From: Sulfurimonas sediminis
GTDB taxonomy: Bacteria > Campylobacterota > Campylobacteria > Campylobacterales > Sulfurimonadaceae
Reading direction: 5' to 3'
Assembly: GCF_014905115.1 (NCBI RefSeq)
Contig: NZ_CP041235.1
Coordinates: 1,178,001-1,242,000 of the forward strand
Length of the DNA: 64,000 nt
Shown here: positions 1-64,000 of the stretch, in pieces
Layout of the letters: each line of letters starts with the position of its first letter
Numbering within the stretch: position 1 is the stretch's first letter
Translations under genes and position numbers: made by a program
Notes under the pieces: generated by a model
Seen by the model: the letters and a program-made list of their open reading frames with translations, nothing else
The model's database searches: none
Told to the model about the DNA's origin: nothing

Positions 1-884
1 ATGCCGTTGTCATCTTTTGCCCAGCAAATATTTCCGTAGGTGTCAACAGAGATAAAAACACCGTATTTTTTTAATCTTTTCTGTGCCTCTTTCAAAAATC
101 CCTCTATTGCTTTTATCCGGCTTGGCTGTGTGCTTTGTTGACAAAACTGCAAACCTTTTTTTGCAGGAAAACGGATATAATCAAAGTTGATTTCATCATA
201 GCCGACTTTTGCGGCTTCTTCGGCAATAGATATGGCATAATTGTGCGCACGTTTGTCAAAAGGATCCACCCAGGCCATATTGTCATGATTTCTCCATATT
301 TTTGTATTTTTTTTGATGGCATAGTCAATATTGTGAGAAGCCTGCAGTTCATCTTTAAAGGTGACAATTCTGGCAATGGTATAGATATGCCGCTCTTTCA
401 TAGTCTTTATAAATTTTTTAATATCTCGGTTCGTACGCTGCTTGTAAGCACCATACTCGTTGGCCTGCTTAAATCCAGTCCAAAACTGTGTAGAACCGTA
501 TTCGTTTTTAACATCTACCACCACGGCATTTGCCTCGGTCTTCTCTATGAGGCGCAGTATTTTTTTTAACGTACCGGAGTTGTTGCTGGCACCCCAAAAG
601 GTTAAGTAGAGTGCTTTTACATGAATGGGTTCAAGTTTTAGTGTTGTTGTGTTTGTATCAGATGTAAACGTGTAAGGCCTGTATCCATAGGCTTTGATAT
701 GGTATCTGTTTTCTTTTGAAGCTATAAAAAACGAACCGTTTTCATCACTTCTGACACTGTTTTTTGAGTCACTGATAAAAGCAGAATTTACAGGCTGCAG
801 AGTTTTTTCATCAACAATATTTCCTTTAAAAGAAGCGTAGGTAAAAGTTGAAAGAAAGGCACACAAACACAGTATTTTTTTCAA
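1..884 (-). CDS. Putative DUF4015-type glycoside hydrolase, partial
   Basis: The gene reads from a TTG at 884, preceded by AAAAGGA, to the left window edge, so the C-terminus is missing. About 294 residues are visible. They comprise a signal peptide, a short domain of about 70 residues resembling carboxypeptidase-regulatory/CNA-B folds, then a (beta/alpha)-type catalytic region. Landmarks in that region are LYLTFWGASN, AVVVDVKNEYGS, a WVDPFD element and the strand NFDYIRFPAKKG, which are typical of the DUF4015 (PF13200) putative glycoside hydrolase family. It is expected to be exported and to act on a glycan in the periplasm or at the surface. Family membership is recognised from motifs only; the substrate is unknown. 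No ATG start is available, so TTG is the best choice. Confidence 0.75.
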   Translation of the reverse strand, partial: MKKILCLCAFLSTFTYASFKGNIVDEKTLQPVNSAFISDSKNSVRSDENGSFFIASKENRYHIKAYGYRPYTFTSDTNTTTLKLEPIHVKALYLTFWGASNNSGTLKKILRLIEKTEANAVVVDVKNEYGSTQFWTGFKQANEYGAYKQRTNRDIKKFIKTMKERHIYTIARIVTFKDELQASHNIDYAIKKNTKIWRNHDNMAWVDPFDKRAHNYAISIAEEAAKVGYDEINFDYIRFPAKKGLQFCQQSTQPSRIKAIEGFLKEAQKRLKKYGVFISVDTYGNICWAKDDNG

Positions 885-994
885 TGGAATCCTTTTATTC
901 AATTTTTTTGAAATACTACTATGATTAAGCTAACAAAGAGATATTTAGCATAATATTGGTAAAATAGTATAGAATCTTTAATTGAGCATTACCT

Positions 995-2164
995 ATGAAA
1001 AACAGTCTAAAAATTTACAATACTTTAAATATACTTTGTGTCGATGATGATAAAAATGTTATAGAAATATATACTTCTCTTTTTGGTATGTTTTTTAAAA
1101 ATGTTTATACCGCCTATGATGGTATGGAGGGATTTGAACTCTTCCAAAAAGAGTCTATAGATATTGTGTTGACAGATTATTCCATGCCGCTGATGACCGG
1201 TTTGCAAATGACACAGAAAATCAGAGAAGTGGATCCGAGCATCCCTGTTATTTTACTCACCGGATTGGAAAACCTGGAAATACTGAGAAATGCAATTGAC
1301 TTGCATATTACAGGCTTTATAAAAAAACCCATTTCCTCACAGTCAATTTTTTCTACTTTGGAGTTTGTCGCAAAATCGGTATTGGCGGACAGACTACTCA
1401 TGCAGATACAACAGCAAAAACTCTGTTACTCTAACTATCAGGAAACTTTAACCTATCAAAAAGAGACAACAATTATAAAAAATGACCTGCAGGAAAATAA
1501 AAAATTTTTACACTTTACATGTGAAGTTTTTTATCAGCCAAAAGATATTTTAAGCGGGGACAGTTATATCATAAAAAAGATTTCAGATGATGAATATTTT
1601 ATGTTTTTGGTTGACGGTATGGGCAAAGGAATATCAGCAGCTGTTACAGCCATGCTATGCAGTGCATCTGCGAACAACATAACAAATCAAATGATAAAAA
1701 ACAAAAATTTTTCTTTAACACAGCTCATAAAACAGCTTTTGGAGTTTATCGCGCCGAATTTGCTTGAAGAAGAGGTTGTCTGTGCTACTTTTCTCTATTT
1801 TAGCAGTGAAGAGAGACTGGAATATGCTATGTTTTCCATGCCTGCGATCTTATGTATAAAAGATGACAGTAACGATGTTATAAAAATAAAATCGAATAAT
1901 CCTCCTTTGGCAAGCTATACAAAAAGTGTCAATACTACAATCCTTGATACAAACAAAATATCCAGGATGCTTGTTTTTAGTGACGGACTCAATGAAAACT
2001 CCGTCAGGAATTCTTCGGAATTTTACGGTAAGTACCTTGGAAAAGATTTTAAAGAAGCTAAAGACATTAATGAGCTTGAAGCCAAAAGAAAAAAACAGGT
2101 GTTTGAGCAGGAGGATGATATAACTTACATGTTTATACAAAGAGAGGAGCTATCTGACATTTAG
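995..2164 (+). CDS. Response regulator with PP2C/SpoIIE-type phosphatase output
   Basis: 389 residues. Residues about 10-125 are a receiver domain: the acidic cluster VDDDK, the phospho-acceptor Asp in LTDYSMP, the conserved Thr in ILLTG and Lys in FIKKP. A short linker leads to an RsbU/SpoIIE-like Ser/Thr phosphatase (about 175-385) with metal-binding motifs LVDGMGKG and FSDGLNE. Such proteins dephosphorylate anti-sigma-factor antagonists or similar partners in response to an upstream kinase. No cognate kinase or antagonist is seen nearby. The gene is monocistronic and its 3' end overlaps the convergent TRAP gene by 15 bp. No strong ribosome-binding site precedes the ATG. Confidence 0.88.
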   Translation: MKNSLKIYNTLNILCVDDDKNVIEIYTSLFGMFFKNVYTAYDGMEGFELFQKESIDIVLTDYSMPLMTGLQMTQKIREVDPSIPVILLTGLENLEILRNAIDLHITGFIKKPISSQSIFSTLEFVAKSVLADRLLMQIQQQKLCYSNYQETLTYQKETTIIKNDLQENKKFLHFTCEVFYQPKDILSGDSYIIKKISDDEYFMFLVDGMGKGISAAVTAMLCSASANNITNQMIKNKNFSLTQLIKQLLEFIAPNLLEEEVVCATFLYFSSEERLEYAMFSMPAILCIKDDSNDVIKIKSNNPPLASYTKSVNTTILDTNKISRMLVFSDGLNENSVRNSSEFYGKYLGKDFKEAKDINELEAKRKKQVFEQEDDITYMFIQREELSDI

Positions 2165-3283
2165 AAAATATCCAAGACTCACATCACTCCACTCTTTTGA
2201 AAGGTCCAGGTATGCTTTTATGGAAGAATACACTTCGGCAAAATCATTGTTTTTGCTGCTGAGATCATGGATGACTTCCCTGAGTGCTTTTTTTCCGGCT
2301 TGGGTTACATCATCCGGAAACTGTGCAAGCGTTACATCTAAACTTTTGAGCTTTTGCAAAGCGTAGATATTCTCATGATGAAATTTCGTTGCCATATTTG
2401 CATTCATTTCACTTGCAGCCACTTCAATCATAGACTGATGTTCGCCGGCAAGCTTGTTCCATGTATGTTTATTGAAGGTTAATTCAAGGACAGAACCCGG
2501 TTCATGCCAGCCGGAATAGTAATAAGGAGCAACTTTATAAAATCCCATTTTAATATCAAGGGCAGGGCCCACCCACTCTGTTGCATCAATGACTCCGCGC
2601 TCTAAAGAAGTGTAAATTTCTCCCGCAGGCAACAAAACAGGATTGACACCCATGCGTGAAAAAACCTCTCCGCCAAGACCGGGAATTCGCATTTTAAGTC
2701 CCTGCATATCAGCCAAAGAGTTTATAGGTTTTCGGAACCATCCGCCCATTTGAATATTTGTATTTCCGCCTAAAAACGGGTAGAGATTGTGTTTTGCATA
2801 ATGTTCTCTCCACAAATGCATACCGTCACCATAAAGCATCCATGAGTTTACTTCTTCAGCGGTAAAACCAAAAGGAATGCCACTGTAAAGAGAAAAAGCG
2901 GAGTTTTTTCCTTTCCAGTAATAGGGACCGGAATGAAAAGCATCAATCTGTCCGCTTGAACAGGCATCAAAAACTGCCAGAGCGGGAACAAGAACATTTT
3001 TTGGATAGATTTTTATCTCCAAGCTGCCACCGCTGATGGTATGCAAACGCTGTGCAAACTCTTCAACACCCGTACCCATTATAGGAAAATGTGCGGGCCA
3101 GCTTGTTGCCAGTTTGATAACTGTTTTTTTGTTTTTATTAAAATGAACATTCTTCACAGCATCATTGTGTTTTTGAGGATGTTTGGAATAGTCTATTGCA
3201 ACATGATTCCCTTCATTGCAGCCGCCGAGTGCTATGGCTGCAGAAGTGAGTGTTGCGGTACCTAGAAAATCTCTGCGATTCAT
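2150..3283 (-). CDS. TRAP transporter substrate-binding protein, Tat lipoprotein, DctP family
   Basis: 377 residues. The N-terminus has a twin-arginine signal (NRRDFLG) followed by a hydrophobic stretch ending in ALGGC, so it is probably a Tat-exported lipoprotein. The body has the DctP fold signatures: KLATSWP near the mature start, KMRIPGLGGEVFSRMG, and GVIDATEWVGP, which carries the region contacting the carboxylate substrate. It closely resembles the TRAP binding proteins for alpha-keto or other organic acids. No small or large permease gene (dctQ, dctM) lies next to it, so it is an orphan here. It lies 1 bp downstream of the YceI-like gene on the same strand and may be cotranscribed with it. 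Confidence 0.88.
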   Translation of the reverse strand: MNRRDFLGTATLTSAAIALGGCNEGNHVAIDYSKHPQKHNDAVKNVHFNKNKKTVIKLATSWPAHFPIMGTGVEEFAQRLHTISGGSLEIKIYPKNVLVPALAVFDACSSGQIDAFHSGPYYWKGKNSAFSLYSGIPFGFTAEEVNSWMLYGDGMHLWREHYAKHNLYPFLGGNTNIQMGGWFRKPINSLADMQGLKMRIPGLGGEVFSRMGVNPVLLPAGEIYTSLERGVIDATEWVGPALDIKMGFYKVAPYYYSGWHEPGSVLELTFNKHTWNKLAGEHQSMIEVAASEMNANMATKFHHENIYALQKLKSLDVTLAQFPDDVTQAGKKALREVIHDLSSKNNDFAEVYSSIKAYLDLSKEWSDVSLGYFLNVR

Positions 3284-3814
3284 CTATTTATATTGCATTG
3301 TAAAGTATATGTTTACATCTTGCCATGTCTTACCCTTATGTAGAGTGTAGCATGCCTTGTTGATGGATTTCAAAGACTTTAACATCATGAAATCTGCCAA
3401 ATCTATTGTCCCTTGTGCATTGACTCTGTTGTCAGAAACAGTGTAGCTCATTGGAATATTTAAGGTTTTACTGTTCATACTTAACTGTAACACAAGTATA
3501 TCTTTTTGCACATCTATAATTTTTGCTTCTATTTTTTTGACTTTTTGAACATTAAAAAACTGCGTAACAAGTTTTGCATCTCTGCCTTTGTTCCCACTGT
3601 TCACACTTGATGTTTCTATCTCTGCTGTGGCATTTTTCAAAAGAGCAACTACTGTATCTGCTTTGCTTGTATTGATTTTTATTTTGTCAAAAACTCCGCT
3701 GACACCTTTTTTCGCATATGTTTTAAATGCAGTAAACTTAATCGTTGTGTTTTGCACTTCAAGTGCATAGAGTGAGGCTGTAGCCAAGAGTAGGGCCAAT
3801 ATAATCTTTTTCAT
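3284..3814 (-). CDS. YceI-like periplasmic protein
   Basis: 176 residues with a cleavable signal peptide (LALLLATASLYA). The mature part is a beta-rich, lipocalin-like sequence resembling the YceI family, whose members bind isoprenoid or other amphiphilic ligands in the periplasm. Visible landmarks are IKFTAFKTYAKKGVSG near the start, a central IETSSVNSGNKGRDAKL stretch and NIPMSYTVSDNRVNAQGTID. The stop codon abuts the start of the TRAP binding protein, suggesting a two-gene transcript. The ligand is unknown. Assignment rests on pattern and size, which fit the family. Confidence 0.75.
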   Translation of the reverse strand: MKKIILALLLATASLYALEVQNTTIKFTAFKTYAKKGVSGVFDKIKINTSKADTVVALLKNATAEIETSSVNSGNKGRDAKLVTQFFNVQKVKKIEAKIIDVQKDILVLQLSMNSKTLNIPMSYTVSDNRVNAQGTIDLADFMMLKSLKSINKACYTLHKGKTWQDVNIYFTMQYK

Positions 3815-3854
3815 TTTTTATCCTTTTGTAGTTTTTATAATATAACATTTTTTC

Positions 3855-4868
3855 TTAAAAATCCAAAGTCAACTGTGTCTGTTTCACCAAAGGTTTTTCC
3901 AATATGGACTTATCTACACCGACAATCAGGGCAAAATGAAAACTGCTTGCCTGTAATGTATTTCTAATTTCATTTTTATTTTTATAGAAAAACAAATTTT
4001 TATCTTTTTGCAGGATAGTATTGAGTGATTGTTTACATGTAAAGGGAACAATATAGATAATTTTTGCCCATGTAGCCTGTTTTTGTAAAAAAACTATCTC
4101 TTTTTCTATCAAAGAGGTACTTTTTTCAAATATCAACACCTTGTCGCTGGTACCAAAATCTTTTATTTCAAAGTTTTTGTTTGTAAAGACTGCTTCGAAG
4201 TGATCAATCGGTGTGAATTTTCTTAATCTGAAATTGATCTTTAAAATTTTAAACAGAGAAAGAAGCTGCTCAAGATAGGGCATGAAAAATGGAGAAAGAA
4301 GCTGCCTTTCATAAAATATATTATCATAGATAAAAGATGTTTCAAAAAGAGTCTGTTCGATAATATCAATACTTTGTGGTCTGTTTTTTGGCAACTCTTT
4401 GATGTTTGTAAACAAATCTGGAGAGGTAAGCGCAGGGCTGAACAATACCGTAGCACCATTTTCTATATCGGACAAGGCTTTAAAAATGCTTTTAATATCA
4501 CCATACAGGGCAATAAAGTTCGACTCTGTTACAATCTGCAAAGCAAGTTTTAAAATGATTTCATCACAAGAATAGACTGATATTTCTTTATTGATAAGTT
4601 CAAAACGAAGCAGACGTTTGAGCGCGTCTTCAAGGTTTTTGACCTTTATCCAGGCTATCTCACTGTCTGTTATCTGCGTAGGCTTGTCAAACACCACACC
4701 GTAGGCACCGTTAAAAACAGCATCTTCTATGGCACCTTCATCAAAAGCTATAAAAAGATCGCCTCTTTTCACCGCTTTTGCTTCAAAAACAATATTGTTA
4801 AACTTGCTTACAAAGGGAGTGTTTACCAGTTCTCCGTGCGTAAGTGCTAAAGTGTTTTCAAGTCTCAT
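3855..4868 (-). CDS. Mur-ligase-like protein without P-loop (function unknown)
   Basis: 337 residues. The N-terminal 100 residues look like the substrate-binding domain of MurE/MurF ligases, including KRGDLFIAFDEGAIEDAVFN followed by GAYGVVFDKP, matching the family pattern in which a GDLF strand precedes a segment about the hidden residue range. Where family members have a glycine-rich ATP-binding loop (GxxGKT), this protein has ALYGDIKSIFKAL, without the GKT. It is therefore unlikely to be an ATP-dependent ligase. The remainder shows no recognised domain. The start codon overlaps the stop of metG by 4 bp, so it is translationally coupled to metG. The Mur relationship is an inference from pattern. 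Confidence 0.55.
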   Translation of the reverse strand: MRLENTLALTHGELVNTPFVSKFNNIVFEAKAVKRGDLFIAFDEGAIEDAVFNGAYGVVFDKPTQITDSEIAWIKVKNLEDALKRLLRFELINKEISVYSCDEIILKLALQIVTESNFIALYGDIKSIFKALSDIENGATVLFSPALTSPDLFTNIKELPKNRPQSIDIIEQTLFETSFIYDNIFYERQLLSPFFMPYLEQLLSLFKILKINFRLRKFTPIDHFEAVFTNKNFEIKDFGTSDKVLIFEKSTSLIEKEIVFLQKQATWAKIIYIVPFTCKQSLNTILQKDKNLFFYKNKNEIRNTLQASSFHFALIVGVDKSILEKPLVKQTQLTLDF

Positions 4869-6811
4869 CCAATAGGTGTGCCTGATTTTTTAGGTTTTTC
4901 AGGTCTGATTAAACAAAGACCGTCTTCATCTTTTGCAGCAAGAAGCATTCCCTCACTTATCATTCCCATTAATTTGGCAGGTTTGAGGTTGGCTACAACA
5001 CACACTTGAGTATTTATCAAATCATCAGGAGAATAAAACTCTTTTATACCGGCAACAACCTGTCTCAAATTCTCTTCGCCTAAATCAATCTGTAATTTTA
5101 AAAGCTTTTTACTTTTTGGTACTTCCTCAGCTTCTACAACAGTTCCGACTTTTAGAGATGTTTCAAAAAATTGACCAATTTCAATAAGGTTGTCATTTTC
5201 TTTTTTCGTCTCTTTTGTTTGTTTTTTAGAGCTTTGTTCTTTTTTTGTTGCTGTCACAGGTTCTGCCTTTGGCGCTTCTTGCATCAAAGGTTCTTCGATT
5301 CTAGGAAAAAGAGGCGGCACTTTTTTAATATTAAATAATTTCAACAGTTTTTTCTCTAGTATAAGCTCTTTATAACTTGTTGTATTTATTTCAAAAGAGA
5401 GTGCATCAGCTATGATATTTGTTGTATTTGGCATAACAGGGTGAAGCATTACAGCTGCTTTTGCCAGTATGTTTGCAACAACAGCTACAGTCGCAAGTGC
5501 TTCGTCTTTTTGTCCGTTTTTCATTTTTACCCATGGCTCATACTCCTGTATAACACCATTTCCTATTGCAAACAGTTTCCACAGCTCTTCAAGGTATCTG
5601 TGTGGTTGCAAATTTTCTAAAAACACATCAAGAGAATCTAAAATCAGATTCATTTGCTCAATCTCTTTAGAATGGTATTTTTCTACATCTACGCTGTCTA
5701 TTTCAAAATCAGAATATTTTCCACTCATGCCTATGATACGATTGAGCAAATTTCCAAGATCATTGGAGAGTTCAGAATTTATACGGTCTATAAAAGCGCG
5801 TTGTGAAAAATCACCGTCTTGACCAAAAGGAACTTCTCTCAGCATAAAGTAACGGAGATTTTCTACACCATAGGCATCTGCAACTTCTTTTGGCGAAACA
5901 ACATTTCCTTTTGACTTACTCATTTTTTCACCGTCTCGTGTCCACCAGCCATGCGCACCAATATGCTTAGGAAGAGGAAGATCCAGACTCATTAAAAATG
6001 CAGGCCAGTAAATAGCATGAAAACGAAGAATGTCTTTGCCGACAAAATGAACATCAGCCGGCCAATAATTCATAAGTTTTTCATCTGAACCATAACCAAG
6101 AGCTGTGATATAGTTTAAAAGTGCGTCAAGCCAAACATACATAACATGTTTGTCATCCCCGATACTTTTAGGCATTTTTACCCCCCAGCTAAACGATGTA
6201 CGTGTTACAGAAAGGTCACGAAGCCCGCCTTTTACAAAGTTTACAACTTCATTTGCACGCGAGCGGGGCATAATGAAATCAGGATGACTTGCATAATGTT
6301 CGAGCAGTTTGTCTTCATAGTTTGAAAGTCTGAAAAAATAGCTCTCTTCCTTTACCACACTTGTCGTTCTTCCGCAGTCAGGGCAAAATTCACTGTCTAT
6401 GAGCTGTGTTTCAGGAAAAAAAGTTTCACAACTTACACAATAATGACCTTCATAGAAGTCCTTATAAATATCACCTTTGGCATACATCACTTCAAAAGCT
6501 TTTTGTACACCTTTTTTGTGTTCTTCATCAGTTGTTCGTATAAACTTATCATAACTTATACCAAACTCATCCCAAAGATTCTTAAAAGTCGCACTGATTT
6601 CGTCTGCAAATTCCTGTGTAGGTTTTCCTGCTTTTTTTGCAGACTCTTCTATCTTTTGTCCGTGTTCATCTGTTCCTGTCAAAAAGAAAGTATCTTCACC
6701 TTTGAGTCTCTCATAGCGTGCCAGAGTATCTGCAATGAAAGTCGTGTAAGCATGCCCGATGTGAGCCTCTCCGTTGACATAGTATATAGGTGTTGTTATG
6801 TATTTACTCAA
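4865..6811 (-). CDS. metG: Methionyl-tRNA synthetase
   Basis: 648 residues, normal for the form with a C-terminal tRNA-binding domain. The class I signature HIGH appears in GEAHIGHAYT at about residue 18, and KMSKS in GEKMSKSKGN at about residue 300. A CxxC...CxxC zinc knuckle (CVSCETFF, CPDCGRT) lies in the connective peptide. Residues about 545-648 form an EMAP/Trbp111 domain (IGQFFETSLKVGTVV, VVAGIKEFYSP), joined by a low-complexity Lys/Glu/Gln linker near 505-540. It charges tRNA-Met in the cytoplasm. It is followed by, and overlaps by 4 bp, the Mur-like gene. Confidence 0.97.
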   Translation of the reverse strand: MSKYITTPIYYVNGEAHIGHAYTTFIADTLARYERLKGEDTFFLTGTDEHGQKIEESAKKAGKPTQEFADEISATFKNLWDEFGISYDKFIRTTDEEHKKGVQKAFEVMYAKGDIYKDFYEGHYCVSCETFFPETQLIDSEFCPDCGRTTSVVKEESYFFRLSNYEDKLLEHYASHPDFIMPRSRANEVVNFVKGGLRDLSVTRTSFSWGVKMPKSIGDDKHVMYVWLDALLNYITALGYGSDEKLMNYWPADVHFVGKDILRFHAIYWPAFLMSLDLPLPKHIGAHGWWTRDGEKMSKSKGNVVSPKEVADAYGVENLRYFMLREVPFGQDGDFSQRAFIDRINSELSNDLGNLLNRIIGMSGKYSDFEIDSVDVEKYHSKEIEQMNLILDSLDVFLENLQPHRYLEELWKLFAIGNGVIQEYEPWVKMKNGQKDEALATVAVVANILAKAAVMLHPVMPNTTNIIADALSFEINTTSYKELILEKKLLKLFNIKKVPPLFPRIEEPLMQEAPKAEPVTATKKEQSSKKQTKETKKENDNLIEIGQFFETSLKVGTVVEAEEVPKSKKLLKLQIDLGEENLRQVVAGIKEFYSPDDLINTQVCVVANLKPAKLMGMISEGMLLAAKDEDGLCLIRPEKPKKSGTPIG

Positions 6812-6872
6812 TGTATGTTCCTGTTAAATATTTAATGTATTTTATCTAAATTGTTTTACAATGCCAATAGGT

Positions 6873-7079
6873 TTAAAACTCAAAACCGCCTGTTTCGCCT
6901 TTTGACATGCTGTTGTATACGGCTTTTATATATTCATTTCGCAGCTCGCAGCCAAAATAGTGTTCACACACACTGCAGCTTTTATGATTTTTTTGCTCTT
7001 GACACTCCTGAACTTTCTGTATCATTTCATCAAGATGCAGTTCAAATTTGTCTTTAGGCTTTTTATGCGTTTCTTGCAT
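6873..7079 (-). CDS. Small cysteine-containing conserved-looking protein
   Basis: 68 residues, highly charged N-terminal helix followed by [16 protein letters not shown]. The CxxC plus a further Cys six residues later could bind a metal. No family is recognised. The start overlaps the end of fbp by 17 bp on the same strand, which suggests that it is a coupled last gene of the mobB-fbp unit. The ORF is supported by its operon-like position and by the non-random cysteine spacing, not by homology. Confidence 0.55.
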
Positions 7080-7905
7080 ATACTTCTTTCACTCGGTCTA
7101 TTTCATATTTTGAACCAAAGAAACATGGTGAAGTATCATGAATATGCGCATGACCAAGAGTTAAAATTTCATCTTTTCCGTCAATGGCCTCTCCTCCTGA
7201 AGTTTTAAACACAAAAGCAAAAGGAAACACTTCAAACAAACGGCGAAGTTTTCCTTCTGGCTTGTCACTTGTCGCAGGATAGCTGAAAAGTCCGCCGCCT
7301 TTGAGTAGAATCTGATGCAGGTCAGGTACCATACCGCCGGAGTATCGCAGACGGTATCCCTCTGCAAAAAAACCGTCTATCATGGCTTTATGGTATTTCT
7401 CCCAGTTTTGCTGCGTTCCTCCCGGAGCCATCAATTTGCCTTTTTCATTGAGTCTGATCTCTTTGACAAATTCAAAATCTCCGGCTTGTAAAAGGTAGAG
7501 TTTTGTTTTGTTTTGCGCAAAAACCATTTCAACACGCGGACCATAGACAACATAGCATGCCGCAACCATCTTTTGTGTTCCAAATTCACCCTCATAAATG
7601 CCAAAAATCGATCCTACGCTCAAATTTACATCTATTAATGATGAACCGTCAAGCGGGTCATAGGCAATAAAATATTTGCCGTTTTCATGTAAAACCTCTT
7701 CATGCTCTTTTTCTTCACTGGCAACCGTATGTATAGAAGAAACTTTTGAAAATTCTTCTTCAATAATCATGTCACATTTTATGTCAAGTTCAAGCTGTGT
7801 TTCTCCGGAACTGTTTTCCAGCTGCGAGTACCCTATGTCTTTTGTGTCGATTGCTTCTTTAATTCTTTTGGCACTTTTTTGAATTGCATCAAATATATCT
7901 CTCAT
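7063..7905 (-). CDS. fbp: Fructose-1,6-bisphosphatase, class I
   Basis: 280 residues. The metal-binding motif [13 protein letters not shown] at about residue 77 is diagnostic of class I FBPase, and [17 protein letters not shown] and [16 protein letters not shown] carry the substrate and C-terminal active-site elements. It hydrolyses fructose 1,6-bisphosphate to fructose 6-phosphate, the committed gluconeogenic step, as expected in an autotroph that fixes carbon through the reductive TCA cycle and then builds hexoses. Shorter than the roughly 330-residue enterobacterial enzyme but typical of Campylobacterota. It lies 12 bp downstream of mobB. Confidence 0.95.
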
Positions 7906-7917
7906 TTTTCTTCCTTT

Positions 7918-8460
7918 TTAAACTTTTTTTGCATTTTTTTGTATCCATGTTATCACTTCATCTGTGTCGTTTAAATCTAAAACATCGACATCTTTTGGCA
8001 AAGTGTATTTTTTAATATCTATACTTTCATCAATGGCAAGCGCATTCATGTAGGGAAAGTAATCTTTATCTATAGAGTTTCTAAATATACTTATTCTCGG
8101 CAGGGGCAGATTTTTCAGCCCCTCAACGAGTAAAATATCAAAATCACGAAACATGCGTATCATTTCATCCAAATCGGCATGACGGTGTGAAAAGTAGGTT
8201 GTTCTGTTTGGAGAAGTCACAATGACTTCTGCTCCCGTATCACTGAACTTGTAACTGTCTTTGCCGACAACATCAAATCTTGCCTTGTCTTTTGGATCAT
8301 GCTTTATGATAGCTACCTCCAAATGATGTTCATGTATGAGTTTTCTGGCAACTTTGAGTATCAATGTTGTTTTACCGCTGTTGGACGGTCCCGTAAATGC
8401 AACTGCTAATCTTTTTTTCAATGTATGACTTTTCTTTAAAAATTTTAGGTCATTATACAA
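7918..8460 (-). CDS. mobB: Molybdopterin-guanine dinucleotide biosynthesis adapter MobB
   Basis: 180 residues, a P-loop GTPase-like protein. The Walker A motif is GPSNSGKTTL at about residue 24, followed by VAIIKHDPKD and the acidic LLVEGLKNLPLPRI strand, all typical of MobB. It helps insertion of the guanine-nucleotide form of the molybdenum cofactor into enzymes such as nitrate reductase or formate dehydrogenase. The exact start is uncertain: an in-frame TTG at codon 14, directly before KKRLAVAFTG, would give a length closer to other MobB proteins. It is divergent from the lipoprotein gene at 8509. Confidence 0.88.
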   Translation of the reverse strand: MYNDLKFLKKSHTLKKRLAVAFTGPSNSGKTTLILKVARKLIHEHHLEVAIIKHDPKDKARFDVVGKDSYKFSDTGAEVIVTSPNRTTYFSHRHADLDEMIRMFRDFDILLVEGLKNLPLPRISIFRNSIDKDYFPYMNALAIDESIDIKKYTLPKDVDVLDLNDTDEVITWIQKNAKKV

Positions 8461-8508
8461 AAGAAGAGTTTAATAAGATATAATTCCAAAAAAGAATAGG
8501 GCCAAAAA

Positions 8509-8964
8509 ATGAAATTTTTACTACCAATACTCTTATTATTGCTAACTTTTTTGGGATGTGCACAAAAAAATGCATTTGAAAGATTTCATTTGAAAAATTC
8601 TCAGGAGTTGGCCGAAGACAATCTGCAAAGCAGTAAAATTGTCAATACAAAAGCAGAAGTAGTCGCAATTGTAACTGCCGTCTATTTAAATAAAACAGAT
8701 CCGAAAATTTACAAAGATTATGAATATTTTTATCTCTATCTTTATAAAAAAAACAAAAAGAGCAAAGTAGAATTTTATCTCAACGATACGCCTGCAATCC
8801 TCGTAGAAAAATTGCCTGTTCAAAATGAATTTACAGCACTTACATCATTTCATGCAAAATGGAACAAGTATTACCTTGTCGGATTTACAAAGCAAAAAAA
8901 AGACACTTTGCATTTAAAAATCCAATTAGGGCAAAACAGTACAATCCTGACTTTTAAACATTAA
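8509..8964 (+). CDS. Putative lipoprotein of unknown function
   Basis: 151 residues with a lipoprotein signal peptide: hydrophobic LLPILLLLLTFLGC with the lipobox LGC at residue 17. The rest is a compact, Lys-rich, beta-predicted domain (EYFYLYLYKKNKKSK, VEFYLNDTPAILVEKL). No recognised family. It starts 48 bp from the divergent mobB start and is followed by the MITE-like element, so it seems to be a single-gene unit. Confidence 0.75.
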   Translation: MKFLLPILLLLLTFLGCAQKNAFERFHLKNSQELAEDNLQSSKIVNTKAEVVAIVTAVYLNKTDPKIYKDYEYFYLYLYKKNKKSKVEFYLNDTPAILVEKLPVQNEFTALTSFHAKWNKYYLVGFTKQKKDTLHLKIQLGQNSTILTFKH

Positions 8965-8975
8965 TTTAAGGGTTT

Positions 8976-9133
8976 TTAGAGGTGCCCTTCACTGCCATTA
9001 AGTTAAGAAAATTAATGCTTTTTCGGAACCGGTACTTCAGTGCCGGCTGTTGCAATACTCTTGCCACTCTCAGCCCGGACTGAAGTCCGCGTTCCAAAAA
9101 AATGCTTAACTTAATGGCATTAGAGGTGCCCTT
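8976..9133. repeat. MITE-like element with perfect 15-bp terminal inverted repeats and flanking direct repeats
   Basis: TGCCATTAAGTTAAG at 8993-9007 is the exact reverse complement of CTTAACTTAATGGCA at 9105-9119. Both are flanked by the direct repeat TTAGAGGTGCCCTT (8976-8989 and 9120-9133). The right direct repeat covers the last bases of yggT. Internally there are two short hairpins (GGTACTTCAGTGCC and GGACTGAAGTCC). No protein is encoded. A degenerate relative lies at 13041-13121. The layout is that of a non-autonomous miniature transposable element with a target duplication. Confidence 0.7.
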
Positions 9134-9410
9134 AATAAAGTATGGACTGTAAAATAACAATAAGAACCTGCAGTGCTATAATGATGATAAGCGGCGCAAA
9201 ATCCAGACCATTCAAATCTGTTCGCATAAATCTTCTTACAAACGCATATGCCGGGCTTGTAACTCTGTGAAGAAACTGCACAACAGGGTTGTATGGATCA
9301 GGATTCACAAAACTCAGCAGTGCCGCAATAATAATCACCCAGATATAGACATTTATAAGCCCTATAAAAATCCCGCCAATCCCCTGTATAATTTCAACTA
9401 ATGCACTCAT
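9132..9410 (-). CDS. YggT family membrane protein
   Basis: 92 residues with two long hydrophobic segments separated by NPDPYNPVVQFLHRVTSPAY, which is the signature loop of the YggT (PF02325) family of small inner-membrane proteins. Its function is poorly defined; relatives are linked to osmotic stress and cell-division-associated gene clusters. The ATG overlaps the stop of the upstream GluRS-like gene (ATGA), so the two are translationally coupled. Its 3' end coincides with one direct repeat of the adjacent MITE-like element. Confidence 0.88.
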   Translation of the reverse strand: MSALVEIIQGIGGIFIGLINVYIWVIIIAALLSFVNPDPYNPVVQFLHRVTSPAYAFVRRFMRTDLNGLDFAPLIIIIALQVLIVILQSILY

Positions 9411-10672
9411 TTGATAATCTCCTTCAGATAGTTTTTCAGATATTTATATATTTTTTCAATATCTGGTCCATACTCAGAATTTGTAAGAAGTATACGCAAC
9501 GGTTTTAAAAAGTTTTCACCTTTGAGCCCTGTTGTATCCATAATATAGTTTTTAAAATCATTATACTCTTCAAAGTAGGGTGCGTTTTTAATCGCTTTTG
9601 TCATTAACTCTAGCTCTTTTTCAAATCCATACACTGCTTCTCTTTTTGCAAAGATAGGAGCAATTTTTTCTTTCAACTCTTTTGTCGTTCCCGCCTCTTC
9701 AAGATAAATGCGTGTAAGTTCTCCTATTTCCGAGTCAGCAAATCCTACATAACGAGATAACTCTGTTGCATCCAGATTTTTTAAATGCTCTTTGTTGATT
9801 TGTGTTAGCCTATCTTGATCAAAACGGACAGGATTATCTGCAAGTTTGTCCAGGTCGAACCATTTTGTTGCTTCTTTGAGTGTAAAAATCTCTTTTGGAG
9901 GATTAGTGCCGATTGATATTAAATAATTTGAAATAGCTTCGGGTAAATATCCTTCCTCTAACAGCTGTTTTACACTGACACCGTTTTCTATACCGTGTAA
10001 GTGGGCATACTCTATCTCTTTGTTATATTGGAGCTGATTTCTTACATGTACCTGTTTTGGTGTATTTTTGAGATATTTTTCATCACAAATAATCATTGAA
10101 ACATCACTCAGCATATCATCCACCGCACAGGCAAAATCATAGGTAGGTGTTTTATCGTGATTCATAATCACAAAACTGTCAACAGTATCAGGCTCAAAAC
10201 TGATTGCACCTTTAAGCCGGTCTTTTACAATGACCGGTGCATCAGGACGTACTATTCTTACGGTAAAAGGAGCTGTGTTATCAATGACCAGTTCAGCAGG
10301 AAGATTTCTGCATGCATCATCATAATGGTACTCTTTTTTCGCTTGTTCTGCCTCACTGCGCTTTTTTTGTAACCATTCATCAGAACAAAAGCAGGAAAAA
10401 GCTTTTTTCTCATGCAAAAGTTGCAAAGCCATAGCCGAATGAAAACGAAGGTTTTGGCTTTGGTGTACTACATGAGAATATTCAATCCCAAAAAGTCCTA
10501 AAATATCCAAGATTTCTTGGTCTTTATTTTGTATAACTTTTTCTTTATCTAAATCTTCTATTCTTACGATAAAGTCTTCATTTTTTTGTTTTGATGCAAT
10601 GTAGTTTAAGAGTGCAATTCTCAAATCATTTATATGCATATCTCCAATAGGGCTGGATGCAAATCTTAGCAT
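9407..10672 (-). CDS. GluRS2-like protein lacking catalytic motifs
   Basis: 421 residues from ATG 10672 (AGGAATATTA before it), shorter than the roughly 439-residue GluRS2 I remember from Helicobacter. Overall the sequence follows class Ib glutamyl-tRNA synthetase: start MLRFASSPIGD, RIEDLDKE, and a conserved C-terminal anticodon-binding half. The catalytic signatures are lost. HIGH/HIGN is HIND (GDMHINDLR); the RGEDH element before NTPKQ is CDEKY; and KMSKR is deleted, with EYAHLHGIENG running directly into VSVKQLLEEGYLPEAI. It is therefore unlikely to activate glutamate. The frame is intact and it overlaps yggT by 4 bp. It may be a degenerating or repurposed GluRS2 made redundant by the neighbouring GlnRS. 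Confidence 0.85.
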   Translation of the reverse strand: MLRFASSPIGDMHINDLRIALLNYIASKQKNEDFIVRIEDLDKEKVIQNKDQEILDILGLFGIEYSHVVHQSQNLRFHSAMALQLLHEKKAFSCFCSDEWLQKKRSEAEQAKKEYHYDDACRNLPAELVIDNTAPFTVRIVRPDAPVIVKDRLKGAISFEPDTVDSFVIMNHDKTPTYDFACAVDDMLSDVSMIICDEKYLKNTPKQVHVRNQLQYNKEIEYAHLHGIENGVSVKQLLEEGYLPEAISNYLISIGTNPPKEIFTLKEATKWFDLDKLADNPVRFDQDRLTQINKEHLKNLDATELSRYVGFADSEIGELTRIYLEEAGTTKELKEKIAPIFAKREAVYGFEKELELMTKAIKNAPYFEEYNDFKNYIMDTTGLKGENFLKPLRILLTNSEYGPDIEKIYKYLKNYLKEIIK

Positions 10673-10781
10673 TAATATTCCTAGATAGTTTTTTTGTAAT
10701 TTTAACAAAGTTTTGATTAATTATAAGCTCTTGTTGGATAAAATACTTCTCACAAGTACCTACAAAAAAGGTTTAGCAATA

Positions 10782-13037
10782 ATGAAGAACAAGAAAAAAG
10801 ATTTTTTACGAACGATAGTTGAAAATGATTTAAAATCAGGCAAATACAAAGAGATAGTAACAAGATTTCCACCTGAACCCAACGGTTTTCCGCATATCGG
10901 ACATGCCAAGTCCATATCTATAAATTTTGGTATTGCCCGTGATTATAACGGTCACTGCAACCTGCGAATGGATGACACCAATCCGACAAAAGAAGATACA
11001 AAGTATGTAGAAGCTCTTGAAGATGCCGTAAGATGGCTTGGATTTGACTGGGGTGAAAATCTGTACTTTACCTCTGATTATTTTTCCCAGATTTATGATT
11101 ATGCGGTGCAGCTTATTAAAATGGGCAAAGCCTACGTTGACAGTCTGAGCGAAGATAAAATTCGTGAATATAGAGGTACTGTTACACAACCTGGAAAGCG
11201 CAGTAAATATGCAAACAGAAGTGTTGAGGAAAATCTCGATCTTTTTGAGAGAATGAAAAAGGGCGAATTTAAAGACGGTGAACATGTTTTACGGGCAAAG
11301 ATAGATATGGGTGCAGCCAATATGAAAATGAGAGACCCGCTGTTATACCGCATAAGACATGCACATCACTTTAGAGCAGGGGATGCGTGGTCAATCTATC
11401 CTATGTATGATTTTGCACACTGTCTGTCTGATTATATAGAAGGTGTCACGCATTCGATTTGTACCTTGGAATTTGAAAACAATCGTGATATTTACGACTG
11501 GGTTTTAGATACACTTGCGCTCAAACCGCCCCGTCCCTATCAGTATGAATTTGCCAGACTCAACATCAACTATACAGTGATGAGTAAAAGAAAACTTTTG
11601 GAACTGGTAGAAGGTGGCTATGTAAACGGCTGGGATGATCCGCGCCTGCCTACGATTGCAGGGTACAGAAGGAGAGGGTACACACCGGAGTCCATTTTAA
11701 ACTTTTGTGAGCAAATCGGTATAGCAAAAGCAAACTCTGTGGTTGATGTTGCACAGCTTGAATTTTCTATACGCGATGACTTAAATACAAAAGTTCCTCG
11801 TGTTATGTGTGTAATGGATCCTTTAAAGGTCACAATTGTAAATTATGAAGGTTCTGAGGAGATTGAGGCACCATACTACCCACATGATGTTCCAAAAGAG
11901 GGTTCAAGAAAGATTCCTTTTTCAAAAGAACTTTATATCGAACGGGCAGACTTTGAAGAGAATCCGCCTAAAGGCTATTTCCGTCTTACCCCCAAACAGC
12001 CTGTAAGACTCAGACATGGCTATATCATTACATGTAAAGAGATTATCAAAGATGCCAATGGAAATATTGTCGAAATAAAAGCACAATATTATCCTGATTC
12101 CAAAAGCGGTACGAAAGATACAAGCGGCATCAAAGTAAAAAGTGCCATTCAGTGGGTGAGTGCGGCAGAGGCAAAAAAAGTCGAGATCCGTCTGTACGAC
12201 AGACTGTTTAAAACTGAAGCGCCGGAGGGAATTGAGGACTTAAATCCAAACTCTTTACAAATCATTAAAAATGCGCTGATTGAACCTGCTGTGATACTTG
12301 AAAAACCGGATGAGCGGTTTCAGTTTGAGAGACAAGGCTATTTTTATACTGATCCGGTTGATTACAGCGATGCGCACCCTGTATTTAACAAAATTGTCGG
12401 ACTGAAAGACTCCTGGGCGAAAAAAGAAAAACCAAAACAGCAGACGACACAGCCGAAAGTCAAACAGGTACAGATAGACGGTGAAATAACACCTATGACA
12501 GAAAAGCAAAAAAAAGTATTTGAAAAATATACAGATACGCTGAAACTCAACAATGAGGTGGCAAATACACTGGCCCGTGATGCCTTTCTCTGTGACTTTT
12601 TTGAAGAGGCACTCTCTACATGTAACGCTCCTGTCACGCTTTCAAACATTGTAGTCAATGAAGTAGCCAGAGTGCTTAAAAATACAGATGCAGAGGCGCT
12701 GAAATTCAGCCCAGTGCATATAGCACAACTGGCAAAAATGATTGAAGAAGATATCATCTCAAGCAAGATTGCCAAACAGGTGTTTGAGGATATGTCAAAG
12801 AGTGGAGAAAACCCGACGCAGATAGTTGAAGCAAAAGGGCTGGTGCAGATCAGTGATCCGGCTCAAATTTTACCTGTTATTGATGAAGTGATTGCAAACA
12901 ATCCTGACAATGTGGCAAAATACAAAGCAGGAAATAATAAGCTGTTTGGGTTCTTTGTAGGACAGGTATTGAAAAAGACAGGTGGCAAAGCAAATCCTAA
13001 AATTGTAAATGAGCTTGTAAAACAAAAATTGATATAA
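10782..13037 (+). CDS. glnS: Glutaminyl-tRNA synthetase fused to a YqeY/GatB-like tail domain
   Basis: 751 residues from ATG 10782, which follows AAAAAAGG; an upstream in-frame ATG at 10713 has no ribosome-binding site. Residues about 1-550 are a standard GlnRS: PPEPNGFPHIGHAK (HIGH), MDDTNPTKE, and VMSKRKL (KMSKS-like) at about 267. After a Lys/Gln/Pro linker (KKEKPKQQTTQPK) comes a C-terminal helical region of about 190 residues matching the YqeY/GatB tail (AQLAKMIEEDIISSKIAKQV, FFVGQVLKKTGGKANPK). The same architecture is known in Deinococcus GlnRS, where the tail aids tRNA-Gln binding. It makes Gln-tRNA directly, bypassing the GatCAB route. Confidence 0.95.
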   Translation: MKNKKKDFLRTIVENDLKSGKYKEIVTRFPPEPNGFPHIGHAKSISINFGIARDYNGHCNLRMDDTNPTKEDTKYVEALEDAVRWLGFDWGENLYFTSDYFSQIYDYAVQLIKMGKAYVDSLSEDKIREYRGTVTQPGKRSKYANRSVEENLDLFERMKKGEFKDGEHVLRAKIDMGAANMKMRDPLLYRIRHAHHFRAGDAWSIYPMYDFAHCLSDYIEGVTHSICTLEFENNRDIYDWVLDTLALKPPRPYQYEFARLNINYTVMSKRKLLELVEGGYVNGWDDPRLPTIAGYRRRGYTPESILNFCEQIGIAKANSVVDVAQLEFSIRDDLNTKVPRVMCVMDPLKVTIVNYEGSEEIEAPYYPHDVPKEGSRKIPFSKELYIERADFEENPPKGYFRLTPKQPVRLRHGYIITCKEIIKDANGNIVEIKAQYYPDSKSGTKDTSGIKVKSAIQWVSAAEAKKVEIRLYDRLFKTEAPEGIEDLNPNSLQIIKNALIEPAVILEKPDERFQFERQGYFYTDPVDYSDAHPVFNKIVGLKDSWAKKEKPKQQTTQPKVKQVQIDGEITPMTEKQKKVFEKYTDTLKLNNEVANTLARDAFLCDFFEEALSTCNAPVTLSNIVVNEVARVLKNTDAEALKFSPVHIAQLAKMIEEDIISSKIAKQVFEDMSKSGENPTQIVEAKGLVQISDPAQILPVIDEVIANNPDNVAKYKAGNNKLFGFFVGQVLKKTGGKANPKIVNELVKQKLI

Positions 13038-13040
13038 AAC

Positions 13041-13121
13041 GCATAAGTTAAGAAAATTAATGCTTTCTCGGAATGTGGACTGCAGTCCGCATTCCGAAAA
13101 AGCTGCTAACTTAATGGCATT
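13041..13121. repeat. Degenerate copy of the MITE-like element
   Basis: Shares TAAGTTAAGAAAATTAATGC and the right end TAACTTAATGGCATT with the element at 8990-9119, plus the same central hairpin type (GGACTGCAGTCC). The left terminal repeat is truncated and the middle is shorter. It lies between glnS and tRNA-Glu and probably folds as a transcript-end hairpin (CGGAATGTGGAC with its complement). Confidence 0.6.
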
Positions 13122-13204
13122 GTGGTTTTTGAATGTGTGAGTGGATTATTTCGCTTGACAGTTTTATAAATGATATTTTATGATTGTTAAAAAGGAAGAA
13201 AAAT

Positions 13205-13279
13205 TGGTGACCCCGAGGAGAATCGAACTCCTGTAACATGGATGAAAACCATGGATCCTAACCGCTAGACGACGGGGCC
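13205..13279 (-). tRNA. tRNA-Glu(TTC)
   Basis: 75 nt including an encoded CCA. Read on the minus strand it begins GGCCCCGTCGTCTAGCGG and ends GGGGTCACCA. The acceptor stem pairs, the D-loop has AGCGGTTAGG, the anticodon loop is TTTTCAT (anticodon TTC) and the T-arm is GGAGTTCGATTCTCC. It stands alone between glnS and a response-regulator gene. Confidence 0.97.
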
Positions 13280-13357
13280 AACATGCTCAACTTTTGTTGA
13301 GCCGAAATTATATAGACAATATCCTTAAAAAAAGATAAAATCTATATATTCCGTTAA

Positions 13358-13903
13358 TTATTCATAAAAGCTACGAAGTGCTCTGATAATGACAGCATTT
13401 TTAGAAATACTTTCTGCTTTTGCATTCTCATTTACAGTTTCGTATAAATCCAAAGGAAGAGAGATTGAAAATGTTTTTGTCTCTACTTTTTTCTTTTTAG
13501 CCACCATAGAAACAACATTACCTAAAAGCTCTATAATTTTTTTCGTGTCAATAGGCTTTTGAATAAAACTGTTTACACCTACTTCAATTGATGCAGAAAT
13601 TTTTTCCATATCATTACTTGCAGAGATCACTATGATGATTTGACTTGGATTGATTTCACGAATTTTACGAGAAAGTTCTATCCCGTCCATTCCTTCCATA
13701 ATAATGTCAACAAAAACTACATCCGGTTTCATCTGCTCATATACTTTTAATGCCGTATCACCGTCAAAACATGATTCTACTTTTGCAAAAAAGTTTTTAA
13801 ACGTAGAACTGAGAAGTTCGTTCGTTACTTTTTCATCTTCTACAACCATCGCTGTAAGTTTTTTTGTCTGTTCTGTTAATTGAATTAAATCTAAATTACC
13901 CAT
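13358..13903 (-). CDS. Response regulator with C-terminal ribbon-helix-helix domain
   Basis: 181 residues. Residues about 15-130 form a CheY-like receiver: VVEDEK, phospho-acceptor Asp in VFVDIIMEG, Ser in VISAS and Lys in FIQKPID. After a basic linker (VAKKKKVETK) residues about 141-181 read FSISLPLDLYETVNENAKA and then SISKNAVIIRALRSFYE, the strand-helix-helix pattern of Arc/CopG/MetJ-type DNA-binding dimers. A receiver with an RHH output is uncommon compared with winged-helix or NtrC outputs. It probably binds DNA in a phosphorylation-dependent way. No partner kinase is seen. Confidence 0.85.
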   Translation of the reverse strand: MGNLDLIQLTEQTKKLTAMVVEDEKVTNELLSSTFKNFFAKVESCFDGDTALKVYEQMKPDVVFVDIIMEGMDGIELSRKIREINPSQIIIVISASNDMEKISASIEVGVNSFIQKPIDTKKIIELLGNVVSMVAKKKKVETKTFSISLPLDLYETVNENAKAESISKNAVIIRALRSFYE

Positions 13904-13977
13904 TGTTTTTTCCTATATTTTAATTTGTTATATTATACACTACAAATGGTTAATAACGCTAACATTTATCAACAAAT

Positions 13978-14184
13978 TCAAGAATTTGTCTTAAATTGCT
14001 CAAGCCACTCTGTATCAGAAACACTGTTTTTCTCTTTTTGTGTCAACAAAGCATCAATTGTATCTATAAGTGTTTTTTCATCCATAAATTGTAATAAATC
14101 AGGATTAATAGAAGTAGGGCGTATGCCGTCATAGCTGTTGAGAAGGTTTTGTATATCTTTAATAAGTTGTTCTTTTCTTTCCAT
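13978..14184 (-). CDS. Small conserved-looking protein, unknown function
   Basis: 68 residues from ATG 14184, which has AGGA 12 bases upstream; a longer reading from 14244 adds a basic, unconvincing N-terminus. The sequence is helical and charged (ERKEQLIKDIQNLLNSYDG, DEKTLIDTIDALLTQKE). No recognised domain. It lies downstream of rnpB on the same strand, after the rnpB terminator, and upstream of the receiver-RHH gene, with which it may be cotranscribed. Confidence 0.5.
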   Translation of the reverse strand: MERKEQLIKDIQNLLNSYDGIRPTSINPDLLQFMDEKTLIDTIDALLTQKEKNSVSDTEWLEQFKTNS

Positions 14185-14293
14185 TGTGTATCTGTTCCTG
14201 GAGTTTATTCGCGTGTTTGTTCTCTGTAGAGTCTTTGAAATCATTCATATTAAACAATATGTATATTGGTTAACATAATGTAAATTCTCTTGA

Positions 14294-14323
14294 AAAACCA
14301 TCTACTCTACTTGAGAGTGGTTT
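14294..14323 (-). terminator. Intrinsic terminator of rnpB
   Basis: Just after the RNase P RNA 3' end, the minus strand reads AAAACCACTCTCAAGTAGAG followed by TAGATGGTTTTTC: an imperfect hairpin (AAAACCA/TGGTTTT, CTCT/AGAG) with a terminal T run. Confidence 0.6.
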
Positions 14324-14646
14324 TCAGGCATAAGATAAGCCGAGTTTTGTAGTGATAGCATTAATCTACTGCACATCTTGCGTTGTGCCTCTAGCGAAAC
14401 AATAGCATTGTAAGACGCTAACCATTTGTTTCTTGCTGCCATGTTGGGTTTACAAGCTCTCTATATTGCTATAAAGACTGGTGGTCTCTTACACCACCTT
14501 TTCACCTTTACTACCAAAAGGTAGAAGTTTGTTTTCTGTTGCACTTTCCCTCGTATTGCTACGGCCATTAGTTAAATGGAACACTGTCTTACAGCAGCTC
14601 GGACTTTCCTCTTGAATACAGGTTCAAGTTACTATCTCTTATGCCT
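14322..14646 (-). ncRNA. rnpB: RNase P RNA (M1), bacterial type A
   Basis: The minus strand contains the universally conserved GAGGAAAGTCCGAGCT (P4 5' side) near the 5' end, and near the 3' end AACTCGGCTTATCTTATGCC. The 5' CAGGCATAAG pairs with the 3' CTTATGCCTG as helix P1. The length of about 325 nt suits a compact epsilonproteobacterial type A RNA. It processes pre-tRNA 5' ends. A -10 box TATAAT sits at 14653-14658, giving a start near 14646. The ends are estimated from P1 pairing. Confidence 0.93.
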
Positions 14647-14652
14647 GATGGA

Positions 14653-14658
14653 ATTATA
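14653..14658 (-). promoter_or_regulatory. -10 box of rnpB
   Basis: TGTATAAT on the minus strand, 7 bases before the predicted rnpB 5' end. The first tetR operator (14689-14700) sits just upstream of where the -35 box would be. Confidence 0.6.
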
Positions 14659-14688
14659 CATAAAAATTCTAAACAAAGATTGGAACAT

Positions 14689-14796
14689 GAACATCTGTTC
14701 TTAGCTACATGAAGCAATAAGAACAATTGTTCACTTATGTTTAAGAAGATATTAACAACTGTTCATATATAATTACATATACAAGAACAATTGTTC
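14689..14796. promoter_or_regulatory. Four-site TetR operator array, 32-bp spacing
   Basis: Palindrome GAACAATTGTTC occurs exactly at 14721-14732 and 14785-14796, with degenerate copies GAACATCTGTTC at 14689-14700 and TAACAACTGTTC at 14753-14764. All four start 32 bp apart (three helical turns), so they face the same side of the DNA. The array fills the gap between rnpB and the divergent tetR gene and ends 25 bp before the tetR start codon. It is very probably the autoregulatory operator. Confidence 0.8.
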
Positions 14797-14821
14797 ACTT
14801 TTAAAAGAAAAGGAGCTTTAA

Positions 14822-15439
14822 ATGCCTGAAAACAGGGATATAAAGAAAAAAAACACAACAAAAGAGAAAATTCTTACAGCCGCAACCGCCCTCTTTTCGC
14901 ACTACGGATACAAAGGAGCCAGTGTGCGTAAAATTGCTGCTGAAGTTGGAATAAGAGAGAGTGCTTTATACAATCATTACAAAAACAAGGAGGAAATATT
15001 TCTTGAAGTTGCTAAAAATATTTTCTCTTCGCCCTTCTCTTTTTCAGAAGACGAAGTAAAAGAATTGGCATTTCGGGGAAAACCGTTTTTGCAAAAATAT
15101 ACAATGCAGTACAAAATGCTGACATTTGACAGGAAGAATGAAAACATGTTCAGGCTGCTCATGATTGAGCTTATGCAGAACAAAAGCCTCAGAGAACAGT
15201 TTATGAGCCAATATCATGATAAAAATATTGCCTTGCTTTCAGAAGGCTTTTTCATTATGATGCAAAATTCTTTAATTCGCTCTTGCGATCCAATGCTTAT
15301 TGCTTATGAATTTATCAGCACCCTCTTTTATATCAGACTCCAGGTTACATTATTGAGGTTTGATGCCTATTCGACAAATTCGCTTGCGACACAATTTGAA
15401 AAACATGTAGATTTTTTTTGGGAAAGCATTAAAATATGA
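14822..15439 (+). CDS. TetR/AcrR family transcriptional regulator
   Basis: 205 residues. The N-terminal DNA-binding domain is clear: KEKILTAATALFSHYGYKGA, then VRKIAAEVGIRESALYNHYK and NKEEIFLEV. The C-terminal domain (about 65-205) is helical and of unknown ligand. Ribosome-binding site AAAGGAG lies 8 bases before ATG. Four spaced palindromes occupy the region just upstream, so it should repress itself. No efflux or metabolic target gene lies downstream on the same strand; the convergent neighbour is oorC. The ligand and other targets are unknown. Confidence 0.92.
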   Translation: MPENRDIKKKNTTKEKILTAATALFSHYGYKGASVRKIAAEVGIRESALYNHYKNKEEIFLEVAKNIFSSPFSFSEDEVKELAFRGKPFLQKYTMQYKMLTFDRKNENMFRLLMIELMQNKSLREQFMSQYHDKNIALLSEGFFIMMQNSLIRSCDPMLIAYEFISTLFYIRLQVTLLRFDAYSTNSLATQFEKHVDFFWESIKI

Positions 15440-15485
15440 TATTATAGAATATTAGATACTAATTAATATTAAACTCTTGTTTTAA

Positions 15486-15518
15486 AAAAAAGCAGCTCCT
15501 GAAAAGAACTGCTTTTTT
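15486..15518. terminator. Bidirectional terminator between tetR and oorC
   Basis: AAAAAAAAGCAGCTCCTGAA followed by AAGAACTGCTTTTTT forms a hairpin (AAAGCAG/CTGCTTT) flanked by A and T runs, suited to ending both convergent units. Confidence 0.75.
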
Positions 15519-15537
15519 ATATGCTAAAGGTTGAAAG

Positions 15538-16095
15538 TTATTTTGTTCCCATCGCATCTAAAGCATAGGCTTTTCCAAGCGCGTATGCTTTTTTGTTTGC
15601 CTCATGAACTTTTGGCGGAACTTTTGAAAGCATTATTTCTATCAAAGATTCTTCCGGAAGTACACCAGTCATCGTATTTGTAATCGCAAGAGCAACAACA
15701 GATTGAGTAATAACATTACCAACCTCTTCTTTTGCTATTGTAATAATAGGAATTTCGATAATTTCCCATAATTTTCTATCTTCATCAGTTGGATGAACTA
15801 GATTTGGATCAATTACGATTTTATTTCCAGGTCTTACACCACTTTTAAATTGGTGGAAAGAAACATCAGCAACAGAAAGCATGAAATCAATCTCACCTTC
15901 ATTTGCATATGGATAACGAATCTCTTCATCATCAAGTGTAATATCAACAACAGTTGCACCACCACGAACTTGAGAAGTATAAGTAGCAGTTTTTAGGCCA
16001 AATCCGCCATTCTTAATTTTACAAGCAGCCATAATTTCACCGGCAAGAAGGACACCTTGTCCACCAACACCAGTAAATCTTAAAGTATGTCTCAT
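15538..16095 (-). CDS. oorC: 2-oxoglutarate:acceptor oxidoreductase, gamma subunit
   Basis: 185 residues of the pyruvate/ketoisovalerate ferredoxin oxidoreductase gamma family: RFTGVGGQGVLLAGEIMA at the N-terminus, TYTSQVRGGATVVDI and MLSVADVSFHQF. Last gene of oorDABC. The four-subunit enzyme converts 2-oxoglutarate, CoA and oxidised ferredoxin/flavodoxin to succinyl-CoA and CO2, and runs in reverse during the reductive TCA cycle. The gap to oorB is 10 bp. The operon ends with the hairpin at 15486-15518. Confidence 0.95.
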   Translation of the reverse strand: MRHTLRFTGVGGQGVLLAGEIMAACKIKNGGFGLKTATYTSQVRGGATVVDITLDDEEIRYPYANEGEIDFMLSVADVSFHQFKSGVRPGNKIVIDPNLVHPTDEDRKLWEIIEIPIITIAKEEVGNVITQSVVALAITNTMTGVLPEESLIEIMLSKVPPKVHEANKKAYALGKAYALDAMGTK

Positions 16096-16105
16096 CTATA
16101 ACCCC

Positions 16106-16960
16106 TTATATTTTTTTCTCAAAATCATCTTGAGTGATTTTAGGACGTTGCCCTTGTGCAGCTTTTTGAATCTCTGCATACATGTCACAATACTCTTCCT
16201 GCTCAACTTCTCTCAATACACCAGTCGGGAAAATATTCAACTGCTCTTCTTCAGAAAGCGCTTCCCATTTTTTCAACGGAAGTGTAATATCATCGATCCA
16301 TTTGAGGTTGTCCATTGCAGAAACCATTTTGTTTTTACGACCAAGGTTAATATGACAGTTGGAAAAGATATCCATAAATGAGAAACCTTTGTGAGAAAAA
16401 CCCTTTACAAGAATCTTTTCAAGTTTTTTAGGATCTGTCATAGATTCACGGGCAACAAAAGATGCCCCTGCCCCGATTGCCAGTTTACAGGCATCAAAAG
16501 TTGGGTCAATATTACCGTTCTTTTGAGAAACAGTCCACATTCCGCGAGGAGTTGTCGGAGAAGTCTGTGAATTTGTAAGACCATAAATAAAGTTGTTAAT
16601 CAGAATAAAATTCAAATCAATATTTCTTCTACAGCCATGAATAGTGTGGTTTCCTCCGATTGCAAGTCCGTCACCGTCACCTGCAACAACGATTACATGT
16701 GCATGCGGTTTAGCAAGTTTGATACCGGTAGCATATGCAACAGTACGACCATGTGTTGTGTGAACAGTATTACAGTCGATATATGAAGAAAAACGACCAG
16801 AACACCCTATTCCAGATACGATACAAACATCTTTCATATCCCATCCCATTTTTTCAATTGCACGAATAGTTGCTTTTAAAATAACACCATCACCACAACC
16901 CCAACACCACAGTGTCGGCATTTTGTTTACACGTAAATATTTATCATAATTAAATGCCAT
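16106..16960 (-). CDS. oorB: 2-oxoglutarate:acceptor oxidoreductase, beta subunit (TPP-binding)
   Basis: 284 residues. The thiamine pyrophosphate and FeS-associated features of the beta subunit are visible: LWCWGCGDGVILKA with cysteines at the start, VSGIGCSGRF, THGRTVAYATGIKLA, and the TPP motif VVAGDGDGLAIGGNH...NFILINNFIYGLT. It shares one base with the oorA stop, so it is translationally coupled. It binds TPP and forms the catalytic centre with OorA. Confidence 0.96.
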   Translation of the reverse strand: MAFNYDKYLRVNKMPTLWCWGCGDGVILKATIRAIEKMGWDMKDVCIVSGIGCSGRFSSYIDCNTVHTTHGRTVAYATGIKLAKPHAHVIVVAGDGDGLAIGGNHTIHGCRRNIDLNFILINNFIYGLTNSQTSPTTPRGMWTVSQKNGNIDPTFDACKLAIGAGASFVARESMTDPKKLEKILVKGFSHKGFSFMDIFSNCHINLGRKNKMVSAMDNLKWIDDITLPLKKWEALSEEEQLNIFPTGVLREVEQEEYCDMYAEIQKAAQGQRPKITQDDFEKKI

Positions 16961-18111
16961 TAAATCATCTCCTTAATTTTTGCTACCATTTCTGCCGGTG
17001 CGATAGGACGACCGTTTGCTTTGAGTAAAGTAGTAAAATCATTACGTTTAATAACGCGTTCAATTTCTTTTGAGTACTGACCCATATTGAGTTCAGTCAC
17101 CATAATTCTGTTTTCAAATTTTCTACCAAGCTCTTCCAATCTCTTAATTGGACTTGGCCATAACATAATCGGTCTGAACAGTCCTGCTTTGATACCTTCT
17201 GAACGAAGTTTTTTCACAGCTTCATAAGCACCGAGTGCAATAGATCCGTATGCTATAATACAAACATCTGCATCTTCCAAATCTACTTCTTCATAATCAG
17301 GAAGTTCATCAAGCCCACCGTTTTCCAAGTGTACTGTATTTATCTTACCAACCAAACGCTCAATATTAAATTCACACTGCTCTGCATCTTCAGTAGGAAA
17401 ACCTTCATCTCCATGGTGTAAACCTGTAATGTGGTATTTATACCCTTCAAACATAGGATTCAGCACCGCAGGCTTGTTCATCTCTGCTTTGTATGGCTTA
17501 TAATCTTCAGGACTACCATGAAATCTTTCACGATCAACTGCAGCAGCTTCAATTTCTTCAATATCCGGCAAATCAGCTTTTCCATGCATATGCCCAATTG
17601 TTTCATCAAGAAGTACAAAAACAGGAGTCATATATTTTTCAGCCAGGTTAAATGCACGTACTGTTTGTGTATAACACTCAGTTAATGAACCTGCACATAA
17701 AGTGATAGATGCATAATCACCGTGTGTCGGATACTGTGCCTGACCGATATCTGCCTGAGAAACACGAGTAGGAAGACCTGTAGAAGGACCACCACGCATT
17801 ACATTGATAATAACCAATGGAATTTCAGCAATAAAAGCAAGACCAATCTGCTCCGCTTTTAAAGAAACACCAGGACCAGATGTAGCCGTATATGATTTAA
17901 CACCAGCCATAGATGCACCAATAGCAGCCGAAATACCTCCGATTTCATCTTCCATTTGAATACAAACACCACCGACCTTTGGTAGTAAATCAGAAGATTC
18001 ATGCATTACTTCAGATGATGGAGTAATAGGGTATCCTCCAAAAAATCTTGCTCCTGCTTCTACTGCAGCTTTTGCAGCTAATTCATTACCTGTCGAGATA
18101 ACTTCTCTCAT
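16960..18111 (-). CDS. oorA: 2-oxoglutarate:acceptor oxidoreductase, alpha subunit
   Basis: 383 residues. The pyrimidine-binding domain is marked by GNELAAKAAVEAGARFFGG followed by YPITPSSEVMH, QMEDEIGGISAAIGASMAG and TSGPGVSLKAEQIGLA. A second domain (VCIIAYGSIALGAYEAVKKL) resembles the transketolase C-terminal fold. It makes the active site with OorB. Its stop and start junctions overlap oorB and oorD by one base each, the tightly packed arrangement usual for this operon in Campylobacterota. Confidence 0.96.
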   Translation of the reverse strand: MREVISTGNELAAKAAVEAGARFFGGYPITPSSEVMHESSDLLPKVGGVCIQMEDEIGGISAAIGASMAGVKSYTATSGPGVSLKAEQIGLAFIAEIPLVIINVMRGGPSTGLPTRVSQADIGQAQYPTHGDYASITLCAGSLTECYTQTVRAFNLAEKYMTPVFVLLDETIGHMHGKADLPDIEEIEAAAVDRERFHGSPEDYKPYKAEMNKPAVLNPMFEGYKYHITGLHHGDEGFPTEDAEQCEFNIERLVGKINTVHLENGGLDELPDYEEVDLEDADVCIIAYGSIALGAYEAVKKLRSEGIKAGLFRPIMLWPSPIKRLEELGRKFENRIMVTELNMGQYSKEIERVIKRNDFTTLLKANGRPIAPAEMVAKIKEMI

Positions 18112-18461
18112 TATTTAGCTCCTTTTTGTTTCACAGACATATAATTGTTTGCAACAATTTCCGCTTGTCTTTTTTTCGCTGCATCAGTTAGTTTTGCAAA
18201 ACTTTTTCCTGCAGCTTTTAATTCTTTTTTGTCTGCTACATAAATAGCAAAATCCGGACATGTAAGTTCACATTCATTACACCCGATACAATCTTCCGGA
18301 TAATCAATTGATATCATTGCACCCAGTGTTGATGTTGGGTCATATACCATCCCTAATACACCGGAAGGACACACAGACACACAAATGTCACACGCTTTGC
18401 AATTGTTCGTGTTTACCCATACTGGTTCATTTCCTGGGTTTTCAGTTTTAAAAGTTCCCAT
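18111..18461 (-). CDS. oorD: 2-oxoglutarate:acceptor oxidoreductase, delta (ferredoxin-like) subunit
   Basis: 116 residues with two 4Fe-4S ferredoxin motifs: CKACDICVSVCPSG (about residue 21) and CIGCNECELTCPDF (about residue 57), followed by a basic helical tail. It passes electrons between the OorAB centre and a soluble ferredoxin or flavodoxin. First gene of the operon, with AGGAG upstream of the ATG. The 330-bp gap before it carries a duplicated element at 18581-18670. Confidence 0.95.
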   Translation of the reverse strand: MGTFKTENPGNEPVWVNTNNCKACDICVSVCPSGVLGMVYDPTSTLGAMISIDYPEDCIGCNECELTCPDFAIYVADKKELKAAGKSFAKLTDAAKKRQAEIVANNYMSVKQKGAK

Positions 18462-18580
18462 TTATTCTCCTATTGTTAAATACAAATTAACTATGTATAT
18501 TAGTTTGCATATAAAAGTATAGCAAATAATTATCAACTTTATTATAAAAGTTGATGCTTATTACCAAAAAGAGTATAGAA

Positions 18581-18670
18581 CGTTTAGTATCTACACACTT
18601 ATATTGAAATTTTAAAAAATAAATTTAAAGTATAAATTATAAAAACCATATACCGTTTAGTATCTACACA
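18581..18670 (-). promoter_or_regulatory. Duplicated upstream element of the oor operon
   Basis: CGTTTAGTATCTACACA occurs at 18581-18597 and 18654-18670, 73 bp apart, within a longer degenerate tandem repeat that also shares TATAAATTATAAAAA. On the coding strand the core is TGTGTAGATACTAAACG, about 120 and 195 bp upstream of oorD. A related sequence lies upstream of acnB (37018-37034). It could be an operator; this is inference. The rest of the oorD-sucD gap holds AT-rich sequence and no gene. Confidence 0.45.
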
Positions 18671-18789
18671 CAGGTGTTGAAAATTCAAGAAATTAAAAAG
18701 AGATATAAATTATAAAAAAAGAGGGGGAAAAACTTTCTGAAAAATATTACTTTTCCAGAAAGCCTTTTGTGAAAGAATATAAAAATAAA

Positions 18790-19665
18790 TTATTTTTTTG
18801 CTAAAACTTCAGCGACAGCTTTTCCGATTTCTGCCGGAGAAACAACAACTTTAACACCGGCAGCTTCAAGAGCTTCCATTTTCTCTTTTGCAGTACCTGC
18901 GCTCCCTGAAATAATCGCACCGGCATGACCCATGCGTTTGCCTTTAGGAGCCGTTTGCCCTGCTATAAAAGCAACAACAGGCTTTGTTATCTGCTCTTTT
19001 ATCAGTTTTGCCGCCTGGATCTCAAGATCTCCACCGATTTCACCAATCATTACAATCGCCTCCGTTTCAGGATCTGCTTCAAACATTGGTAAAATCTGTT
19101 TATATGAAAGTCCTATAATAGGATCTCCTCCAATACCTACAGCAGTGGAAATTCCAAATCCTTCCTTTACAACCTGATTTGCACCTTCATATGTTAATGT
19201 ACCAGACTTTGAAATAAGCCCAACATTACCTTTTTTGAAAATCATACCAGGCATAATACCGATTTTACACTCTTCAGCAGTGATAATACCAGGACAGTTT
19301 GGCCCAATAGTTTTCATATTATGTTTTGTAGCATACTGCTTAGCATACATCATATCTTTAACAGGTGCACCCTCTGTAATTATTACAGCAAGTTCTATCC
19401 CTGCATCCGCAGCTTCCATAACTGCATCCGCAACAAAAGCAGGTGGAACAAAAATCATTGAAACAGTTGCCCCTGTAGCTTTAACAGCATCTCTGACAGT
19501 ATTAAATACTGGCTTACCTAAATGCTCTTGTCCACCTTTGTTTGGTGTCACACCACCAACAATGTTTGTACCATAATCAATACACTGCTCTGCATGAAAA
19601 GTACCCTCTTTACCAGTAAACCCCTGAACGATAACTTTTGTATCTTTATTTACTAAAATTGACAT
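18790..19665 (-). CDS. sucD: Succinyl-CoA synthetase, alpha subunit
   Basis: 291 residues. CoA-binding Rossmann domain [17 protein letters not shown], the GPNCPGI motif, and the phosphohistidine region [14 protein letters not shown], where His is the phosphorylated residue. With SucC it interconverts succinyl-CoA and succinate with nucleotide triphosphate, supplying succinyl-CoA to OOR in reductive operation. It starts 3 bp after sucC ends. Confidence 0.97.
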
Positions 19666-19668
19666 ATC

Positions 19669-20844
19669 TTATAACTCTCCTTTTGCTGCAGCAACAGCTT
19701 TTGCAGCACCATCTGCTAAATCTGTCGCTGGAATTACATTTGGTATATTTGCATTTTTTAGAATTTCCGCTGCTTCAGGTGCATTTGTACCATCAAGACG
19801 AACTATCACAGGAACATGAACATTTACAAGCTTTGTAGCTTCAAGTATACCATTTGCAATACGATCACATCTTACTATTCCACCAAAAATATTTACAAAA
19901 ATAGCTTTAACTTTTGGATTTTTCAAAATTATTTCAAAACCTTTTGCCACTGTTTCAGCATTTGCACTTCCTCCAACATCGAGAAAGTTTGCAGGTGTTC
20001 CGCCCATATAATTAATGGTATCCATTGTTCCCATAGCAAGACCTGCACCATTTACCATACAGCCAATTTCACCGTCAAGGGCAATATAAGAAAGACCATA
20101 TTGTGCAGCTTCACGCTCATCTGGATCTTCTTCAGAAATATCTCTCATAGCTTCAAGATCAGGATGTCTCCCAAGTGCCGAATCATCAAATCCCATTTTA
20201 CCATCAAGTGCAACAAAATCTCCAGAGCCAGTTTTAACAAGCGGATTAATCTCTATCATCTCTGCATCTTTATCCATATAAAGCTTATAAAGTTTAGAAG
20301 CAAAATCAATCATCTTACGCTGTTCATTTTTGTCTGTAATTCCTAGACCAAAAACCAATTCACGACCATGGAAGCCTTGAAATCCAATAGAAGGATCAAT
20401 AGTAACTTTAATGATTTTTTCCGGGGTTTTTTCTGCTACAGTTTCTATATCCATCCCACCTTCAGTAGAAGCCATAATAATCGGCATCTCTTGAGCACGG
20501 TCAAGCACTACAGAAAGATACAATTCGTCTTTAATATCTGCACCGTCTTCTATGTAAACTTTTTGAACTAATTTACCCTCAGGGCCTGTTTGATGCGTTA
20601 CTAAAGTCATTCCAAGAATTTCATCTGCATACTGTTTTACTTCATCAAGACTTTTAGCCAGTTTTACACCACCACCAAGTCCACGACCACCTGCATGTAT
20701 CTGTGCTTTAACAACCCAAACAGGTCCACCTAATTCCTTCGCATTTTCAACAGCTTCTTCTACTGAATTTGCAATCTTACCTTTTGGTGTTGGAACACCA
20801 TACTGGGCAAAAATCTGTTTTGCCTGATACTCATGTATATTCAT
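19669..20844 (-). CDS. sucC: Succinyl-CoA synthetase, beta subunit
   Basis: 391 residues. ATP-grasp domain (MNIHEYQAKQIFAQYGVPTP, VKAQIHAGGRGLGGGVKLA) followed by the C-terminal ligase domain with NGAGLAMGTMD and FVNIFGGIVRCD. The enzyme is nucleotide-dependent and forms a heteromer with SucD, directly downstream. AGGAG precedes the start. A short palindrome (GGAATTTAGTTCC, about 20910-20922) lies between it and fumC. Confidence 0.97.
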   Translation of the reverse strand: MNIHEYQAKQIFAQYGVPTPKGKIANSVEEAVENAKELGGPVWVVKAQIHAGGRGLGGGVKLAKSLDEVKQYADEILGMTLVTHQTGPEGKLVQKVYIEDGADIKDELYLSVVLDRAQEMPIIMASTEGGMDIETVAEKTPEKIIKVTIDPSIGFQGFHGRELVFGLGITDKNEQRKMIDFASKLYKLYMDKDAEMIEINPLVKTGSGDFVALDGKMGFDDSALGRHPDLEAMRDISEEDPDEREAAQYGLSYIALDGEIGCMVNGAGLAMGTMDTINYMGGTPANFLDVGGSANAETVAKGFEIILKNPKVKAIFVNIFGGIVRCDRIANGILEATKLVNVHVPVIVRLDGTNAPEAAEILKNANIPNVIPATDLADGAAKAVAAAKGEL

Positions 20845-20884
20845 CTATTCTCCTTATTTAAAATTGAGGGATGTTTTTCTGCAC

Positions 20885-20937
20885 TATCCTTTAAGCCTTA
20901 TACGACTCGGAATTTAGTTCCTCGCTTGCATTGGCTT
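20885..20937. repeat. Short intergenic palindrome and direct repeat between fumC and sucC
   Basis: The gap holds GGAATTTAGTTCC, a small hairpin, framed by two copies of TTTAAGCCTTA/TTTTAAGCCTTA. It resembles the GGA...TCC mini-hairpins near lolA/acnB and within the MITE-like elements. It may attenuate readthrough from fumC into sucC. Confidence 0.4.
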
Positions 20938-22329
20938 TTAAGCCTTAGATGCAATCATCTCTTCCGGTTTTACATATTCGTCAAACTGCTCAGGTGTCAA
21001 AAGCCCGAGTTCGACAGCTGTCTCTTTCAATGTTGAATTGTTTGCATGCGCAGTTTTTGCAATTTTGGCTGCATTTTCATATCCGATATACGGGTTCAAA
21101 GCTGTTACAAGCATCAAAGAATCATGTAAATAATGATCTATTTTTGCCTCAACAGGTTTGATTCCCACAGCGGCATTATCATTGAAAGACACAATAGAAT
21201 CTGTCAAAAGGCGCACAGACTGTAAAAAGTTATATGCTATAACAGGCTTAAAAACATTTAATTCAAAATTTCCTTGACTTGCTGCAAAACCGATTGTCGC
21301 ATCATTTCCCATAACCTGACAGGTAACCATTGTGACCGCTTCACTTTGTGTAGGGTTTACCTTACCCGGCATAATAGAACTCCCCGGCTCATTTGCAGGA
21401 ATTTCAATTTCACCAAGACCACAGCGAGGACCTGATGCCAACCATCGTACATCATTTGCTATTTTCATCATATCCGCAGCAAGTGCTTTGAGCGCACCGT
21501 GAGCAAAAACAAGTGCATCATGGGAAGTGAGTGCGTGAAATTTGTTGGGTGCTGTCACAAATTCATGCCCTGTCAATTCACTGAGCTTTTTAGCAACTCT
21601 TTCACCAAGTTCCGGATGTGCATTCAACCCTGTTCCGACTGCGGTACCGCCAAGCGCCAACTCTCTAACTGCTTCAAGAGACTCTTTTGCCATCTTTTCA
21701 CATTTGCTCAGCATCTCAACCCAACCGCTTATTTCTTGCCCAAGCGTAAGTGGTGTAGCATCCTGCAGGTGTGTACGACCGATTTTTACGATATGGGCAA
21801 AGGCTTCACTTTTTGCCTGTAAAGTAGCTTTCAATTTTGCAATGGCAGGAAGAAGGTTCTCTTCAACAGCAATAACAGCCGCTACATGTAAAGCAGTCGG
21901 GTATGTGTCATTTGAAGACTGTGACTTGTTAACATCATCATTCGGATGCACCAGCTTCTCTTTTCTAAAATCTCCGCCCAAAATTTCAGTCGCACGATTT
22001 GCAAGCACTTCATTATTGTTCATGTTTGACTGCGTACCTGAACCTGTCTGCCATACAACAAGTGGATAGTTTCCATCAAGTTTTCCTGCCAACATATCAT
22101 CTGCGGCTTGTGCAATTGCATCTGCTTTTTTAGCATCAAGTTTGCCCAGGTCTTTATTAACAAGTGCAACAGCTTTTTTCAGGTATGAAAATGCACGAGT
22201 AATTTCATACGGCATTTTTTCTTCACCAATTTTAAAATTTTGAATACTTCTTTGTGTTTGTGCACCCCAATAAGCATCTTGAGGAACCTCAATTTCACCC
22301 ATTGTGTCTTTTTCTATACGAGTCTTCAT
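20938..22329 (-). CDS. fumC: Fumarate hydratase, class II
   Basis: 463 residues. The fumarase/aspartase superfamily signature [11 protein letters not shown] is at about residue 318, with [30 protein letters not shown] and [12 protein letters not shown] as substrate-binding elements. It interconverts fumarate and malate without an iron-sulfur cluster. It starts 3 bp after mdh stops, so the two consecutive TCA enzymes are coupled. Confidence 0.97.
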
Positions 22330-22332
22330 TCT

Positions 22333-23289
22333 CTAGTTTCCTTCAAAAAAATTATTTTCTTTTAGTGTGTCTATTAAGTCTTGAACCGACTTGCAAGATT
22401 TGGCAAACATCGCTTTTTCTTTTTCATCTAGTGTTACTTCAATAATTTTTTCAGCACCTTTGGCACCAAGCATTACAGGCACCCCCGAAACTACATCACT
22501 GTATCCGTATTCACCTTCAAGACATACCGCACAAGGGTGAATCTGTTTTGTATCTTTTAAAATTGCATCTACCATAATCGCTGTTGATTTTGCAGGCGCA
22601 TAATAAGCGGAACCTGTTTTTAGGTATCCCACAATTTCAGCACCGCCGTGACGTGTTCTGTCAACAATTTCGGCAATTTCTTCACTTGTAAGCACATCTG
22701 ACAAAGGCACACCCGCTACAGTCGAGTAACGAGGAAGAGGCACCATATCATCTCCGTGTCCGCCCATAACCGAAGCACGAATCTGTCCGCCGCCATAACC
22801 AAGCTTCTCTTGAATAAATGCAGCCATTCTTGAACTGTCCAGAATTCCAGCCATTCCGATAACACGGCTTCTGTCAAATCCACTCTCTTTCAGCGCTACA
22901 TAAGTCATCGCATCAAGCGGGTTTGAAACCATGATAACAACTGCGTTTGGAGAGTATTTTGCAATACCTTCAATTACCTCTTTTGTGATTTTCGCATTAA
23001 TCATCAGTAAGTCATCACGACTCATACCGGGAAGTCTTGGACTGCCGGCAGTTACAACAACAACATCACAGTCAACCAAATCTGACATCTCTTCAGCAAC
23101 TTTTACCACTGTATGACTTCTCACAGCAGAAGCTGCCTGTGACATATCTAATGCCTTCCCTTTTGCTACATCTATTTTGTTGTCACGAAGAATAATTTCA
23201 TGACATGATCCAAGCATCGCAAGAGAGTATGCTACTGTTGCACCAACATTACCAGCACCTACTATCCCTACTCTTTTTCCTTGACTCAT
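22333..23289 (-). CDS. mdh: Malate dehydrogenase (lactate/malate dehydrogenase family)
   Basis: 318 residues. NAD-binding [14 protein letters not shown] near the start, [18 protein letters not shown] (substrate-binding arginine loop), [13 protein letters not shown], and the catalytic His in [11 protein letters not shown]. The loop sequence MSRDDL is of the MDH type found in autotrophs. It interconverts malate and oxaloacetate. First gene of the pair mdh-fumC, separated from icd by a 207-bp gap with an icd terminator. Confidence 0.96.
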
Positions 23290-23454
23290 ATATGCTCCTT
23301 AATATTAAATAGTATGATGACCAGTACAGTACACTTAAACAATATGTGCGAACACATAACATTTAAGTATATTCAGACATCGAAAGTTTTAGATGAAACA
23401 GCATTCATCTTTTGTATATAGCACCTGTAAAATAAGAGTTACATAAAAAAGAGG

Positions 23455-23489
23455 AATATCGTGCATAAGTATACCTTACGCACGATATA
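23455..23489 (-). terminator. Intrinsic terminator of icd
   Basis: A near-perfect hairpin, ATATCGTGC.TAAG with CTTA.GCACGATAT and loop about TATAC, sits 8 bp after the icd stop. On the minus strand it is followed by CCTCTTTTTTATG, a T run. Confidence 0.8.
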
Positions 23490-23496
23490 ATTCAAC

Positions 23497-25674
23497 TTAG
23501 ATTGAATCAATTATTGCATTCAATGTTGCAGACGGACGCATTGCTTTTTCAGCTTTGGCATCATCCGGGTGGAAATAACCACCGATATCTTTCGGAGAAC
23601 CTTCCGCAGCAGCAAGCTCAGTAAGAATTTTTTCTTCATTTTTCACAAGTGTTTCAGCAACTGGAGTAAATTTCTCTGCTAAAGCAGTATCTGCAGTTTG
23701 CGTACTTAATGCTTCGGCCCAGTAGCGTGCCACCCAGTAGTGAGATGCTTTATTATCTGGTTCGCCACATTTTCTGCTTGGTGCTTTATCATTATCAAGG
23801 TATCCTTCATTTGCTTTGTCGAGACCTTCTGTTAATGCACCTATTTTACTGTCTTCACTTTTTTGATACATCATTCGAAGTGATTCAGCAAGTGCTAAAA
23901 ATTCACCAAGAGAATCCCATCGTAAGTGCCCTTCGTTTACAAATTGCTCAACATGTTTAGGAGCAGAACCACCGGCACCTGTTTCAAATAAACCCCCACC
24001 AGCTAATAATGGAACAATTGAAAGCATTTTTGCAGATGTTCCAAGCTCTAAAATAGGATACATATCTGTCAAGTGGTCACGAAGAACATTGCCAGTTACA
24101 GAAATCGTATCTTTACCAGCTCTTACTCTTTCGTTTGTAAATCTTGTAGCCGATGCTACATCCATAATTTTTATATCTAAGCCAGTAGTATCATGCTCTT
24201 TAAGATATTTGTTTACTTTATTAAGTATTTGTGTATCATGCGCACGATTTTCATCTAACCAAAATACTGCTGGATTTCCTGTAAGTCTTGCACGCTCAAC
24301 TGCTAAACGCACCCAATCTTGTACTGGAATATCTTTTGTACGAGACATTCTCCAGATATCACCTTTTTCACACTCAAATTTCATAAGTTCTGTGCCGTCT
24401 TCGGCAGTAACTGTAACTGTACCACTCTCTTCAAGTTCAAAAGTTGTCGGGTGAGAACCATACTCTTCAGCTTTTTGTGCCATAAGACCAACATTTGCAA
24501 CATTTCCCATAGTAGTTACATCATACTGTCCATTTTTTACACAGTCAGCTACCATCTCTTGATGGAACATTGCATAGGTACTGTCCGGAATAACAGCAAC
24601 ACACTCATCAGCTGCACCTGTTCTGTCCCACTGTTTACCACCTTCACGAACAACTACAGGCATAGAAGCATCAATAATCACATCGTTTGAAGCATTGAAG
24701 TTTGTTGTCCCTTTGTCAGAATCAACCATAGCAATTCTTGGTGCATCTGCATCAACTACAGCCTGGAATGCAGCTTTAATTTCTGCTTCTTTTGAATGAC
24801 CGGCAATTTTTTTCTCTAAATCACTCATACCAAGATTTGGATTAACTCCTAGCTCAGCAAACAGATCTGCATATTTATCAAAAACTTCTTTGAAGAAAAC
24901 CTGAAATGCATGTCCAAACATAATCGGATCAGAAATTTTCATCATTGTAGCTTTAAGGTGAATAGACCATATAACACCTTTTTCTTTTGCTTCGTCAATT
25001 GTTTTTTGGATAAATGCTCTTAATTTTTTCACTGACATAAAAGTACCATCAAGGACCTCTTTATCAAGTGCATCAATAGTTTTTAATTCTTTACCGTTTA
25101 ATGCAATTGTTACTTTTTGCGCTTTGTCCATAGTTACTGACTGCTCATTTGCATAAAAATCACCGTCACCATTCATGTGAGCAACGTAAGCTTTTGAGTT
25201 TTCGGCAAAAGGCTTGAGTCTGTGCGGATGTTTCTGTGCATATTTTTTAACAGCATGTGCTGCACGTCTGTCAGAATTTCCTTCACGAAGGACAGGGTTA
25301 ACTGCAGAACCAAGACAAGTGCTGTATTTAGCCTGAATAGCTTCTTCTTCAGCATTTGCAGGATTTTCCGGATAGTTCGGAATATCATATCCTTGAGACT
25401 GAAGTTCGGCAATACAGTCTTTCAATTGACCAACTGAAGCAGAAATATTTGGAAGCTTAATAATGTTAGCTTCCGGTTTTTGCACAAGTTCACCAAGTTT
25501 AGACAATTCATCTTCTCCAAGACCCATTGCCGCTAAAACTCTTCCTGCTAATGAAATATCACTAGTTACAACTTCTACACCTGCTTCTTTTGTAAAAGCA
25601 TTTACGATTGGCAATAAAGAATATGTTGCTAAAGCCGGAGCTTCATCAATTTTTGACCAAATAATTTTTGACAT
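23497..25674 (-). CDS. icd: Isocitrate dehydrogenase, NADP-dependent monomeric type
   Basis: 725 residues, the size of the monomeric IDH family and unlike the roughly 420-residue homodimeric enzyme. Typical stretches are [20 protein letters not shown] at the start, [40 protein letters not shown] and [20 protein letters not shown]. It interconverts isocitrate and 2-oxoglutarate with NADP(H). In the reductive direction it carboxylates 2-oxoglutarate produced by OOR. It has its own promoter region (25,675-25,805) and a strong terminator, so it is a single-gene unit in the TCA block. Confidence 0.97.
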
Positions 25675-25805
25675 GTTCTGTCCTTCTGAGTTAATATTTA
25701 TTCATAAATTATATATTTATGAACTTTACGAATTAAATAATAACACTTAAGAGAAACAAACCGTGCATTGACAGGGAAAAGTTCACATTATCTTTCTTTT
25801 TTGTT

Positions 25806-26750
25806 TCATTTTGTAGCACGCTTTATGTTGCGTAAATGTGTAGAATAGTTACATGTAAAGTCATGTGTTCCTTTTTTGGATTTCATAAAATAGAGATAAT
25901 CTGTTTTTTTAGGAAATACCGCAGCCCGTATGGCATCAATACTTACATTGCAGACAGGAGCAGTTGGAAGCCCTGCATGTCTGTATGTATTGTATGTTGT
26001 AGTATCATTTTTAATTCGGTAGGGTGTGACCTTTTGATGCGAATACTTTCCGTAGTTAAGCGTTCCGTCCATTTGCAGTTTCATTCCCTTGTTTATTCTG
26101 TTGTATATAACAGAACTCACCAAGGGCATCTCTTTTACACTGGCTGATTCTTTTTGAATTATTGAAGCTATTGCTACATATCGAAACCATTTTTTTTCAT
26201 TATAATTGCCGAAAAACTTCAGCGAGAGTTCTTTCATTTTTCTGTGTGAGCTGTTTAGTAACACTCTTATAAGTTCTTTTTCCGTAATACCCAAAGGAAG
26301 TCTGTAGGTGTCAGGAATAAAAACGCCCTCTTTCATTGGAGCATGCTTGTCAAATTCATCTTGCAGTTTTTGTCTGTTGAGATGCAAATTGCTTGCCAGT
26401 TGATTTAAAAATATATAAGTGGTCTCTCCCGGAATAAGTGTAACATTTTGCAAAGCTGCCTTGGATCTTGTCAGTTTATATAAAAAATCCGCTTTGGTGT
26501 TTACCCTTGTCTGTAAATTTATCCATCCGCTTTGAGGGGAGCCAATCATCCGTAAAAGAAAAGAATCGATTTTGCAGACATCATAATTTTTAGACTGCAA
26601 TTGTGTTATAATTTTATTAATAGAGCCTGCAGGAATATAGAGGACTTTGGGTGTATAAATAGGTTTATTAAGGTAGTACATGAAAGATAATGCAATCACA
26701 AAGATTATTGCGAAAACATACGCGAGTATAGTTGTTTTTTTTACTTTCAT
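25806..26750 (-). CDS. mltG: Endolytic murein transglycosylase MltG (YceG-like)
   Basis: 314 residues. One N-terminal membrane anchor (TILAYVFAIIFVIALSFMYY), then an SH3/LysM-like region (LYIPAGSINKIITQLQSKNY) and the YceG catalytic domain. IIQKESASVKEMPLVSSVIY carries the catalytic Glu, and MKLQMDGTLNYG and YNTYRHAGLPTAPVCN follow. It cleaves nascent glycan strands at the inner membrane. The 5' end overlaps by 71 bp the divergent AsmA-like gene, so each membrane anchor is encoded opposite the other. Confidence 0.93.
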   Translation of the reverse strand: MKVKKTTILAYVFAIIFVIALSFMYYLNKPIYTPKVLYIPAGSINKIITQLQSKNYDVCKIDSFLLRMIGSPQSGWINLQTRVNTKADFLYKLTRSKAALQNVTLIPGETTYIFLNQLASNLHLNRQKLQDEFDKHAPMKEGVFIPDTYRLPLGITEKELIRVLLNSSHRKMKELSLKFFGNYNEKKWFRYVAIASIIQKESASVKEMPLVSSVIYNRINKGMKLQMDGTLNYGKYSHQKVTPYRIKNDTTTYNTYRHAGLPTAPVCNVSIDAIRAAVFPKKTDYLYFMKSKKGTHDFTCNYSTHLRNIKRATK

Positions 26751-29700
26751 GTTTCTTCTTCTTGTTGGTTTGTTTATAGTTTTACAAAATGGATTATATC
26801 TTGATAATGTTTCTATATCAAATATTCATGCAAAAAGTATTTATATCAAATGGGATGACAGACTTACTGTTTCTGTTAAAACCTTAAAAATTGACAGACA
26901 AAACAACAAAACAGCCAACAGTATCAGTTTTAAAGAGTTCAGCAAATATCTTAAAATTGTTACGCAAACAACACACTGGTTTCGCTCTCTTGTTGTCAGA
27001 AACATAGTGTTTGGCAACGCCACAGGCTCTTTTAAATACACGAGTAGCGAGCAGGGTTTTTTTGTTTTTCAATCTCCGGATTTTGATTTTGAATCGAAGA
27101 TTTATGCAAAAACAGATCTGCTCAGAGTCGCAATAAAAAAGTTTCAAGACAAAAAAAGGGCTGTCAATATAAAAGGCAGTGTTATTTTTGATACACAGGC
27201 GCAAAAAGTATACACAAAAATTGACCTTGATATTCATAATGACGCAAACCTTACTGTTTATGCAATTGCAGATGAAAAACAACTCATCTACAATGTTGTC
27301 AGCAACAAACACATAACTGATATTTCTCACCTGATAAAAATCGCACATTTGCCAAAAGAAGTAATATACTGGGCATATACTGCCATTAAAATGCAATATC
27401 TTGATATTCAAACATTTCATGGTTTTATTGATTATAATGATTTGCAAAATGCTTATAAAAACATATATATCCAGGCAGTTGCACAAAAACTCATCTATAC
27501 ATACAATCCAAAACTCGACGCCGTAAAAAGCAGGCAGACAAATCTTGAATTTAAAAAGGGGATTTTATATATAAAACCTCAAAATGCTTTGACGTACGGA
27601 ATGAACTTAGGAAAAAGCTGGCTTAAAATTGACTTCAATAAAAAAGAAGAACTCTTAACACTGCATTTGCTGTTTGAGGGTATGCTTAACAAAGACATGT
27701 TACATGTATTGAACACCTACAAAATAAAACTGCCTTTTTTACAAAGAAAAGGCACAGTCAATACTGACTTAACGATAGAGGTCAATCTTCATACAATTGA
27801 TGTAGATGCCAAAGGAGACTTTTATACCAAAAAAGCAAACTTTGACTATCTTGGACTGAATATAGATATTTTCAATACACATATACATCTTGATAATTAT
27901 GATGTGCTGATAGATAAAATGCAGGCAAAATACAAAGAGATTGCTGCGGCAAATGTATATGTAAACTTTAATGCAAAGAAATCAACAGGAACAATAGACT
28001 TAAACTTTCACAAAATAGAGACACAGGGTCTCTCTCTTGATACACAAAAAGGACCTTTACATGTAGCTTACCGTATTCATCCAAAGCAGGATACGATAGA
28101 TATAGATTCTTCAAAATGGCAATATGAAAACAAAATTATTACGCTAGAAAAACTCTCAGTAGATTTTGATCTGAAAAAACTGCAGACAAATATACCCGCA
28201 ACATATTTTAATACCTGGAATATAACAAATGGATATGTTCATGGAACAATAGACCTCAAAGCATCTAAAATAAATCTTGATGTAGATCTCTTAAAGCTAC
28301 AGTACAGCGGTATAGAACTCACACAAACAGTAACACCCTTACGAGTACAATACGACAAAGTTTTATCTGTCTCTTCGCAAGAAGATATATTTTTCAATGT
28401 TAACGGATCACAATACAAAGCAAGCAATTTTTATATAAATTTTGACAAACAAAGTATCTATTTGAAACATACATTTTTACAAATCAGTGATTATATCAGT
28501 ACAAAAGTCTATGCCCATTATGATTTTGATTCAAAAAAAGCACATATAAGTTTAAATGATTTTGTATTGAAAAATCCGAAAACAGATGCCATACTCTATA
28601 AAAACAACAAAATAATGCTAGGCGGGTATATTGACGGTGAAAACATTACAATAGATTCACGAGAACTTGATGCTTCTTTTGTTTCCAATGAAAAACAATG
28701 GAAGTTAACACTCAACGCTCTTGAAATTCTTGCAAAAAAATCACGTTTTTTACAAAAGTATAAACTCAATGAAGGGAAAATCAGTTTTTATAAAAAAAGC
28801 GATGCCCCCCATACTCAGTTTAGCGCGACTTTACACTATCCTTATCATTTACTGGTCAACAAAAACAAGGAAGTCAGTACCTACACGGTAACAGGAGAAA
28901 TTACAAAAAAGCAAAAAATTTATCTCAATGTAAACAAGAAAATGCACATTAAAATAGACAAAGATATTGCAATCAAGATACATGATGCCGGTCTGAATGT
29001 AGATGCTATTGTCAAATTTACAAAACAAATAACAAGACAGTCAAATGCAAAAAAAAGCAACTTTAAGCTTTCCGTAGATGCGATAGATTCCTATCTTTAT
29101 CTTGGCAACAACCGATACGCTGTTTCAGATACAATGCATCTGCAATATTACAATAATATCTTAACAGCACAACTCACTCATAAAAAAGGAAATGCAGGAT
29201 TTAAGCTTGAAAACAATACTTTTCATCTTTATGGAGAAAACTTTAATGATAAATTTATGGAAAAACTCTTTGCCCCGTCTAAATTCAGTGGCGGGAGTCT
29301 GGACTTTTCTATGAATGGAACACTTGAAGACTACAAGGGTGTTTTTTACATGCATGATACTATAATGATTGACTATAAACTTCTAAATAATGTCTTAGCT
29401 TTTGTCAATACAATACCCTCTCTTGTTACTTTTTCACTGCCGGGTTACAGTAAAAAAGGTTTACATGTGAAGAATGCCTATGTAAAATTTCATGCAAAAA
29501 AAGGTGTTTTTGATATTTCAGATATTTATCTTGAATCCAAAGAGTTGACAATACTTGGAAAAGGGAGTGCGGATACCAACAAGAACAGTATCAATTTGGT
29601 TTTAAATCTAAAAACAGATCTGGGAAGTAATCTCTCAAAAGTACCACTTGTCGGTTATATTATTTTTGATGGAAAAAGTATATCAACCACACTCAAAGTT

Positions 29701-29823
29701 ACAGGAAAACTCAGCGATCCTACTATAAATACCATGGTTGCCAAAGATATTATTGTAGCACCGCTCAATATCATCAAGCGAACCCTTACCTTTCCTTTTA
29801 AAGTACTTCAAAAACTCTTCTAG
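26680..29823 (+). CDS. Giant AsmA-like/DUF3971-type membrane-anchored protein
   Basis: 1047 residues. ATG at 26680 follows TTAAGG with good spacing, which supports this start. One N-terminal membrane segment (ASIVVFFTFMFLLLVGLFIV), then a very long beta-rich periplasmic body, ending with an AsmA_2-like C-terminus (LVLNLKTDLGSNLSKVPLVG, then ISTTLKVTGKLSDPTINT). It resembles the YhdP/AsmA group of bridge-like proteins proposed to move phospholipids between membranes. Function is by family analogy. Its start overlaps the head of mltG. Confidence 0.85.
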   Translation: MKDNAITKIIAKTYASIVVFFTFMFLLLVGLFIVLQNGLYLDNVSISNIHAKSIYIKWDDRLTVSVKTLKIDRQNNKTANSISFKEFSKYLKIVTQTTHWFRSLVVRNIVFGNATGSFKYTSSEQGFFVFQSPDFDFESKIYAKTDLLRVAIKKFQDKKRAVNIKGSVIFDTQAQKVYTKIDLDIHNDANLTVYAIADEKQLIYNVVSNKHITDISHLIKIAHLPKEVIYWAYTAIKMQYLDIQTFHGFIDYNDLQNAYKNIYIQAVAQKLIYTYNPKLDAVKSRQTNLEFKKGILYIKPQNALTYGMNLGKSWLKIDFNKKEELLTLHLLFEGMLNKDMLHVLNTYKIKLPFLQRKGTVNTDLTIEVNLHTIDVDAKGDFYTKKANFDYLGLNIDIFNTHIHLDNYDVLIDKMQAKYKEIAAANVYVNFNAKKSTGTIDLNFHKIETQGLSLDTQKGPLHVAYRIHPKQDTIDIDSSKWQYENKIITLEKLSVDFDLKKLQTNIPATYFNTWNITNGYVHGTIDLKASKINLDVDLLKLQYSGIELTQTVTPLRVQYDKVLSVSSQEDIFFNVNGSQYKASNFYINFDKQSIYLKHTFLQISDYISTKVYAHYDFDSKKAHISLNDFVLKNPKTDAILYKNNKIMLGGYIDGENITIDSRELDASFVSNEKQWKLTLNALEILAKKSRFLQKYKLNEGKISFYKKSDAPHTQFSATLHYPYHLLVNKNKEVSTYTVTGEITKKQKIYLNVNKKMHIKIDKDIAIKIHDAGLNVDAIVKFTKQITRQSNAKKSNFKLSVDAIDSYLYLGNNRYAVSDTMHLQYYNNILTAQLTHKKGNAGFKLENNTFHLYGENFNDKFMEKLFAPSKFSGGSLDFSMNGTLEDYKGVFYMHDTIMIDYKLLNNVLAFVNTIPSLVTFSLPGYSKKGLHVKNAYVKFHAKKGVFDISDIYLESKELTILGKGSADTNKNSINLVLNLKTDLGSNLSKVPLVGYIIFDGKSISTTLKVTGKLSDPTINTMVAKDIIVAPLNIIKRTLTFPFKVLQKLF

Positions 29824-29832
29824 GAATTTTCA

Positions 29833-31035
29833 CTACTCATTTCGAAGAACAGTCAGTATATCTACTTCACTTGCCTTTTTGGCAGGATAATAAGAAGAAG
29901 CGACAACGATACCAAAAGCACCTGCGACAATAAAAACAAAATCATGCAGTGTCAAGTCCAGAGGAAGTCTTGAGGTAGGATAAACATCTTTTGGCAAAGA
30001 GACAATATCAAAAGTACTCAGCAGCCATATACCACTCAATCCAAAAACAATACCGGCTAAAATACCGGTAATTCCTATAACAATTCCCAGATACAAAAAT
30101 ACCTTTTTAATTTCAGATGTTGTTGCACCCAAAGAGAGCAAAAGTGCAATTTCGCCTCTTCTGTTCATTACAGTCATTAAAAGAGAAGAGATGATATTGA
30201 TAGAAGCAATAAGAATAATAAGCATCAGGACAATAAAAAGAGAGGTTTTTTCCATCTCCAAAGCAGCAAAAAAATTCATATTGTCTTCCCACCAGCCTTT
30301 TACTGTTACACTGATTGGCAGCACTTTTTTTATTTTTTCTATATCTTTTCGTGGATATTTGGAATATATATGAATACCGTCATATTCATTTGCAGCCATA
30401 TGCTCTATGGTCTGCATAGCCTCGAGTGTTGTGTAGGAGTATGCTTTGTCATAAGCCGAAAGTCCTGAATCAAAAAACGACTTGATCTTAAAGCGCTTTA
30501 TTTTTGGAGTAACAGAGAGTCCGCCCGGTTCTACATTTGTAAAAATATACATCAGTTTATCATTTACATGTAAATTAAATTCTTCTTTAAGAGTTTTTCC
30601 TACAACAACATCAAATTTTTTAAAGGTGTGCCCCGTAATTGCCTTGGCAAGTACCGAATTGACTTTCGCTTCATCCTCAAGATTGACACCAAAGAGATAT
30701 CCACCTTCGAGTCTCGAACCGCTTCTGGCCATCACGGAGGATTGAATGTAAGGGCTAAACTGCAAATGAGGAAATTTTGCTTCCAAATCCATAAGCAGAT
30801 TGCTGTTTACAGCACCGTAAAATTTTGGAATAATGGTCAGAGGGTAGTTCATAACAGTCAGTTTGTCTTTAAACTCTTTGTCAAAACCATTCATAAGGGC
30901 CATGGCAATAAGAAGCACCATGACACCGAGCGTAATTCCTATAAAGGCTAAAAGTGCAGATATAAAGATAAAAGGCTGATCCTTGTCAAAGCGTAAAAAT
31001 CTTTTAACAAGGTAAGAAACTATTGATTTTTTCAA
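29833..31035 (-). CDS. lolC: Lipoprotein-release ABC transporter permease (LolC/E, FtsX family)
   Basis: 400 residues from TTG 31035, which overlaps the secA stop (TTGA). A longer ATG reading from 31077 would add a non-conserved basic tail inside secA. Topology is typical: one N-terminal transmembrane helix ([20 protein letters not shown]), a long periplasmic domain, then three C-terminal helices with [23 protein letters not shown] as the coupling helix, ending ILTVLRNE. It extracts lipoproteins from the inner membrane for LolA, whose gene is at 33755. The ATPase (lolD) is not in the window. Confidence 0.9.
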
Positions 31036-33629
31036 GAAGCAAAAACACCTTTTTTCGGACCGCTTTTTCCGCAGCATTGTTTATACTTTTTTCCGCTTCC
31101 GCACGGACAGGGGTCATTTCTTGCTATTTTTTTACTCACAACAAAATCATCTTCTGCATCAATGTCTACATTGTCATGATGGTTAAGCCGCATCAATGCT
31201 TCTTGTGCTTTTTTCTCTTCTTCAAGCTGTTTGGAAATTCTGGCAGCCTCTTCTTCCGGAGACTCCATCTGGAACTGTATAATCTGCAAGGTTTTAATTG
31301 TATTGAATTTAATATCATTAATTAATTCACCAAAAAGACCAAAACTCTCTTTTTTATACTCAACAAGAGGATCTTTTTGATTATATGCACGCAGACGAAT
31401 ACCTGTTTTCATATTGTCCATTGCATAAAGATGCTCTCTCCAGGCATTATCCAACTCTTTGAGATAAAACTCTTTTTCTATATCTTGCCTTGTCTGCTCA
31501 TCCAACACGCCCATTTTCTCATCATAAGCAGTTTTTAACAGTTCTGTAACTTTTGCATATAATTCTTCATATTCCAACTCTTTTAGCTGTTCAGTGTCCA
31601 GATCAAAATTCATCTCTTCTTTAAGTAACTGAGAGAGCTTTTCAGGATTAAAATCTTCTTTATCTGCACCGGAAAATATATCCGAACGAGCTAAAAGATT
31701 TTCAACATACTCTTCTCTGATTTCATCGATTTTAGCAGCAATATCATAATCATCACTTAAAAGCTGATTTCTGAATTTGTACACGATTTTTCTTTGCTCA
31801 TTTGCAACATCATCATACTCAACAATTTGCTTGCGCCCTTCATAGTGCATATTTTCAACTTTTTTCTGTGCTTTTTCAACTGCACGGGTTACCATTCTTG
31901 ATTCTATATATTCACCGTCTTCAACACCGAGTCTTTCCATGATGGACTTGATTTTATCACTGCCGAATATTCGTAAAAGATTGTCTTCAAGTGAAAGATA
32001 AAACTGTGTTGTTCCGGGATCACCCTGACGCCCGGAACGTCCGCGTAACTGGTTGTCAATACGGCGGTTTTCATGTCTCTCAGTTCCGATGATGTATAAT
32101 CCACCGAGCTCTTTTACTTCATCACTCACCTTAATGTCAACACCGCGTCCTGCCATATTTGTTGCAATGGTTACAGCACCCTTTGCTCCTGCATGTTTAA
32201 TGATTTCACTCTCTTGCGCATGGTTTTTTGCATTTAAAACAGTATGGGCAATTTTTTCTTTCTTAAGAATTTCATGTAAAACTTCAGACTTTTCTATAGA
32301 AGCCGTACCTATCAAAATAGGTTGTCCTGATTTGCTTAGTTTTTTAATGGTTTCAATAACAGCTGCAAATTTTTCTTCTTCTGTTTTGTATATTAAATCA
32401 TTCAAATCTTTTCTTGCAATCGGAATATTTGTAGGAATGGAAACAACATCCAAATTATAAATCTGTGCAAACTCTGTTGCCTCTGTTTCGGCAGTACCTG
32501 TCATTCCCGCAAGTTTGTCATACATTCTAAAGTAATTTTGAAAAGTAATATCTGCAAGTGTTTGTGTTTCTTCTTTGATTTCTACACCCTCTTTGGCTTC
32601 AAGTGCCTGATGCAGTCCTTCAGAAAAACGGCGCCCTTCGCTTAATCGACCCGTAAATTCGTCAACAATAACAACTTCCCCGTCATTGACAACATAATCA
32701 ACATCTTTTTCAAAAAGATAATTTGCTTTTAAAGCCTGGTCAAGCATGTGTGGCAAAGAAGCATTCTCTGCACTGTAAAGATTTTCAACACCAAAAAGCT
32801 CTTCCGCTTTTGTGATACCCTCTTCTGTAATTAATATTACTTTGTCTTTTTCATCAACAGTAAAATGTTCTTCTTTATTCAATTCCAAAGCAACTCTGTT
32901 TGCTTTGAGATAATCCTGCATATTTCTGTTTGTAGGACCTGAAATGATCAAAGGCGTTCTCGCCTCATCAATTAAAATAGAATCCACTTCATCAACAATT
33001 ACGAAATTATGTCCACGCTGTACCATCTGGTCTTTTGAATAACTCATATTATCACGTAAATAGTCAAAGCCGAACTCATTATTTGTACCGTAGGTAATAT
33101 CTGCATCATATGCCGCTTTTTTTTCAATCGGGTCATGCATATCTTCTAAAATAGTCCCTACACTATAACCCAAAAAGTTATACAACACACCCATCTCTTT
33201 TGCATCACGAGAGGCCAGGTAATCATTCACTGTTACCAGATGAACGCCCTTGCCTGTCATTGCATTGAGCGTAATGGCAAGTGTAGCCACAAGGGTTTTT
33301 CCCTCACCGGTTTTCATTTCGGCAATTCTACCCTCATGTAAAACCATACCACCTATAAGCTGAACATCAAAATGGCGCATATTCAAAACACGTTTTGCAG
33401 CTTCTCTTGTAATGGCAAAAGAATCATACAGCACATCATCAAGACTCTTTTCACCACTGCGTACACTTTGTTTCAAATCTTCAAAAGCATTTTTGAGTGC
33501 ATCATCACTTAAAACTTCATATTTGCTTTCAAGTTCATTAATCTTTTTAACTTTTTTCGCATATTTTTTTAATTCTCGGTCATTTGCAGTACCAAATACC
33601 TTACCCATGAATGCTTGTAGCATTTGCAA
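31032..33629 (-). CDS. secA: Preprotein translocase ATPase SecA
   Basis: 865 residues. Walker [12 protein letters not shown] at about residue 104, [20 protein letters not shown] (Walker B), the preprotein cross-linking domain, and [10 protein letters not shown] in the second motor domain. The C-terminus carries the zinc-binding [14 protein letters not shown] SecB/ribosome-interacting motif. It drives export through SecYEG. Its stop overlaps the start of the lolC-type permease, coupling export and lipoprotein sorting genes. Confidence 0.98.
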
Positions 33630-33754
33630 CCTTATTATCGTTACTATATAATTTACTATATAATAATCGCTGAAATTGTTCTTATTTTATCACATTAAAT
33701 CTAATAAATAGTATAAATGAATAATTTGCTATAATTTCTTTTTAAAGGAGAGAA

Positions 33755-34270
33755 ATGAAAAGAATAATTTTAGCTGCATTGCTAGTAACATCTGGCTATG
33801 CAAGTATAAAAAATATAAACAGTTTTGAAGCAGATTTTTTACAAAAAATAGTAGATGACAAAGGAGTGAAGATAACATATACGGGGCATGTAACAGCTTC
33901 TAAACCTCGTTATGCTCTTTGGCAGTATACAAAACCTGTGCAAAAAAGCGTTTATATTTTACAAAATAAAATTGTAGTTATCGAACCGGAGTTAGAACAG
34001 GTCATCATTAAACATCTTAATGGAGATTTTGATCTTTTTAAAATTATTCACAATGCAAAAGAGATTGCCAAAGGGAGTTATTTAGCGAATTTTCAGAATA
34101 AAGCATACATCATAAAAACAGAAAATTCCATAATTAAATCTATTTCATACAAAGATGAACTTGAAAATGATATAAAGATTGTATTTAAAAATCAAAAAAT
34201 AAATAAAAAAATATCGCAAGATAAATATGTACCGGATATTCCGGATGAGTATGATATAGTCAGTGAGTAA
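33755..34270 (+). CDS. lolA: Outer-membrane lipoprotein carrier protein LolA
   Basis: 171 residues with a signal peptide (ILAALLVTSGYA). The mature part begins with NINSFEADFLQKI and continues TGHVTASKPRYALWQYTKPV, close to the LolA pattern in which an Arg within the barrel governs lipoprotein release. It shuttles lipoproteins across the periplasm. AAAGGAGAG precedes the ATG and a -10 TATAAT lies about 25 bp before that. Divergent from secA. Ends at a hairpin GAAACGG...CCGTTTC. Confidence 0.92.
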   Translation: MKRIILAALLVTSGYASIKNINSFEADFLQKIVDDKGVKITYTGHVTASKPRYALWQYTKPVQKSVYILQNKIVVIEPELEQVIIKHLNGDFDLFKIIHNAKEIAKGSYLANFQNKAYIIKTENSIIKSISYKDELENDIKIVFKNQKINKKISQDKYVPDIPDEYDIVSE

Positions 34271-34271
34271 A

Positions 34272-34413
34272 TAGAAACGGAGAAAATCCCCGTTTCTGCA
34301 TACAGCTAGTTAAGCTTGGCAAAAATGGATTTAGTCCATTTATTGCACTGTGAATTTAATTCAGCTTGACAGAAACGGATTTAGTCCATTTCTGCATACA
34401 GCTAGTTAAGCTT
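34272..34413. repeat. Terminator hairpins and duplicated 25-bp segment between lolA and acnB
   Basis: The 25 bases from TTTCTGCATACAG to GTTAAGCTT occur at 34293-34317 and again at 34389-34413, 96 bp apart. The second copy spans the acnB stop codon. Between them are mini-hairpins GGATTTAGTCC (twice). A lolA terminator hairpin (GAAACGG/CCGTTTC) lies at about 34274-34296. The arrangement looks like a tandem duplication of the convergent terminator. Confidence 0.6.
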
Positions 34414-36951
34414 ATAATCTTTTATGAGGTTGAAGTTTAGATATTTATAGATATCGTCTTCTTTGCCTTCTATTTTTTTCGTCAATTCCAAATACTCTTC
34501 TTTTGTCGGAATTTTTCCAAGAAGTGAACATACAGCTGCAAGCTCAGCAGAACCAAGATAAACCTGTGCTTCTTTTCCTAAACGGTTGTCAAAGTTACGT
34601 GTTGATGTTGAGAACACTACTGCACCGTCTGATACACGTGCCTGATTCCCCATACATAATGAACATCCAGGAACTTCCGTTCTTGCACCTGCAGCACCAA
34701 AGATTGCATAGTAACCATCTTCAAGAAGTTGTTTTTCATCCATTTTTGTCGGAGGACAAACCCATAAACGGGTAGGAACAGCACCCTCACCTTTTAGGAC
34801 TTCACCAAGTGCACGGTAGTGACCGATATTTGTCATACATGAACCAACAAATACTTCATCAATTTTATGCGGACGTTTAGGATCGGCTAAAATCTCTGAA
34901 AGTGTAGCAACATCATCCGGATCATTCGGACATGCCAAAATCGGCTCTGTGATTTGATCTAAATCAATCTCAAGCACTGCAGCATACTCTGCATCTTCAT
35001 CTGCTTTCATCAGTTCAGGTTTTTCCAACCACTCTTCCATTTTTACAATACGACGCGCCAATGTACGATGGTCTTCGTATCCTGCATCAATCATAGAATT
35101 TAAAAGTGCAATATTTGATTTCAAATATTCTATAACAGGTTCTTTGTCAAGCTGTACAGTACATGCTGCTGCAGAACGCTCTGCCGATGCATCTGAGAGT
35201 TCAAATGCCTGCTCAGCTTTTAGATCAGGCAAGCCCTGAATTTCCAAAATACGTCCGGCAAAAATATTTTTCTTTCCTTTTTTCTCAACTGTTAAAAGAC
35301 CTTCTTTTATAGCTTGGTGAGGAATAGCATTAACCAAGTCACGTAATGTGATTCCCGGTTGCATTTTACCTTTGAATTTTACAAGAACTGATTCTGGCAT
35401 AGTTAAAGGCATAGAACCTGTAACTGCTGCAAATGCAACGATTCCAGAACCACCAGGGAAAGAGATACCTATAGGAAAACGTGTATGTGAATCTGCACCG
35501 GTACCTACAGTATCCGGAAGAACCATTCTGTTTAGCCATGAGTGAATAATACCATCACCAGGACGAAGCGCAACACCTGAACGGTTTGCAATAAAGTCAG
35601 GCAGTGTATGGAACATCTTAATATCTGACGGTTTTGGATACGCAGATGTATGACAGAAAGTCTGTAATACCAAATCAGCATTAAATCCAAGTGCGGCAAG
35701 TTCTTTGATCTCATCTCTTGTCATAGGACCTGTTGTATCTTGAGACCCGACTGTACTCATTTCAGGCTCACAATACATACCCGGACGAACACCATCCATT
35801 CCACATGCTTTACCAACCATTTTTTGTGCTAAAGTATACCCTTTACCAGTATCTTCAGGCTGATCAGGTGTCAAGAAAATATCAGCTGGAGCTTTTCCTA
35901 AAACACTGCGTGCTTTGTTTGTAAGTCCACGACCGATAATAAGTGGAATACGACCACCTGCACGAACTTCATCAGTAATAGTATTTGGTTTTAGTTTAAA
36001 TGTAGCAATGCATTTACCGTCTTTATGTGCTTCACCTTTATATGGATAGATGTCAATAACATCACCTGTTTCCATTTGAGAAACATCAAGTTCGATTGGA
36101 AGTGCTCCTGAATCTTCTGCTGTTGCAAAGAAAATAGGTGCGATAGTTCCACCAAGAATTACACCGCCGGTACGTTTATTAGGAACACCTGGAATATCCT
36201 CTCCCATGTGCCACTGTACTGAGTTGATACCTGACTTACGACTTGAACCGGTACCAACAACATCTCCGACATAAGCAACAGGATGCCCAAGTTCTTTAAG
36301 TCTGTTGATAGTGCCTATAGGGTCTTCCATTTTTGCAGCAAGCATAGAGTTTGCATGTAAAGGAATATCTGAACGTGTAAATGCTTCAGAAGCAGGAGAT
36401 AAATCATCAGTATTTGTTTCACCAGGAACTTTAAACACGGTAACAGTTAATTTTTCAGGAAGTTCAGGTTTTTTTGTAAACCAGTCAGCATCTGCCCATG
36501 CATTTAAAACGTGAGTTGCTGCAGTCACACCTTTTTTATGTAACTCTTCAACATCATTAAATGCATCATATACAAGTAGTGTACTGGAAAGTGCTTCAAT
36601 AGCTGCTGCAACAACTTTTACATTTTTTGATGTCAAAGCATCAATTAATGGTTTCACATTATAGCCACCAAGCATCATACCAAGCATCTGAACAGCTTTT
36701 TCTGGCGGAATAGCCTCTACATGATGTTCTTCACTTGCCAATTCGTTTAAAAATGCTGCTTTGACATAGGCTGCATCATCTACACCCGGAGATACACGAT
36801 TTTCTAAAAGATCCAGCATCTCTTCAACATATTCACCTGTTTTAATAAACTCGATAACTTCTACTGTCTGTTCAGCAGTAAGAGGTAATGGAGGGACACC
36901 AAGTGCCGCTCTTTCTTCTACATGTGCTTTATAGTCTTCTCTAAATCCCAT
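34402..36951 (-). CDS. acnB: Aconitate hydratase B
   Basis: 849 residues, normal for AcnB with the N-terminal HEAT-like domain. Landmarks: [15 protein letters not shown] and [13 protein letters not shown] in the swivel domain, [19 protein letters not shown], the iron-sulfur ligand cysteines in [13 protein letters not shown] and [12 protein letters not shown]. It isomerises citrate and isocitrate through cis-aconitate and feeds icd. It is separated from the main TCA block by 9 kb. A candidate operator shared with oor lies at 37018-37034. Confidence 0.97.
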
Positions 36952-37017
36952 AATACTTCCTATTGTAAATTTAATTTGGGGACATTATAGCTAAAAGAAA
37001 AGTAATCATATCGACAG

Positions 37018-37034
37018 TGTTACGAATCTATACA
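37018..37034 (-). promoter_or_regulatory. Candidate operator upstream of acnB related to the oor element
   Basis: The coding-strand sequence TGTATAGATTCGTAACA matches the oor upstream core TGTGTAGATACTAAACG at 12 of 17 positions without gaps. It lies about 70 bp upstream of acnB. Shared control of oor and acnB is an inference. Confidence 0.35.
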
Positions 37035-37076
37035 CCTATATTTTGTAAAATTACCTTGATGTATCGAAAGGTAACA

Positions 37077-37469
37077 CTAAAGTCCGCGTTTTGCAATTTC
37101 AGTGCAGATGATTTCTCTGTCACTACCCATATAGTTGTTTTTGAGCCATAACAGATAAGAGTCAGGCAGTTCACTGTAAAGCATTCCTTTGTATTGCCCA
37201 AAAGAAATTCTGGCACTGCTTTGCGTAGTATAAACAACTTCTTTAACCAAAGCTTCTACATGTAACACAACAAGAAGCTTTACAAATTCCTGATATTCAA
37301 GCTTTTTTCCAATACTGAATGTGTAGGTAGCAAAATCAAAGTACCCTTTTCTTTGCGCAACAAAAGCTTCTATTTCCTGTATCTGTTTGACAGATAATTC
37401 TTCCAGGTTCTTTACATGTACACGAAAAGAATCTTTTTGTTTCATGAATATGAAATGTGGTTTTGGCAT
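37077..37469 (-). CDS. DUF3820-like small protein
   Basis: 130 residues. The C-terminal half, ISFGQYKGMLYSELPDSYLL then WLKNNYMG, matches the DUF3820 pattern (F-G-K-Y-K-G ... LP-YL-W) also seen in DNA-associated proteins and near exonuclease domains. The N-terminal half is unrecognised and charged. The ATG overlaps the ftsK stop by one base, so it is coupled to ftsK. Role unknown; the context suggests chromosome maintenance. Confidence 0.65.
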   Translation of the reverse strand: MPKPHFIFMKQKDSFRVHVKNLEELSVKQIQEIEAFVAQRKGYFDFATYTFSIGKKLEYQEFVKLLVVLHVEALVKEVVYTTQSSARISFGQYKGMLYSELPDSYLLWLKNNYMGSDREIICTEIAKRGL

Positions 37470-39676
37470 TATAATATCTCTCTGACACCCTTGGCATTTG
37501 GAGAAGAGAGCACTCCTTCATTTTCAAGCTGTTCTATCACTCTTGCAGAACGGTTATATCCAATCTGGAGTTTTCTTTGTAAGTAAGAGATAGATGTTTT
37601 TCTGTCACTCAAAACTACATTTTTCGCCTCTTCGTACAAAGGATCAAGCTCTTCATAACTTTCATTAGAACCCGAAGCAGAACCGCCTTCTGCATTTGTC
37701 TCTTCTATCAAAAAGCTTTTGTCATAATTTGGCTCTCGCTGCGCTTTAATAAAATCTACAATCTTTTCTATCTCTTCTTCTGTAGCCCAGGGAGCATGCA
37801 GGCGTACTAAAGCCGGTGAACCAGGAGGCGTAAAGAGCATATCTCCACGCCCCAGAAGTGATTCTGCCCCCATTTGGTCTAAAATGATTTTAGAATCAAC
37901 CTTTTGTCCTACTCTGTAGGATATACGAGAAGGCAAGTTTGCTTTAATAAGTCCCGTAACAACATCTACAGACGGTCTTTGTGTCGCGATGATAAGATGA
38001 ATTCCACAGGCACGTGATTTTTGCGCAAGTCTTGCGATAGAGAGTTCAACATCTTTGCCACTTGTCATCATCAAGTCAGCCAATTCGTCAATAATTACAA
38101 CGATATAAGGAAAATGCTCACCACCCTCTTTTTTTACTTTTTCATTATAATTTTCAATATTTTTTGTACGACTCTCAGCCATTAGTTCGTAACGCCGTTC
38201 CATTTCACCTACCATGTTGTTAAGTGAGACAATAGCCTGTTTTGGTTTTGTAATGACAGGAGTAAGCAGATGCGGGATGTCATTGTATATGGAAAACTCC
38301 AGCATTTTTGGATCAATCATTAAAAGACGCAACTGATCAGGTGAATTTTTATACAAAAGTGAAAGTATCATAGCATTGATACCGACACTTTTCCCGCTTC
38401 CTGTCGTTCCAGCAATAAGTAAATGTGGAAGTTTTTTCAAATCTGTAATAAAAGGCTTGCCGACAATGTCTTTTCCAAGCGCTATAGTAAGTGGTGAAGC
38501 GGAATCTTTAAAAAGTTTGTCATCTAAAAGCTCACGCAGATAAATAGTATCTACTGATTCATTTGGAATCTCTATCCCGACGACATCTTTTCCCGGGATA
38601 GGTGCTTGAATACGGATAGTCTCCGCAGAGAGTGCCATTGCCAAATCATCTTGTAAGTTAAGTATTTTACTCACCTTAACATTGGCTGCCGGCTTAAACT
38701 CAAAAGTAGAAACAACAGGACCTGCATAGGTACGTACAACATCTCCGTCAATTTTAAAATGTGCCAATTTTTCAATAAGATAGCGTATCTTGTCATCTAA
38801 CTCTTTTTCGTCTATATTACGCGTTGTTTTACTTGGCTTTTGCAAAAAATCTACAGAAGGCAGTTTAAAGTTTTTAGGTTTTTCAACCTTTCCTTTTTCG
38901 ATATTAGCTAAGAGTTTTGTATTTTCTTCAAGTTCATCAACGATCACAGCATTTTTATGCTCTTTTACATCTGCGGCAATATCCAGTATCGTTTTTTTTG
39001 TCTCACTTATTTCTTCTGCCACTGTATGCTTTTCTTCTTCATCCCCTTTTTTTGTCTTCACTTCTTTGTCTTTTCTCAGATAGGCCGGTTTGTCTATCTC
39101 TTCTTCTTGGACTTGTTCAGCATGCTCTGTCTCTATCTCCTCTTCTTTTTGCATGATTTCATCTTGTTGCAAGGTCTCACTATGTTCCTTTTCAACAAAA
39201 GTTGCTGTATTCTTCGGTTTGTTGGATTTGAGTGAAGATATGACTACATGTAAGATCTCCGAACTGCTTTTATCAAAAAGAATCACCATGGCAACCGCTG
39301 TAATGATAAACCAAAAGACCCATAATCCGAAAACACCGATATAGGGAGATAAAAAGTCTACAAAATCTGCACCGAATTTTCCTCTGTATTCATTTGTAAC
39401 AAGCAGGGCCTGTGCGATAAGAGAAGAACATAAAAGCAAAAAAGAAGTAACACTCAGTTCTAATTTTCTAAAACCAAAAGATGTATCTTTATACAGGAAA
39501 TACAAAGGAAACAGCAATATAAAGAGATATATAAACGATATATAACCAAAATAAAGCTGGTTGTAAGAAGAAAAAGCAGCACCATAACTGCCCATCAGCC
39601 CAGTTGGACCAAAAAGAGTTGAAAAACCGAGATAAATTAATACACCAAAAATGACAATAAACAGAGTATCTTTCAA
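37469..39676 (-). CDS. ftsK: DNA translocase FtsK
   Basis: 735 residues. Four N-terminal membrane helices (about 1-160), an acidic, Lys/Glu-rich linker (about 165-300), then the motor domain with Walker A IAGTTGSGKSVGINAM, VVIIDELADLMMT (Walker B) and IIATQRPSVDVVTG. The C-terminal gamma winged helix (TSISYLQRKLQIGYNRSARV) reads orienting sequences on the chromosome. It pumps DNA at the septum and activates Xer recombination. Confidence 0.96.
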   Translation of the reverse strand: MKDTLFIVIFGVLIYLGFSTLFGPTGLMGSYGAAFSSYNQLYFGYISFIYLFILLFPLYFLYKDTSFGFRKLELSVTSFLLLCSSLIAQALLVTNEYRGKFGADFVDFLSPYIGVFGLWVFWFIITAVAMVILFDKSSSEILHVVISSLKSNKPKNTATFVEKEHSETLQQDEIMQKEEEIETEHAEQVQEEEIDKPAYLRKDKEVKTKKGDEEEKHTVAEEISETKKTILDIAADVKEHKNAVIVDELEENTKLLANIEKGKVEKPKNFKLPSVDFLQKPSKTTRNIDEKELDDKIRYLIEKLAHFKIDGDVVRTYAGPVVSTFEFKPAANVKVSKILNLQDDLAMALSAETIRIQAPIPGKDVVGIEIPNESVDTIYLRELLDDKLFKDSASPLTIALGKDIVGKPFITDLKKLPHLLIAGTTGSGKSVGINAMILSLLYKNSPDQLRLLMIDPKMLEFSIYNDIPHLLTPVITKPKQAIVSLNNMVGEMERRYELMAESRTKNIENYNEKVKKEGGEHFPYIVVIIDELADLMMTSGKDVELSIARLAQKSRACGIHLIIATQRPSVDVVTGLIKANLPSRISYRVGQKVDSKIILDQMGAESLLGRGDMLFTPPGSPALVRLHAPWATEEEIEKIVDFIKAQREPNYDKSFLIEETNAEGGSASGSNESYEELDPLYEEAKNVVLSDRKTSISYLQRKLQIGYNRSARVIEQLENEGVLSSPNAKGVREIL

Positions 39677-39727
39677 GCTAGAAAACCTTTATAGTAAGAA
39701 GGGATAAATAATATATAAAAGTATATC

Positions 39728-41809
39728 CTATAAATAATTTACCAGACTTAATTGCGAAATTTTTCCCACAGTTGAGAGCATCGCCTGATAGTTTAAGTTG
39801 AGTTGAGACAAACGCAAAGAGGCCTCTGCAATGTCTGTGTCTATTACTTCAGAGCGCAGGGTCATTGTACTGACTTCCAGCAGACTTGTTCGCTCAAGTG
39901 AAGTATTTAAGGTATTTGACTGTGCACCGACAACCGAATGGCTTCTGGACACATGTGACTGCAGTTTGTCTATTGCTGCAAGCGCATTTTCTATCCCTTG
40001 ATTTCGCATATTTCCGCTAGAACTGTCCGGATAAAGTTTATGATCTTCTACAGCAGTAATGGCCTCATCAAGGTTTTTAAAAAAATCTGTTTTTGGATCG
40101 ACAACAGTCAAAGCATTGTTTGCGTTAAAAGTCATAACAGAAGCATCTGCTGTAAAATTGTCACTGTTAGCATCATAGAGTGCTATTGTCGATTGTGTCT
40201 GAGTAGCAGTCAAGTCAGTGAATTTCAACTTTCCGTCATAGGTTAAAGAAGTATTTCCCTCTGTGTTTGAAGCTATTATCGCATTATCATAGTCATTTGC
40301 TGTAGTTCCGGCAGGTAAATTATTTGTTACCACCATATTGACAACATCCATGAGTTGCTGATAGGTTACATTATCTGCAGCTGTTGCTGTTCTTGGGCTT
40401 TGCATATTAAAAATATCATAAGATGTATCAACAGTACCATCGTTGTTAGTATCTATTGAAAACTGAGAACCTGCGCTTTTCAATTCAATCGTTGCTGTAT
40501 AAGAATTCCCGTTAATATCCTTACCTGTTAGGTTAAATGTAGTGCCATCCAACGTTCCTGCTGTTCCTTGAGAAAGATCTGCTACTTCAGAAATCTTTGT
40601 AGATGGAGAGGCAAAGGCATTCGTCTCTTTGAGAATCTGAGGTACGTTTGAAGTGAGTTCTGCACCGCTTTTGGAAAATTGTGTTCTGTCATACACTATC
40701 CCTTCAATATTGACAGCAGCACCCGAAGCCGGTGTAAAACCTGACTGGATAAACTCTTTGACATAAAGGCTTGATGTAGCTGTACCGTCTTTTATTTTTG
40801 CATAATCTTTTTCACCGACATCCAGCAAATCTATATCATCTACAAGCGCATCATTGTTTTGGGTATCACCGTTCTCATCTGTTGTCAAATCAAAATCAAC
40901 CGCCCCAACCATATGAAAATCTAATTTACTGGAACCTTTTTGCTTATCTTCAACAACAATCTGTCCATTTGCATTCAGACTCACATTGACCACGTTTATA
41001 CTGCCGTTGTTTCCGTATGCTTTACCTATTTCATCCATCAAATCACTTACTTTTGCCGTGTCGTCAAACTCTTTTCTTACTTTAAAAGCGGTACCGTCAC
41101 TTCTGGTCCCTCTGATATAAAAATAATTTTTGTTAACTGTAGTTGTATCATTATCAGCATCACCCATCAAATCTCTAATGCTGCTGTCTGGAGTAATTAT
41201 TCCCCCGTTAATCAAATCATTGTTGATTACATTTGTTGTAATTTCTCTTTTTGTATTTTTTTCTTCACCTAAAAAAAGTTCTGCTCCGGTGAGATTGTAC
41301 TTTTGTGTTGAATTTGAACCAAGCACAGAGTTTATTCCTGCATCATTTCCCTGATATATCCCGTTTGCATCTATCGGTTTTGTATTGATAGCAGAGCCAG
41401 AAAAAAGAAACTGCCCGTTAATCGAAGTATTTGCCAGATTTTTAAAATGTTTTTCCAAACCCCGAAGCTCTCCGGCTATGGCATCAAGAGAGTCCGGGCT
41501 GTGCGTGCCGTTTGCGGCATTTATAAGCAGAGTTTTCATTCTGTCAAGTGAAGTCTCAAACTCATTGAGAACAACATCTGTCTGATTTGAAATTTTATAC
41601 CCGCTTTCTGTACTCTTTTTCACCTGCCCTATTGTAACGAGCTCATTGTCAAGCCGCATAGTTTCCGTAAATGTTCTTACATCATCTTTGGCATATTGAA
41701 TTTTCAATCCTGAGGCAATCTGCTTATTTACATCAAAAAGTTCATTGTTTATTTTTAAGTTATTTGTAGCATACAAACTGTTGTAATACATACTTGATGT
41801 TACACGCAT
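39728..41809 (-). CDS. flgL: Flagellar hook-associated protein FlgL (HAP3)
   Basis: 693 residues, long like the Campylobacter/Sulfurimonas homologues. The flagellin-like N-terminus (MRVTSSMYYNSLYATNNLKI, QIASGLKIQYAKDD) and C-terminus (EVSTMTLRSEVIDTDIAEAS, LSQLNLNYQAMLST) pack as coiled coils in the filament junction. The long central beta-rich region is variable and surface exposed. Tandem sigma-54 and sigma-28 promoters lie upstream, fitting the flagellar hierarchy. Confidence 0.95.
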   Translation of the reverse strand: MRVTSSMYYNSLYATNNLKINNELFDVNKQIASGLKIQYAKDDVRTFTETMRLDNELVTIGQVKKSTESGYKISNQTDVVLNEFETSLDRMKTLLINAANGTHSPDSLDAIAGELRGLEKHFKNLANTSINGQFLFSGSAINTKPIDANGIYQGNDAGINSVLGSNSTQKYNLTGAELFLGEEKNTKREITTNVINNDLINGGIITPDSSIRDLMGDADNDTTTVNKNYFYIRGTRSDGTAFKVRKEFDDTAKVSDLMDEIGKAYGNNGSINVVNVSLNANGQIVVEDKQKGSSKLDFHMVGAVDFDLTTDENGDTQNNDALVDDIDLLDVGEKDYAKIKDGTATSSLYVKEFIQSGFTPASGAAVNIEGIVYDRTQFSKSGAELTSNVPQILKETNAFASPSTKISEVADLSQGTAGTLDGTTFNLTGKDINGNSYTATIELKSAGSQFSIDTNNDGTVDTSYDIFNMQSPRTATAADNVTYQQLMDVVNMVVTNNLPAGTTANDYDNAIIASNTEGNTSLTYDGKLKFTDLTATQTQSTIALYDANSDNFTADASVMTFNANNALTVVDPKTDFFKNLDEAITAVEDHKLYPDSSSGNMRNQGIENALAAIDKLQSHVSRSHSVVGAQSNTLNTSLERTSLLEVSTMTLRSEVIDTDIAEASLRLSQLNLNYQAMLSTVGKISQLSLVNYL

Positions 41810-41864
41810 AATATCTCTCCGTTTTCAAAATATTGTTTAGTTTCTGTCATTTATTGGCAAAGTA

Positions 41865-41883
41865 TAGCAATAAAAGTTCCATT
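41865..41883 (-). promoter_or_regulatory. Sigma-54 (RpoN) promoter of flgL
   Basis: AATGGAACTTTTATTGCTAT on the minus strand matches the Campylobacterota RpoN consensus (TTGGAAC-N5-TTGCTT), with the GG and GC dinucleotides 10 bases apart. It lies about 55 bp upstream of flgL. Confidence 0.8.
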
Positions 41884-41891
41884 TAATAGTA

Positions 41892-41918
41892 TTATCGGCC
41901 AAATATTATTTACTTTTA
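41892..41918 (-). promoter_or_regulatory. Sigma-28 (FliA) promoter of flgL
   Basis: TAAA, a 15-base spacer and GCCGATAA on the minus strand give a perfect FliA promoter match. It sits directly upstream of the RpoN promoter, so flgL could be transcribed as both a middle and a late flagellar gene. Confidence 0.8.
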
Positions 41919-41958
41919 AGTAAATTCCTACTATCATTCCAACTTCAACAGCTGATTT

Positions 41959-42003
41959 GCCAGAGTGATGGAACGGTATACATAGCGGATTCAAAATCCT
42001 TTT
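41959..42003 (+). pseudogene. Truncated tRNA-Leu(CAA), 5' half only
   Basis: GCCAGAGTGATGGAACGGTA and the following GCGGATTCAAAATCC look like the acceptor 5' strand, D-arm and anticodon arm of a leucine tRNA. No T-arm or matching acceptor 3' strand (CTCTGGC) follows; resemblance stops just after the anticodon stem. It lies 80 bp before an intact tRNA-Leu with the same anticodon arm core GATTCAAAATC. It may be a scar of an earlier integration or deletion. Confidence 0.6.
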
Positions 42004-42083
42004 TGTGATTCTATGAAGATGCCTGTTTTACGATAGTTTGAAATTTTTAGTACATAATTTAGGTACACAACCTAGCAAAATAA

Positions 42084-42168
42084 GCCGATGTGATGGAATG
42101 GTAGACATGAGTGATTCAAAATCACTTGCCTTCGCGGCGTGGCGGTTCGAGTCCGCCCATCGGTACCA
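42084..42168 (+). tRNA. tRNA-Leu(CAA)
   Basis: 85 nt including CCA. Acceptor GCCGATG pairs with CATCGGT, the long variable arm (TGCCTTCGCGGCG) is that of a class II tRNA, the anticodon loop TTCAAAA gives CAA, and the T-arm is GGCGGTTCGAGTCCGCC. The integrated element begins immediately after it, so its 3' end is the probable attachment site. Confidence 0.93.
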
Positions 42169-42171
42169 CTT
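42145..42171 (+). other. Probable attachment site (attL) of the integrated element
   Basis: The 3' end of tRNA-Leu is followed after 3 bp by the stop of an excisionase-like gene, and gene content changes completely here from flagellar/housekeeping to mobile functions. tRNA 3' ends are standard tyrosine-recombinase targets. The other attachment copy and the integrase are not in the window. Confidence 0.5.
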
Positions 42172-42375
42172 TTATTGAAATGTTGAATAGAAATATCTAA
42201 TCGCCTCTTCTCTTGTAACATAAGTCTTAATGCCTTCTTTTCTAATTTTTAATTTTCCTTGTCTTATTCTAAGTTTAGCGGTAGATCTGCTTATAACCCC
42301 ATACTCTTCTAACTCTTTTAGCGAAAATTGCAGTCTTTTTGGTAAATCTTCAATTTTTTCAATTTCAAGTTCCAT
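42172..42375 (-). CDS. Excisionase-like helix-turn-helix protein
   Basis: 67 residues. SLKELEEYGVISRSTAKLRI, then KTYVTREEAIRYFYS, fits the winged-helix/MerR-like fold of AlpA/Xis proteins, which bind element ends and direct recombinases. It is next to the tRNA attachment site, where xis genes usually lie. Preceded by AAGGAGCC. A copy of the element-wide motif is 37 bp upstream. No integrase is in view, so the role is inferred. Confidence 0.65.
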   Translation of the reverse strand: MELEIEKIEDLPKRLQFSLKELEEYGVISRSTAKLRIRQGKLKIRKEGIKTYVTREEAIRYFYSTFQ

Positions 42376-42397
42376 AATATTGGCTCCTTATCAAAAA

Positions 42398-43693
42398 TTA
42401 CAAAGTTGGTATATCTATATTCATATTTTGCTCAACTTTAAGCAAATCACAATAGTTATCTGACTCTATCTGACTTTCTTTTTTCTCCTCAATACCCCCA
42501 AAGTAGGAGTTGTCTGAAGTTATCTTGTTATCTGATACAAAATCAGTAATCTCACCCTTTTTAGAGATATTTTCTATTTCGATTAAAATATACTCATCTC
42601 TGTTTTGCTTCGCTTTGTTTTTAATAGCTTGCCAGTGTTTACTTTTGCCCGCTTGAATTACTTTGTTAACCTTGTCTTTGCCGTAGCCCATACTGGTAAC
42701 ATGCTGCAATATTAGAGAGTAGGTACATTTTGGATTATTAGTTATAAACTCGATTATCTCATTTTTGATTTGTTGATCTTCTTCTGTTTCGCTTGCCTCT
42801 TGGAAATCAACTTGAATTAGCGTGTGACTATCAGCAACATATCTAAAAGCTACATCTTTTAAATTGCCAGTTCTTGCTTTAAAATTCTTAAAAATAAAGG
42901 TGCCTTTAAACTCATTTTTTGATAGAATATAAGCATTACCAGTATCTTCCTGGAAAGCTGAGCTACCTGCGTATACAAGCTCTTGTAAATCCTTATTTGG
43001 CTTATTAGTATGGTGCAGGAACAACACCGTAGCACCTCTTGCCCTTAAGCTTTGCAAAACTTCCATAATTTTACTCACATCTTTGTTTTTATCCCGATCA
43101 CCGCCATTCATGAAGTTTTTAATACTATCGAAAACGATAAAGACATCTGTTAAGTCTGTTTTTTGCAATTGTTTTATTATTTGCCACATCTGAGCTTTAC
43201 TCGCACTACTTTCGTGAAAATAACGGAATTTTGAACCCCAGTGCTGTTTTAATTTATGTATATTTCGCTCTTTTATTGTAGCTGCTCCATTGTCTCCATC
43301 AAAATATATGACCTGTTTTATTGTTTCTTCTATCAAGAAAATGTTGCACAAAGCAACACTGATTAAACTCTTGCCGGTTGCAGGGGGTGACGCAGTCATC
43401 GTTAGCTCATTTTTAACTATAAAATTTTTAAACAGATAAGTGAATTTTGTGTTTTCGATTTTTCCAACATTTAAATCGAAATTATCAAATAATTTATCAA
43501 GTTGATCTAATGTTTTTTCGCCTTTAAAATTCAATATACTTTTTAAAAATTGGATCTCTTTTTCAATTTCAATCAAGTCATTATCATCAATAAAATTACT
43601 CAATTTAAGCATCTCAAGTTGTTTGAGTCTTGCTCTTTGTGCCTCTTTCTGTTTTACTTTTGCCTCAATTTTTGCTATAATTTCATTATTCAT
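42398..43693 (-). CDS. RepA-like replicative helicase/AAA ATPase
   Basis: 431 residues. Walker A in SPPATGKSLISVAL at about residue 81, then QVIYFDGDNG, the Walker B-type strand DVFIVFDSIKNFM and VLFLHHTNKP, the pattern of RecA-fold hexameric RepA/DnaB-type helicases (AAA_25) on plasmids and ICEs. The N-terminus is a coiled coil and the C-terminus is winged-helix-like. It suggests that the element replicates after excision. AGGAG precedes ATG. The last codons contain a copy of the element-wide motif. Confidence 0.78.
   Translation of the reverse strand: MNNEIIAKIEAKVKQKEAQRARLKQLEMLKLSNFIDDNDLIEIEKEIQFLKSILNFKGEKTLDQLDKLFDNFDLNVGKIENTKFTYLFKNFIVKNELTMTASPPATGKSLISVALCNIFLIEETIKQVIYFDGDNGAATIKERNIHKLKQHWGSKFRYFHESSASKAQMWQIIKQLQKTDLTDVFIVFDSIKNFMNGGDRDKNKDVSKIMEVLQSLRARGATVLFLHHTNKPNKDLQELVYAGSSAFQEDTGNAYILSKNEFKGTFIFKNFKARTGNLKDVAFRYVADSHTLIQVDFQEASETEEDQQIKNEIIEFITNNPKCTYSLILQHVTSMGYGKDKVNKVIQAGKSKHWQAIKNKAKQNRDEYILIEIENISKKGEITDFVSDNKITSDNSYFGGIEEKKESQIESDNYCDLLKVEQNMNIDIPTL
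42413..42427 (-). promoter_or_regulatory. Element-wide motif, copy 1
   Basis: AATATGAATATAGAT on the minus strand, 37 bp upstream of the excisionase-like start and inside the 3' end of the helicase gene. Confidence 0.5.
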
Positions 43694-43718
43694 TTTTTAA
43701 GCTCCTTTTTTAGTAGTT

Positions 43719-44351
43719 TTAGAAAATCAAAACTAACTGTGTGTTGCCGCACTCGGTTAGTTCACCTTTCATTTCTGGCAAGGCGTAAGGATTATAGTCA
43801 AGTACATCTTCCATGCTAAACCCATAGCTTGCACATAAATTTTCAAAATCTATGAGATCAAAATCAAAATCTAATATAGCCTCTTCCCATATCTTTTTCA
43901 GATTTTGTTTCAATTTTTCAGCACTTATCTTTTTTAAATCAGACAATTGCAAAGCTCTCTCTAACTCACTATCATAAACTTTTATATTGTCATGTAAGAT
44001 AGAGAACTTTGGAGGTGCTGCATATTCATTGTAATTTTGGTTTGTTGTTATGTTTTTCATATTGTTGAGTAGTCGCTGGATTATAAAATTAGCTGCATCA
44101 TCAATATTTTCGCATGTCAAAAACCTTTTAACCGCTTTAAGATGTTTTTTATTGAGTGTATTCCTTAGCATTTTTGCAGCGGTTGAAAATACTGCATCGA
44201 AATCGGTAAAAAATATTTTTTTAGCAATTGCTATTTTTTTTACATCTTCTTTTGCAAGTTCTATCACTGCGTTATAATTTGACAGTAAATCATTTACAGT
44301 ATTGATTTTTCTACTTTCTCTCAAAATTTCGACTAAAGTAAAAGTTTGCAC
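43719..44351 (-). CDS. Hypothetical protein upstream of the RepA-like helicase
   Basis: 210 residues from GTG 44351 preceded by GAGGAG. Helical, rich in Lys, Leu and Asn, with no recognised domain. The middle (KKHLKAVKRFLTCENIDDAA) and the acidic C-terminal part (LDFDFDLIDFENLCASYG) stand out. It lies 25 bp before the helicase on the same strand, so the two probably form one unit and it may take part in replication initiation. It is divergent from the CI-like repressor. Function not known. Confidence 0.6.
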   Translation of the reverse strand: MQTFTLVEILRESRKINTVNDLLSNYNAVIELAKEDVKKIAIAKKIFFTDFDAVFSTAAKMLRNTLNKKHLKAVKRFLTCENIDDAANFIIQRLLNNMKNITTNQNYNEYAAPPKFSILHDNIKVYDSELERALQLSDLKKISAEKLKQNLKKIWEEAILDFDFDLIDFENLCASYGFSMEDVLDYNPYALPEMKGELTECGNTQLVLIF

Positions 44352-44411
44352 TTTCTCTCCTCTTTTATTTTTAGCATTTTTACTTACTTATGAGCATAAA
44401 TTAGCTAAAAT

Positions 44412-44426
44412 AGAATGTATCATTCT
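44412..44426. promoter_or_regulatory. Palindromic operator O1 of the CI-like repressor
   Basis: AGAATGTATCATTCT is a perfect palindrome with a 3-base centre. It lies between the divergent repressor and helicase-unit starts, 60 bp before the GTG of the latter. Confidence 0.6.
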
Positions 44427-44497
44427 GAAATGGTATCAAAAATATTATCTCATTGTCAAGAATTTTTTCTCTTATTTATCTTATTTTTTTTAAATAT

Positions 44498-44512
44498 AGA
44501 ATGTTTTATGCT
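44498..44512. promoter_or_regulatory. Second operator-like half-site overlapping the repressor -10 box
   Basis: AGAATGTTTTATGCT shares the AGAATG half-site and runs into TATAAT (44513-44518), the likely -10 of the repressor gene, so binding here would give autorepression. Confidence 0.5.
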
Positions 44513-44545
44513 ATAATATTGGTAATTTTAGTTCAAAGGACAAAT

Positions 44546-45220
44546 ATGATTGGAGAACAATTAAAAAAATTAAGAAAAGATTTTAATTTAACGCAAGCTC
44601 AACTTGGCAAAGAATTAGGAGTTGGGCAAAGAACAGTTAGTGCTTGGGAAGCTGGTGTTAATGAGCCTCCTGCATCAGTTCTTATTACAATATTTAAAAC
44701 TTGGGGTGTTACTCCAACATATTTTCTTCTTGGAAAACAAGATGAATTAGAATATCTGCTTGGCAGAGTAAGAATAATTGCAGAGGAAGAGCATAAAGAA
44801 AAAGAATTAGTTAAAATTTTGGAGTCTTTTATTCAAAAATATCATTTTGAGCAACTTAACTCTATTGTTAGAAGCTTTAAAATCGGAGATTTGGCAAAAC
44901 AAATATCTGAAGCTTGGAGTGGAAAAGGAGAAAGAATGCTGATAGTGCTTTACTATTTTATAGAGCATTTAGAATCTCAAGAAGCCCACCAAAAAATTGA
45001 TAAAAAACTTTTTATTGATATACTTAAAAAATTTAAAATTCCTAAAAAAATACAAGTAAAACATTTGTTTACATTAAGCAGTAAAGACAAAAAAAATCTA
45101 ATTGAATGGGCTGAAAACAATCTCGATGATTTAGATGCAGCAACACTGTTTGCTGATATTCCTAAAACTAAAAATTTCATACAAAAAGAGGTTAATTTTT
45201 TAAATCGTCATTTACTTTAA
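44546..45220 (+). CDS. CI-like/XRE-family repressor of the element
   Basis: 224 residues from ATG 44546 with AAAGGA upstream; the longer reading from 44453 covers the promoter. The N-terminal HTH is clear: IGEQLKKLRKDFNLTQAQLG, then VGQRTVSAWEAGVNEPP. The C-terminal part is helical (about 80-224), without the Ser-Lys autopeptidase motifs of LexA/CI repressors, so induction must work otherwise. It is the only plus-strand gene in this block and is divergent from the helicase unit: a lysogeny-type switch. Its 3' end overlaps a convergent small gene by 29 bp. Confidence 0.82.
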   Translation: MIGEQLKKLRKDFNLTQAQLGKELGVGQRTVSAWEAGVNEPPASVLITIFKTWGVTPTYFLLGKQDELEYLLGRVRIIAEEEHKEKELVKILESFIQKYHFEQLNSIVRSFKIGDLAKQISEAWSGKGERMLIVLYYFIEHLESQEAHQKIDKKLFIDILKKFKIPKKIQVKHLFTLSSKDKKNLIEWAENNLDDLDAATLFADIPKTKNFIQKEVNFLNRHLL

Positions 45221-45398
45221 CATAATACTTCACAAAATATAAAAACCCTTCATATGTGATTTTATCACTTGGAAGTGCATCAGAATTGATAAGCTTCCAA
45301 GCTGATTTTTTCGATATTCCTTTATTCAACAAATCTATAATTTGATTCTTGTAATTATCCATCCTGCTCTTTCTTTTTATTTTTATTTTTTCTAACAT
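45192..45398 (-). CDS. Small basic protein, unknown function
   Basis: 68 residues. ATG 45398 has GGAG eight bases upstream, inside the end of the preceding gene. Core: YKNQIIDLLNKGISKKSAWK then INSDALPSDKITYEGFLYFV, recalling short ICE proteins of the TraK/HTH-like type that have an LxxGxSxxxxxxxL pattern. That resemblance is weak. It probably belongs to a three-gene unit with the two genes upstream (45404 and 45669). Confidence 0.55.
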   Translation of the reverse strand: MLEKIKIKRKSRMDNYKNQIIDLLNKGISKKSAWKLINSDALPSDKITYEGFLYFVKYYVKVNDDLKN

Positions 45399-45403
45399 AT
45401 TTT

Positions 45404-45637
45404 TTACTCCATATCTTTTATACTATCTTCATAATTCCGTCTAATCTGATGCACCTCACTAATAACATAGCCGATAAGACTTTTTAGCTTTCTATCTGTC
45501 TCGCTACGCATAATCTGCTCAAGCTCACCAATTATGCCTAATATCAAGCTATATGCCTGTGTTTCAGCATCCGCCTCTATCTTTTTGAAGTTATCAACCA
45601 CAATACAGTTGTAAGCATCCATTCTAAACCTTTCCAT
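45404..45637 (-). CDS. Hypothetical small helical protein
   Basis: 77 residues, all helical, no recognised domain (EADAETQAYSLILGIIGELE, SLIGYVISEVHQIRRNYEDS). GGGGAG lies about 10 bases before the ATG. It overlaps the ribosome-binding region of the next gene, indicating coupling. It sits between an XRE gene and a small basic protein in the control region of the element. Confidence 0.55.
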   Translation of the reverse strand: MERFRMDAYNCIVVDNFKKIEADAETQAYSLILGIIGELEQIMRSETDRKLKSLIGYVISEVHQIRRNYEDSIKDME

Positions 45638-45668
45638 ATTAAAATCACTCCCCTAAAAAACCAATCAA

Positions 45669-45884
45669 TTATTTGCAAAACATCTCTCCTTTCCCATACC
45701 AAAACCAACAAAGATTTACATCATATGTCTCAATTATGCTTCGCAGCACTCTGTATGACAGTTCATACTGCCCATTCTCCAGATAACTATAATTGCGTTG
45801 CTTCATTCCAATTTTACTGGCAAACTCTTCCTGCGATAAACCTAAAATTTTACGGATCATCTTTATTTTTTGATATGCTTCCAT
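45669..45884 (-). CDS. Small XRE-family helix-turn-helix regulator
   Basis: 71 residues forming a single HTH: IRKILGLSQEEFASKIGMKQ and RNYSYLENGQYELSYRVLRS, ending in a short hydrophobic tail. GAGG precedes the ATG. A copy of the element-wide motif is 27 bp upstream and the 11-bp repeat array lies just beyond, so it may be a Cro-like partner of the CI-like repressor or may bind the array. Confidence 0.8.
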   Translation of the reverse strand: MEAYQKIKMIRKILGLSQEEFASKIGMKQRNYSYLENGQYELSYRVLRSIIETYDVNLCWFWYGKGEMFCK

Positions 45885-45911
45885 ATTTGTACCTCACTTT
45901 TTACTCTCTTT

Positions 45912-45926
45912 ATCTATATTCATAAT
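45912..45926 (-). promoter_or_regulatory. Element-wide motif, copy 2
   Basis: ATTATGAATATAGAT, 27 bp upstream of the XRE gene start at 45884. Confidence 0.6.
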
Positions 45927-45968
45927 CTATTACGGAACTACCAAATAGTAGTTTTTTAGTAATTCAAC

Positions 45969-46087
45969 ACTAAAGAACCACTAAAAAAACACTAAAATCG
46001 CACTAATTTAAGTTTTTACTGCTTTTTTACTACTTTCAGACTATTTTTACACTAAAAAAACACTACTTTTTTAGTAGTTAATTACTA
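45969..46087. repeat. 11-bp-phased direct repeat array (candidate centromere, origin or operator)
   Basis: ACTA (mostly in CACTAAA) starts at 45969, 45980, 45991 and 46002. A second block has ACTG at 46018 and ACTA at 46029, 46040, 46051, 46062 and 46084. Steps are 11 bp, with one missing at 46073. TTTTTTAGTA occurs near both blocks. The remaining gap between the pilin gene and the XRE gene (45,885-46,248) is very AT-rich with no gene. The layout recalls 11-bp iterons in plasmid partition sites; no RHH centromere-binding protein was recognised nearby. Confidence 0.65.
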
Positions 46088-46248
46088 AAACATTTAAGAA
46101 TTATTGTTTTTTTATTAGAAAAACAATAAAGAAACATTAGAGTTTAAATAGTTTGAGCGTTTTATTGTTGTTTCATTAAAAAAATAATGAATTAACAATG
46201 TTATTTTAATAATTTGCATACCAGAGCTTTTTTTGCCCTGGCATGGCT

Positions 46249-46740
46249 TTACCAACTAATAATAAGATCCACACTTGCTGTTAAGCTCCCAGAATCACAT
46301 ATCTTTTTCTTTGTAACACTGTCATAAGTACATCCACTGTCACCATACACATTTGGATAGAGATTTACTGTCTCATATCCACCTATCCCTGTTTTATTCC
46401 AGGGAGAAGTAGATGATACTTTTGTGGTTTTTGCGGTATCTGTATAAAATTCCATTCGGTAAGTACTTCCAGTTCCACCTGCTTGCATCGCATAGTTTGT
46501 TGCATTGGTTTTTAGGGTGTAAGCAAGCCCATTACTGCATGCCACTTCAAAATTAATAGGGTTCATCATCACACCTGCTGTATCTTGTACCGCTGGAACA
46601 ATTCCTATGTCATAACTGCTTTGAAGTGAGCGAACATCACAACCTTGCACATAATCAATAGTTACTGGTACACTTGTACTCGTACTTCCTGCAAAAGCGA
46701 TAGTTGCAGTTGCTGCCATTGCTAAAATAGATTTTTTCAT
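46249..46740 (-). CDS. Pilin of the spore coat U (SCPU) family, archaic chaperone-usher type
   Basis: 163 residues with a signal peptide ending IAFAGS. The mature part has the SCPU pattern: CDVRSLQSSYDIGIVPAV near the start, FEVACSNGLAYTLKTNATNY in the middle and a C-terminal strand LTASVDLIISW. Incomplete Ig folds of this kind are completed by donor strands within a pilus. It is the last gene of the usher-chaperone-pilin-pilin unit. It is larger and more Cys-rich than pilin 2 (an extra pair, GCTYDSVTKKKIC), so it could be the tip subunit. Confidence 0.85.
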   Translation of the reverse strand: MKKSILAMAATATIAFAGSTSTSVPVTIDYVQGCDVRSLQSSYDIGIVPAVQDTAGVMMNPINFEVACSNGLAYTLKTNATNYAMQAGGTGSTYRMEFYTDTAKTTKVSSTSPWNKTGIGGYETVNLYPNVYGDSGCTYDSVTKKKICDSGSLTASVDLIISW

Positions 46741-46758
46741 AACTCTTTTTCCTCCTTA

Positions 46759-47229
46759 TTACCAAGATATAGTGACATTGAGTGTATCACTATATGTTGC
46801 AGCTGGTGGTGTTGGCGTATTGTCTGCTAACACAACTTTTGCATAAACATTGATAGTGTCTGTGCCACCTGATCCTGATCCTGTTACAGTGTTGCCACTT
46901 GTAATTGCCATCTCTTGAGTCATAGCTGCATCTTTGTAAAGTCTATATGTCAAGTAGTCTGTACCATTGACAGCTCTGCGAACTTCGCCGTTAGGGTTGC
47001 TCCCACCATCTACACTTGCAGTCCAAGCTAAGCCACTGTTGCAAACTATATCTACATTAAAGTTTCCAGTAGAGTCACTAAAACCTGTAAAACCAAGTGC
47101 TAATGATGGTGAGTTTGAGATGGAACATGCTTGTTCTGCTGTACCATTGACTGTGGTACTTCCTGTTGTGCTTCCTGCATACAGTGATGCAGTTGCAAGT
47201 AGTGCCAAAGATATAAATATTTTTCTCAT
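46759..47229 (-). CDS. Major pilin-like SCPU-domain protein
   Basis: 156 residues from ATG 47229 with AGGAG seven bases upstream; the longer reading from 47295 lies in the chaperone gene. Signal peptide ISLALLATASLYAG. The mature part shows GTAEQACSISNSPSLALGFT, VDIVCNSGLAWTASVDGG and a terminal strand SDTLNVTISW, as in CsuA/B-type pilins. It is likely the shaft subunit. A variant of the element-wide motif is 23 bp upstream, so it could be transcribed at a higher level than the usher. Confidence 0.85.
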   Translation of the reverse strand: MRKIFISLALLATASLYAGSTTGSTTVNGTAEQACSISNSPSLALGFTGFSDSTGNFNVDIVCNSGLAWTASVDGGSNPNGEVRRAVNGTDYLTYRLYKDAAMTQEMAITSGNTVTGSGSGGTDTINVYAKVVLADNTPTPPAATYSDTLNVTISW

Positions 47230-47245
47230 CGGTTTACTCCTTTTT

Positions 47246-47833
47246 TTATTTGCATTGATATTTATAATCGCCTCTGTTTGTATGTACTGTGCCATCTTTT
47301 TTTACATGTTTCACCTCCTTTATGTGGTTTGGTAAGATGTAACTCACCGCTTTATCTTCATTGATAGATAAGATTTTAAAGTGTGTATTGCCTCTGTTTA
47401 TGAGTTTTAAAGTCGATTGTTTGCACTCAAGCTCTAAGAGTGGATTTGGCGATGATGGGGAGATAAACACTGGAATTGAGAGTGTTTTTAAAACCTTTGT
47501 CTCACCCTCAACTGGATTGATATTTAACTCTTTGAGTATCAACCTATATGCCTGTTCAGTAGGTATTAAATTGCTTCGTTTTTTATACACTTTTATCTTT
47601 TTTGGTGCTTGTATAATTTTTGGATACGCTACAACCTCTTTGGTGTATTGCAAAACATCCTCACCGTTTTTTTGAGTCCATTTTTTAAGATATACCTGGT
47701 ACTTGCCACTGTCATCATCTATAACAAACTCTCTGTACTTTTTCCCATGTTCAAGTACGACTGGTATCGGATATATTTGTAGTGCAAATGCTGCTACACT
47801 TGAGAGCATCATTGATGCGATTAATTTATTCAT
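47246..47833 (-). CDS. Periplasmic pilus chaperone (PapD/CsuC-like)
   Basis: 195 residues from ATG 47833, seven bases after GGAG. Signal peptide (IASMMLSSVAAFA). The PapD-like Ig domain 1 is recognisable by the strand leading to PTEQAYRLILKELNINP, which in this family lies opposite the subunit-binding cleft, and domain 2 by LELECKQSTLKLINRGNTHF. Shorter than most chaperones (about 230). It holds pilin subunits and delivers them to the usher just upstream. Its ATG lies inside the usher 3' end. It contains one copy of the 17-bp dispersed repeat. Confidence 0.8.
   Translation of the reverse strand: MNKLIASMMLSSVAAFALQIYPIPVVLEHGKKYREFVIDDDSGKYQVYLKKWTQKNGEDVLQYTKEVVAYPKIIQAPKKIKVYKKRSNLIPTEQAYRLILKELNINPVEGETKVLKTLSIPVFISPSSPNPLLELECKQSTLKLINRGNTHFKILSINEDKAVSYILPNHIKEVKHVKKDGTVHTNRGDYKYQCK
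47253..47268 (-). promoter_or_regulatory. Element-wide motif, variant copy upstream of pilin 2
   Basis: ATTATAAATATCAATG, 23 bp before the pilin start; it differs from the consensus at three or four positions. Confidence 0.4.
47562..47578. repeat. Dispersed 17-bp repeat, coding copy in the chaperone gene
   Basis: GGTATTAAATTGCTTCG; read on the minus strand it encodes RSNLIP. Identical or near-identical copies lie at 49834, 49856, 49958 and 56201. Confidence 0.5.
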
Positions 47834-49790
47834 CTTCATTCTCCATACAATTTATTTGAACTTCGTAAAGCTCCTCATCTATATTCATAATCTGTGTGCT
47901 GCAAGTTGCACCTTTGAGTTTTGGTGCAAACTGATCCATCTCTCCTAAAAAACTATCTACCCAGAACTCTCCACCAAAACCTGTAAAATACTCTTTGCCA
48001 TTAAGCATAAAGAGATTTTCTTTGTAAGGTTTACCATTGAGTGTGATGATGCCTGTAATGCTTTTATACAGTGATGGATCAAGCCAGTACCCTTGTCCAG
48101 ATTTTAAAGTGATAGAAGTGGAATTAAATTTATTGTGAGCTGTTGTATTGTAGTAAGGCGGTGTATATTTTAAATCATGTTCATTGAGTATAAATCCACT
48201 CTCAGCATAAATATTTTGCCCTATGCCACAATTTATACTTTGACTAAACACACAACCTACTGCACCGCTCACTCCGTAATCTGTCGCTTTTTCGTCATTG
48301 ATTTTTTGAGTATTAATCCAAAAATCGTTTTTATATTTTGCTTGTAGAGATAATCTACTGCGATTTGTTTTATATCCCCAGTTATCTTCTTGCTCTTCGT
48401 ATGAACTTTCAAAACCCACTCCCTTATTACCAATGATAGGCATCGATGCAGAGAGGTATTTTGTATCTCTATCGTTATATGTGGTTTTTGAGGCTATAAG
48501 ATTAAATCTCTTTCTCGCATAACCAAAATTCCATACAAGCTTTGCTCCTACTCTATACTCATCTGTAGTTGTGTTAAAACTACTGTTAAGCGTAAAATTC
48601 AGATTTTTAGCAGCAGTTACACTGTAATCTACTCCGTAAATTTTCTCGCCGTTTTGATGGTATTTTAGGGATAAGTTTCCCCATCGCTCAAAGTTAAAGC
48701 CACTCTCAAGTCTAAAATCGTTTTCTTGCTCTTTATATGTGTTAGTAGCACTTAGATAAAAGTTCTTTTTAGAGTAGCTGTACTCCAAAATAGTATCTGC
48801 CTTTTTATCAAGGTGAAGTCCTACTTTTCCAAGAGGTGTGAGGTAATCAAGTAATAGTGCAATATTTGAGCTATCAAATGAAAATCCAGCAGTAAAATCT
48901 TTACTTATCCCTCTTCTGTAGTATCCTGCCATCTGGTAAGTGTTTTGCTCATCAATACCAACTGAAAAACTGTAATCTTCAAAACCCTCTTTTAATATCT
49001 TTGAGTTATACAAAAATGGCACTTCTATCTCTTTTTTGTTGCCAAAGCTATCAGTCATCACTATTTTTATATTGTTAGAAAAGTGGGTTATTGGTAGCTC
49101 TTTGAGGTTATAAATCCCTGCATCAAGAGTGAGCTTTTGCACTATCTTATCATTGTTATAGATCTCAATAGTTGATCTGTTGTTTATCACAAGCTGATAA
49201 TCAAACGACTTTGCATTTCTCACTAAAGCGGTGTTTTGATAAAAGCTGACTCCATTTAGTGTGTATCCTTTTGTTAAAAAGCTCCCACTTGTGGCATAGA
49301 TTTTTCCAAGTTTTATTTTTTTCTCATCAAACTCTTTTAAAGCAAAATAGTTCTCTAAACTATTTGTACCTTGTTGCTGAAGTCTCCCTTGCAGATAAAG
49401 CAGTGTATCGAATGTAAAGAGTCCACTTCCAAGTGTTGCACTGTAGAGATTGTTTTGTCGTGCAAGTGCATAATTAAGATATATTGATGAGCTTTTTTTA
49501 AAGTAGTGTGTATCATCCTGACTAAAACGCAGTTCTTTTGTCTCTAAGCATTTTTTCTTTGGTGTGATATAAAACTTATCATCATCTATAATCTCATACG
49601 ACTCTGTAAAGCTTGAGATGTTGTTTGATATACAACTTCCAAACTCCACTGTTTCATCAGATACAAGCGTGCCGTTTTCATCGCTAATCATATAAGTGCC
49701 GATGCTATCACCACCTATAAAAAGCTCTAAAATCTTTGTATCTGCAAAAACAAAGCTGCTAAAAAATATAAATAGAGTGAATATTCGCAA
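47826..49790 (-). CDS. Outer-membrane fimbrial usher (compact, TcfC/CsuD-like)
   Basis: 654 residues from TTG 49790, which follows CAAGGA. Signal peptide (TLFIFFSSFVFA). N-domain with SCISN and a cysteine pair, then a plug-like region (STIEIYNNDKIVQKLTLDAG, IYNLKELPITHFSNNIKIVM) and a long series of beta strands of a 24-stranded barrel (YSYSKKNFYLSATN, FNLIASKTTYNDRD). Ushers are usually about 800-870 residues, so this one is short and may lack a C-terminal domain. It secretes and assembles the two pilins. First gene of the four-gene pilus unit. Confidence 0.85.
   Translation of the reverse strand: MRIFTLFIFFSSFVFADTKILELFIGGDSIGTYMISDENGTLVSDETVEFGSCISNNISSFTESYEIIDDDKFYITPKKKCLETKELRFSQDDTHYFKKSSSIYLNYALARQNNLYSATLGSGLFTFDTLLYLQGRLQQQGTNSLENYFALKEFDEKKIKLGKIYATSGSFLTKGYTLNGVSFYQNTALVRNAKSFDYQLVINNRSTIEIYNNDKIVQKLTLDAGIYNLKELPITHFSNNIKIVMTDSFGNKKEIEVPFLYNSKILKEGFEDYSFSVGIDEQNTYQMAGYYRRGISKDFTAGFSFDSSNIALLLDYLTPLGKVGLHLDKKADTILEYSYSKKNFYLSATNTYKEQENDFRLESGFNFERWGNLSLKYHQNGEKIYGVDYSVTAAKNLNFTLNSSFNTTTDEYRVGAKLVWNFGYARKRFNLIASKTTYNDRDTKYLSASMPIIGNKGVGFESSYEEQEDNWGYKTNRSRLSLQAKYKNDFWINTQKINDEKATDYGVSGAVGCVFSQSINCGIGQNIYAESGFILNEHDLKYTPPYYNTTAHNKFNSTSITLKSGQGYWLDPSLYKSITGIITLNGKPYKENLFMLNGKEYFTGFGGEFWVDSFLGEMDQFAPKLKGATCSTQIMNIDEELYEVQINCMENEDE
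47875..47891 (-). promoter_or_regulatory. Element-wide motif, copy 3
   Basis: ATTATGAATATAGATGA, 42 bp upstream of the chaperone start and inside the usher coding sequence, where it encodes MNIDE. Confidence 0.6.
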
Positions 49791-49814
49791 ATCTATTTCC
49801 TTGATAGTATCTGC

Positions 49815-49827
49815 TTATATTCATAAT
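49815..49827 (-). promoter_or_regulatory. Element-wide motif, copy 4
   Basis: ATTATGAATATAA, 24 bp upstream of the usher start, within AAATTATGAATATAAGCAG. Confidence 0.55.
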
Positions 49828-49833
49828 TTCTCT

Positions 49834-49974
49834 AGTATCAAATTGCTTCGCTTTTGGTATTAAATTGCTTCGCTTTTTGTGCTCAATTTATATAAAAAAC
49901 TCTATAATTACATTCAAAATGACTGTTTTTAGCCGATATTTGTGTCAATTTTGAAGTAGTATTAAATTGCTTCG
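49834..49974. repeat. Cluster of three copies of the dispersed 17-bp repeat
   Basis: AGTATCAAATTGCTTCG at 49834, GGTATTAAATTGCTTCG at 49856 and AGTATTAAATTGCTTCG at 49958. They lie in the 200-bp gap between the usher start and the small plus-strand membrane gene. The rest of this gap is AT-rich and shows nothing else. Confidence 0.55.
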
Positions 49975-49989
49975 TTTTTAGGAGAGTGT

Positions 49990-50142
49990 ATGCCGTTTTT
50001 ATATATGCTAATTGCTTTATTTTTTTATACTTTTGCTACTGAACAGTACCAAGTTTCTGGGGTTTTGTTTGTATTGGTAGCAGTTGCTTTAACTGCTACT
50101 TACTGGGGGAGTTTTAGAGAGGCTGTGAGAGAGTATTTTTAA
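49990..50142 (+). CDS. Small membrane protein, 50 residues
   Basis: ATG at 49990 follows TAGGAGAGTGT. The sequence starts MPFLYMLIALFFYTFA, has a second hydrophobic stretch (VLFVLVAVALTATYWG) and ends REAVREYF. Two predicted membrane helices with a positively charged tail. Its stop overlaps by 4 bp the stop of the convergent gene at 50139. No family recognised. It is on the opposite strand to its neighbours. Confidence 0.5.
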   Translation: MPFLYMLIALFFYTFATEQYQVSGVLFVLVAVALTATYWGSFREAVREYF

Positions 50143-50462
50143 AAACTCTCCCACTTTTGCTTAAACTCTTTGTCAAAATCATCAAAGCGTCTGTCAAAGT
50201 CATCTTTATAGATTTTTTTAACTTGAGGTTGTTGCATTTTAGCGGATGCTTTAGATGCAGAGGCTACTGTTGTATTTATCTCCTCAGACTCATTTTTCAA
50301 ACTTGATAGTGTATCAAACTGCTTTTGAGCTTTTGTCAAATCATCTCTTTGCTCATTCCACTCTTTGTTAAAATCATCACTCTCTTGCTGATAGGTGATC
50401 AAAACTCTATCGGCAATGATAAGTGAAAATATTGCTATTACAATTCCAAATAACCACTTCAT
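50139..50462 (-). CDS. Single-pass membrane protein with coiled-coil, unknown function
   Basis: 107 residues from ATG 50462. One N-terminal transmembrane helix (LFGIVIAIFSLIIADRVLI) followed by an acidic, coiled-coil-prone domain (DDFNKEWNEQRDDLTKAQKQ) and a C-terminal segment with a repeated pattern of Phe and Asp (DDFDRRFDDFDKEFKQKWES). Starts one base after the upstream gene stops, so the two are coupled. No homologue recognised. Confidence 0.6.
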   Translation of the reverse strand: MKWLFGIVIAIFSLIIADRVLITYQQESDDFNKEWNEQRDDLTKAQKQFDTLSSLKNESEEINTTVASASKASAKMQQPQVKKIYKDDFDRRFDDFDKEFKQKWESF

Positions 50463-50463
50463 T

Positions 50464-50763
50464 TTAAAACTCCAATATATCATTTGTTAAAATGCCATAT
50501 TTTGTATGGCATAGTGCATCTCCATTTCTAAGTACCTCTTTTTTACCTTCAAGCATACTACACGCCTCTTGCAATTTGAAATTTAGGTACTCCTGGTTTG
50601 TTTTACAGATTTTACGAGCATACATCACTTTTTGCTGCTCTTTTTGGCTTAAATCTTTGTAACTAAGGGAAAATACCTTATTGCAAGCATCGACAACTGG
50701 TGAGGCAGATGCCCCAACCGCTAAAGTAACTGTAAGTAGTGAAATCTTTATTATCTTGTTCAT
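50464..50763 (-). CDS. Small secreted cysteine-containing protein
   Basis: 99 residues from the second of two adjacent ATGs, which gives better spacing from GGAGG. Signal peptide (ISLLTVTLAVGASA). The mature part is helical with five cysteines (DACNKVF, RKICKTN, EACSMLEG, ALCHTKYG), suggesting disulfides. Between the outer-membrane-like protein and the coiled-coil membrane protein in the same direction. No family recognised. Confidence 0.6.
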   Translation of the reverse strand: MNKIIKISLLTVTLAVGASASPVVDACNKVFSLSYKDLSQKEQQKVMYARKICKTNQEYLNFKLQEACSMLEGKKEVLRNGDALCHTKYGILTNDILEF

Positions 50764-50779
50764 CATCTCCTCCCTAAAA

Positions 50780-51427
50780 CTAAAAACTGTAACTTGCTTT
50801 TAGATATACAGATTTTTCTGTATAGGCTTGTATTTCATCAAAAGCAGCACCAACGCTTACAACCAAGCCTGCACCATCGTTTCCACCTATGAAGCTGTTG
50901 AAATCATCTACCTGTGTTTTAAATACAACAAGCCCTGCTGTACCTCCAAAATTATCACTATCTGCGACATATCCATCAAAGCTATACTCTCCAATATATG
51001 GCAATGCTCCAAAATATCTTAGATTAAACATCGGTTTGTTGATAACGATGGTATCTTCCAACTTGACATCTAGTGGAACTCCACCAGCTGCACCTGGAAT
51101 AAGTACACTTGTTTTTCTAAAAGTATCCCACTCGTTATGGAGTAGTCCACCACCAAAACCTAAAAACTGCCCACTTCCTAGATAATTTGTATAAAAAATG
51201 GCACTTTTGATAATTCTCTTATCGCCGTTTATCTCTTTATAACTCATAGTTGAAGAGAGATGCGGTGTGTGAATCATATTGATACCAGCCTCTTTATGAC
51301 TGTTTGTACCACCTGCAACATAAATGCTACCACCTAATAAACCTTTTTCCTGCACACTCTCTTGTGCCATAACTCCAGTAGAGAGTAACCCCACTGCAAC
51401 ACTTGATAAAACTAAATTCTTGAACAT
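50780..51427 (-). CDS. Outer-membrane-like beta-rich protein
   Basis: 215 residues from ATG 51427 (AAAGGAG upstream). Signal peptide (LSSVAVGLLSTGVMA). The mature part is Gly- and aromatic-rich with alternating hydrophobic strands and ends in SVYLKASYSF, a C-terminal Phe strand like that recognised by the BAM complex. It is probably a small porin-like barrel or pilus-associated outer-membrane protein. First of a three-gene set with signal peptides or membrane anchors. A perfect element-wide motif lies 31 bp upstream. Confidence 0.65.
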   Translation of the reverse strand: MFKNLVLSSVAVGLLSTGVMAQESVQEKGLLGGSIYVAGGTNSHKEAGINMIHTPHLSSTMSYKEINGDKRIIKSAIFYTNYLGSGQFLGFGGGLLHNEWDTFRKTSVLIPGAAGGVPLDVKLEDTIVINKPMFNLRYFGALPYIGEYSFDGYVADSDNFGGTAGLVVFKTQVDDFNSFIGGNDGAGLVVSVGAAFDEIQAYTEKSVYLKASYSF

Positions 51428-51458
51428 GATGACTCCTTTGTCTAATTTTTTTGTTTGT

Positions 51459-51475
51459 TCATCTATATTCATAAT
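51459..51475 (-). promoter_or_regulatory. Element-wide motif, copy 5
   Basis: ATTATGAATATAGATGA, 31 bp upstream of the outer-membrane-like protein. Confidence 0.6.
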
Positions 51476-51499
51476 TTTTTGTTTTTTGAAAAAGTGGTA

Positions 51500-51646
51500 T
51501 TAAATTGTATATAAGTTCAGAAGCATACATATACCAATAAAAGATTTGCAGAGTTATGATCAGTTTATTCCTGTAATAGCATTTGTAATGTTTCCTGCAA
51601 CTGCAGGAGAATATCTAAACAGCATCTATTATGTAGGAGGTAGCGT
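51500..51646 (+). pseudogene. Remnant of IS21-family istA (transposase C-terminus)
   Basis: In the plus frame just before istB, the sequence translates to SSEAYIPIKDLQSYDQFIP and continues FVMFPATAGEYLNS, like the tail of an IstA transposase, without the rest of the gene. Recognition is by position and pattern, so the label is tentative. Confidence 0.4.
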
Positions 51647-52300
51647 ATGGAATTAAATACAAAAATTAAAACTCTCTATAAAGAATTACAGCTTCCAATG
51701 TTGAATAAGCATCATCATGCACTTTCGAACAGAGTTGCAAAAGAGTGATGGAAATATAGTAAATATCTTTATGAGAATTTAAAGTTTGAAGCAGATAACA
51801 GAGCATTACGATTTCGTGCAACACTTACAAAAATGGCAGGCTTTTCAACGATAAAAACGCTTGAGCAGTTTGACTTTGATTTTACAGTTGGTGTCAACAG
51901 AAGCCAGATAGAAGAACTCTCTACGCTTGAGTTTGTAAAACAAAAAGAGAATATTATTCTGCTTGGGCAGTCTGGTGTCGGAAAAACACATTTAGCTATT
52001 GCGCTGGCATATGCAGCAGTACAAAAACGCATTAAAGCAAGGTTTATTACAGCAAGTGATTTAATCATTCAGATGAGCCATACAAAGAAAGAGAAACGGT
52101 ATGACTCCTTTATCAAACAGGCGATCATGGCTCCATCACTGCTTGTAATTGACAGGATAGGCTACTTCTCAATGAAGTAGGATGCACATCACTTTTTTTA
52201 AGTTATCTCAAAACGCTACGAGAGAGGTTCTACCATTGTTACATCTAATCTTGAGTTTAGTCAATGGAGTGAGATATTCGCCAATGATAGTTGTCACTAC
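51647..52300 (+). pseudogene. istB: istB, IS21 family ATPase, inactivated
   Basis: Frame from ATG 51647 resembles IstB: ELNTKIKTLYKELQLPMLNK, the Walker A LLGQSGVGKTHLAIALAYAA, then LLVIDRIGYF (Walker B region) and ISKRYERGSTIVTSNLEFSQ. In-frame stops occur at 51746 (TGA), 52178 (TAG) and 52199 (TAA). The sequence ends after WSEIFAND, without the normal C-terminus, where the restriction cassette begins. The longest open part is 51833-52180. A dead transposition helper, not expressed as an intact protein. Confidence 0.85.
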
Positions 52301-52310
52301 TGCCTATTGA

Positions 52311-53258
52311 TTAGCTATCCAAAAGGAATGAATTCAAGCCCTCTCTCCATTTTTTTAGATCATACCATCCGCAACCAACACAACCTTTTTCTGCTTCTTT
52401 CCCAACACTTTTAACTTCGGGAGACCAATTTTCATCGCCTTCATAAAAATAGTTAATTCCAAAAGGCTTTCCTCGTATATCAGTTTGATAGCATTGTCGG
52501 CATACTTCTCTTTTTTGTAAATTTCTTTGATTTGTCAAAAGTTGAAATTTATCTTTTATTTCTTGGTCACTCATATCATCAGGGTTAATTTCTTTTGTAT
52601 TTTCATCCCATCTTATTTCTGGAAATTTATGATCTGGAATCATGTGAGTTGACTTTGAAACTATTCTGTCTTCGTAGGCATCATAAAAATTTAATACTTT
52701 TAGGATTCTTTTCCGTAAATTTGGGCTCCATGTTTCATATCCTGTTGGTTCTGCTTTATCTATTGGTATTAATAAGTCATGTGTTGTATTGATCTTACAG
52801 CTAAAACAGTACATTTTTGTATTTGTTGCCATAAGGTATCCCATTTCTTTGATATCCTGGATTCTTCTTGCATTATTTGAACTTTTTGTAATCTTATCAA
52901 CACATTTACGGCAAGCCCAATTCCCTTTTGCCATCGCATCAAAATAAGGTTTGGTTACAGATTTATCATTATGATCTGCTTTCCACTCTTGTAGTTCTTT
53001 ACGATACCATTCAACTCTTTTTTCTTTTTTAAAGAAAGGATATATTTTTATAAGATAGGTTAGTAATTCTTGTGGTGTTTCTATATCTATTCCTGCTCGT
53101 CTGTACCGATAAGGAATCCATCCTTCCCAAATTTCACCATCCTGATATTTAAATTTTATACTGATATACAACTCTGATGCTTTTGAATGCTCTTTTAGCT
53201 CTACAATTTCAAGAAAATTAATCTCACTTGATAACTCTTTTAGTGTATTTAAATCCAT
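52311..53258 (-). CDS. Probable HNH-type type II restriction endonuclease
   Basis: 315 residues. The region PDHKFPEIRWDE followed later by LLTNQRNLQKREVCRQCYQT fits a His-metal (HNH) nuclease: His at the start, Asn in NQRNLQK and a CxxC pair. Other zinc pairs are ACRKCVDK, MYCFSCKINT and CVGCGWYDL. It lies directly after a C-protein gene and divergent from a cytosine methyltransferase, which is the usual arrangement of a regulated type II system. The recognition sequence cannot be read here. It starts 1 bp after the C gene ends. Confidence 0.65.
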   Translation of the reverse strand: MDLNTLKELSSEINFLEIVELKEHSKASELYISIKFKYQDGEIWEGWIPYRYRRAGIDIETPQELLTYLIKIYPFFKKEKRVEWYRKELQEWKADHNDKSVTKPYFDAMAKGNWACRKCVDKITKSSNNARRIQDIKEMGYLMATNTKMYCFSCKINTTHDLLIPIDKAEPTGYETWSPNLRKRILKVLNFYDAYEDRIVSKSTHMIPDHKFPEIRWDENTKEINPDDMSDQEIKDKFQLLTNQRNLQKREVCRQCYQTDIRGKPFGINYFYEGDENWSPEVKSVGKEAEKGCVGCGWYDLKKWREGLNSFLLDS

Positions 53259-53259
53259 A

Positions 53260-53481
53260 TTATTCTCCTATATTTTGAAATAATTCATGTATGTTGATTG
53301 CTAATGCTTTAGCAATTTTTTCAATATTTAATAATGTTATATTCTTCTCTCCACGTTCTATCATTCCTATATAGGTTCTATGTAAATTAGCTTTGTATGC
53401 AAGTTCTTCTTGTGATAAATTTCGATCTAAACGAAACTCTTTTACTTTGGATCCAAATTTTATGAGTATTTCTTTTTGCAT
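53260..53481 (-). CDS. Restriction-modification controller (C) protein, XRE family
   Basis: 73 residues from ATG 53481; the longer reading from 53568 crosses the operator. Single HTH: KVKEFRLDRNLSQEELAYKA and NLHRTYIGMIERGEKNITLL, with an IHELFQ dimer helix, matching C proteins that delay endonuclease expression. Placed immediately before the endonuclease on the same strand, with a large palindrome (C-box) between it and the divergent methyltransferase. Confidence 0.85.
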   Translation of the reverse strand: MQKEILIKFGSKVKEFRLDRNLSQEELAYKANLHRTYIGMIERGEKNITLLNIEKIAKALAINIHELFQNIGE

Positions 53482-53533
53482 TGTAAATTTCTTTTTAATG
53501 GAATATAGGACAACTTGCCAAAATTTTATTCTA

Positions 53534-53568
53534 ATGCTACCTATAAGTCTACATACTATAGTTAGCAT
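53534..53568. promoter_or_regulatory. C-box palindrome of the restriction-modification system
   Basis: The left arm ATGCTACCTATAAGT and the right arm ACTATAGTTAGCAT are near-inverted copies (ATGCTA.CTATA.) around a centre at about 53551. It lies between the C-protein and methyltransferase starts, where C proteins bind to switch from methylation to restriction. Confidence 0.7.
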
Positions 53569-53638
53569 TTTAATCTCTTTTCAAGTTGTTTTTGGATAAT
53601 ATAATCAGTAAAAAAAGATTAAATAAAGGGTACAAATA

Positions 53639-54964
53639 ATGAATTTTGGAAGCGTGTGTTCTGGTATTGAAGCAGCTAGCTTAGCCTTTAATCCACTTAA
53701 TATAGAAGCAACATGGTTTTCTGAAATTGAAGACTTCCCAAGTAAAGTTCTTAAACATCATTATTCAAGTATCCCCAATTTGGGTGATATGAATGATTTG
53801 CCTGAGCTAATACTTAATGAATCTATTGAAGCTCCTGATATCCTGTGTGGAGGTACTCCATGTCAGGCTTTTTCTCTTGCAGGTTGGCAACAAGGATTAA
53901 TTGATAGTAGAGGACAACTAACGTTAAAATTTATTGAAGTTGCAGATGCTATTGATAAGATGCGAATAAAAAATAAAAAACAACCATCTATTATATTATG
54001 GGAAAATGTTGAAGGTGTATTGAGAGATAAAACAAATGCTTTTGGAATTTTTATTGCAGGATTAAGTGGTCTTGGTGAAGAAATTAAAATTAAAAGATGG
54101 TCAACATCCGGAGTGCTATTTGGACCAAAGAGAAATATTGCATGGAGAGTTTTAGATGCAAAATATTTTGGTCTGCCCCAACAGAGAAGAAGATTATTTG
54201 TTATAGCAACTCCTAAAAATATTAATCCAGAAAAAATTATTTTTGAGCAATTAATGGAAAATTATGAAACTTTTTCAAATCTTGAAAAACTATATAAAAA
54301 TAAAAATACATTAGATAAAAATCTTTTTACCCAACCTGAATCATTAAAAAATGAAAGAGTTAGGCATTTTAATGATCATAAAATTGAAATTTTTAGAGAA
54401 TATACAGATTGTCTTTATTCTGCATATGGCACAAAGTGGAATGGAAATGCAGCGGCATATAATGGTTCCCTATACATTTCTCAAAATGATAAAATACGGA
54501 GGCTAACTCCAATTGAATGTGAACGATTAATGGGTTTCCCAGACAATTATACACTACTGGATAAGGCAACAGATACCGCTCGATTTAAAGCTATAGGAAA
54601 CTCTTGGGCAATTCCTGTTGTTCAATGGATAGCAAAGCAAATTCAACACTATAAAAAATTAAATAAGTCGGTAACTTGGATAGATGGTTTACTTCCATAT
54701 GAAGAGACAGATTTATATAAATTATATTTATTTCCTAAAGATATTATAAAAACTACTAAAGGTGAAAATATCAATGTATCTCCTGCGAGTAATAATATAA
54801 AATTGGGAAATATTTTTGATATTGTGCATTTATCAGCACCTGATAAATTTTATATTAGCGCCAAAGCAAGTCACGGAATTTTAAGACGAAAAACTACGCG
54901 TAACATTAATATGAATCCATCTTTAGAAGAGTTGTTTATGAAAAACTGTATCGCAGTTTTTTAG
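53639..54964 (+). CDS. DNA (cytosine-5) methyltransferase
   Basis: 441 residues. C5 motifs: FGSVCSGIEAASLAF (I), GGTPCQAFSLAGWQQG with the catalytic Cys (IV), WENVEGVL (VI), PQQRRRLFVIAT (VIII) and FKAIGNSWAIPVVQWIAKQI (X). About 100 extra residues follow motif X (KKLNKSVTWIDGLLPYEETD onward), which are unrecognised. It protects host DNA from the linked endonuclease. AAAGGG precedes the ATG. Lower GC than the pilus genes, which suggests that the cassette arrived separately. Confidence 0.92.
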   Translation: MNFGSVCSGIEAASLAFNPLNIEATWFSEIEDFPSKVLKHHYSSIPNLGDMNDLPELILNESIEAPDILCGGTPCQAFSLAGWQQGLIDSRGQLTLKFIEVADAIDKMRIKNKKQPSIILWENVEGVLRDKTNAFGIFIAGLSGLGEEIKIKRWSTSGVLFGPKRNIAWRVLDAKYFGLPQQRRRLFVIATPKNINPEKIIFEQLMENYETFSNLEKLYKNKNTLDKNLFTQPESLKNERVRHFNDHKIEIFREYTDCLYSAYGTKWNGNAAAYNGSLYISQNDKIRRLTPIECERLMGFPDNYTLLDKATDTARFKAIGNSWAIPVVQWIAKQIQHYKKLNKSVTWIDGLLPYEETDLYKLYLFPKDIIKTTKGENINVSPASNNIKLGNIFDIVHLSAPDKFYISAKASHGILRRKTTRNINMNPSLEELFMKNCIAVF

Positions 54965-55084
54965 TGCAATAAACAAGTATAGAAAGATTGTCTTTTTTTG
55001 GAGTATAGAATCAAGAATCCATATTTTATTGAGCGTAAAAAAAGAGGGGGAGGCATTATAATATATGTGGTGTATTAGCAGACT

Positions 55085-55489
55085 ATGATACACAAAAAAA
55101 TAATTTTTACTTTTATACTTTGTAATGCTATTTTATTGAGTGCTGAAATAGCTGATACGATGAACTGTGAAGTTTCAACAACACCTGCATTCTTTGAATA
55201 TGTTAAATGTAAAGAAACAAATAAGGTTGTTAATGTAAATGAACTTATACGAGATGGTTGGGTTGCAGTAAATGTTCACTCTTTTTATATTACCTTTAAA
55301 AAAGTAGCAAATTCTTTTTATGCTATGCAATGCTTGGAGTCTTCTCAATTTCCAAATTACATCGGAGCCTGTAAGAGTAATTTATTTACAAAGCCAAAAA
55401 CTTGGTTGAAAAAAGATGCAAAAAGGAATGGATGGAAAGTTAATTGTGCTATTGGTGATACTGTTTTTTACTACAAAATGAGGCAGTAA
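55085..55489 (+). CDS. Secreted cysteine-rich small protein
   Basis: 134 residues with a signal peptide (IIFTFILCNAILLSA). The mature part has cysteines at MNCEVS, VKCKET, MQCLESS, GACKSN and VNCAIGD, which could form disulfides. No recognised family. Single plus-strand gene after the restriction cassette, with TATAAT about 30 bp before the start. Convergent with the lipoprotein gene at 55498. Confidence 0.55.
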   Translation: MIHKKIIFTFILCNAILLSAEIADTMNCEVSTTPAFFEYVKCKETNKVVNVNELIRDGWVAVNVHSFYITFKKVANSFYAMQCLESSQFPNYIGACKSNLFTKPKTWLKKDAKRNGWKVNCAIGDTVFYYKMRQ

Positions 55490-55497
55490 TATCTACC

Positions 55498-56220
55498 TCA
55501 AAACCTCCTAAACCCGCTCTTAGACTGAGGATACTCTTTTTTTGAAGGAGTAGCTTTTCTTTCAGCTTGAAAATGGCTCAAAGCCGATATTACAAACATA
55601 TTTGCCTCTATCCAGTCTGATTTGTTGATAGCAACTGCATAAGTGTCAATGTTGTACCAGCTGTTTTTTTGCATATTGTTATAGGCATATTGCAGAACAG
55701 GAGAGACTGACAGTGCATCTTTGTCTATCTGCTCCCTTATTACCCCTTTGCCTGTATAGTCTTTGTGTTTAAGAGAAAAATTGTATCCAAAAATAGCTCT
55801 ATCATCCACTACACAAAGCTTTGATGCAAATTTATAACCTTTGATAAACTGCCCCAGCTTAGAAGATACAAGTACTCTGGCTTTTGTAGAGTGTTTAGTT
55901 ATAGGGTATAATTTTGTAATAAAAGCATCGCTATCCATCACTTTACCACCTTGAGAGACGCAGTAGTTTTGAAACTGTGTTTTAAAATGCTTTTTATACT
56001 CTCGTGTCCACTCTCCAGTAGCATCAAGCTTTGTGGATTTTGTGGCATGATGCACAAAATAGCCCTTATCTTTATCCTCATCTAAACCTATATCATCAAA
56101 AAACTCAACCACACTGTATGAGTGTAGCTCTTGTGGTGTTTTAGGGGATGATGCAACACATCCGCTAAACAAAATCATTGCAAGTATTGTAACCATTGCA
56201 GGTATTAAATTGCTTCGCAT
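55498..56220 (-). CDS. Putative lipoprotein of the element
   Basis: 240 residues from ATG 56220 (AGGAG seven bases upstream; the ATG at 56226 is too close to it). Signal with lipobox MILFSGC. The mature part is soluble, with KHFKTQFQNYCVSQGGKVMD and the second Cys in SKLCVVDDRAIFGYNFSLKH. A similar C-x3-GG...C-x-V-F-GY pattern occurs in the next lipoprotein (56230), so the two look related. The N-terminus includes the 17-bp repeat copy. Unknown function; likely surface or transfer associated. Confidence 0.6.
   Translation of the reverse strand: MRSNLIPAMVTILAMILFSGCVASSPKTPQELHSYSVVEFFDDIGLDEDKDKGYFVHHATKSTKLDATGEWTREYKKHFKTQFQNYCVSQGGKVMDSDAFITKLYPITKHSTKARVLVSSKLGQFIKGYKFASKLCVVDDRAIFGYNFSLKHKDYTGKGVIREQIDKDALSVSPVLQYAYNNMQKNSWYNIDTYAVAINKSDWIEANMFVISALSHFQAERKATPSKKEYPQSKSGFRRF
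56201..56217. repeat. Dispersed 17-bp repeat, coding copy in the lipoprotein gene
   Basis: GGTATTAAATTGCTTCG identical to copies at 47562 and 49856; encodes RSNLIP at the start of the lipoprotein. Confidence 0.5.
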
Positions 56221-56229
56221 TTTCATCTC

Positions 56230-57333
56230 CTAATAATCAAAGTATTCTGTTTCAAACTGAGGTGTTTTACCCACTTTTTTGATAAGCTCTTTATACTCAA
56301 GTATCAGATGTTTATTGTCTTTGACAATATCTTTAAAGATTTTTTTCCATGCTTGAGACTTGAAGATATAGAAATGTTTTTTATCTGGCATTATTGCTTT
56401 TGTAGGCATAAGCAGTGGTGTAGAGAAAAAATCGGTATAGATATATCCAAAAGCTACACTTCGATAACTTTTGCCATCTTCGCTGTAAACTTTTTGCTCA
56501 AAATCCATCATCTTATATGCAAATTTGAGATCTCTTTTTACGATTTGTGTTGCTTCTTTTTGCAACTGCTCCATTTTTACATAGATTGGATCATCTTCAT
56601 AATCTGGGTTGTATTTGATAATATCTTCGTGATACGGGAAGAGTACCTTATCTACAAATAGCTTTACAAAATTATCAAATGAATGTGTTTCACTCTCATC
56701 TTCATACGCACTGTATGTTCGCAGCATCTCAAACTGTTTTGCATCAGTGCTTAGCTTGTAGGCATTACCAACATCAAACACACCCATTTGAAAGTGTTTT
56801 GCAAAGTCGATATAGCGATCCTCTTTATAGACATCAAATGGAAGCTGAAAATATGCAGGAGTAAGTATTGCCATCCCTTTATTGTTGCCGTAATATCCAA
56901 AAAATGGCTCACCATCATGCATCTTACACTCTTGAGCATAGCTCATACCTGTTTTATAGGCATATTTTAAAGCTTTATCGTCCATCTTATCATCAAGCCA
57001 GCCACCTTTGGCGATGCAGTATCTATCAAACTCTCTTCGTATCTGCTCGTAAAAATCACTTATGACTTCTAAAGAACGGCTATAACATATATTTTTATGT
57101 GTTGGCACTATAGAACTACAGTCAAGGATAATCTTGCGGATATACTCATCACTGTAGCTAAGCGGGAGTGAGTGCATAAATGCTTCAAAGTCCATATTTT
57201 TATACTTAGACATTTCCCCTTTTTGTACTACTCTTTTATATGGTTTTGGAGAGATTGACTCTGGTGGTTTAGGAAGACATCCGCTCATAAAAACAGCTAA
57301 AACTGCAATACCGATTATACTTTTTACTCTCAT
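56230..57333 (-). CDS. Putative lipoprotein, paralogue-like neighbour
   Basis: 367 residues. Lipobox AVFMSGC at residues 13-19. The mature part is mixed helical, with FDRYCIAKGGWLDDKMDD and YAQECKMHDGEPFFGYYGNN resembling the C-GG...C...FGY pattern in the lipoprotein at 55498. ACTAAGGAGAG-like ribosome site upstream. Together with the secreted protein at 57625 it forms a block of envelope proteins without recognised families. The role is unknown. Confidence 0.6.
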   Translation of the reverse strand: MRVKSIIGIAVLAVFMSGCLPKPPESISPKPYKRVVQKGEMSKYKNMDFEAFMHSLPLSYSDEYIRKIILDCSSIVPTHKNICYSRSLEVISDFYEQIRREFDRYCIAKGGWLDDKMDDKALKYAYKTGMSYAQECKMHDGEPFFGYYGNNKGMAILTPAYFQLPFDVYKEDRYIDFAKHFQMGVFDVGNAYKLSTDAKQFEMLRTYSAYEDESETHSFDNFVKLFVDKVLFPYHEDIIKYNPDYEDDPIYVKMEQLQKEATQIVKRDLKFAYKMMDFEQKVYSEDGKSYRSVAFGYIYTDFFSTPLLMPTKAIMPDKKHFYIFKSQAWKKIFKDIVKDNKHLILEYKELIKKVGKTPQFETEYFDY

Positions 57334-57344
57334 AACTACTCTCC

Positions 57345-57584
57345 TTAAATCTGAATTTTATGATACTTCGCAAAATCACAAAGTGCAGCATTAAGCTCAC
57401 GCATACACTCAACTACCTGTGTGCAAAACTCCGCTGCACTGATATTTGCATCTGCTGCCAACTGTGCATCTTGGTACTGCTCTGTAAAGTGTTGCAACTG
57501 GCTTGAAGTGGTAGCAAACCGATTTACTATCGCTTCATCCTCGATAATGATAGGCTCATCTATAAAATCACCAACTTTTGACAT
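57345..57584 (-). CDS. Small acidic hypothetical protein
   Basis: 79 residues from ATG 57584 (AAGGAG seven bases upstream); the annotated upstream ATG at 57611 is part of the element-wide motif. Acidic N-terminus (DEPIIIEDEAIVN) and a helical C-terminus with cysteines (AEFCTQVVECMRELNAALCD). No signal peptide and no recognised domain. It is 11 bp from the lipoprotein downstream and likely cotranscribed. Confidence 0.6.
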   Translation of the reverse strand: MSKVGDFIDEPIIIEDEAIVNRFATTSSQLQHFTEQYQDAQLAADANISAAEFCTQVVECMRELNAALCDFAKYHKIQI

Positions 57585-57607
57585 GTTTGACTCCTTGTGT
57601 TTTAATC

Positions 57608-57624
57608 TCATCTATATTCATAAT
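57608..57624 (-). promoter_or_regulatory. Element-wide motif, copy 6
   Basis: ATTATGAATATAGATGA, 23 bp upstream of the small acidic protein. Confidence 0.6.
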
Positions 57625-59205
57625 CTACTTCACAACATCAAGCATGTTTTTTAAAATATCTGTAGAGGTACTTGCTTTTGCGATTTGGTCTTGTTTGATA
57701 GAGTAATTTTTGTTGTGTACTATTTTGTTGGCAAGTTGCATCGCTAAGCGTGCCATATCTTGCTTGTTTTCCCTTTGAAACTGATTGATAGCTCTTTTTA
57801 CGCTCTCCACAAACTTTTTGCTTTGTGCCTCTCTCATAGAGCGGTTAAAACTTTCTTGAACACTATCTGAGGACTCAATTTGAAATGAGATTTTTTGATT
57901 GAGCATTATCCCCTCATTTTTAGAGAAAATCACATCGTTATAGGTAGTTTTTACTCTTGGCAAAAGAAGTAGATCTTTTTTTCTTGGTCTCCAAAAATCG
58001 CTTGGATCTTCTAAGTATCTCTCTAAAAAGTCATCTTTTTTATGAAACTTTTTGTAAAGGTACTCCCGTACTCTAAACTGCAACTCTTCAAGTGAGTAGC
58101 TGCTGTTTTTGTTGTCAATATTTATATTGCTAAATGCTTCGATATAAAGTTTTATGAGCTTTTTGAAGTAATCATCAAACTTGTTGTGTTGATTTGTTCT
58201 TGATAGCTTAATTCCGTCTGCATCTAACACTCTATCAACTACTGCTACATTTTTACTCGACATTTCACCACCAAAATCACGCATAAAAATCAAGTCTCCG
58301 TAATAGTGTAGTTCTCTAAGTGTTGAGATCTCAATGATAGGCTGTGATTTTTTCATCAGTAAAAATTTTCCCTCTTGCGGTTGGGCATGGATGATGTAGT
58401 TTTTAGAGAAGAATTTTAAATCGTTTTCAAAAAAGTTTTTGATTGTAAAAACAAAATTTCCTCGCCATGCTCCGCTAACATCAGCATAAAATCTACTCTT
58501 GTAAAACTCCAAAGAGATAAGATATTGCGGTATATCATTGCTTCGTACCATTACATCCGCTTTTGGGAGTCCATAGATGCTAAAGAACTCATTAAAAAGC
58601 TTGTTGTACTTTTTGCTAAATTTCTTCATCAACAAAACACTCATTCCATATGCCTGGTGCTTGTACCCCATCCTTGTACCATTGTCTATTGCTCCATTTC
58701 TTGAGAGATTATTTCCTATTTGTTGGTTCGTATAGGTATCCATATATGAGTAAGAGTTGAGCTTTTGCATCATCTGCTCTTGCCTCTCCATTGCCACAAA
58801 TGAGTCTGGTAAATCAACTTCTTTGATTACAAGCCACTCCAAAAAAGTTCGTGGGTCTTGCATATGGTGGTCTATAAACTTCTCTATCAAATAATCCACC
58901 TCTGGCATCATCACTGTTGCTTGCATATCTATCACTCGTTTAATGCTTTTTGAGTAGGATTTGCTTTGAGAGGTCTCTTTGGATAGTGTTTGCTCTTTCT
59001 CTTTTGATTTGGACTTTTCACTTCCTTGAGAAGTTTCATACCCACGCTCTTTTGAGATGGTTTTTGATTTTTCATCGGTTGTAGTTGTGTCCTGGCTTTT
59101 TTGGTGTGATTTATCTTTTGTTTTATGTTTAGACTCATCAATACCAACGGAGTTTGCAAGTAGCATTGTGGATAATGCTACTATTAAAAGTGCTGCTACT
59201 TTCAT
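57625..59205 (-). CDS. Large secreted or periplasmic protein with a Ser/Lys/Glu-rich stalk
   Basis: 526 residues. Signal peptide (VAALLIVALSTMLLA), then about 65 residues of low-complexity Lys, Ser, Glu and Thr (KSHQKSQDTTTTDEKSKTIS), then a folded region from about 90 with DPRTFLEWLVIKEV, DSYSYMDTYTNQQIGNN-like stretches and FKNFFENDLK. The C-terminus is helical. The stalk-plus-domain layout suits a periplasm-spanning or surface protein. No family recognised. ATG to ArdC gap is 2 bp, so it shares a transcript with it. Confidence 0.55.
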   Translation of the reverse strand: MKVAALLIVALSTMLLANSVGIDESKHKTKDKSHQKSQDTTTTDEKSKTISKERGYETSQGSEKSKSKEKEQTLSKETSQSKSYSKSIKRVIDMQATVMMPEVDYLIEKFIDHHMQDPRTFLEWLVIKEVDLPDSFVAMERQEQMMQKLNSYSYMDTYTNQQIGNNLSRNGAIDNGTRMGYKHQAYGMSVLLMKKFSKKYNKLFNEFFSIYGLPKADVMVRSNDIPQYLISLEFYKSRFYADVSGAWRGNFVFTIKNFFENDLKFFSKNYIIHAQPQEGKFLLMKKSQPIIEISTLRELHYYGDLIFMRDFGGEMSSKNVAVVDRVLDADGIKLSRTNQHNKFDDYFKKLIKLYIEAFSNINIDNKNSSYSLEELQFRVREYLYKKFHKKDDFLERYLEDPSDFWRPRKKDLLLLPRVKTTYNDVIFSKNEGIMLNQKISFQIESSDSVQESFNRSMREAQSKKFVESVKRAINQFQRENKQDMARLAMQLANKIVHNKNYSIKQDQIAKASTSTDILKNMLDVVK

Positions 59206-59207
59206 AT

Positions 59208-60302
59208 CTACCTCTCCATCTCTACTGTATTTTGTTTTGTTCTTTGAGCTGCTTTTTGTGCTGTTTTGTCCTGCTTGATTTTTTGTAACTCTTGCTTTAA
59301 CTTCTCCTTTGGTTTTGTCGCCTCTTTTGCTGTTACTTTTTGCTGCTCTTTTGAGAGTATCTTTTGAAGATCAAGCTTTTGTATAGCCTCTTTAGCAGCA
59401 CTGGTAATAAGAGAAAAACGCTCTTTTAAATTTTTGGCATCATTGCCCCAGGTTTTAATGTAGAGTTCACTTTTGTTTTCAATACCACTCATACTGGAGA
59501 GGATATAGCTAAATGCTTCTGCTTCCCCCTCTCTTGCACCTCTATCTTTATGAAGGTTGTCATAGTTAAGAGTGCCATCTTTAAACTGTTTGCCGTGTAT
59601 TTGATGGTGTCCTAACTCATGAAAAAGAGTTGATATTTTTTCGCTTGTTGAGTATGATGGATCTACTACAATTTTATTCTCATCATAGCTGTAATATCCC
59701 TTAGAGGAATTTCCAGTTGGCTCATGTGAGACATTAACATTGAATTTTTGACTTATCTCATCGCTTAGTTTTTGAAATAACGACTCATCAACTGCAACTT
59801 TTGCTCGATAGTCAAGCGTTTTATATGCTCCTATCTCTTTTGCAGTGGTTTGATTAACATCAAATACAGTTCCAGCTTTAAATTTTAAACCTTTTTCTAT
59901 ATTTCCTCTCTCATCTCGTTTTGGGATTTTTTTACCCTCTGTATCAAGCTTGTATTTTCTATTCTCGTCCAATTCATATTTTGTATAACTTACTGGCACT
60001 AAGATAGAGTAGCCTTTCTCTCCCTTTTTAACACTAACTTTTTTACCATCGCTGTTTTTGAGTTCATTCCAGGTCTTAAACGATGCCACATGTTCCACAT
60101 TTGTACCTCTACTCATCGCTTCATCAGCTATGAGCATCTGGTTTCTTAGGGAATAGTTGTGAAATTTTCCTGCAAATTGCAAATAGTTTTTAATCTCCTT
60201 CTCTGTCTGTTTTGAGTCAAGATTTTTGGCTAAGAGTTCAAATTTTTCATTGATTTTGTTGCTTAATTCATCTGCTTTGTTTGGCTGTTTACTCTTGTTC
60301 AT
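59208..60302 (-). CDS. ArdC-like anti-restriction/ssDNA-binding metallopeptidase
   Basis: 364 residues from ATG 60302, which overlaps the upstream 57-residue gene. The N-terminal ArdC-like domain (YLQFAGKFHNYSLRNQMLIA, ASFKTWNELKNSDGKKVSVK, KKGEKGYSILVPV) is the DUF1738 ssDNA-binding region. The second domain has the zincin motif LFHELGHHQIHG with downstream GEAEAF for the third ligand. The C-terminus is a long Lys/Gln coiled coil. In plasmids such proteins protect incoming single-stranded DNA from host restriction. Confidence 0.88.
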   Translation of the reverse strand: MNKSKQPNKADELSNKINEKFELLAKNLDSKQTEKEIKNYLQFAGKFHNYSLRNQMLIADEAMSRGTNVEHVASFKTWNELKNSDGKKVSVKKGEKGYSILVPVSYTKYELDENRKYKLDTEGKKIPKRDERGNIEKGLKFKAGTVFDVNQTTAKEIGAYKTLDYRAKVAVDESLFQKLSDEISQKFNVNVSHEPTGNSSKGYYSYDENKIVVDPSYSTSEKISTLFHELGHHQIHGKQFKDGTLNYDNLHKDRGAREGEAEAFSYILSSMSGIENKSELYIKTWGNDAKNLKERFSLITSAAKEAIQKLDLQKILSKEQQKVTAKEATKPKEKLKQELQKIKQDKTAQKAAQRTKQNTVEMER

Positions 60303-60462
60303 GATCCACCTCTGCATCATAAAACTGCTCTATCTGCTTATCGCTAAACTCATCTAAATTCAAGTTAATATCCCATGCAAATATCAACTCACTCTCCACT
60401 TCAATAGGTACAGCATCTACATCTGCACCTTTCATTTTTATAATCGCTTCAACTCTTTGCAT
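60289..60462 (-). CDS. Small acidic protein, 57 residues
   Basis: Begins MQRVEAIIKMKGADVDAVPI and ends DEFSDKQIEQFYDAEVDHEQ before a final Glu and stop. ATG 60462 lies 1 base after the stop of the upstream gene and its stop overlaps the ArdC start, so it is sandwiched and translationally coupled. Acidic C-terminus. No family recognised. The tight packing supports it being real. Confidence 0.65.
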   Translation of the reverse strand: MQRVEAIIKMKGADVDAVPIEVESELIFAWDINLNLDEFSDKQIEQFYDAEVDHEQE

Positions 60463-60463
60463 C

Positions 60464-60796
60464 TCATCTCCCTCTGTCTTGCTCTTTTTCCCGTTTTACA
60501 TCTTTGATTTTTGCTTGAGATTTTGATTTTCTGTTTTTAGCATCTTGTTTTATCTCTTTGAGTTTTGCTTTAATACCTTTTCGCTGCATTTTTTGCTTCG
60601 CTTTTTCCATAGACTTCACTTTGTTCTGCTTATCTTTGGCGATGGTATTTTTAGCATTTTGCACAATTTTTTCTATCTCATCTGTGGATTTATCCCACTG
60701 CTGCGGCTCTTGTGTTGGTTGCCACTCTTGAGATTGTGTAGCTTGTTGTTGATTTTGCTCTGGTTTCCACTCTGTTTGTTGTGTTTTTTCTGACAT
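60464..60796 (-). CDS. Highly charged, low-complexity hypothetical protein
   Basis: 110 residues. The first half is Gln, Trp and Thr rich (EKTQQTEWKPEQNQQQATQS, QEWQPTQEPQQWDKS), and the second half is very basic with Lys, Arg and Gln (KAKQKMQRKGIKAKLKEIKQ). Probably disordered. CGAGGAG precedes the ATG. It follows the topoisomerase by 15 bp and may be a nucleic-acid-binding accessory protein. No family recognised. Confidence 0.6.
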   Translation of the reverse strand: MSEKTQQTEWKPEQNQQQATQSQEWQPTQEPQQWDKSTDEIEKIVQNAKNTIAKDKQNKVKSMEKAKQKMQRKGIKAKLKEIKQDAKNRKSKSQAKIKDVKREKEQDRGR

Positions 60797-60811
60797 TTTG
60801 TACTCCTCGTT

Positions 60812-63331
60812 TTATTTCTCTTTTTCAAATTCAGCTTTTATGCTTCCGTTATCTTGCAAAGTGCAAATTACTTTGTAATCCTTACCAGCTTTACTTTTTC
60901 TAGTAAGCTTTATCTCTTTCCCATCAAGTAGTTTTTCTGCTTGATTTTTTGTGAGCTTTTTGCCTCTAAACTCTTTAAATACAAAGCGACCACTTTTTTT
61001 ATATGTTTTTGCAGTCTCTACCAACTCATCACTACCTTCTTGCTGCACCTCATTATCAAAAACAACACTGATAAAGTATTTACTCTCTTTATCTAAAAAG
61101 ATGCCATGCATCTCCTCTTTTAGAGGTGTTTCTTTTGTAGATGCAAACAGCTTTTCAAGGTCATCAGCATTTAAAACTCTTCCAAAAAATTTGCTTTGAT
61201 CTTTAAAGATAGAGAATATACATCCTGATTGTTTGTTATCTTTGAACTGATTATCGCTACACTTAAAAGTTTTATCTGTCTCTATCATAGTTGCATCACA
61301 TAGCGGACATTGTATAGCTATCTCTTGCCTCATTGAAACTTTTTTCTCATTTACTGCAACCTCTTTTCCGAGTTCATTAAAAATTTGAGGTATCATCTCA
61401 TCCATAATAACTCTGTCAATATCATCAAGGGCATCTTCAAGCTCAAGCTCACCTCTGCGTATCGCTTCAAAACTATTCTCCCAGTTTGCGGTTAATACAA
61501 CACTTTTAAGTTGTGTCGGTAATACTTTGTAAAGTTCCCAACCAGACTCAAGCAGTTTCATCTGCTCATCTTCACCAGAAGTTGCTATCATTTTGTTCTC
61601 AATGAGATCCTTAATAATTTGTTCCCGTGTTCTGTCTGTACCTATACCCTCAGCATTTTTGAGTTGTTTTTTTACCTGCTTCATCTCTTTAATGTAATCT
61701 GGATCATCACTCTCTGCAATGAGCTTATCCACGACTCTTGTAACATTAAGCAGTGTATCAAGAAGTGTTTTTGTATTGTAAGGTTGCGGACATTTTGTTT
61801 TGGATGTTTTGAGATCCACCTTGTCAAGCATAATAGTATCGCCCTCATTAAGCGGTGTATCACTCTGAAAAGTAGTATCTTTGATTTCCATATCGATAAA
61901 ACTTCGCCACCCTTGTTTGAGTGCTTTTTGTCCCGTTAAATCAAACTTGTGCTCTCCTACCTTTGAAGAGACAATTAGCTCTTGTTTCTCTATCTCATCA
62001 TCTGGCAAAAATGCTACTGCAATACGCTTTGCAATAAGCTCATATGCCTCTTTAATCTTTGGAAGTTTTTGTTTTTCCCAAGTCTGAATATCTGTCTCTG
62101 TTGGAATTTTTGCGGTAAGTGATAAGGGGGTGTGATTTTGTTTAGCAGCTTTTTTGTCGTTAAACAGATATGTTTTGTCGCTAAACTCTGTCTTAATTTG
62201 AAAATATGCAGATGCTGTTTGAAGTGCATCGGCTACCTCTTCTTTATCTGCAAGTGCAAAGTATCTACCATTTGTACCTGGATAAGTTGTAAATCCTTCT
62301 TGCCTAAGATAATCTAAAATTTCATTACACTCTCCGTAAGAGATTTTATATTTTCCCATCATCTCACTTGCAAAATCTGAACCACTAAGCGGTAAAGGTC
62401 TGTTTTTTGTGGATGAAGTTGATGTTTGCATCTTCTCAACGATACAAGTTGTCTCTTTCATATCTTCAATAATTTTATCAACTTGCTCTTTTTTATAGTA
62501 GTTTCTTTGCTTCTCCTGCTTCACGATAGGATTTCCATCTTTATCAAAATCATCCACATCTTGATAGTAAAAATGTGAAAGTTCAAGCTCTCCCTTAATA
62601 CCCTTTACTTGCCAAAACTCTTTTGGTTGAAAGTTTTTTATCTCATTTTCTCTGTTTCCAATTAAAGAGATAATAACTGATTTGACTCTTCCAGTATAAA
62701 ATGGCTTATTATAGTTATCTGTAAGCGTTTTTGTAATTTTCATCCCTGTAATATAATCAGCGATTGAACGGGCTTGTTGAGATGCATACAACCTTTGAAA
62801 CTTATCATCATCGTATGCTTTTAACTCTCGCATAGCTTTTTGAATAGAGTCTTTTGCTTTAAAAGATCCTGTGTTCCATAACCTTTTTATGGATACTGAT
62901 ATATCAGGATTGATTTTAAAAATCATATCCCTTCCGATTGCTTCCCCCTCGCCATCTGCATCAGTGGCGATAATAATCTCTTTGAGATCATCTCTACTAA
63001 GCTGCTCTTTAATTATCTCTCTTTGACGCTCTTTATAGCTGTCTGAAGTAGGGATAGATCTGATTTCATCTCTCATATTCTCCATTTTATACTCATCTGG
63101 AGTTTGAAGTTTTTGATAGAGTCCATAACTTGGATTGATCTCTTTTGGTTTTATTTGAGAAAAAAGATGTCCTGCCGCCCAGGTAAAGATATATTTGTCT
63201 CCCTCGATATATCCTTGTCTTTTCCCTAAATCTGCAAGCTTTTGTGCATCTGAACCTAAAGTTGCATCACCAAGTGTTGCTGCCATATCAGATGCAGCCT
63301 CTCTTTTTTCGGTTAATATTAAAGTTTTCAT
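60812..63331 (-). CDS. Type IA DNA topoisomerase (TopB/TraE-like), variant active site
   Basis: 839 residues. Toprim domain: ILTEKREAASDMAA at the start and IIATDADGEGEAIGRDM at about residue 121. The active-site Tyr is in EGFTTYPGTNGRY, where TopIA enzymes usually have YPRT, so the conserved Arg is a Gly. The C-terminus has a zinc-finger-like CPLCDATMIETDKTFKC and later Cys residues in GCIFSIF, plus further basic repeats. Plasmid-type TopIA enzymes process transfer or replication intermediates. Its ATG overlaps the stop of a 15-residue leader ORF. AAAGGAG precedes it. Confidence 0.88.
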   Translation of the reverse strand: MKTLILTEKREAASDMAATLGDATLGSDAQKLADLGKRQGYIEGDKYIFTWAAGHLFSQIKPKEINPSYGLYQKLQTPDEYKMENMRDEIRSIPTSDSYKERQREIIKEQLSRDDLKEIIIATDADGEGEAIGRDMIFKINPDISVSIKRLWNTGSFKAKDSIQKAMRELKAYDDDKFQRLYASQQARSIADYITGMKITKTLTDNYNKPFYTGRVKSVIISLIGNRENEIKNFQPKEFWQVKGIKGELELSHFYYQDVDDFDKDGNPIVKQEKQRNYYKKEQVDKIIEDMKETTCIVEKMQTSTSSTKNRPLPLSGSDFASEMMGKYKISYGECNEILDYLRQEGFTTYPGTNGRYFALADKEEVADALQTASAYFQIKTEFSDKTYLFNDKKAAKQNHTPLSLTAKIPTETDIQTWEKQKLPKIKEAYELIAKRIAVAFLPDDEIEKQELIVSSKVGEHKFDLTGQKALKQGWRSFIDMEIKDTTFQSDTPLNEGDTIMLDKVDLKTSKTKCPQPYNTKTLLDTLLNVTRVVDKLIAESDDPDYIKEMKQVKKQLKNAEGIGTDRTREQIIKDLIENKMIATSGEDEQMKLLESGWELYKVLPTQLKSVVLTANWENSFEAIRRGELELEDALDDIDRVIMDEMIPQIFNELGKEVAVNEKKVSMRQEIAIQCPLCDATMIETDKTFKCSDNQFKDNKQSGCIFSIFKDQSKFFGRVLNADDLEKLFASTKETPLKEEMHGIFLDKESKYFISVVFDNEVQQEGSDELVETAKTYKKSGRFVFKEFRGKKLTKNQAEKLLDGKEIKLTRKSKAGKDYKVICTLQDNGSIKAEFEKEK

Positions 63332-63375
63332 AGCTGTTTCTCCTTTAAAGTTTGAGCCTTATTTTGATCTGTCAT
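63328..63375 (-). CDS. 15-codon leader ORF upstream of the topoisomerase
   Basis: MTDQNKAQTLKEKQL. ATG 63375 follows a strong AAGGAGGTCGAAA ribosome site, while the stop TGA overlaps the topoisomerase ATG (ATGA), so translation may couple from one to the other. It also overlaps the C-terminus of the gene upstream. It could be a coupling leader rather than a functional peptide. Confidence 0.4.
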   Translation of the reverse strand: MTDQNKAQTLKEKQL

Positions 63376-64000
63376 TTTCGACCTCCTTTGTTTTGTTTTG
63401 TGGCTTCATCTTATATTCATAATTTCTCTCAATTTTTTTCTCTTGAGCTTTTAGAATGTGTGCAGTTCTTCTAAGTGAAGCTGTTTTATTGAGTTGTCTA
63501 ATAACTCTTTGATTTTGGCGAATAGTTTTTAGATCTTTTTGAGTATTGTAGATTGCTTTAGAAGTTGTCTTTAGAGTTTTCCATGCGATTTGGGCTGATA
63601 ATTTGAGTGTAAATTTTGTGGTAGCAAATGCAAGTGATAAGCCAAATGCTATAAATTTCTCCTCTGTTGTTCGTGGACGAAATGCACGATATGTTTTTTT
63701 AATATCTTTTGCAAACCTTGATGCTATACTGTAGGGCTTTAAAAATTTCTCAGGAGTATAATCACTTATTTTTGCCCACTTATTCATCCATTTATCCACC
63801 TCTTTTGAGTATCCACTTATGCCTTTTATGGTTTTACTTGGCATAGACTGATCTACTAATTTGTCAAGATGTTTTGTACCCTCAAATGAGTCTTTATATT
63901 TTAAAAACTCTTCACGACTTACTACTAATTTATAACTGCTTCCCTCTTTTTTTACTAAGCCTTTAGATTTAAGTTGTTCAAGTCGTGCAACCTGTAAAGT
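63359..64000 (-). CDS. Probable relaxase/mobilisation protein C-terminal region, partial
   Basis: The reading frame is open from the right edge (64000) to the stop at 63359; ATG 63844 is an internal Met. The visible 213 residues begin TLQVARLEQLKSKGLVKKEG and SSYKLVVSREEFLKYKDSFE, a winged-helix-like pattern similar to the C-terminal region of VirD2/DUF3363-type relaxases. They then continue with basic, helical sequence (FAKDIKKTYRAFRPRTTEEK, IRQNQRVIRQLNKTASLRRT). The catalytic N-terminus would lie outside the window. Assignment is an inference. Confidence 0.5.
   Translation of the reverse strand, partial: TLQVARLEQLKSKGLVKKEGSSYKLVVSREEFLKYKDSFEGTKHLDKLVDQSMPSKTIKGISGYSKEVDKWMNKWAKISDYTPEKFLKPYSIASRFAKDIKKTYRAFRPRTTEEKFIAFGLSLAFATTKFTLKLSAQIAWKTLKTTSKAIYNTQKDLKTIRQNQRVIRQLNKTASLRRTAHILKAQEKKIERNYEYKMKPQNKTKEVENDRSK
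63406..63423 (-). promoter_or_regulatory. Element-wide motif, copy 7
   Basis: ATTATGAATATAAGATGA (one extra base compared with other copies), 30 bp upstream of the leader ORF and inside the 3' end of the relaxase-like gene. Confidence 0.55.

Follow-up and report, generated by a model that had tools for sequence, protein, structure and literature searches.

The window, a stretch of 64,000 nucleotides from Sulfurimonas sediminis, carries an altered gltX2 gene that overlaps yggT and lies divergently beside a gene for GlnRS. The features of the locus are as follows.

9132..9410, minus strand: yggT, with a 4-nt overlap with the gltX2 stop
9407..10672, minus strand: altered gltX2, encoding a putative GluRS2 pseudo-synthetase of 421 aa (NCBIfam TIGR00464)
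9407..9769, minus strand: anticodon-binding region, about residues 302-421, with the ELSRYVGFAD..IGEL helices conserved and the tip relaxed
9977..9991, minus strand: junction of an 11-residue in-frame deletion (KMSKR loop gone), residues 228-232, IEN/GV
10073..10087, minus strand: RGEDH changed to CDEKY, residues 196-200
10310..10393, minus strand: zinc/acceptor-binding (CP) insert with C94, C96, Y117 and C121
10625..10636, minus strand: HIGN changed to HIND, residues 13-16
10673..10781, no strand: divergent intergenic region between gltX2 and glnS, 109 bp
10782..13037, plus strand: glnS, encoding GlnRS with a C-terminal YqeY/GatB-tail domain, HIGH and VMSKRK intact, 751 aa
13205..13279, minus strand: tRNA-Glu(UUC), convergent with glnS

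The gltX2 frame runs from an ATG at 10672 to the stop at 9407 with no internal stops, and the glnS ORF from a probable ATG at 10782 to 13037. As the sequence-only reading had described, the GlnRS-YqeY gene adjoins gltX2 divergently, with about 110 bp between the two starts. Divergent gltX2 and glnS starts in other genomes are usually about 97-220 bp apart, and in three (G014, G121 and G016; loci L102, L103 and L105) glnS is found 1.8-3.4 kb upstream of the altered gltX2 with other sequence between. A second tRNA-Glu(UUC), low-scoring and quite different, sits inside a tRNA cluster (G000:C1:1588360-1588432, L245). Family searches, on which our genome-wide statements about the host rest, identified three class-Ic enzymes in its genome (one contig, 2.32 Mb): the altered GluRS2, a GluRS1 with intact motifs (HIGG, KLSKR) and the intact GlnRS-YqeY. 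Both gatB and a catalytically intact second gltX are present in this genome.

Translation and alignment bear out the earlier description of an intact frame with altered HIGH and RGEDH elements and a deleted KMSKR loop. The window GluRS2 reads MHIND for MHIGN and IICDEKY for IRGEDH, and in the KMSKR-loop region EYAHLHGIEN---GVSVKQLL stands in place of an intact stretch of 29 residues. Its closest relatives, G011 (92% identity) and G073 (87%), likewise have HIND, CDEKY or CHEKY and the same 11-residue deletion; since these relatives share the motif changes and the deletion, the sequencing error that the earlier reading had kept in play was ruled out. The protein is a GluRS2 orthologue, with E-values down to 1e-263 against GluRS2 versus about 1e-40 for GluRS1 and with yggT downstream. 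It lacks GluRS catalytic motifs of the HIGH, RGEDH and KMSKR type, yet TIGR00464, an NCBIfam equivalog, calls it a glutamate--tRNA ligase despite their loss (309.3 bits against a cut-off of 289.95); because a motif-less protein is accepted in this way, automatic annotation would mislead. The protein does not qualify as a GluQ-RS (YadB), scoring 135.6 bits against a cut-off of 276.7, with the anticodon region present and the motifs lost, nor as a pseudogene product, the gene having no stops and an omega of 0.11. It does resemble HisZ-type proteins in its synthetase fold, lost catalytic residues and retention under selection. Judging from its motifs, the protein is probably catalytically inactive.

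The distribution of motif loss was examined at two levels. In the genus sample, 135 Sulfurimonas genomes were searched for GluRS2, GlnRS (by its anticodon-domain family) and GatB. The GluRS2 sequences of 365 aa or longer number 109; the three motifs are complete in 34, a gap at the KMSKR loop is found in 68 and point changes in 7. Counting full-length GluRS2, altered forms occur in 70 of the 72 GlnRS-containing species versus 5 of the 37 that lack GlnRS, an association whose Fisher p of 5.7e-20 is an overstatement because the tips share ancestry. Four of the five GlnRS-lacking exceptions are metagenome-assembled genomes (MAGs), 74-94% complete, in which glnS may just be missing from the assembly, the absence of GlnRS being uncertain in fragmented MAGs; the fifth (G131) has a single change from KMSKR to KMSKQ. 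The two GlnRS-containing species with intact GluRS2 motifs, G132 and G025, also have an intact GlnRS. Partial loss with unchanged loop length was found in G057, G009, G065, G115, G109 and G096, and intermediate states include HIGD/RDEDH/KMSKR in G057, EIGKR in G009 and KMSNK in G115.

The order-wide sample comprised 299 genomes, each at least 90% complete, and a GlnRS match was present in 107; GluRS2 from other genera was read from 61 genomes with such a match and 15 without. GluRS2 is altered in 57 of the 60 other-genus genomes with a genuine GlnRS (the exceptions are G314, G249 and G350) and intact in 15/15 lacking GlnRS. In the 61st genome, G340, the one GlnRS match belongs to a different type and is broken: it is 42% identical to the window GlnRS, and its aligned span contains 15 stops. 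GluRS2 is intact in this genome, which provides the reverse case in which a working GlnRS is absent and the motifs are not lost. The broken locus (G340:C171:6800-10600, L224) represents either a decayed gene or contamination. In families f14 and f16 and in genus g41 of f13 there was no GlnRS match, and only a GluRS1-like match (about 1e-40) was found; a non-discriminating GluRS may perhaps charge tRNA-Gln in these genomes. Species without GlnRS retain the three motifs with few exceptions, and an intact GlnRS nearly always goes with their loss; the connection drawn earlier, that a GlnRS may make the indirect route unnecessary, is thus matched by an association that holds across the order.

The number of losses was estimated on a tree of 185 GluRS2 sequences from which the motif columns had been removed, by counting maximal altered-only clades under the assumption that motifs are not regained. 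This yielded 26 losses with no support threshold, 19 when branches below an aLRT of 90 were collapsed and 14 when those below 95 were collapsed. By this count the catalytic motifs of GluRS2 appear to have been lost at least 14 separate times in GlnRS-gaining Campylobacterota. The GlnRS tree intermixes sequences from different families, for example G350 with G109, a pattern that fits horizontal spread.

Loss of the motifs has not generally been followed by loss of the gene. In the order sample 91 of 106 GlnRS-containing genomes keep GluRS2 (about 86% retention) and 15 are without it; within the genus it is missing from 7 of 82, three of these seven being at least 90% complete. Among the GluRS2 matches listed, internal stops are absent save in one weak extra match of 25% identity in G229, a genome that also has an open GluRS2. 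Close clades were chosen for estimating omega because saturation affects deep branches. For the four altered genes of the window clade omega was estimated at 0.110, indicating purifying selection among relatives, with a lnL of -3274.5 versus -3480.2 at omega 1 (kappa fixed at 2); five further altered clades gave 0.054-0.160 and four intact clades 0.023-0.039. Omega of altered GluRS2 is therefore about 3-5 times that of intact GluRS2, and a model with omega = 1 is over 60 lnL units worse, and hence rejected, in 6/6 altered clades. The gltX2 genes of G000 and G011 differ by a dN of 0.038 and a dS of 0.343, and in a neutral simulation 0 of 400 frames remained open at 0.1 substitutions per site, several stops having accumulated by then. 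Selection on altered GluRS2 thus appears weaker than on the intact enzyme, yet is clearly present. The suggestion of recent decay is accordingly rejected, given an omega of 0.11 in a clade made up entirely of altered genes and neutral frames that are lost well before the observed divergence, while a new role, in the sense of non-catalytic retention, gains support from the selection acting on the altered gene.

Selection is unevenly distributed along the protein. Alignment of 80 altered proteins revealed 26 invariant columns, including the zinc-type cysteines C94, C96 and C121, with Y117 above 90%, and in a set of 95 altered proteins some 60 columns reach 90% conservation or more. The zinc/CP block of residues 73-144 has the lowest omega in 6/6 altered clades (0.027-0.084) and in the pooled set. 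The ELSRYVGFAD..IGEL helices are as conserved as in intact enzymes and the C-terminal tip (KG, LR, GPD) is relaxed. The proposal that the anticodon-binding half is conserved therefore holds for the first helical anticodon-binding subdomain but not for the tip residues, and the lowest omega sits in the zinc/acceptor-binding insert rather than in that half. The AlphaFold model of the window protein (pLDDT 94, pTM 0.89) has the predicted fold of a complete GluRS, and its best PDB matches are all GluRS, including 3al0_C of the Thermotoga maritima transamidosome. Altered GluRS2 lengths drift to 372 aa and below. The most eroded members have either lost the anticodon-binding domain and kept the zinc insert (G168, G266 and G354; L230, L231 and L232) or lost the zinc insert and kept the anticodon domain (G361, G183, G218, G329 and G207; L236, L238, L239, L240 and L241). 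Since separate lineages have lost separate modules, no module is universally required, and the idea of one tRNA-binding module as the conserved core was discarded.

The persistence of GatCAB was considered as a reason for keeping the altered gene. No asnS was found above cut-off in 42 genomes and GatB is present, so GatCAB would still be needed for Asn-tRNA. AsnRS was found in none of 18 GlnRS-containing genomes that lack GluRS2, and GatB in 17 of them, which indicates that the altered protein is dispensable to GatCAB and that any role there is at most auxiliary or replaceable. The same state, AsnRS absent and GatB present, thus occurs with and without GluRS2, and the presence of GatCAB alone was ruled out as the explanation. 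In the host, tRNA-Gln and tRNA-Asn begin with U1-A72, and tRNA-Glu and tRNA-Asp with G1-C72; the GluRS2 of Helicobacter pylori recognises tRNA-Gln through acceptor-stem identity elements, U1-A72 (PMC9976931).

Taken together, these observations are best explained if GluRS2 lost a catalysis made redundant by GlnRS and was kept as a non-catalytic pseudo-synthetase for an ancestral side function, an account to which we give about an even chance of being right. In this account GlnRS would charge tRNA-Gln directly, rendering glutamylation by GluRS2 superfluous, and the ATP/KMSKR machinery would have been lost because that glutamylation was no longer needed. GluRS2 would be retained through another function predating the arrival of GlnRS; intact and altered genes occupy the same position beside yggT, a hint that the function is old and not a recent gain. 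By keeping its acceptor-binding side, the altered protein may serve as a scaffold or checkpoint that binds tRNA or GatCAB, with the GatCAB partner still required for Asn-tRNA, AsnRS being absent. That altered GluRS2 has some non-catalytic function, of whatever kind, is in our judgement highly probable. The likeliest candidate role, put forward tentatively, is that of a transamidation scaffold or checkpoint which binds the U1-A72 acceptor arms of tRNA-Gln and tRNA-Asn alongside GatCAB. More broadly, it seems likely that Campylobacterota GluRS2 has an unrecognised, aminoacylation-independent second function that is exposed whenever a horizontally acquired GlnRS removes the need for catalysis. 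A counterpoint to this explanation is provided by the three species of other genera and two of the same genus that have GlnRS and intact GluRS2 motifs.

The main competitor holds that GlnRS makes GluRS2 redundant and the gene slowly decays, shrinking until it is gone. The raised omega, the shortened proteins and the 15 GlnRS-containing genomes without the gene are what such decay would leave, but the matches listed are free of stops (bar the weak extra one in G229) where the neutral simulation accumulates several, all six altered clades reject omega = 1 and some 60 columns stay conserved, and we regard slow decay as unlikely. It is also conceivable, at rather longer odds, that the altered protein acts in trans-editing, recognising tRNA-Gln and stripping glutamate from Glu-tRNA-Gln mischarged by GluRS1, thereby guarding Gln codons. 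A study cited in PMC8406222 (Huot 2011) states in its title that excess Glu-tRNA-Gln is hydrolysed by the H. pylori GluRS2 within the transamidosome of that species, and the acceptor-binding insert is where omega is lowest; however, hydrolysis may require the active site lost here, and the insert itself is gone in some members. Conversion into a new enzyme with another substrate, like GluQ-RS or EpmA, is favoured by the invariance in 80 altered proteins of Arg3 and of Arg37 in RIED, which we take by homology to lie near the glutamate pocket. To our knowledge, catalytic synthetase paralogues use ATP to activate amino acids, and in the altered GluRS2 proteins HIGH has degenerated together with KMSKR, each lineage in its own way, which makes a new enzyme quite improbable.

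Two further possibilities involve the neighbouring genes. The frame might be kept only in cis, to sustain translation of the overlapping yggT, and of 115 relatives in which the pair could be scored, 88 indeed have the 4-nt overlap. Under such a role the upstream amino-acid sequence would be expected to vary freely, yet every domain shows an omega far below 1 and the three zinc cysteines never vary, so we consider it very improbable. Lastly, the working enzyme could be GluRS2, with GlnRS non-functional. A 2014 analysis found 6 of 10 Epsilonproteobacteria to have both GlnRS and GluRS2, listed Sulfurimonas autotrophica and Arcobacter nitrofigilis among the species with GlnRS and proposed, from a patchy GlnRS and a constant GluRS2, that GlnRS is non-functional in those species; the part of that article drawn on here makes no mention of GluRS2 motif loss (PMC3927822). 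Against this suggestion, ten GlnRS genes (the host's and nine others) are full length with HIGH kept, nine of them also show MSKRK (for the tenth, G249, the pattern search halted at a different site) and it is GluRS2 that has lost its motifs instead. An inactive GlnRS was set aside in view of these apparently intact motifs and hardly deserves credence; the sequences favour the reverse of the 2014 guess, with GluRS2, not GlnRS, as the silent partner.

Repurposed synthetase relatives usually arise after duplication. Here the disarmed protein is an unduplicated orthologue; it appears to have lost its motifs at least 14 times, on each occasion together with acquisition of the same gene, and has mostly been kept, amounting to a natural replicated experiment that separates the catalytic from the non-catalytic work of one synthetase. 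This points to a hidden GluRS2 function, also where GluRS2 remains an active enzyme, turns round a published guess on which enzyme is silent and shows that an NCBIfam equivalog model admits a motif-less protein as a glutamate--tRNA ligase. In our literature search no previous account of motif loss in GluRS2 came up, and a 2022 review of duplicated synthetases gives, for GluRS, YadB alone as a paralogue function (PMC9437257).

Comparison with known systems places the altered protein closest to the intact GluRS2 of Campylobacterota, such as the tRNA-Gln-specific H. pylori enzyme that partners GatCAB in a transamidosome. The two are orthologues with the same yggT-side locus and zinc cysteines and share about 60-68% identity within the genus, but the altered form is without the three catalytic motifs and is essentially confined to GlnRS-containing genomes. 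The GluRS of the T. maritima glutamine transamidosome (PDB 3al0) is similar to the modelled structure (TM-score 0.80 by query length); it belongs to a working glutamylation complex, whereas the window protein is compared through its predicted fold alone. GluQ-RS/YadB is also a GluRS paralogue, and its family is the second-best NCBIfam match of the window protein; YadB, however, is active and consists of the catalytic domain only, whereas the window protein retains the anticodon region and has lost the ATP motifs. HisZ, a HisRS paralogue and regulatory subunit of ATP phosphoribosyltransferase, similarly uses a synthetase fold in a non-aminoacylating role (PMC9734150). HisZ has a known partner enzyme; GluRS2 also differs in that its motifs appear to have been lost at least 14 times. 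Non-catalytic synthetase-like proteins are thus already familiar from HisZ, and this case stands out in that an orthologue has been disarmed repeatedly following a gene gain.
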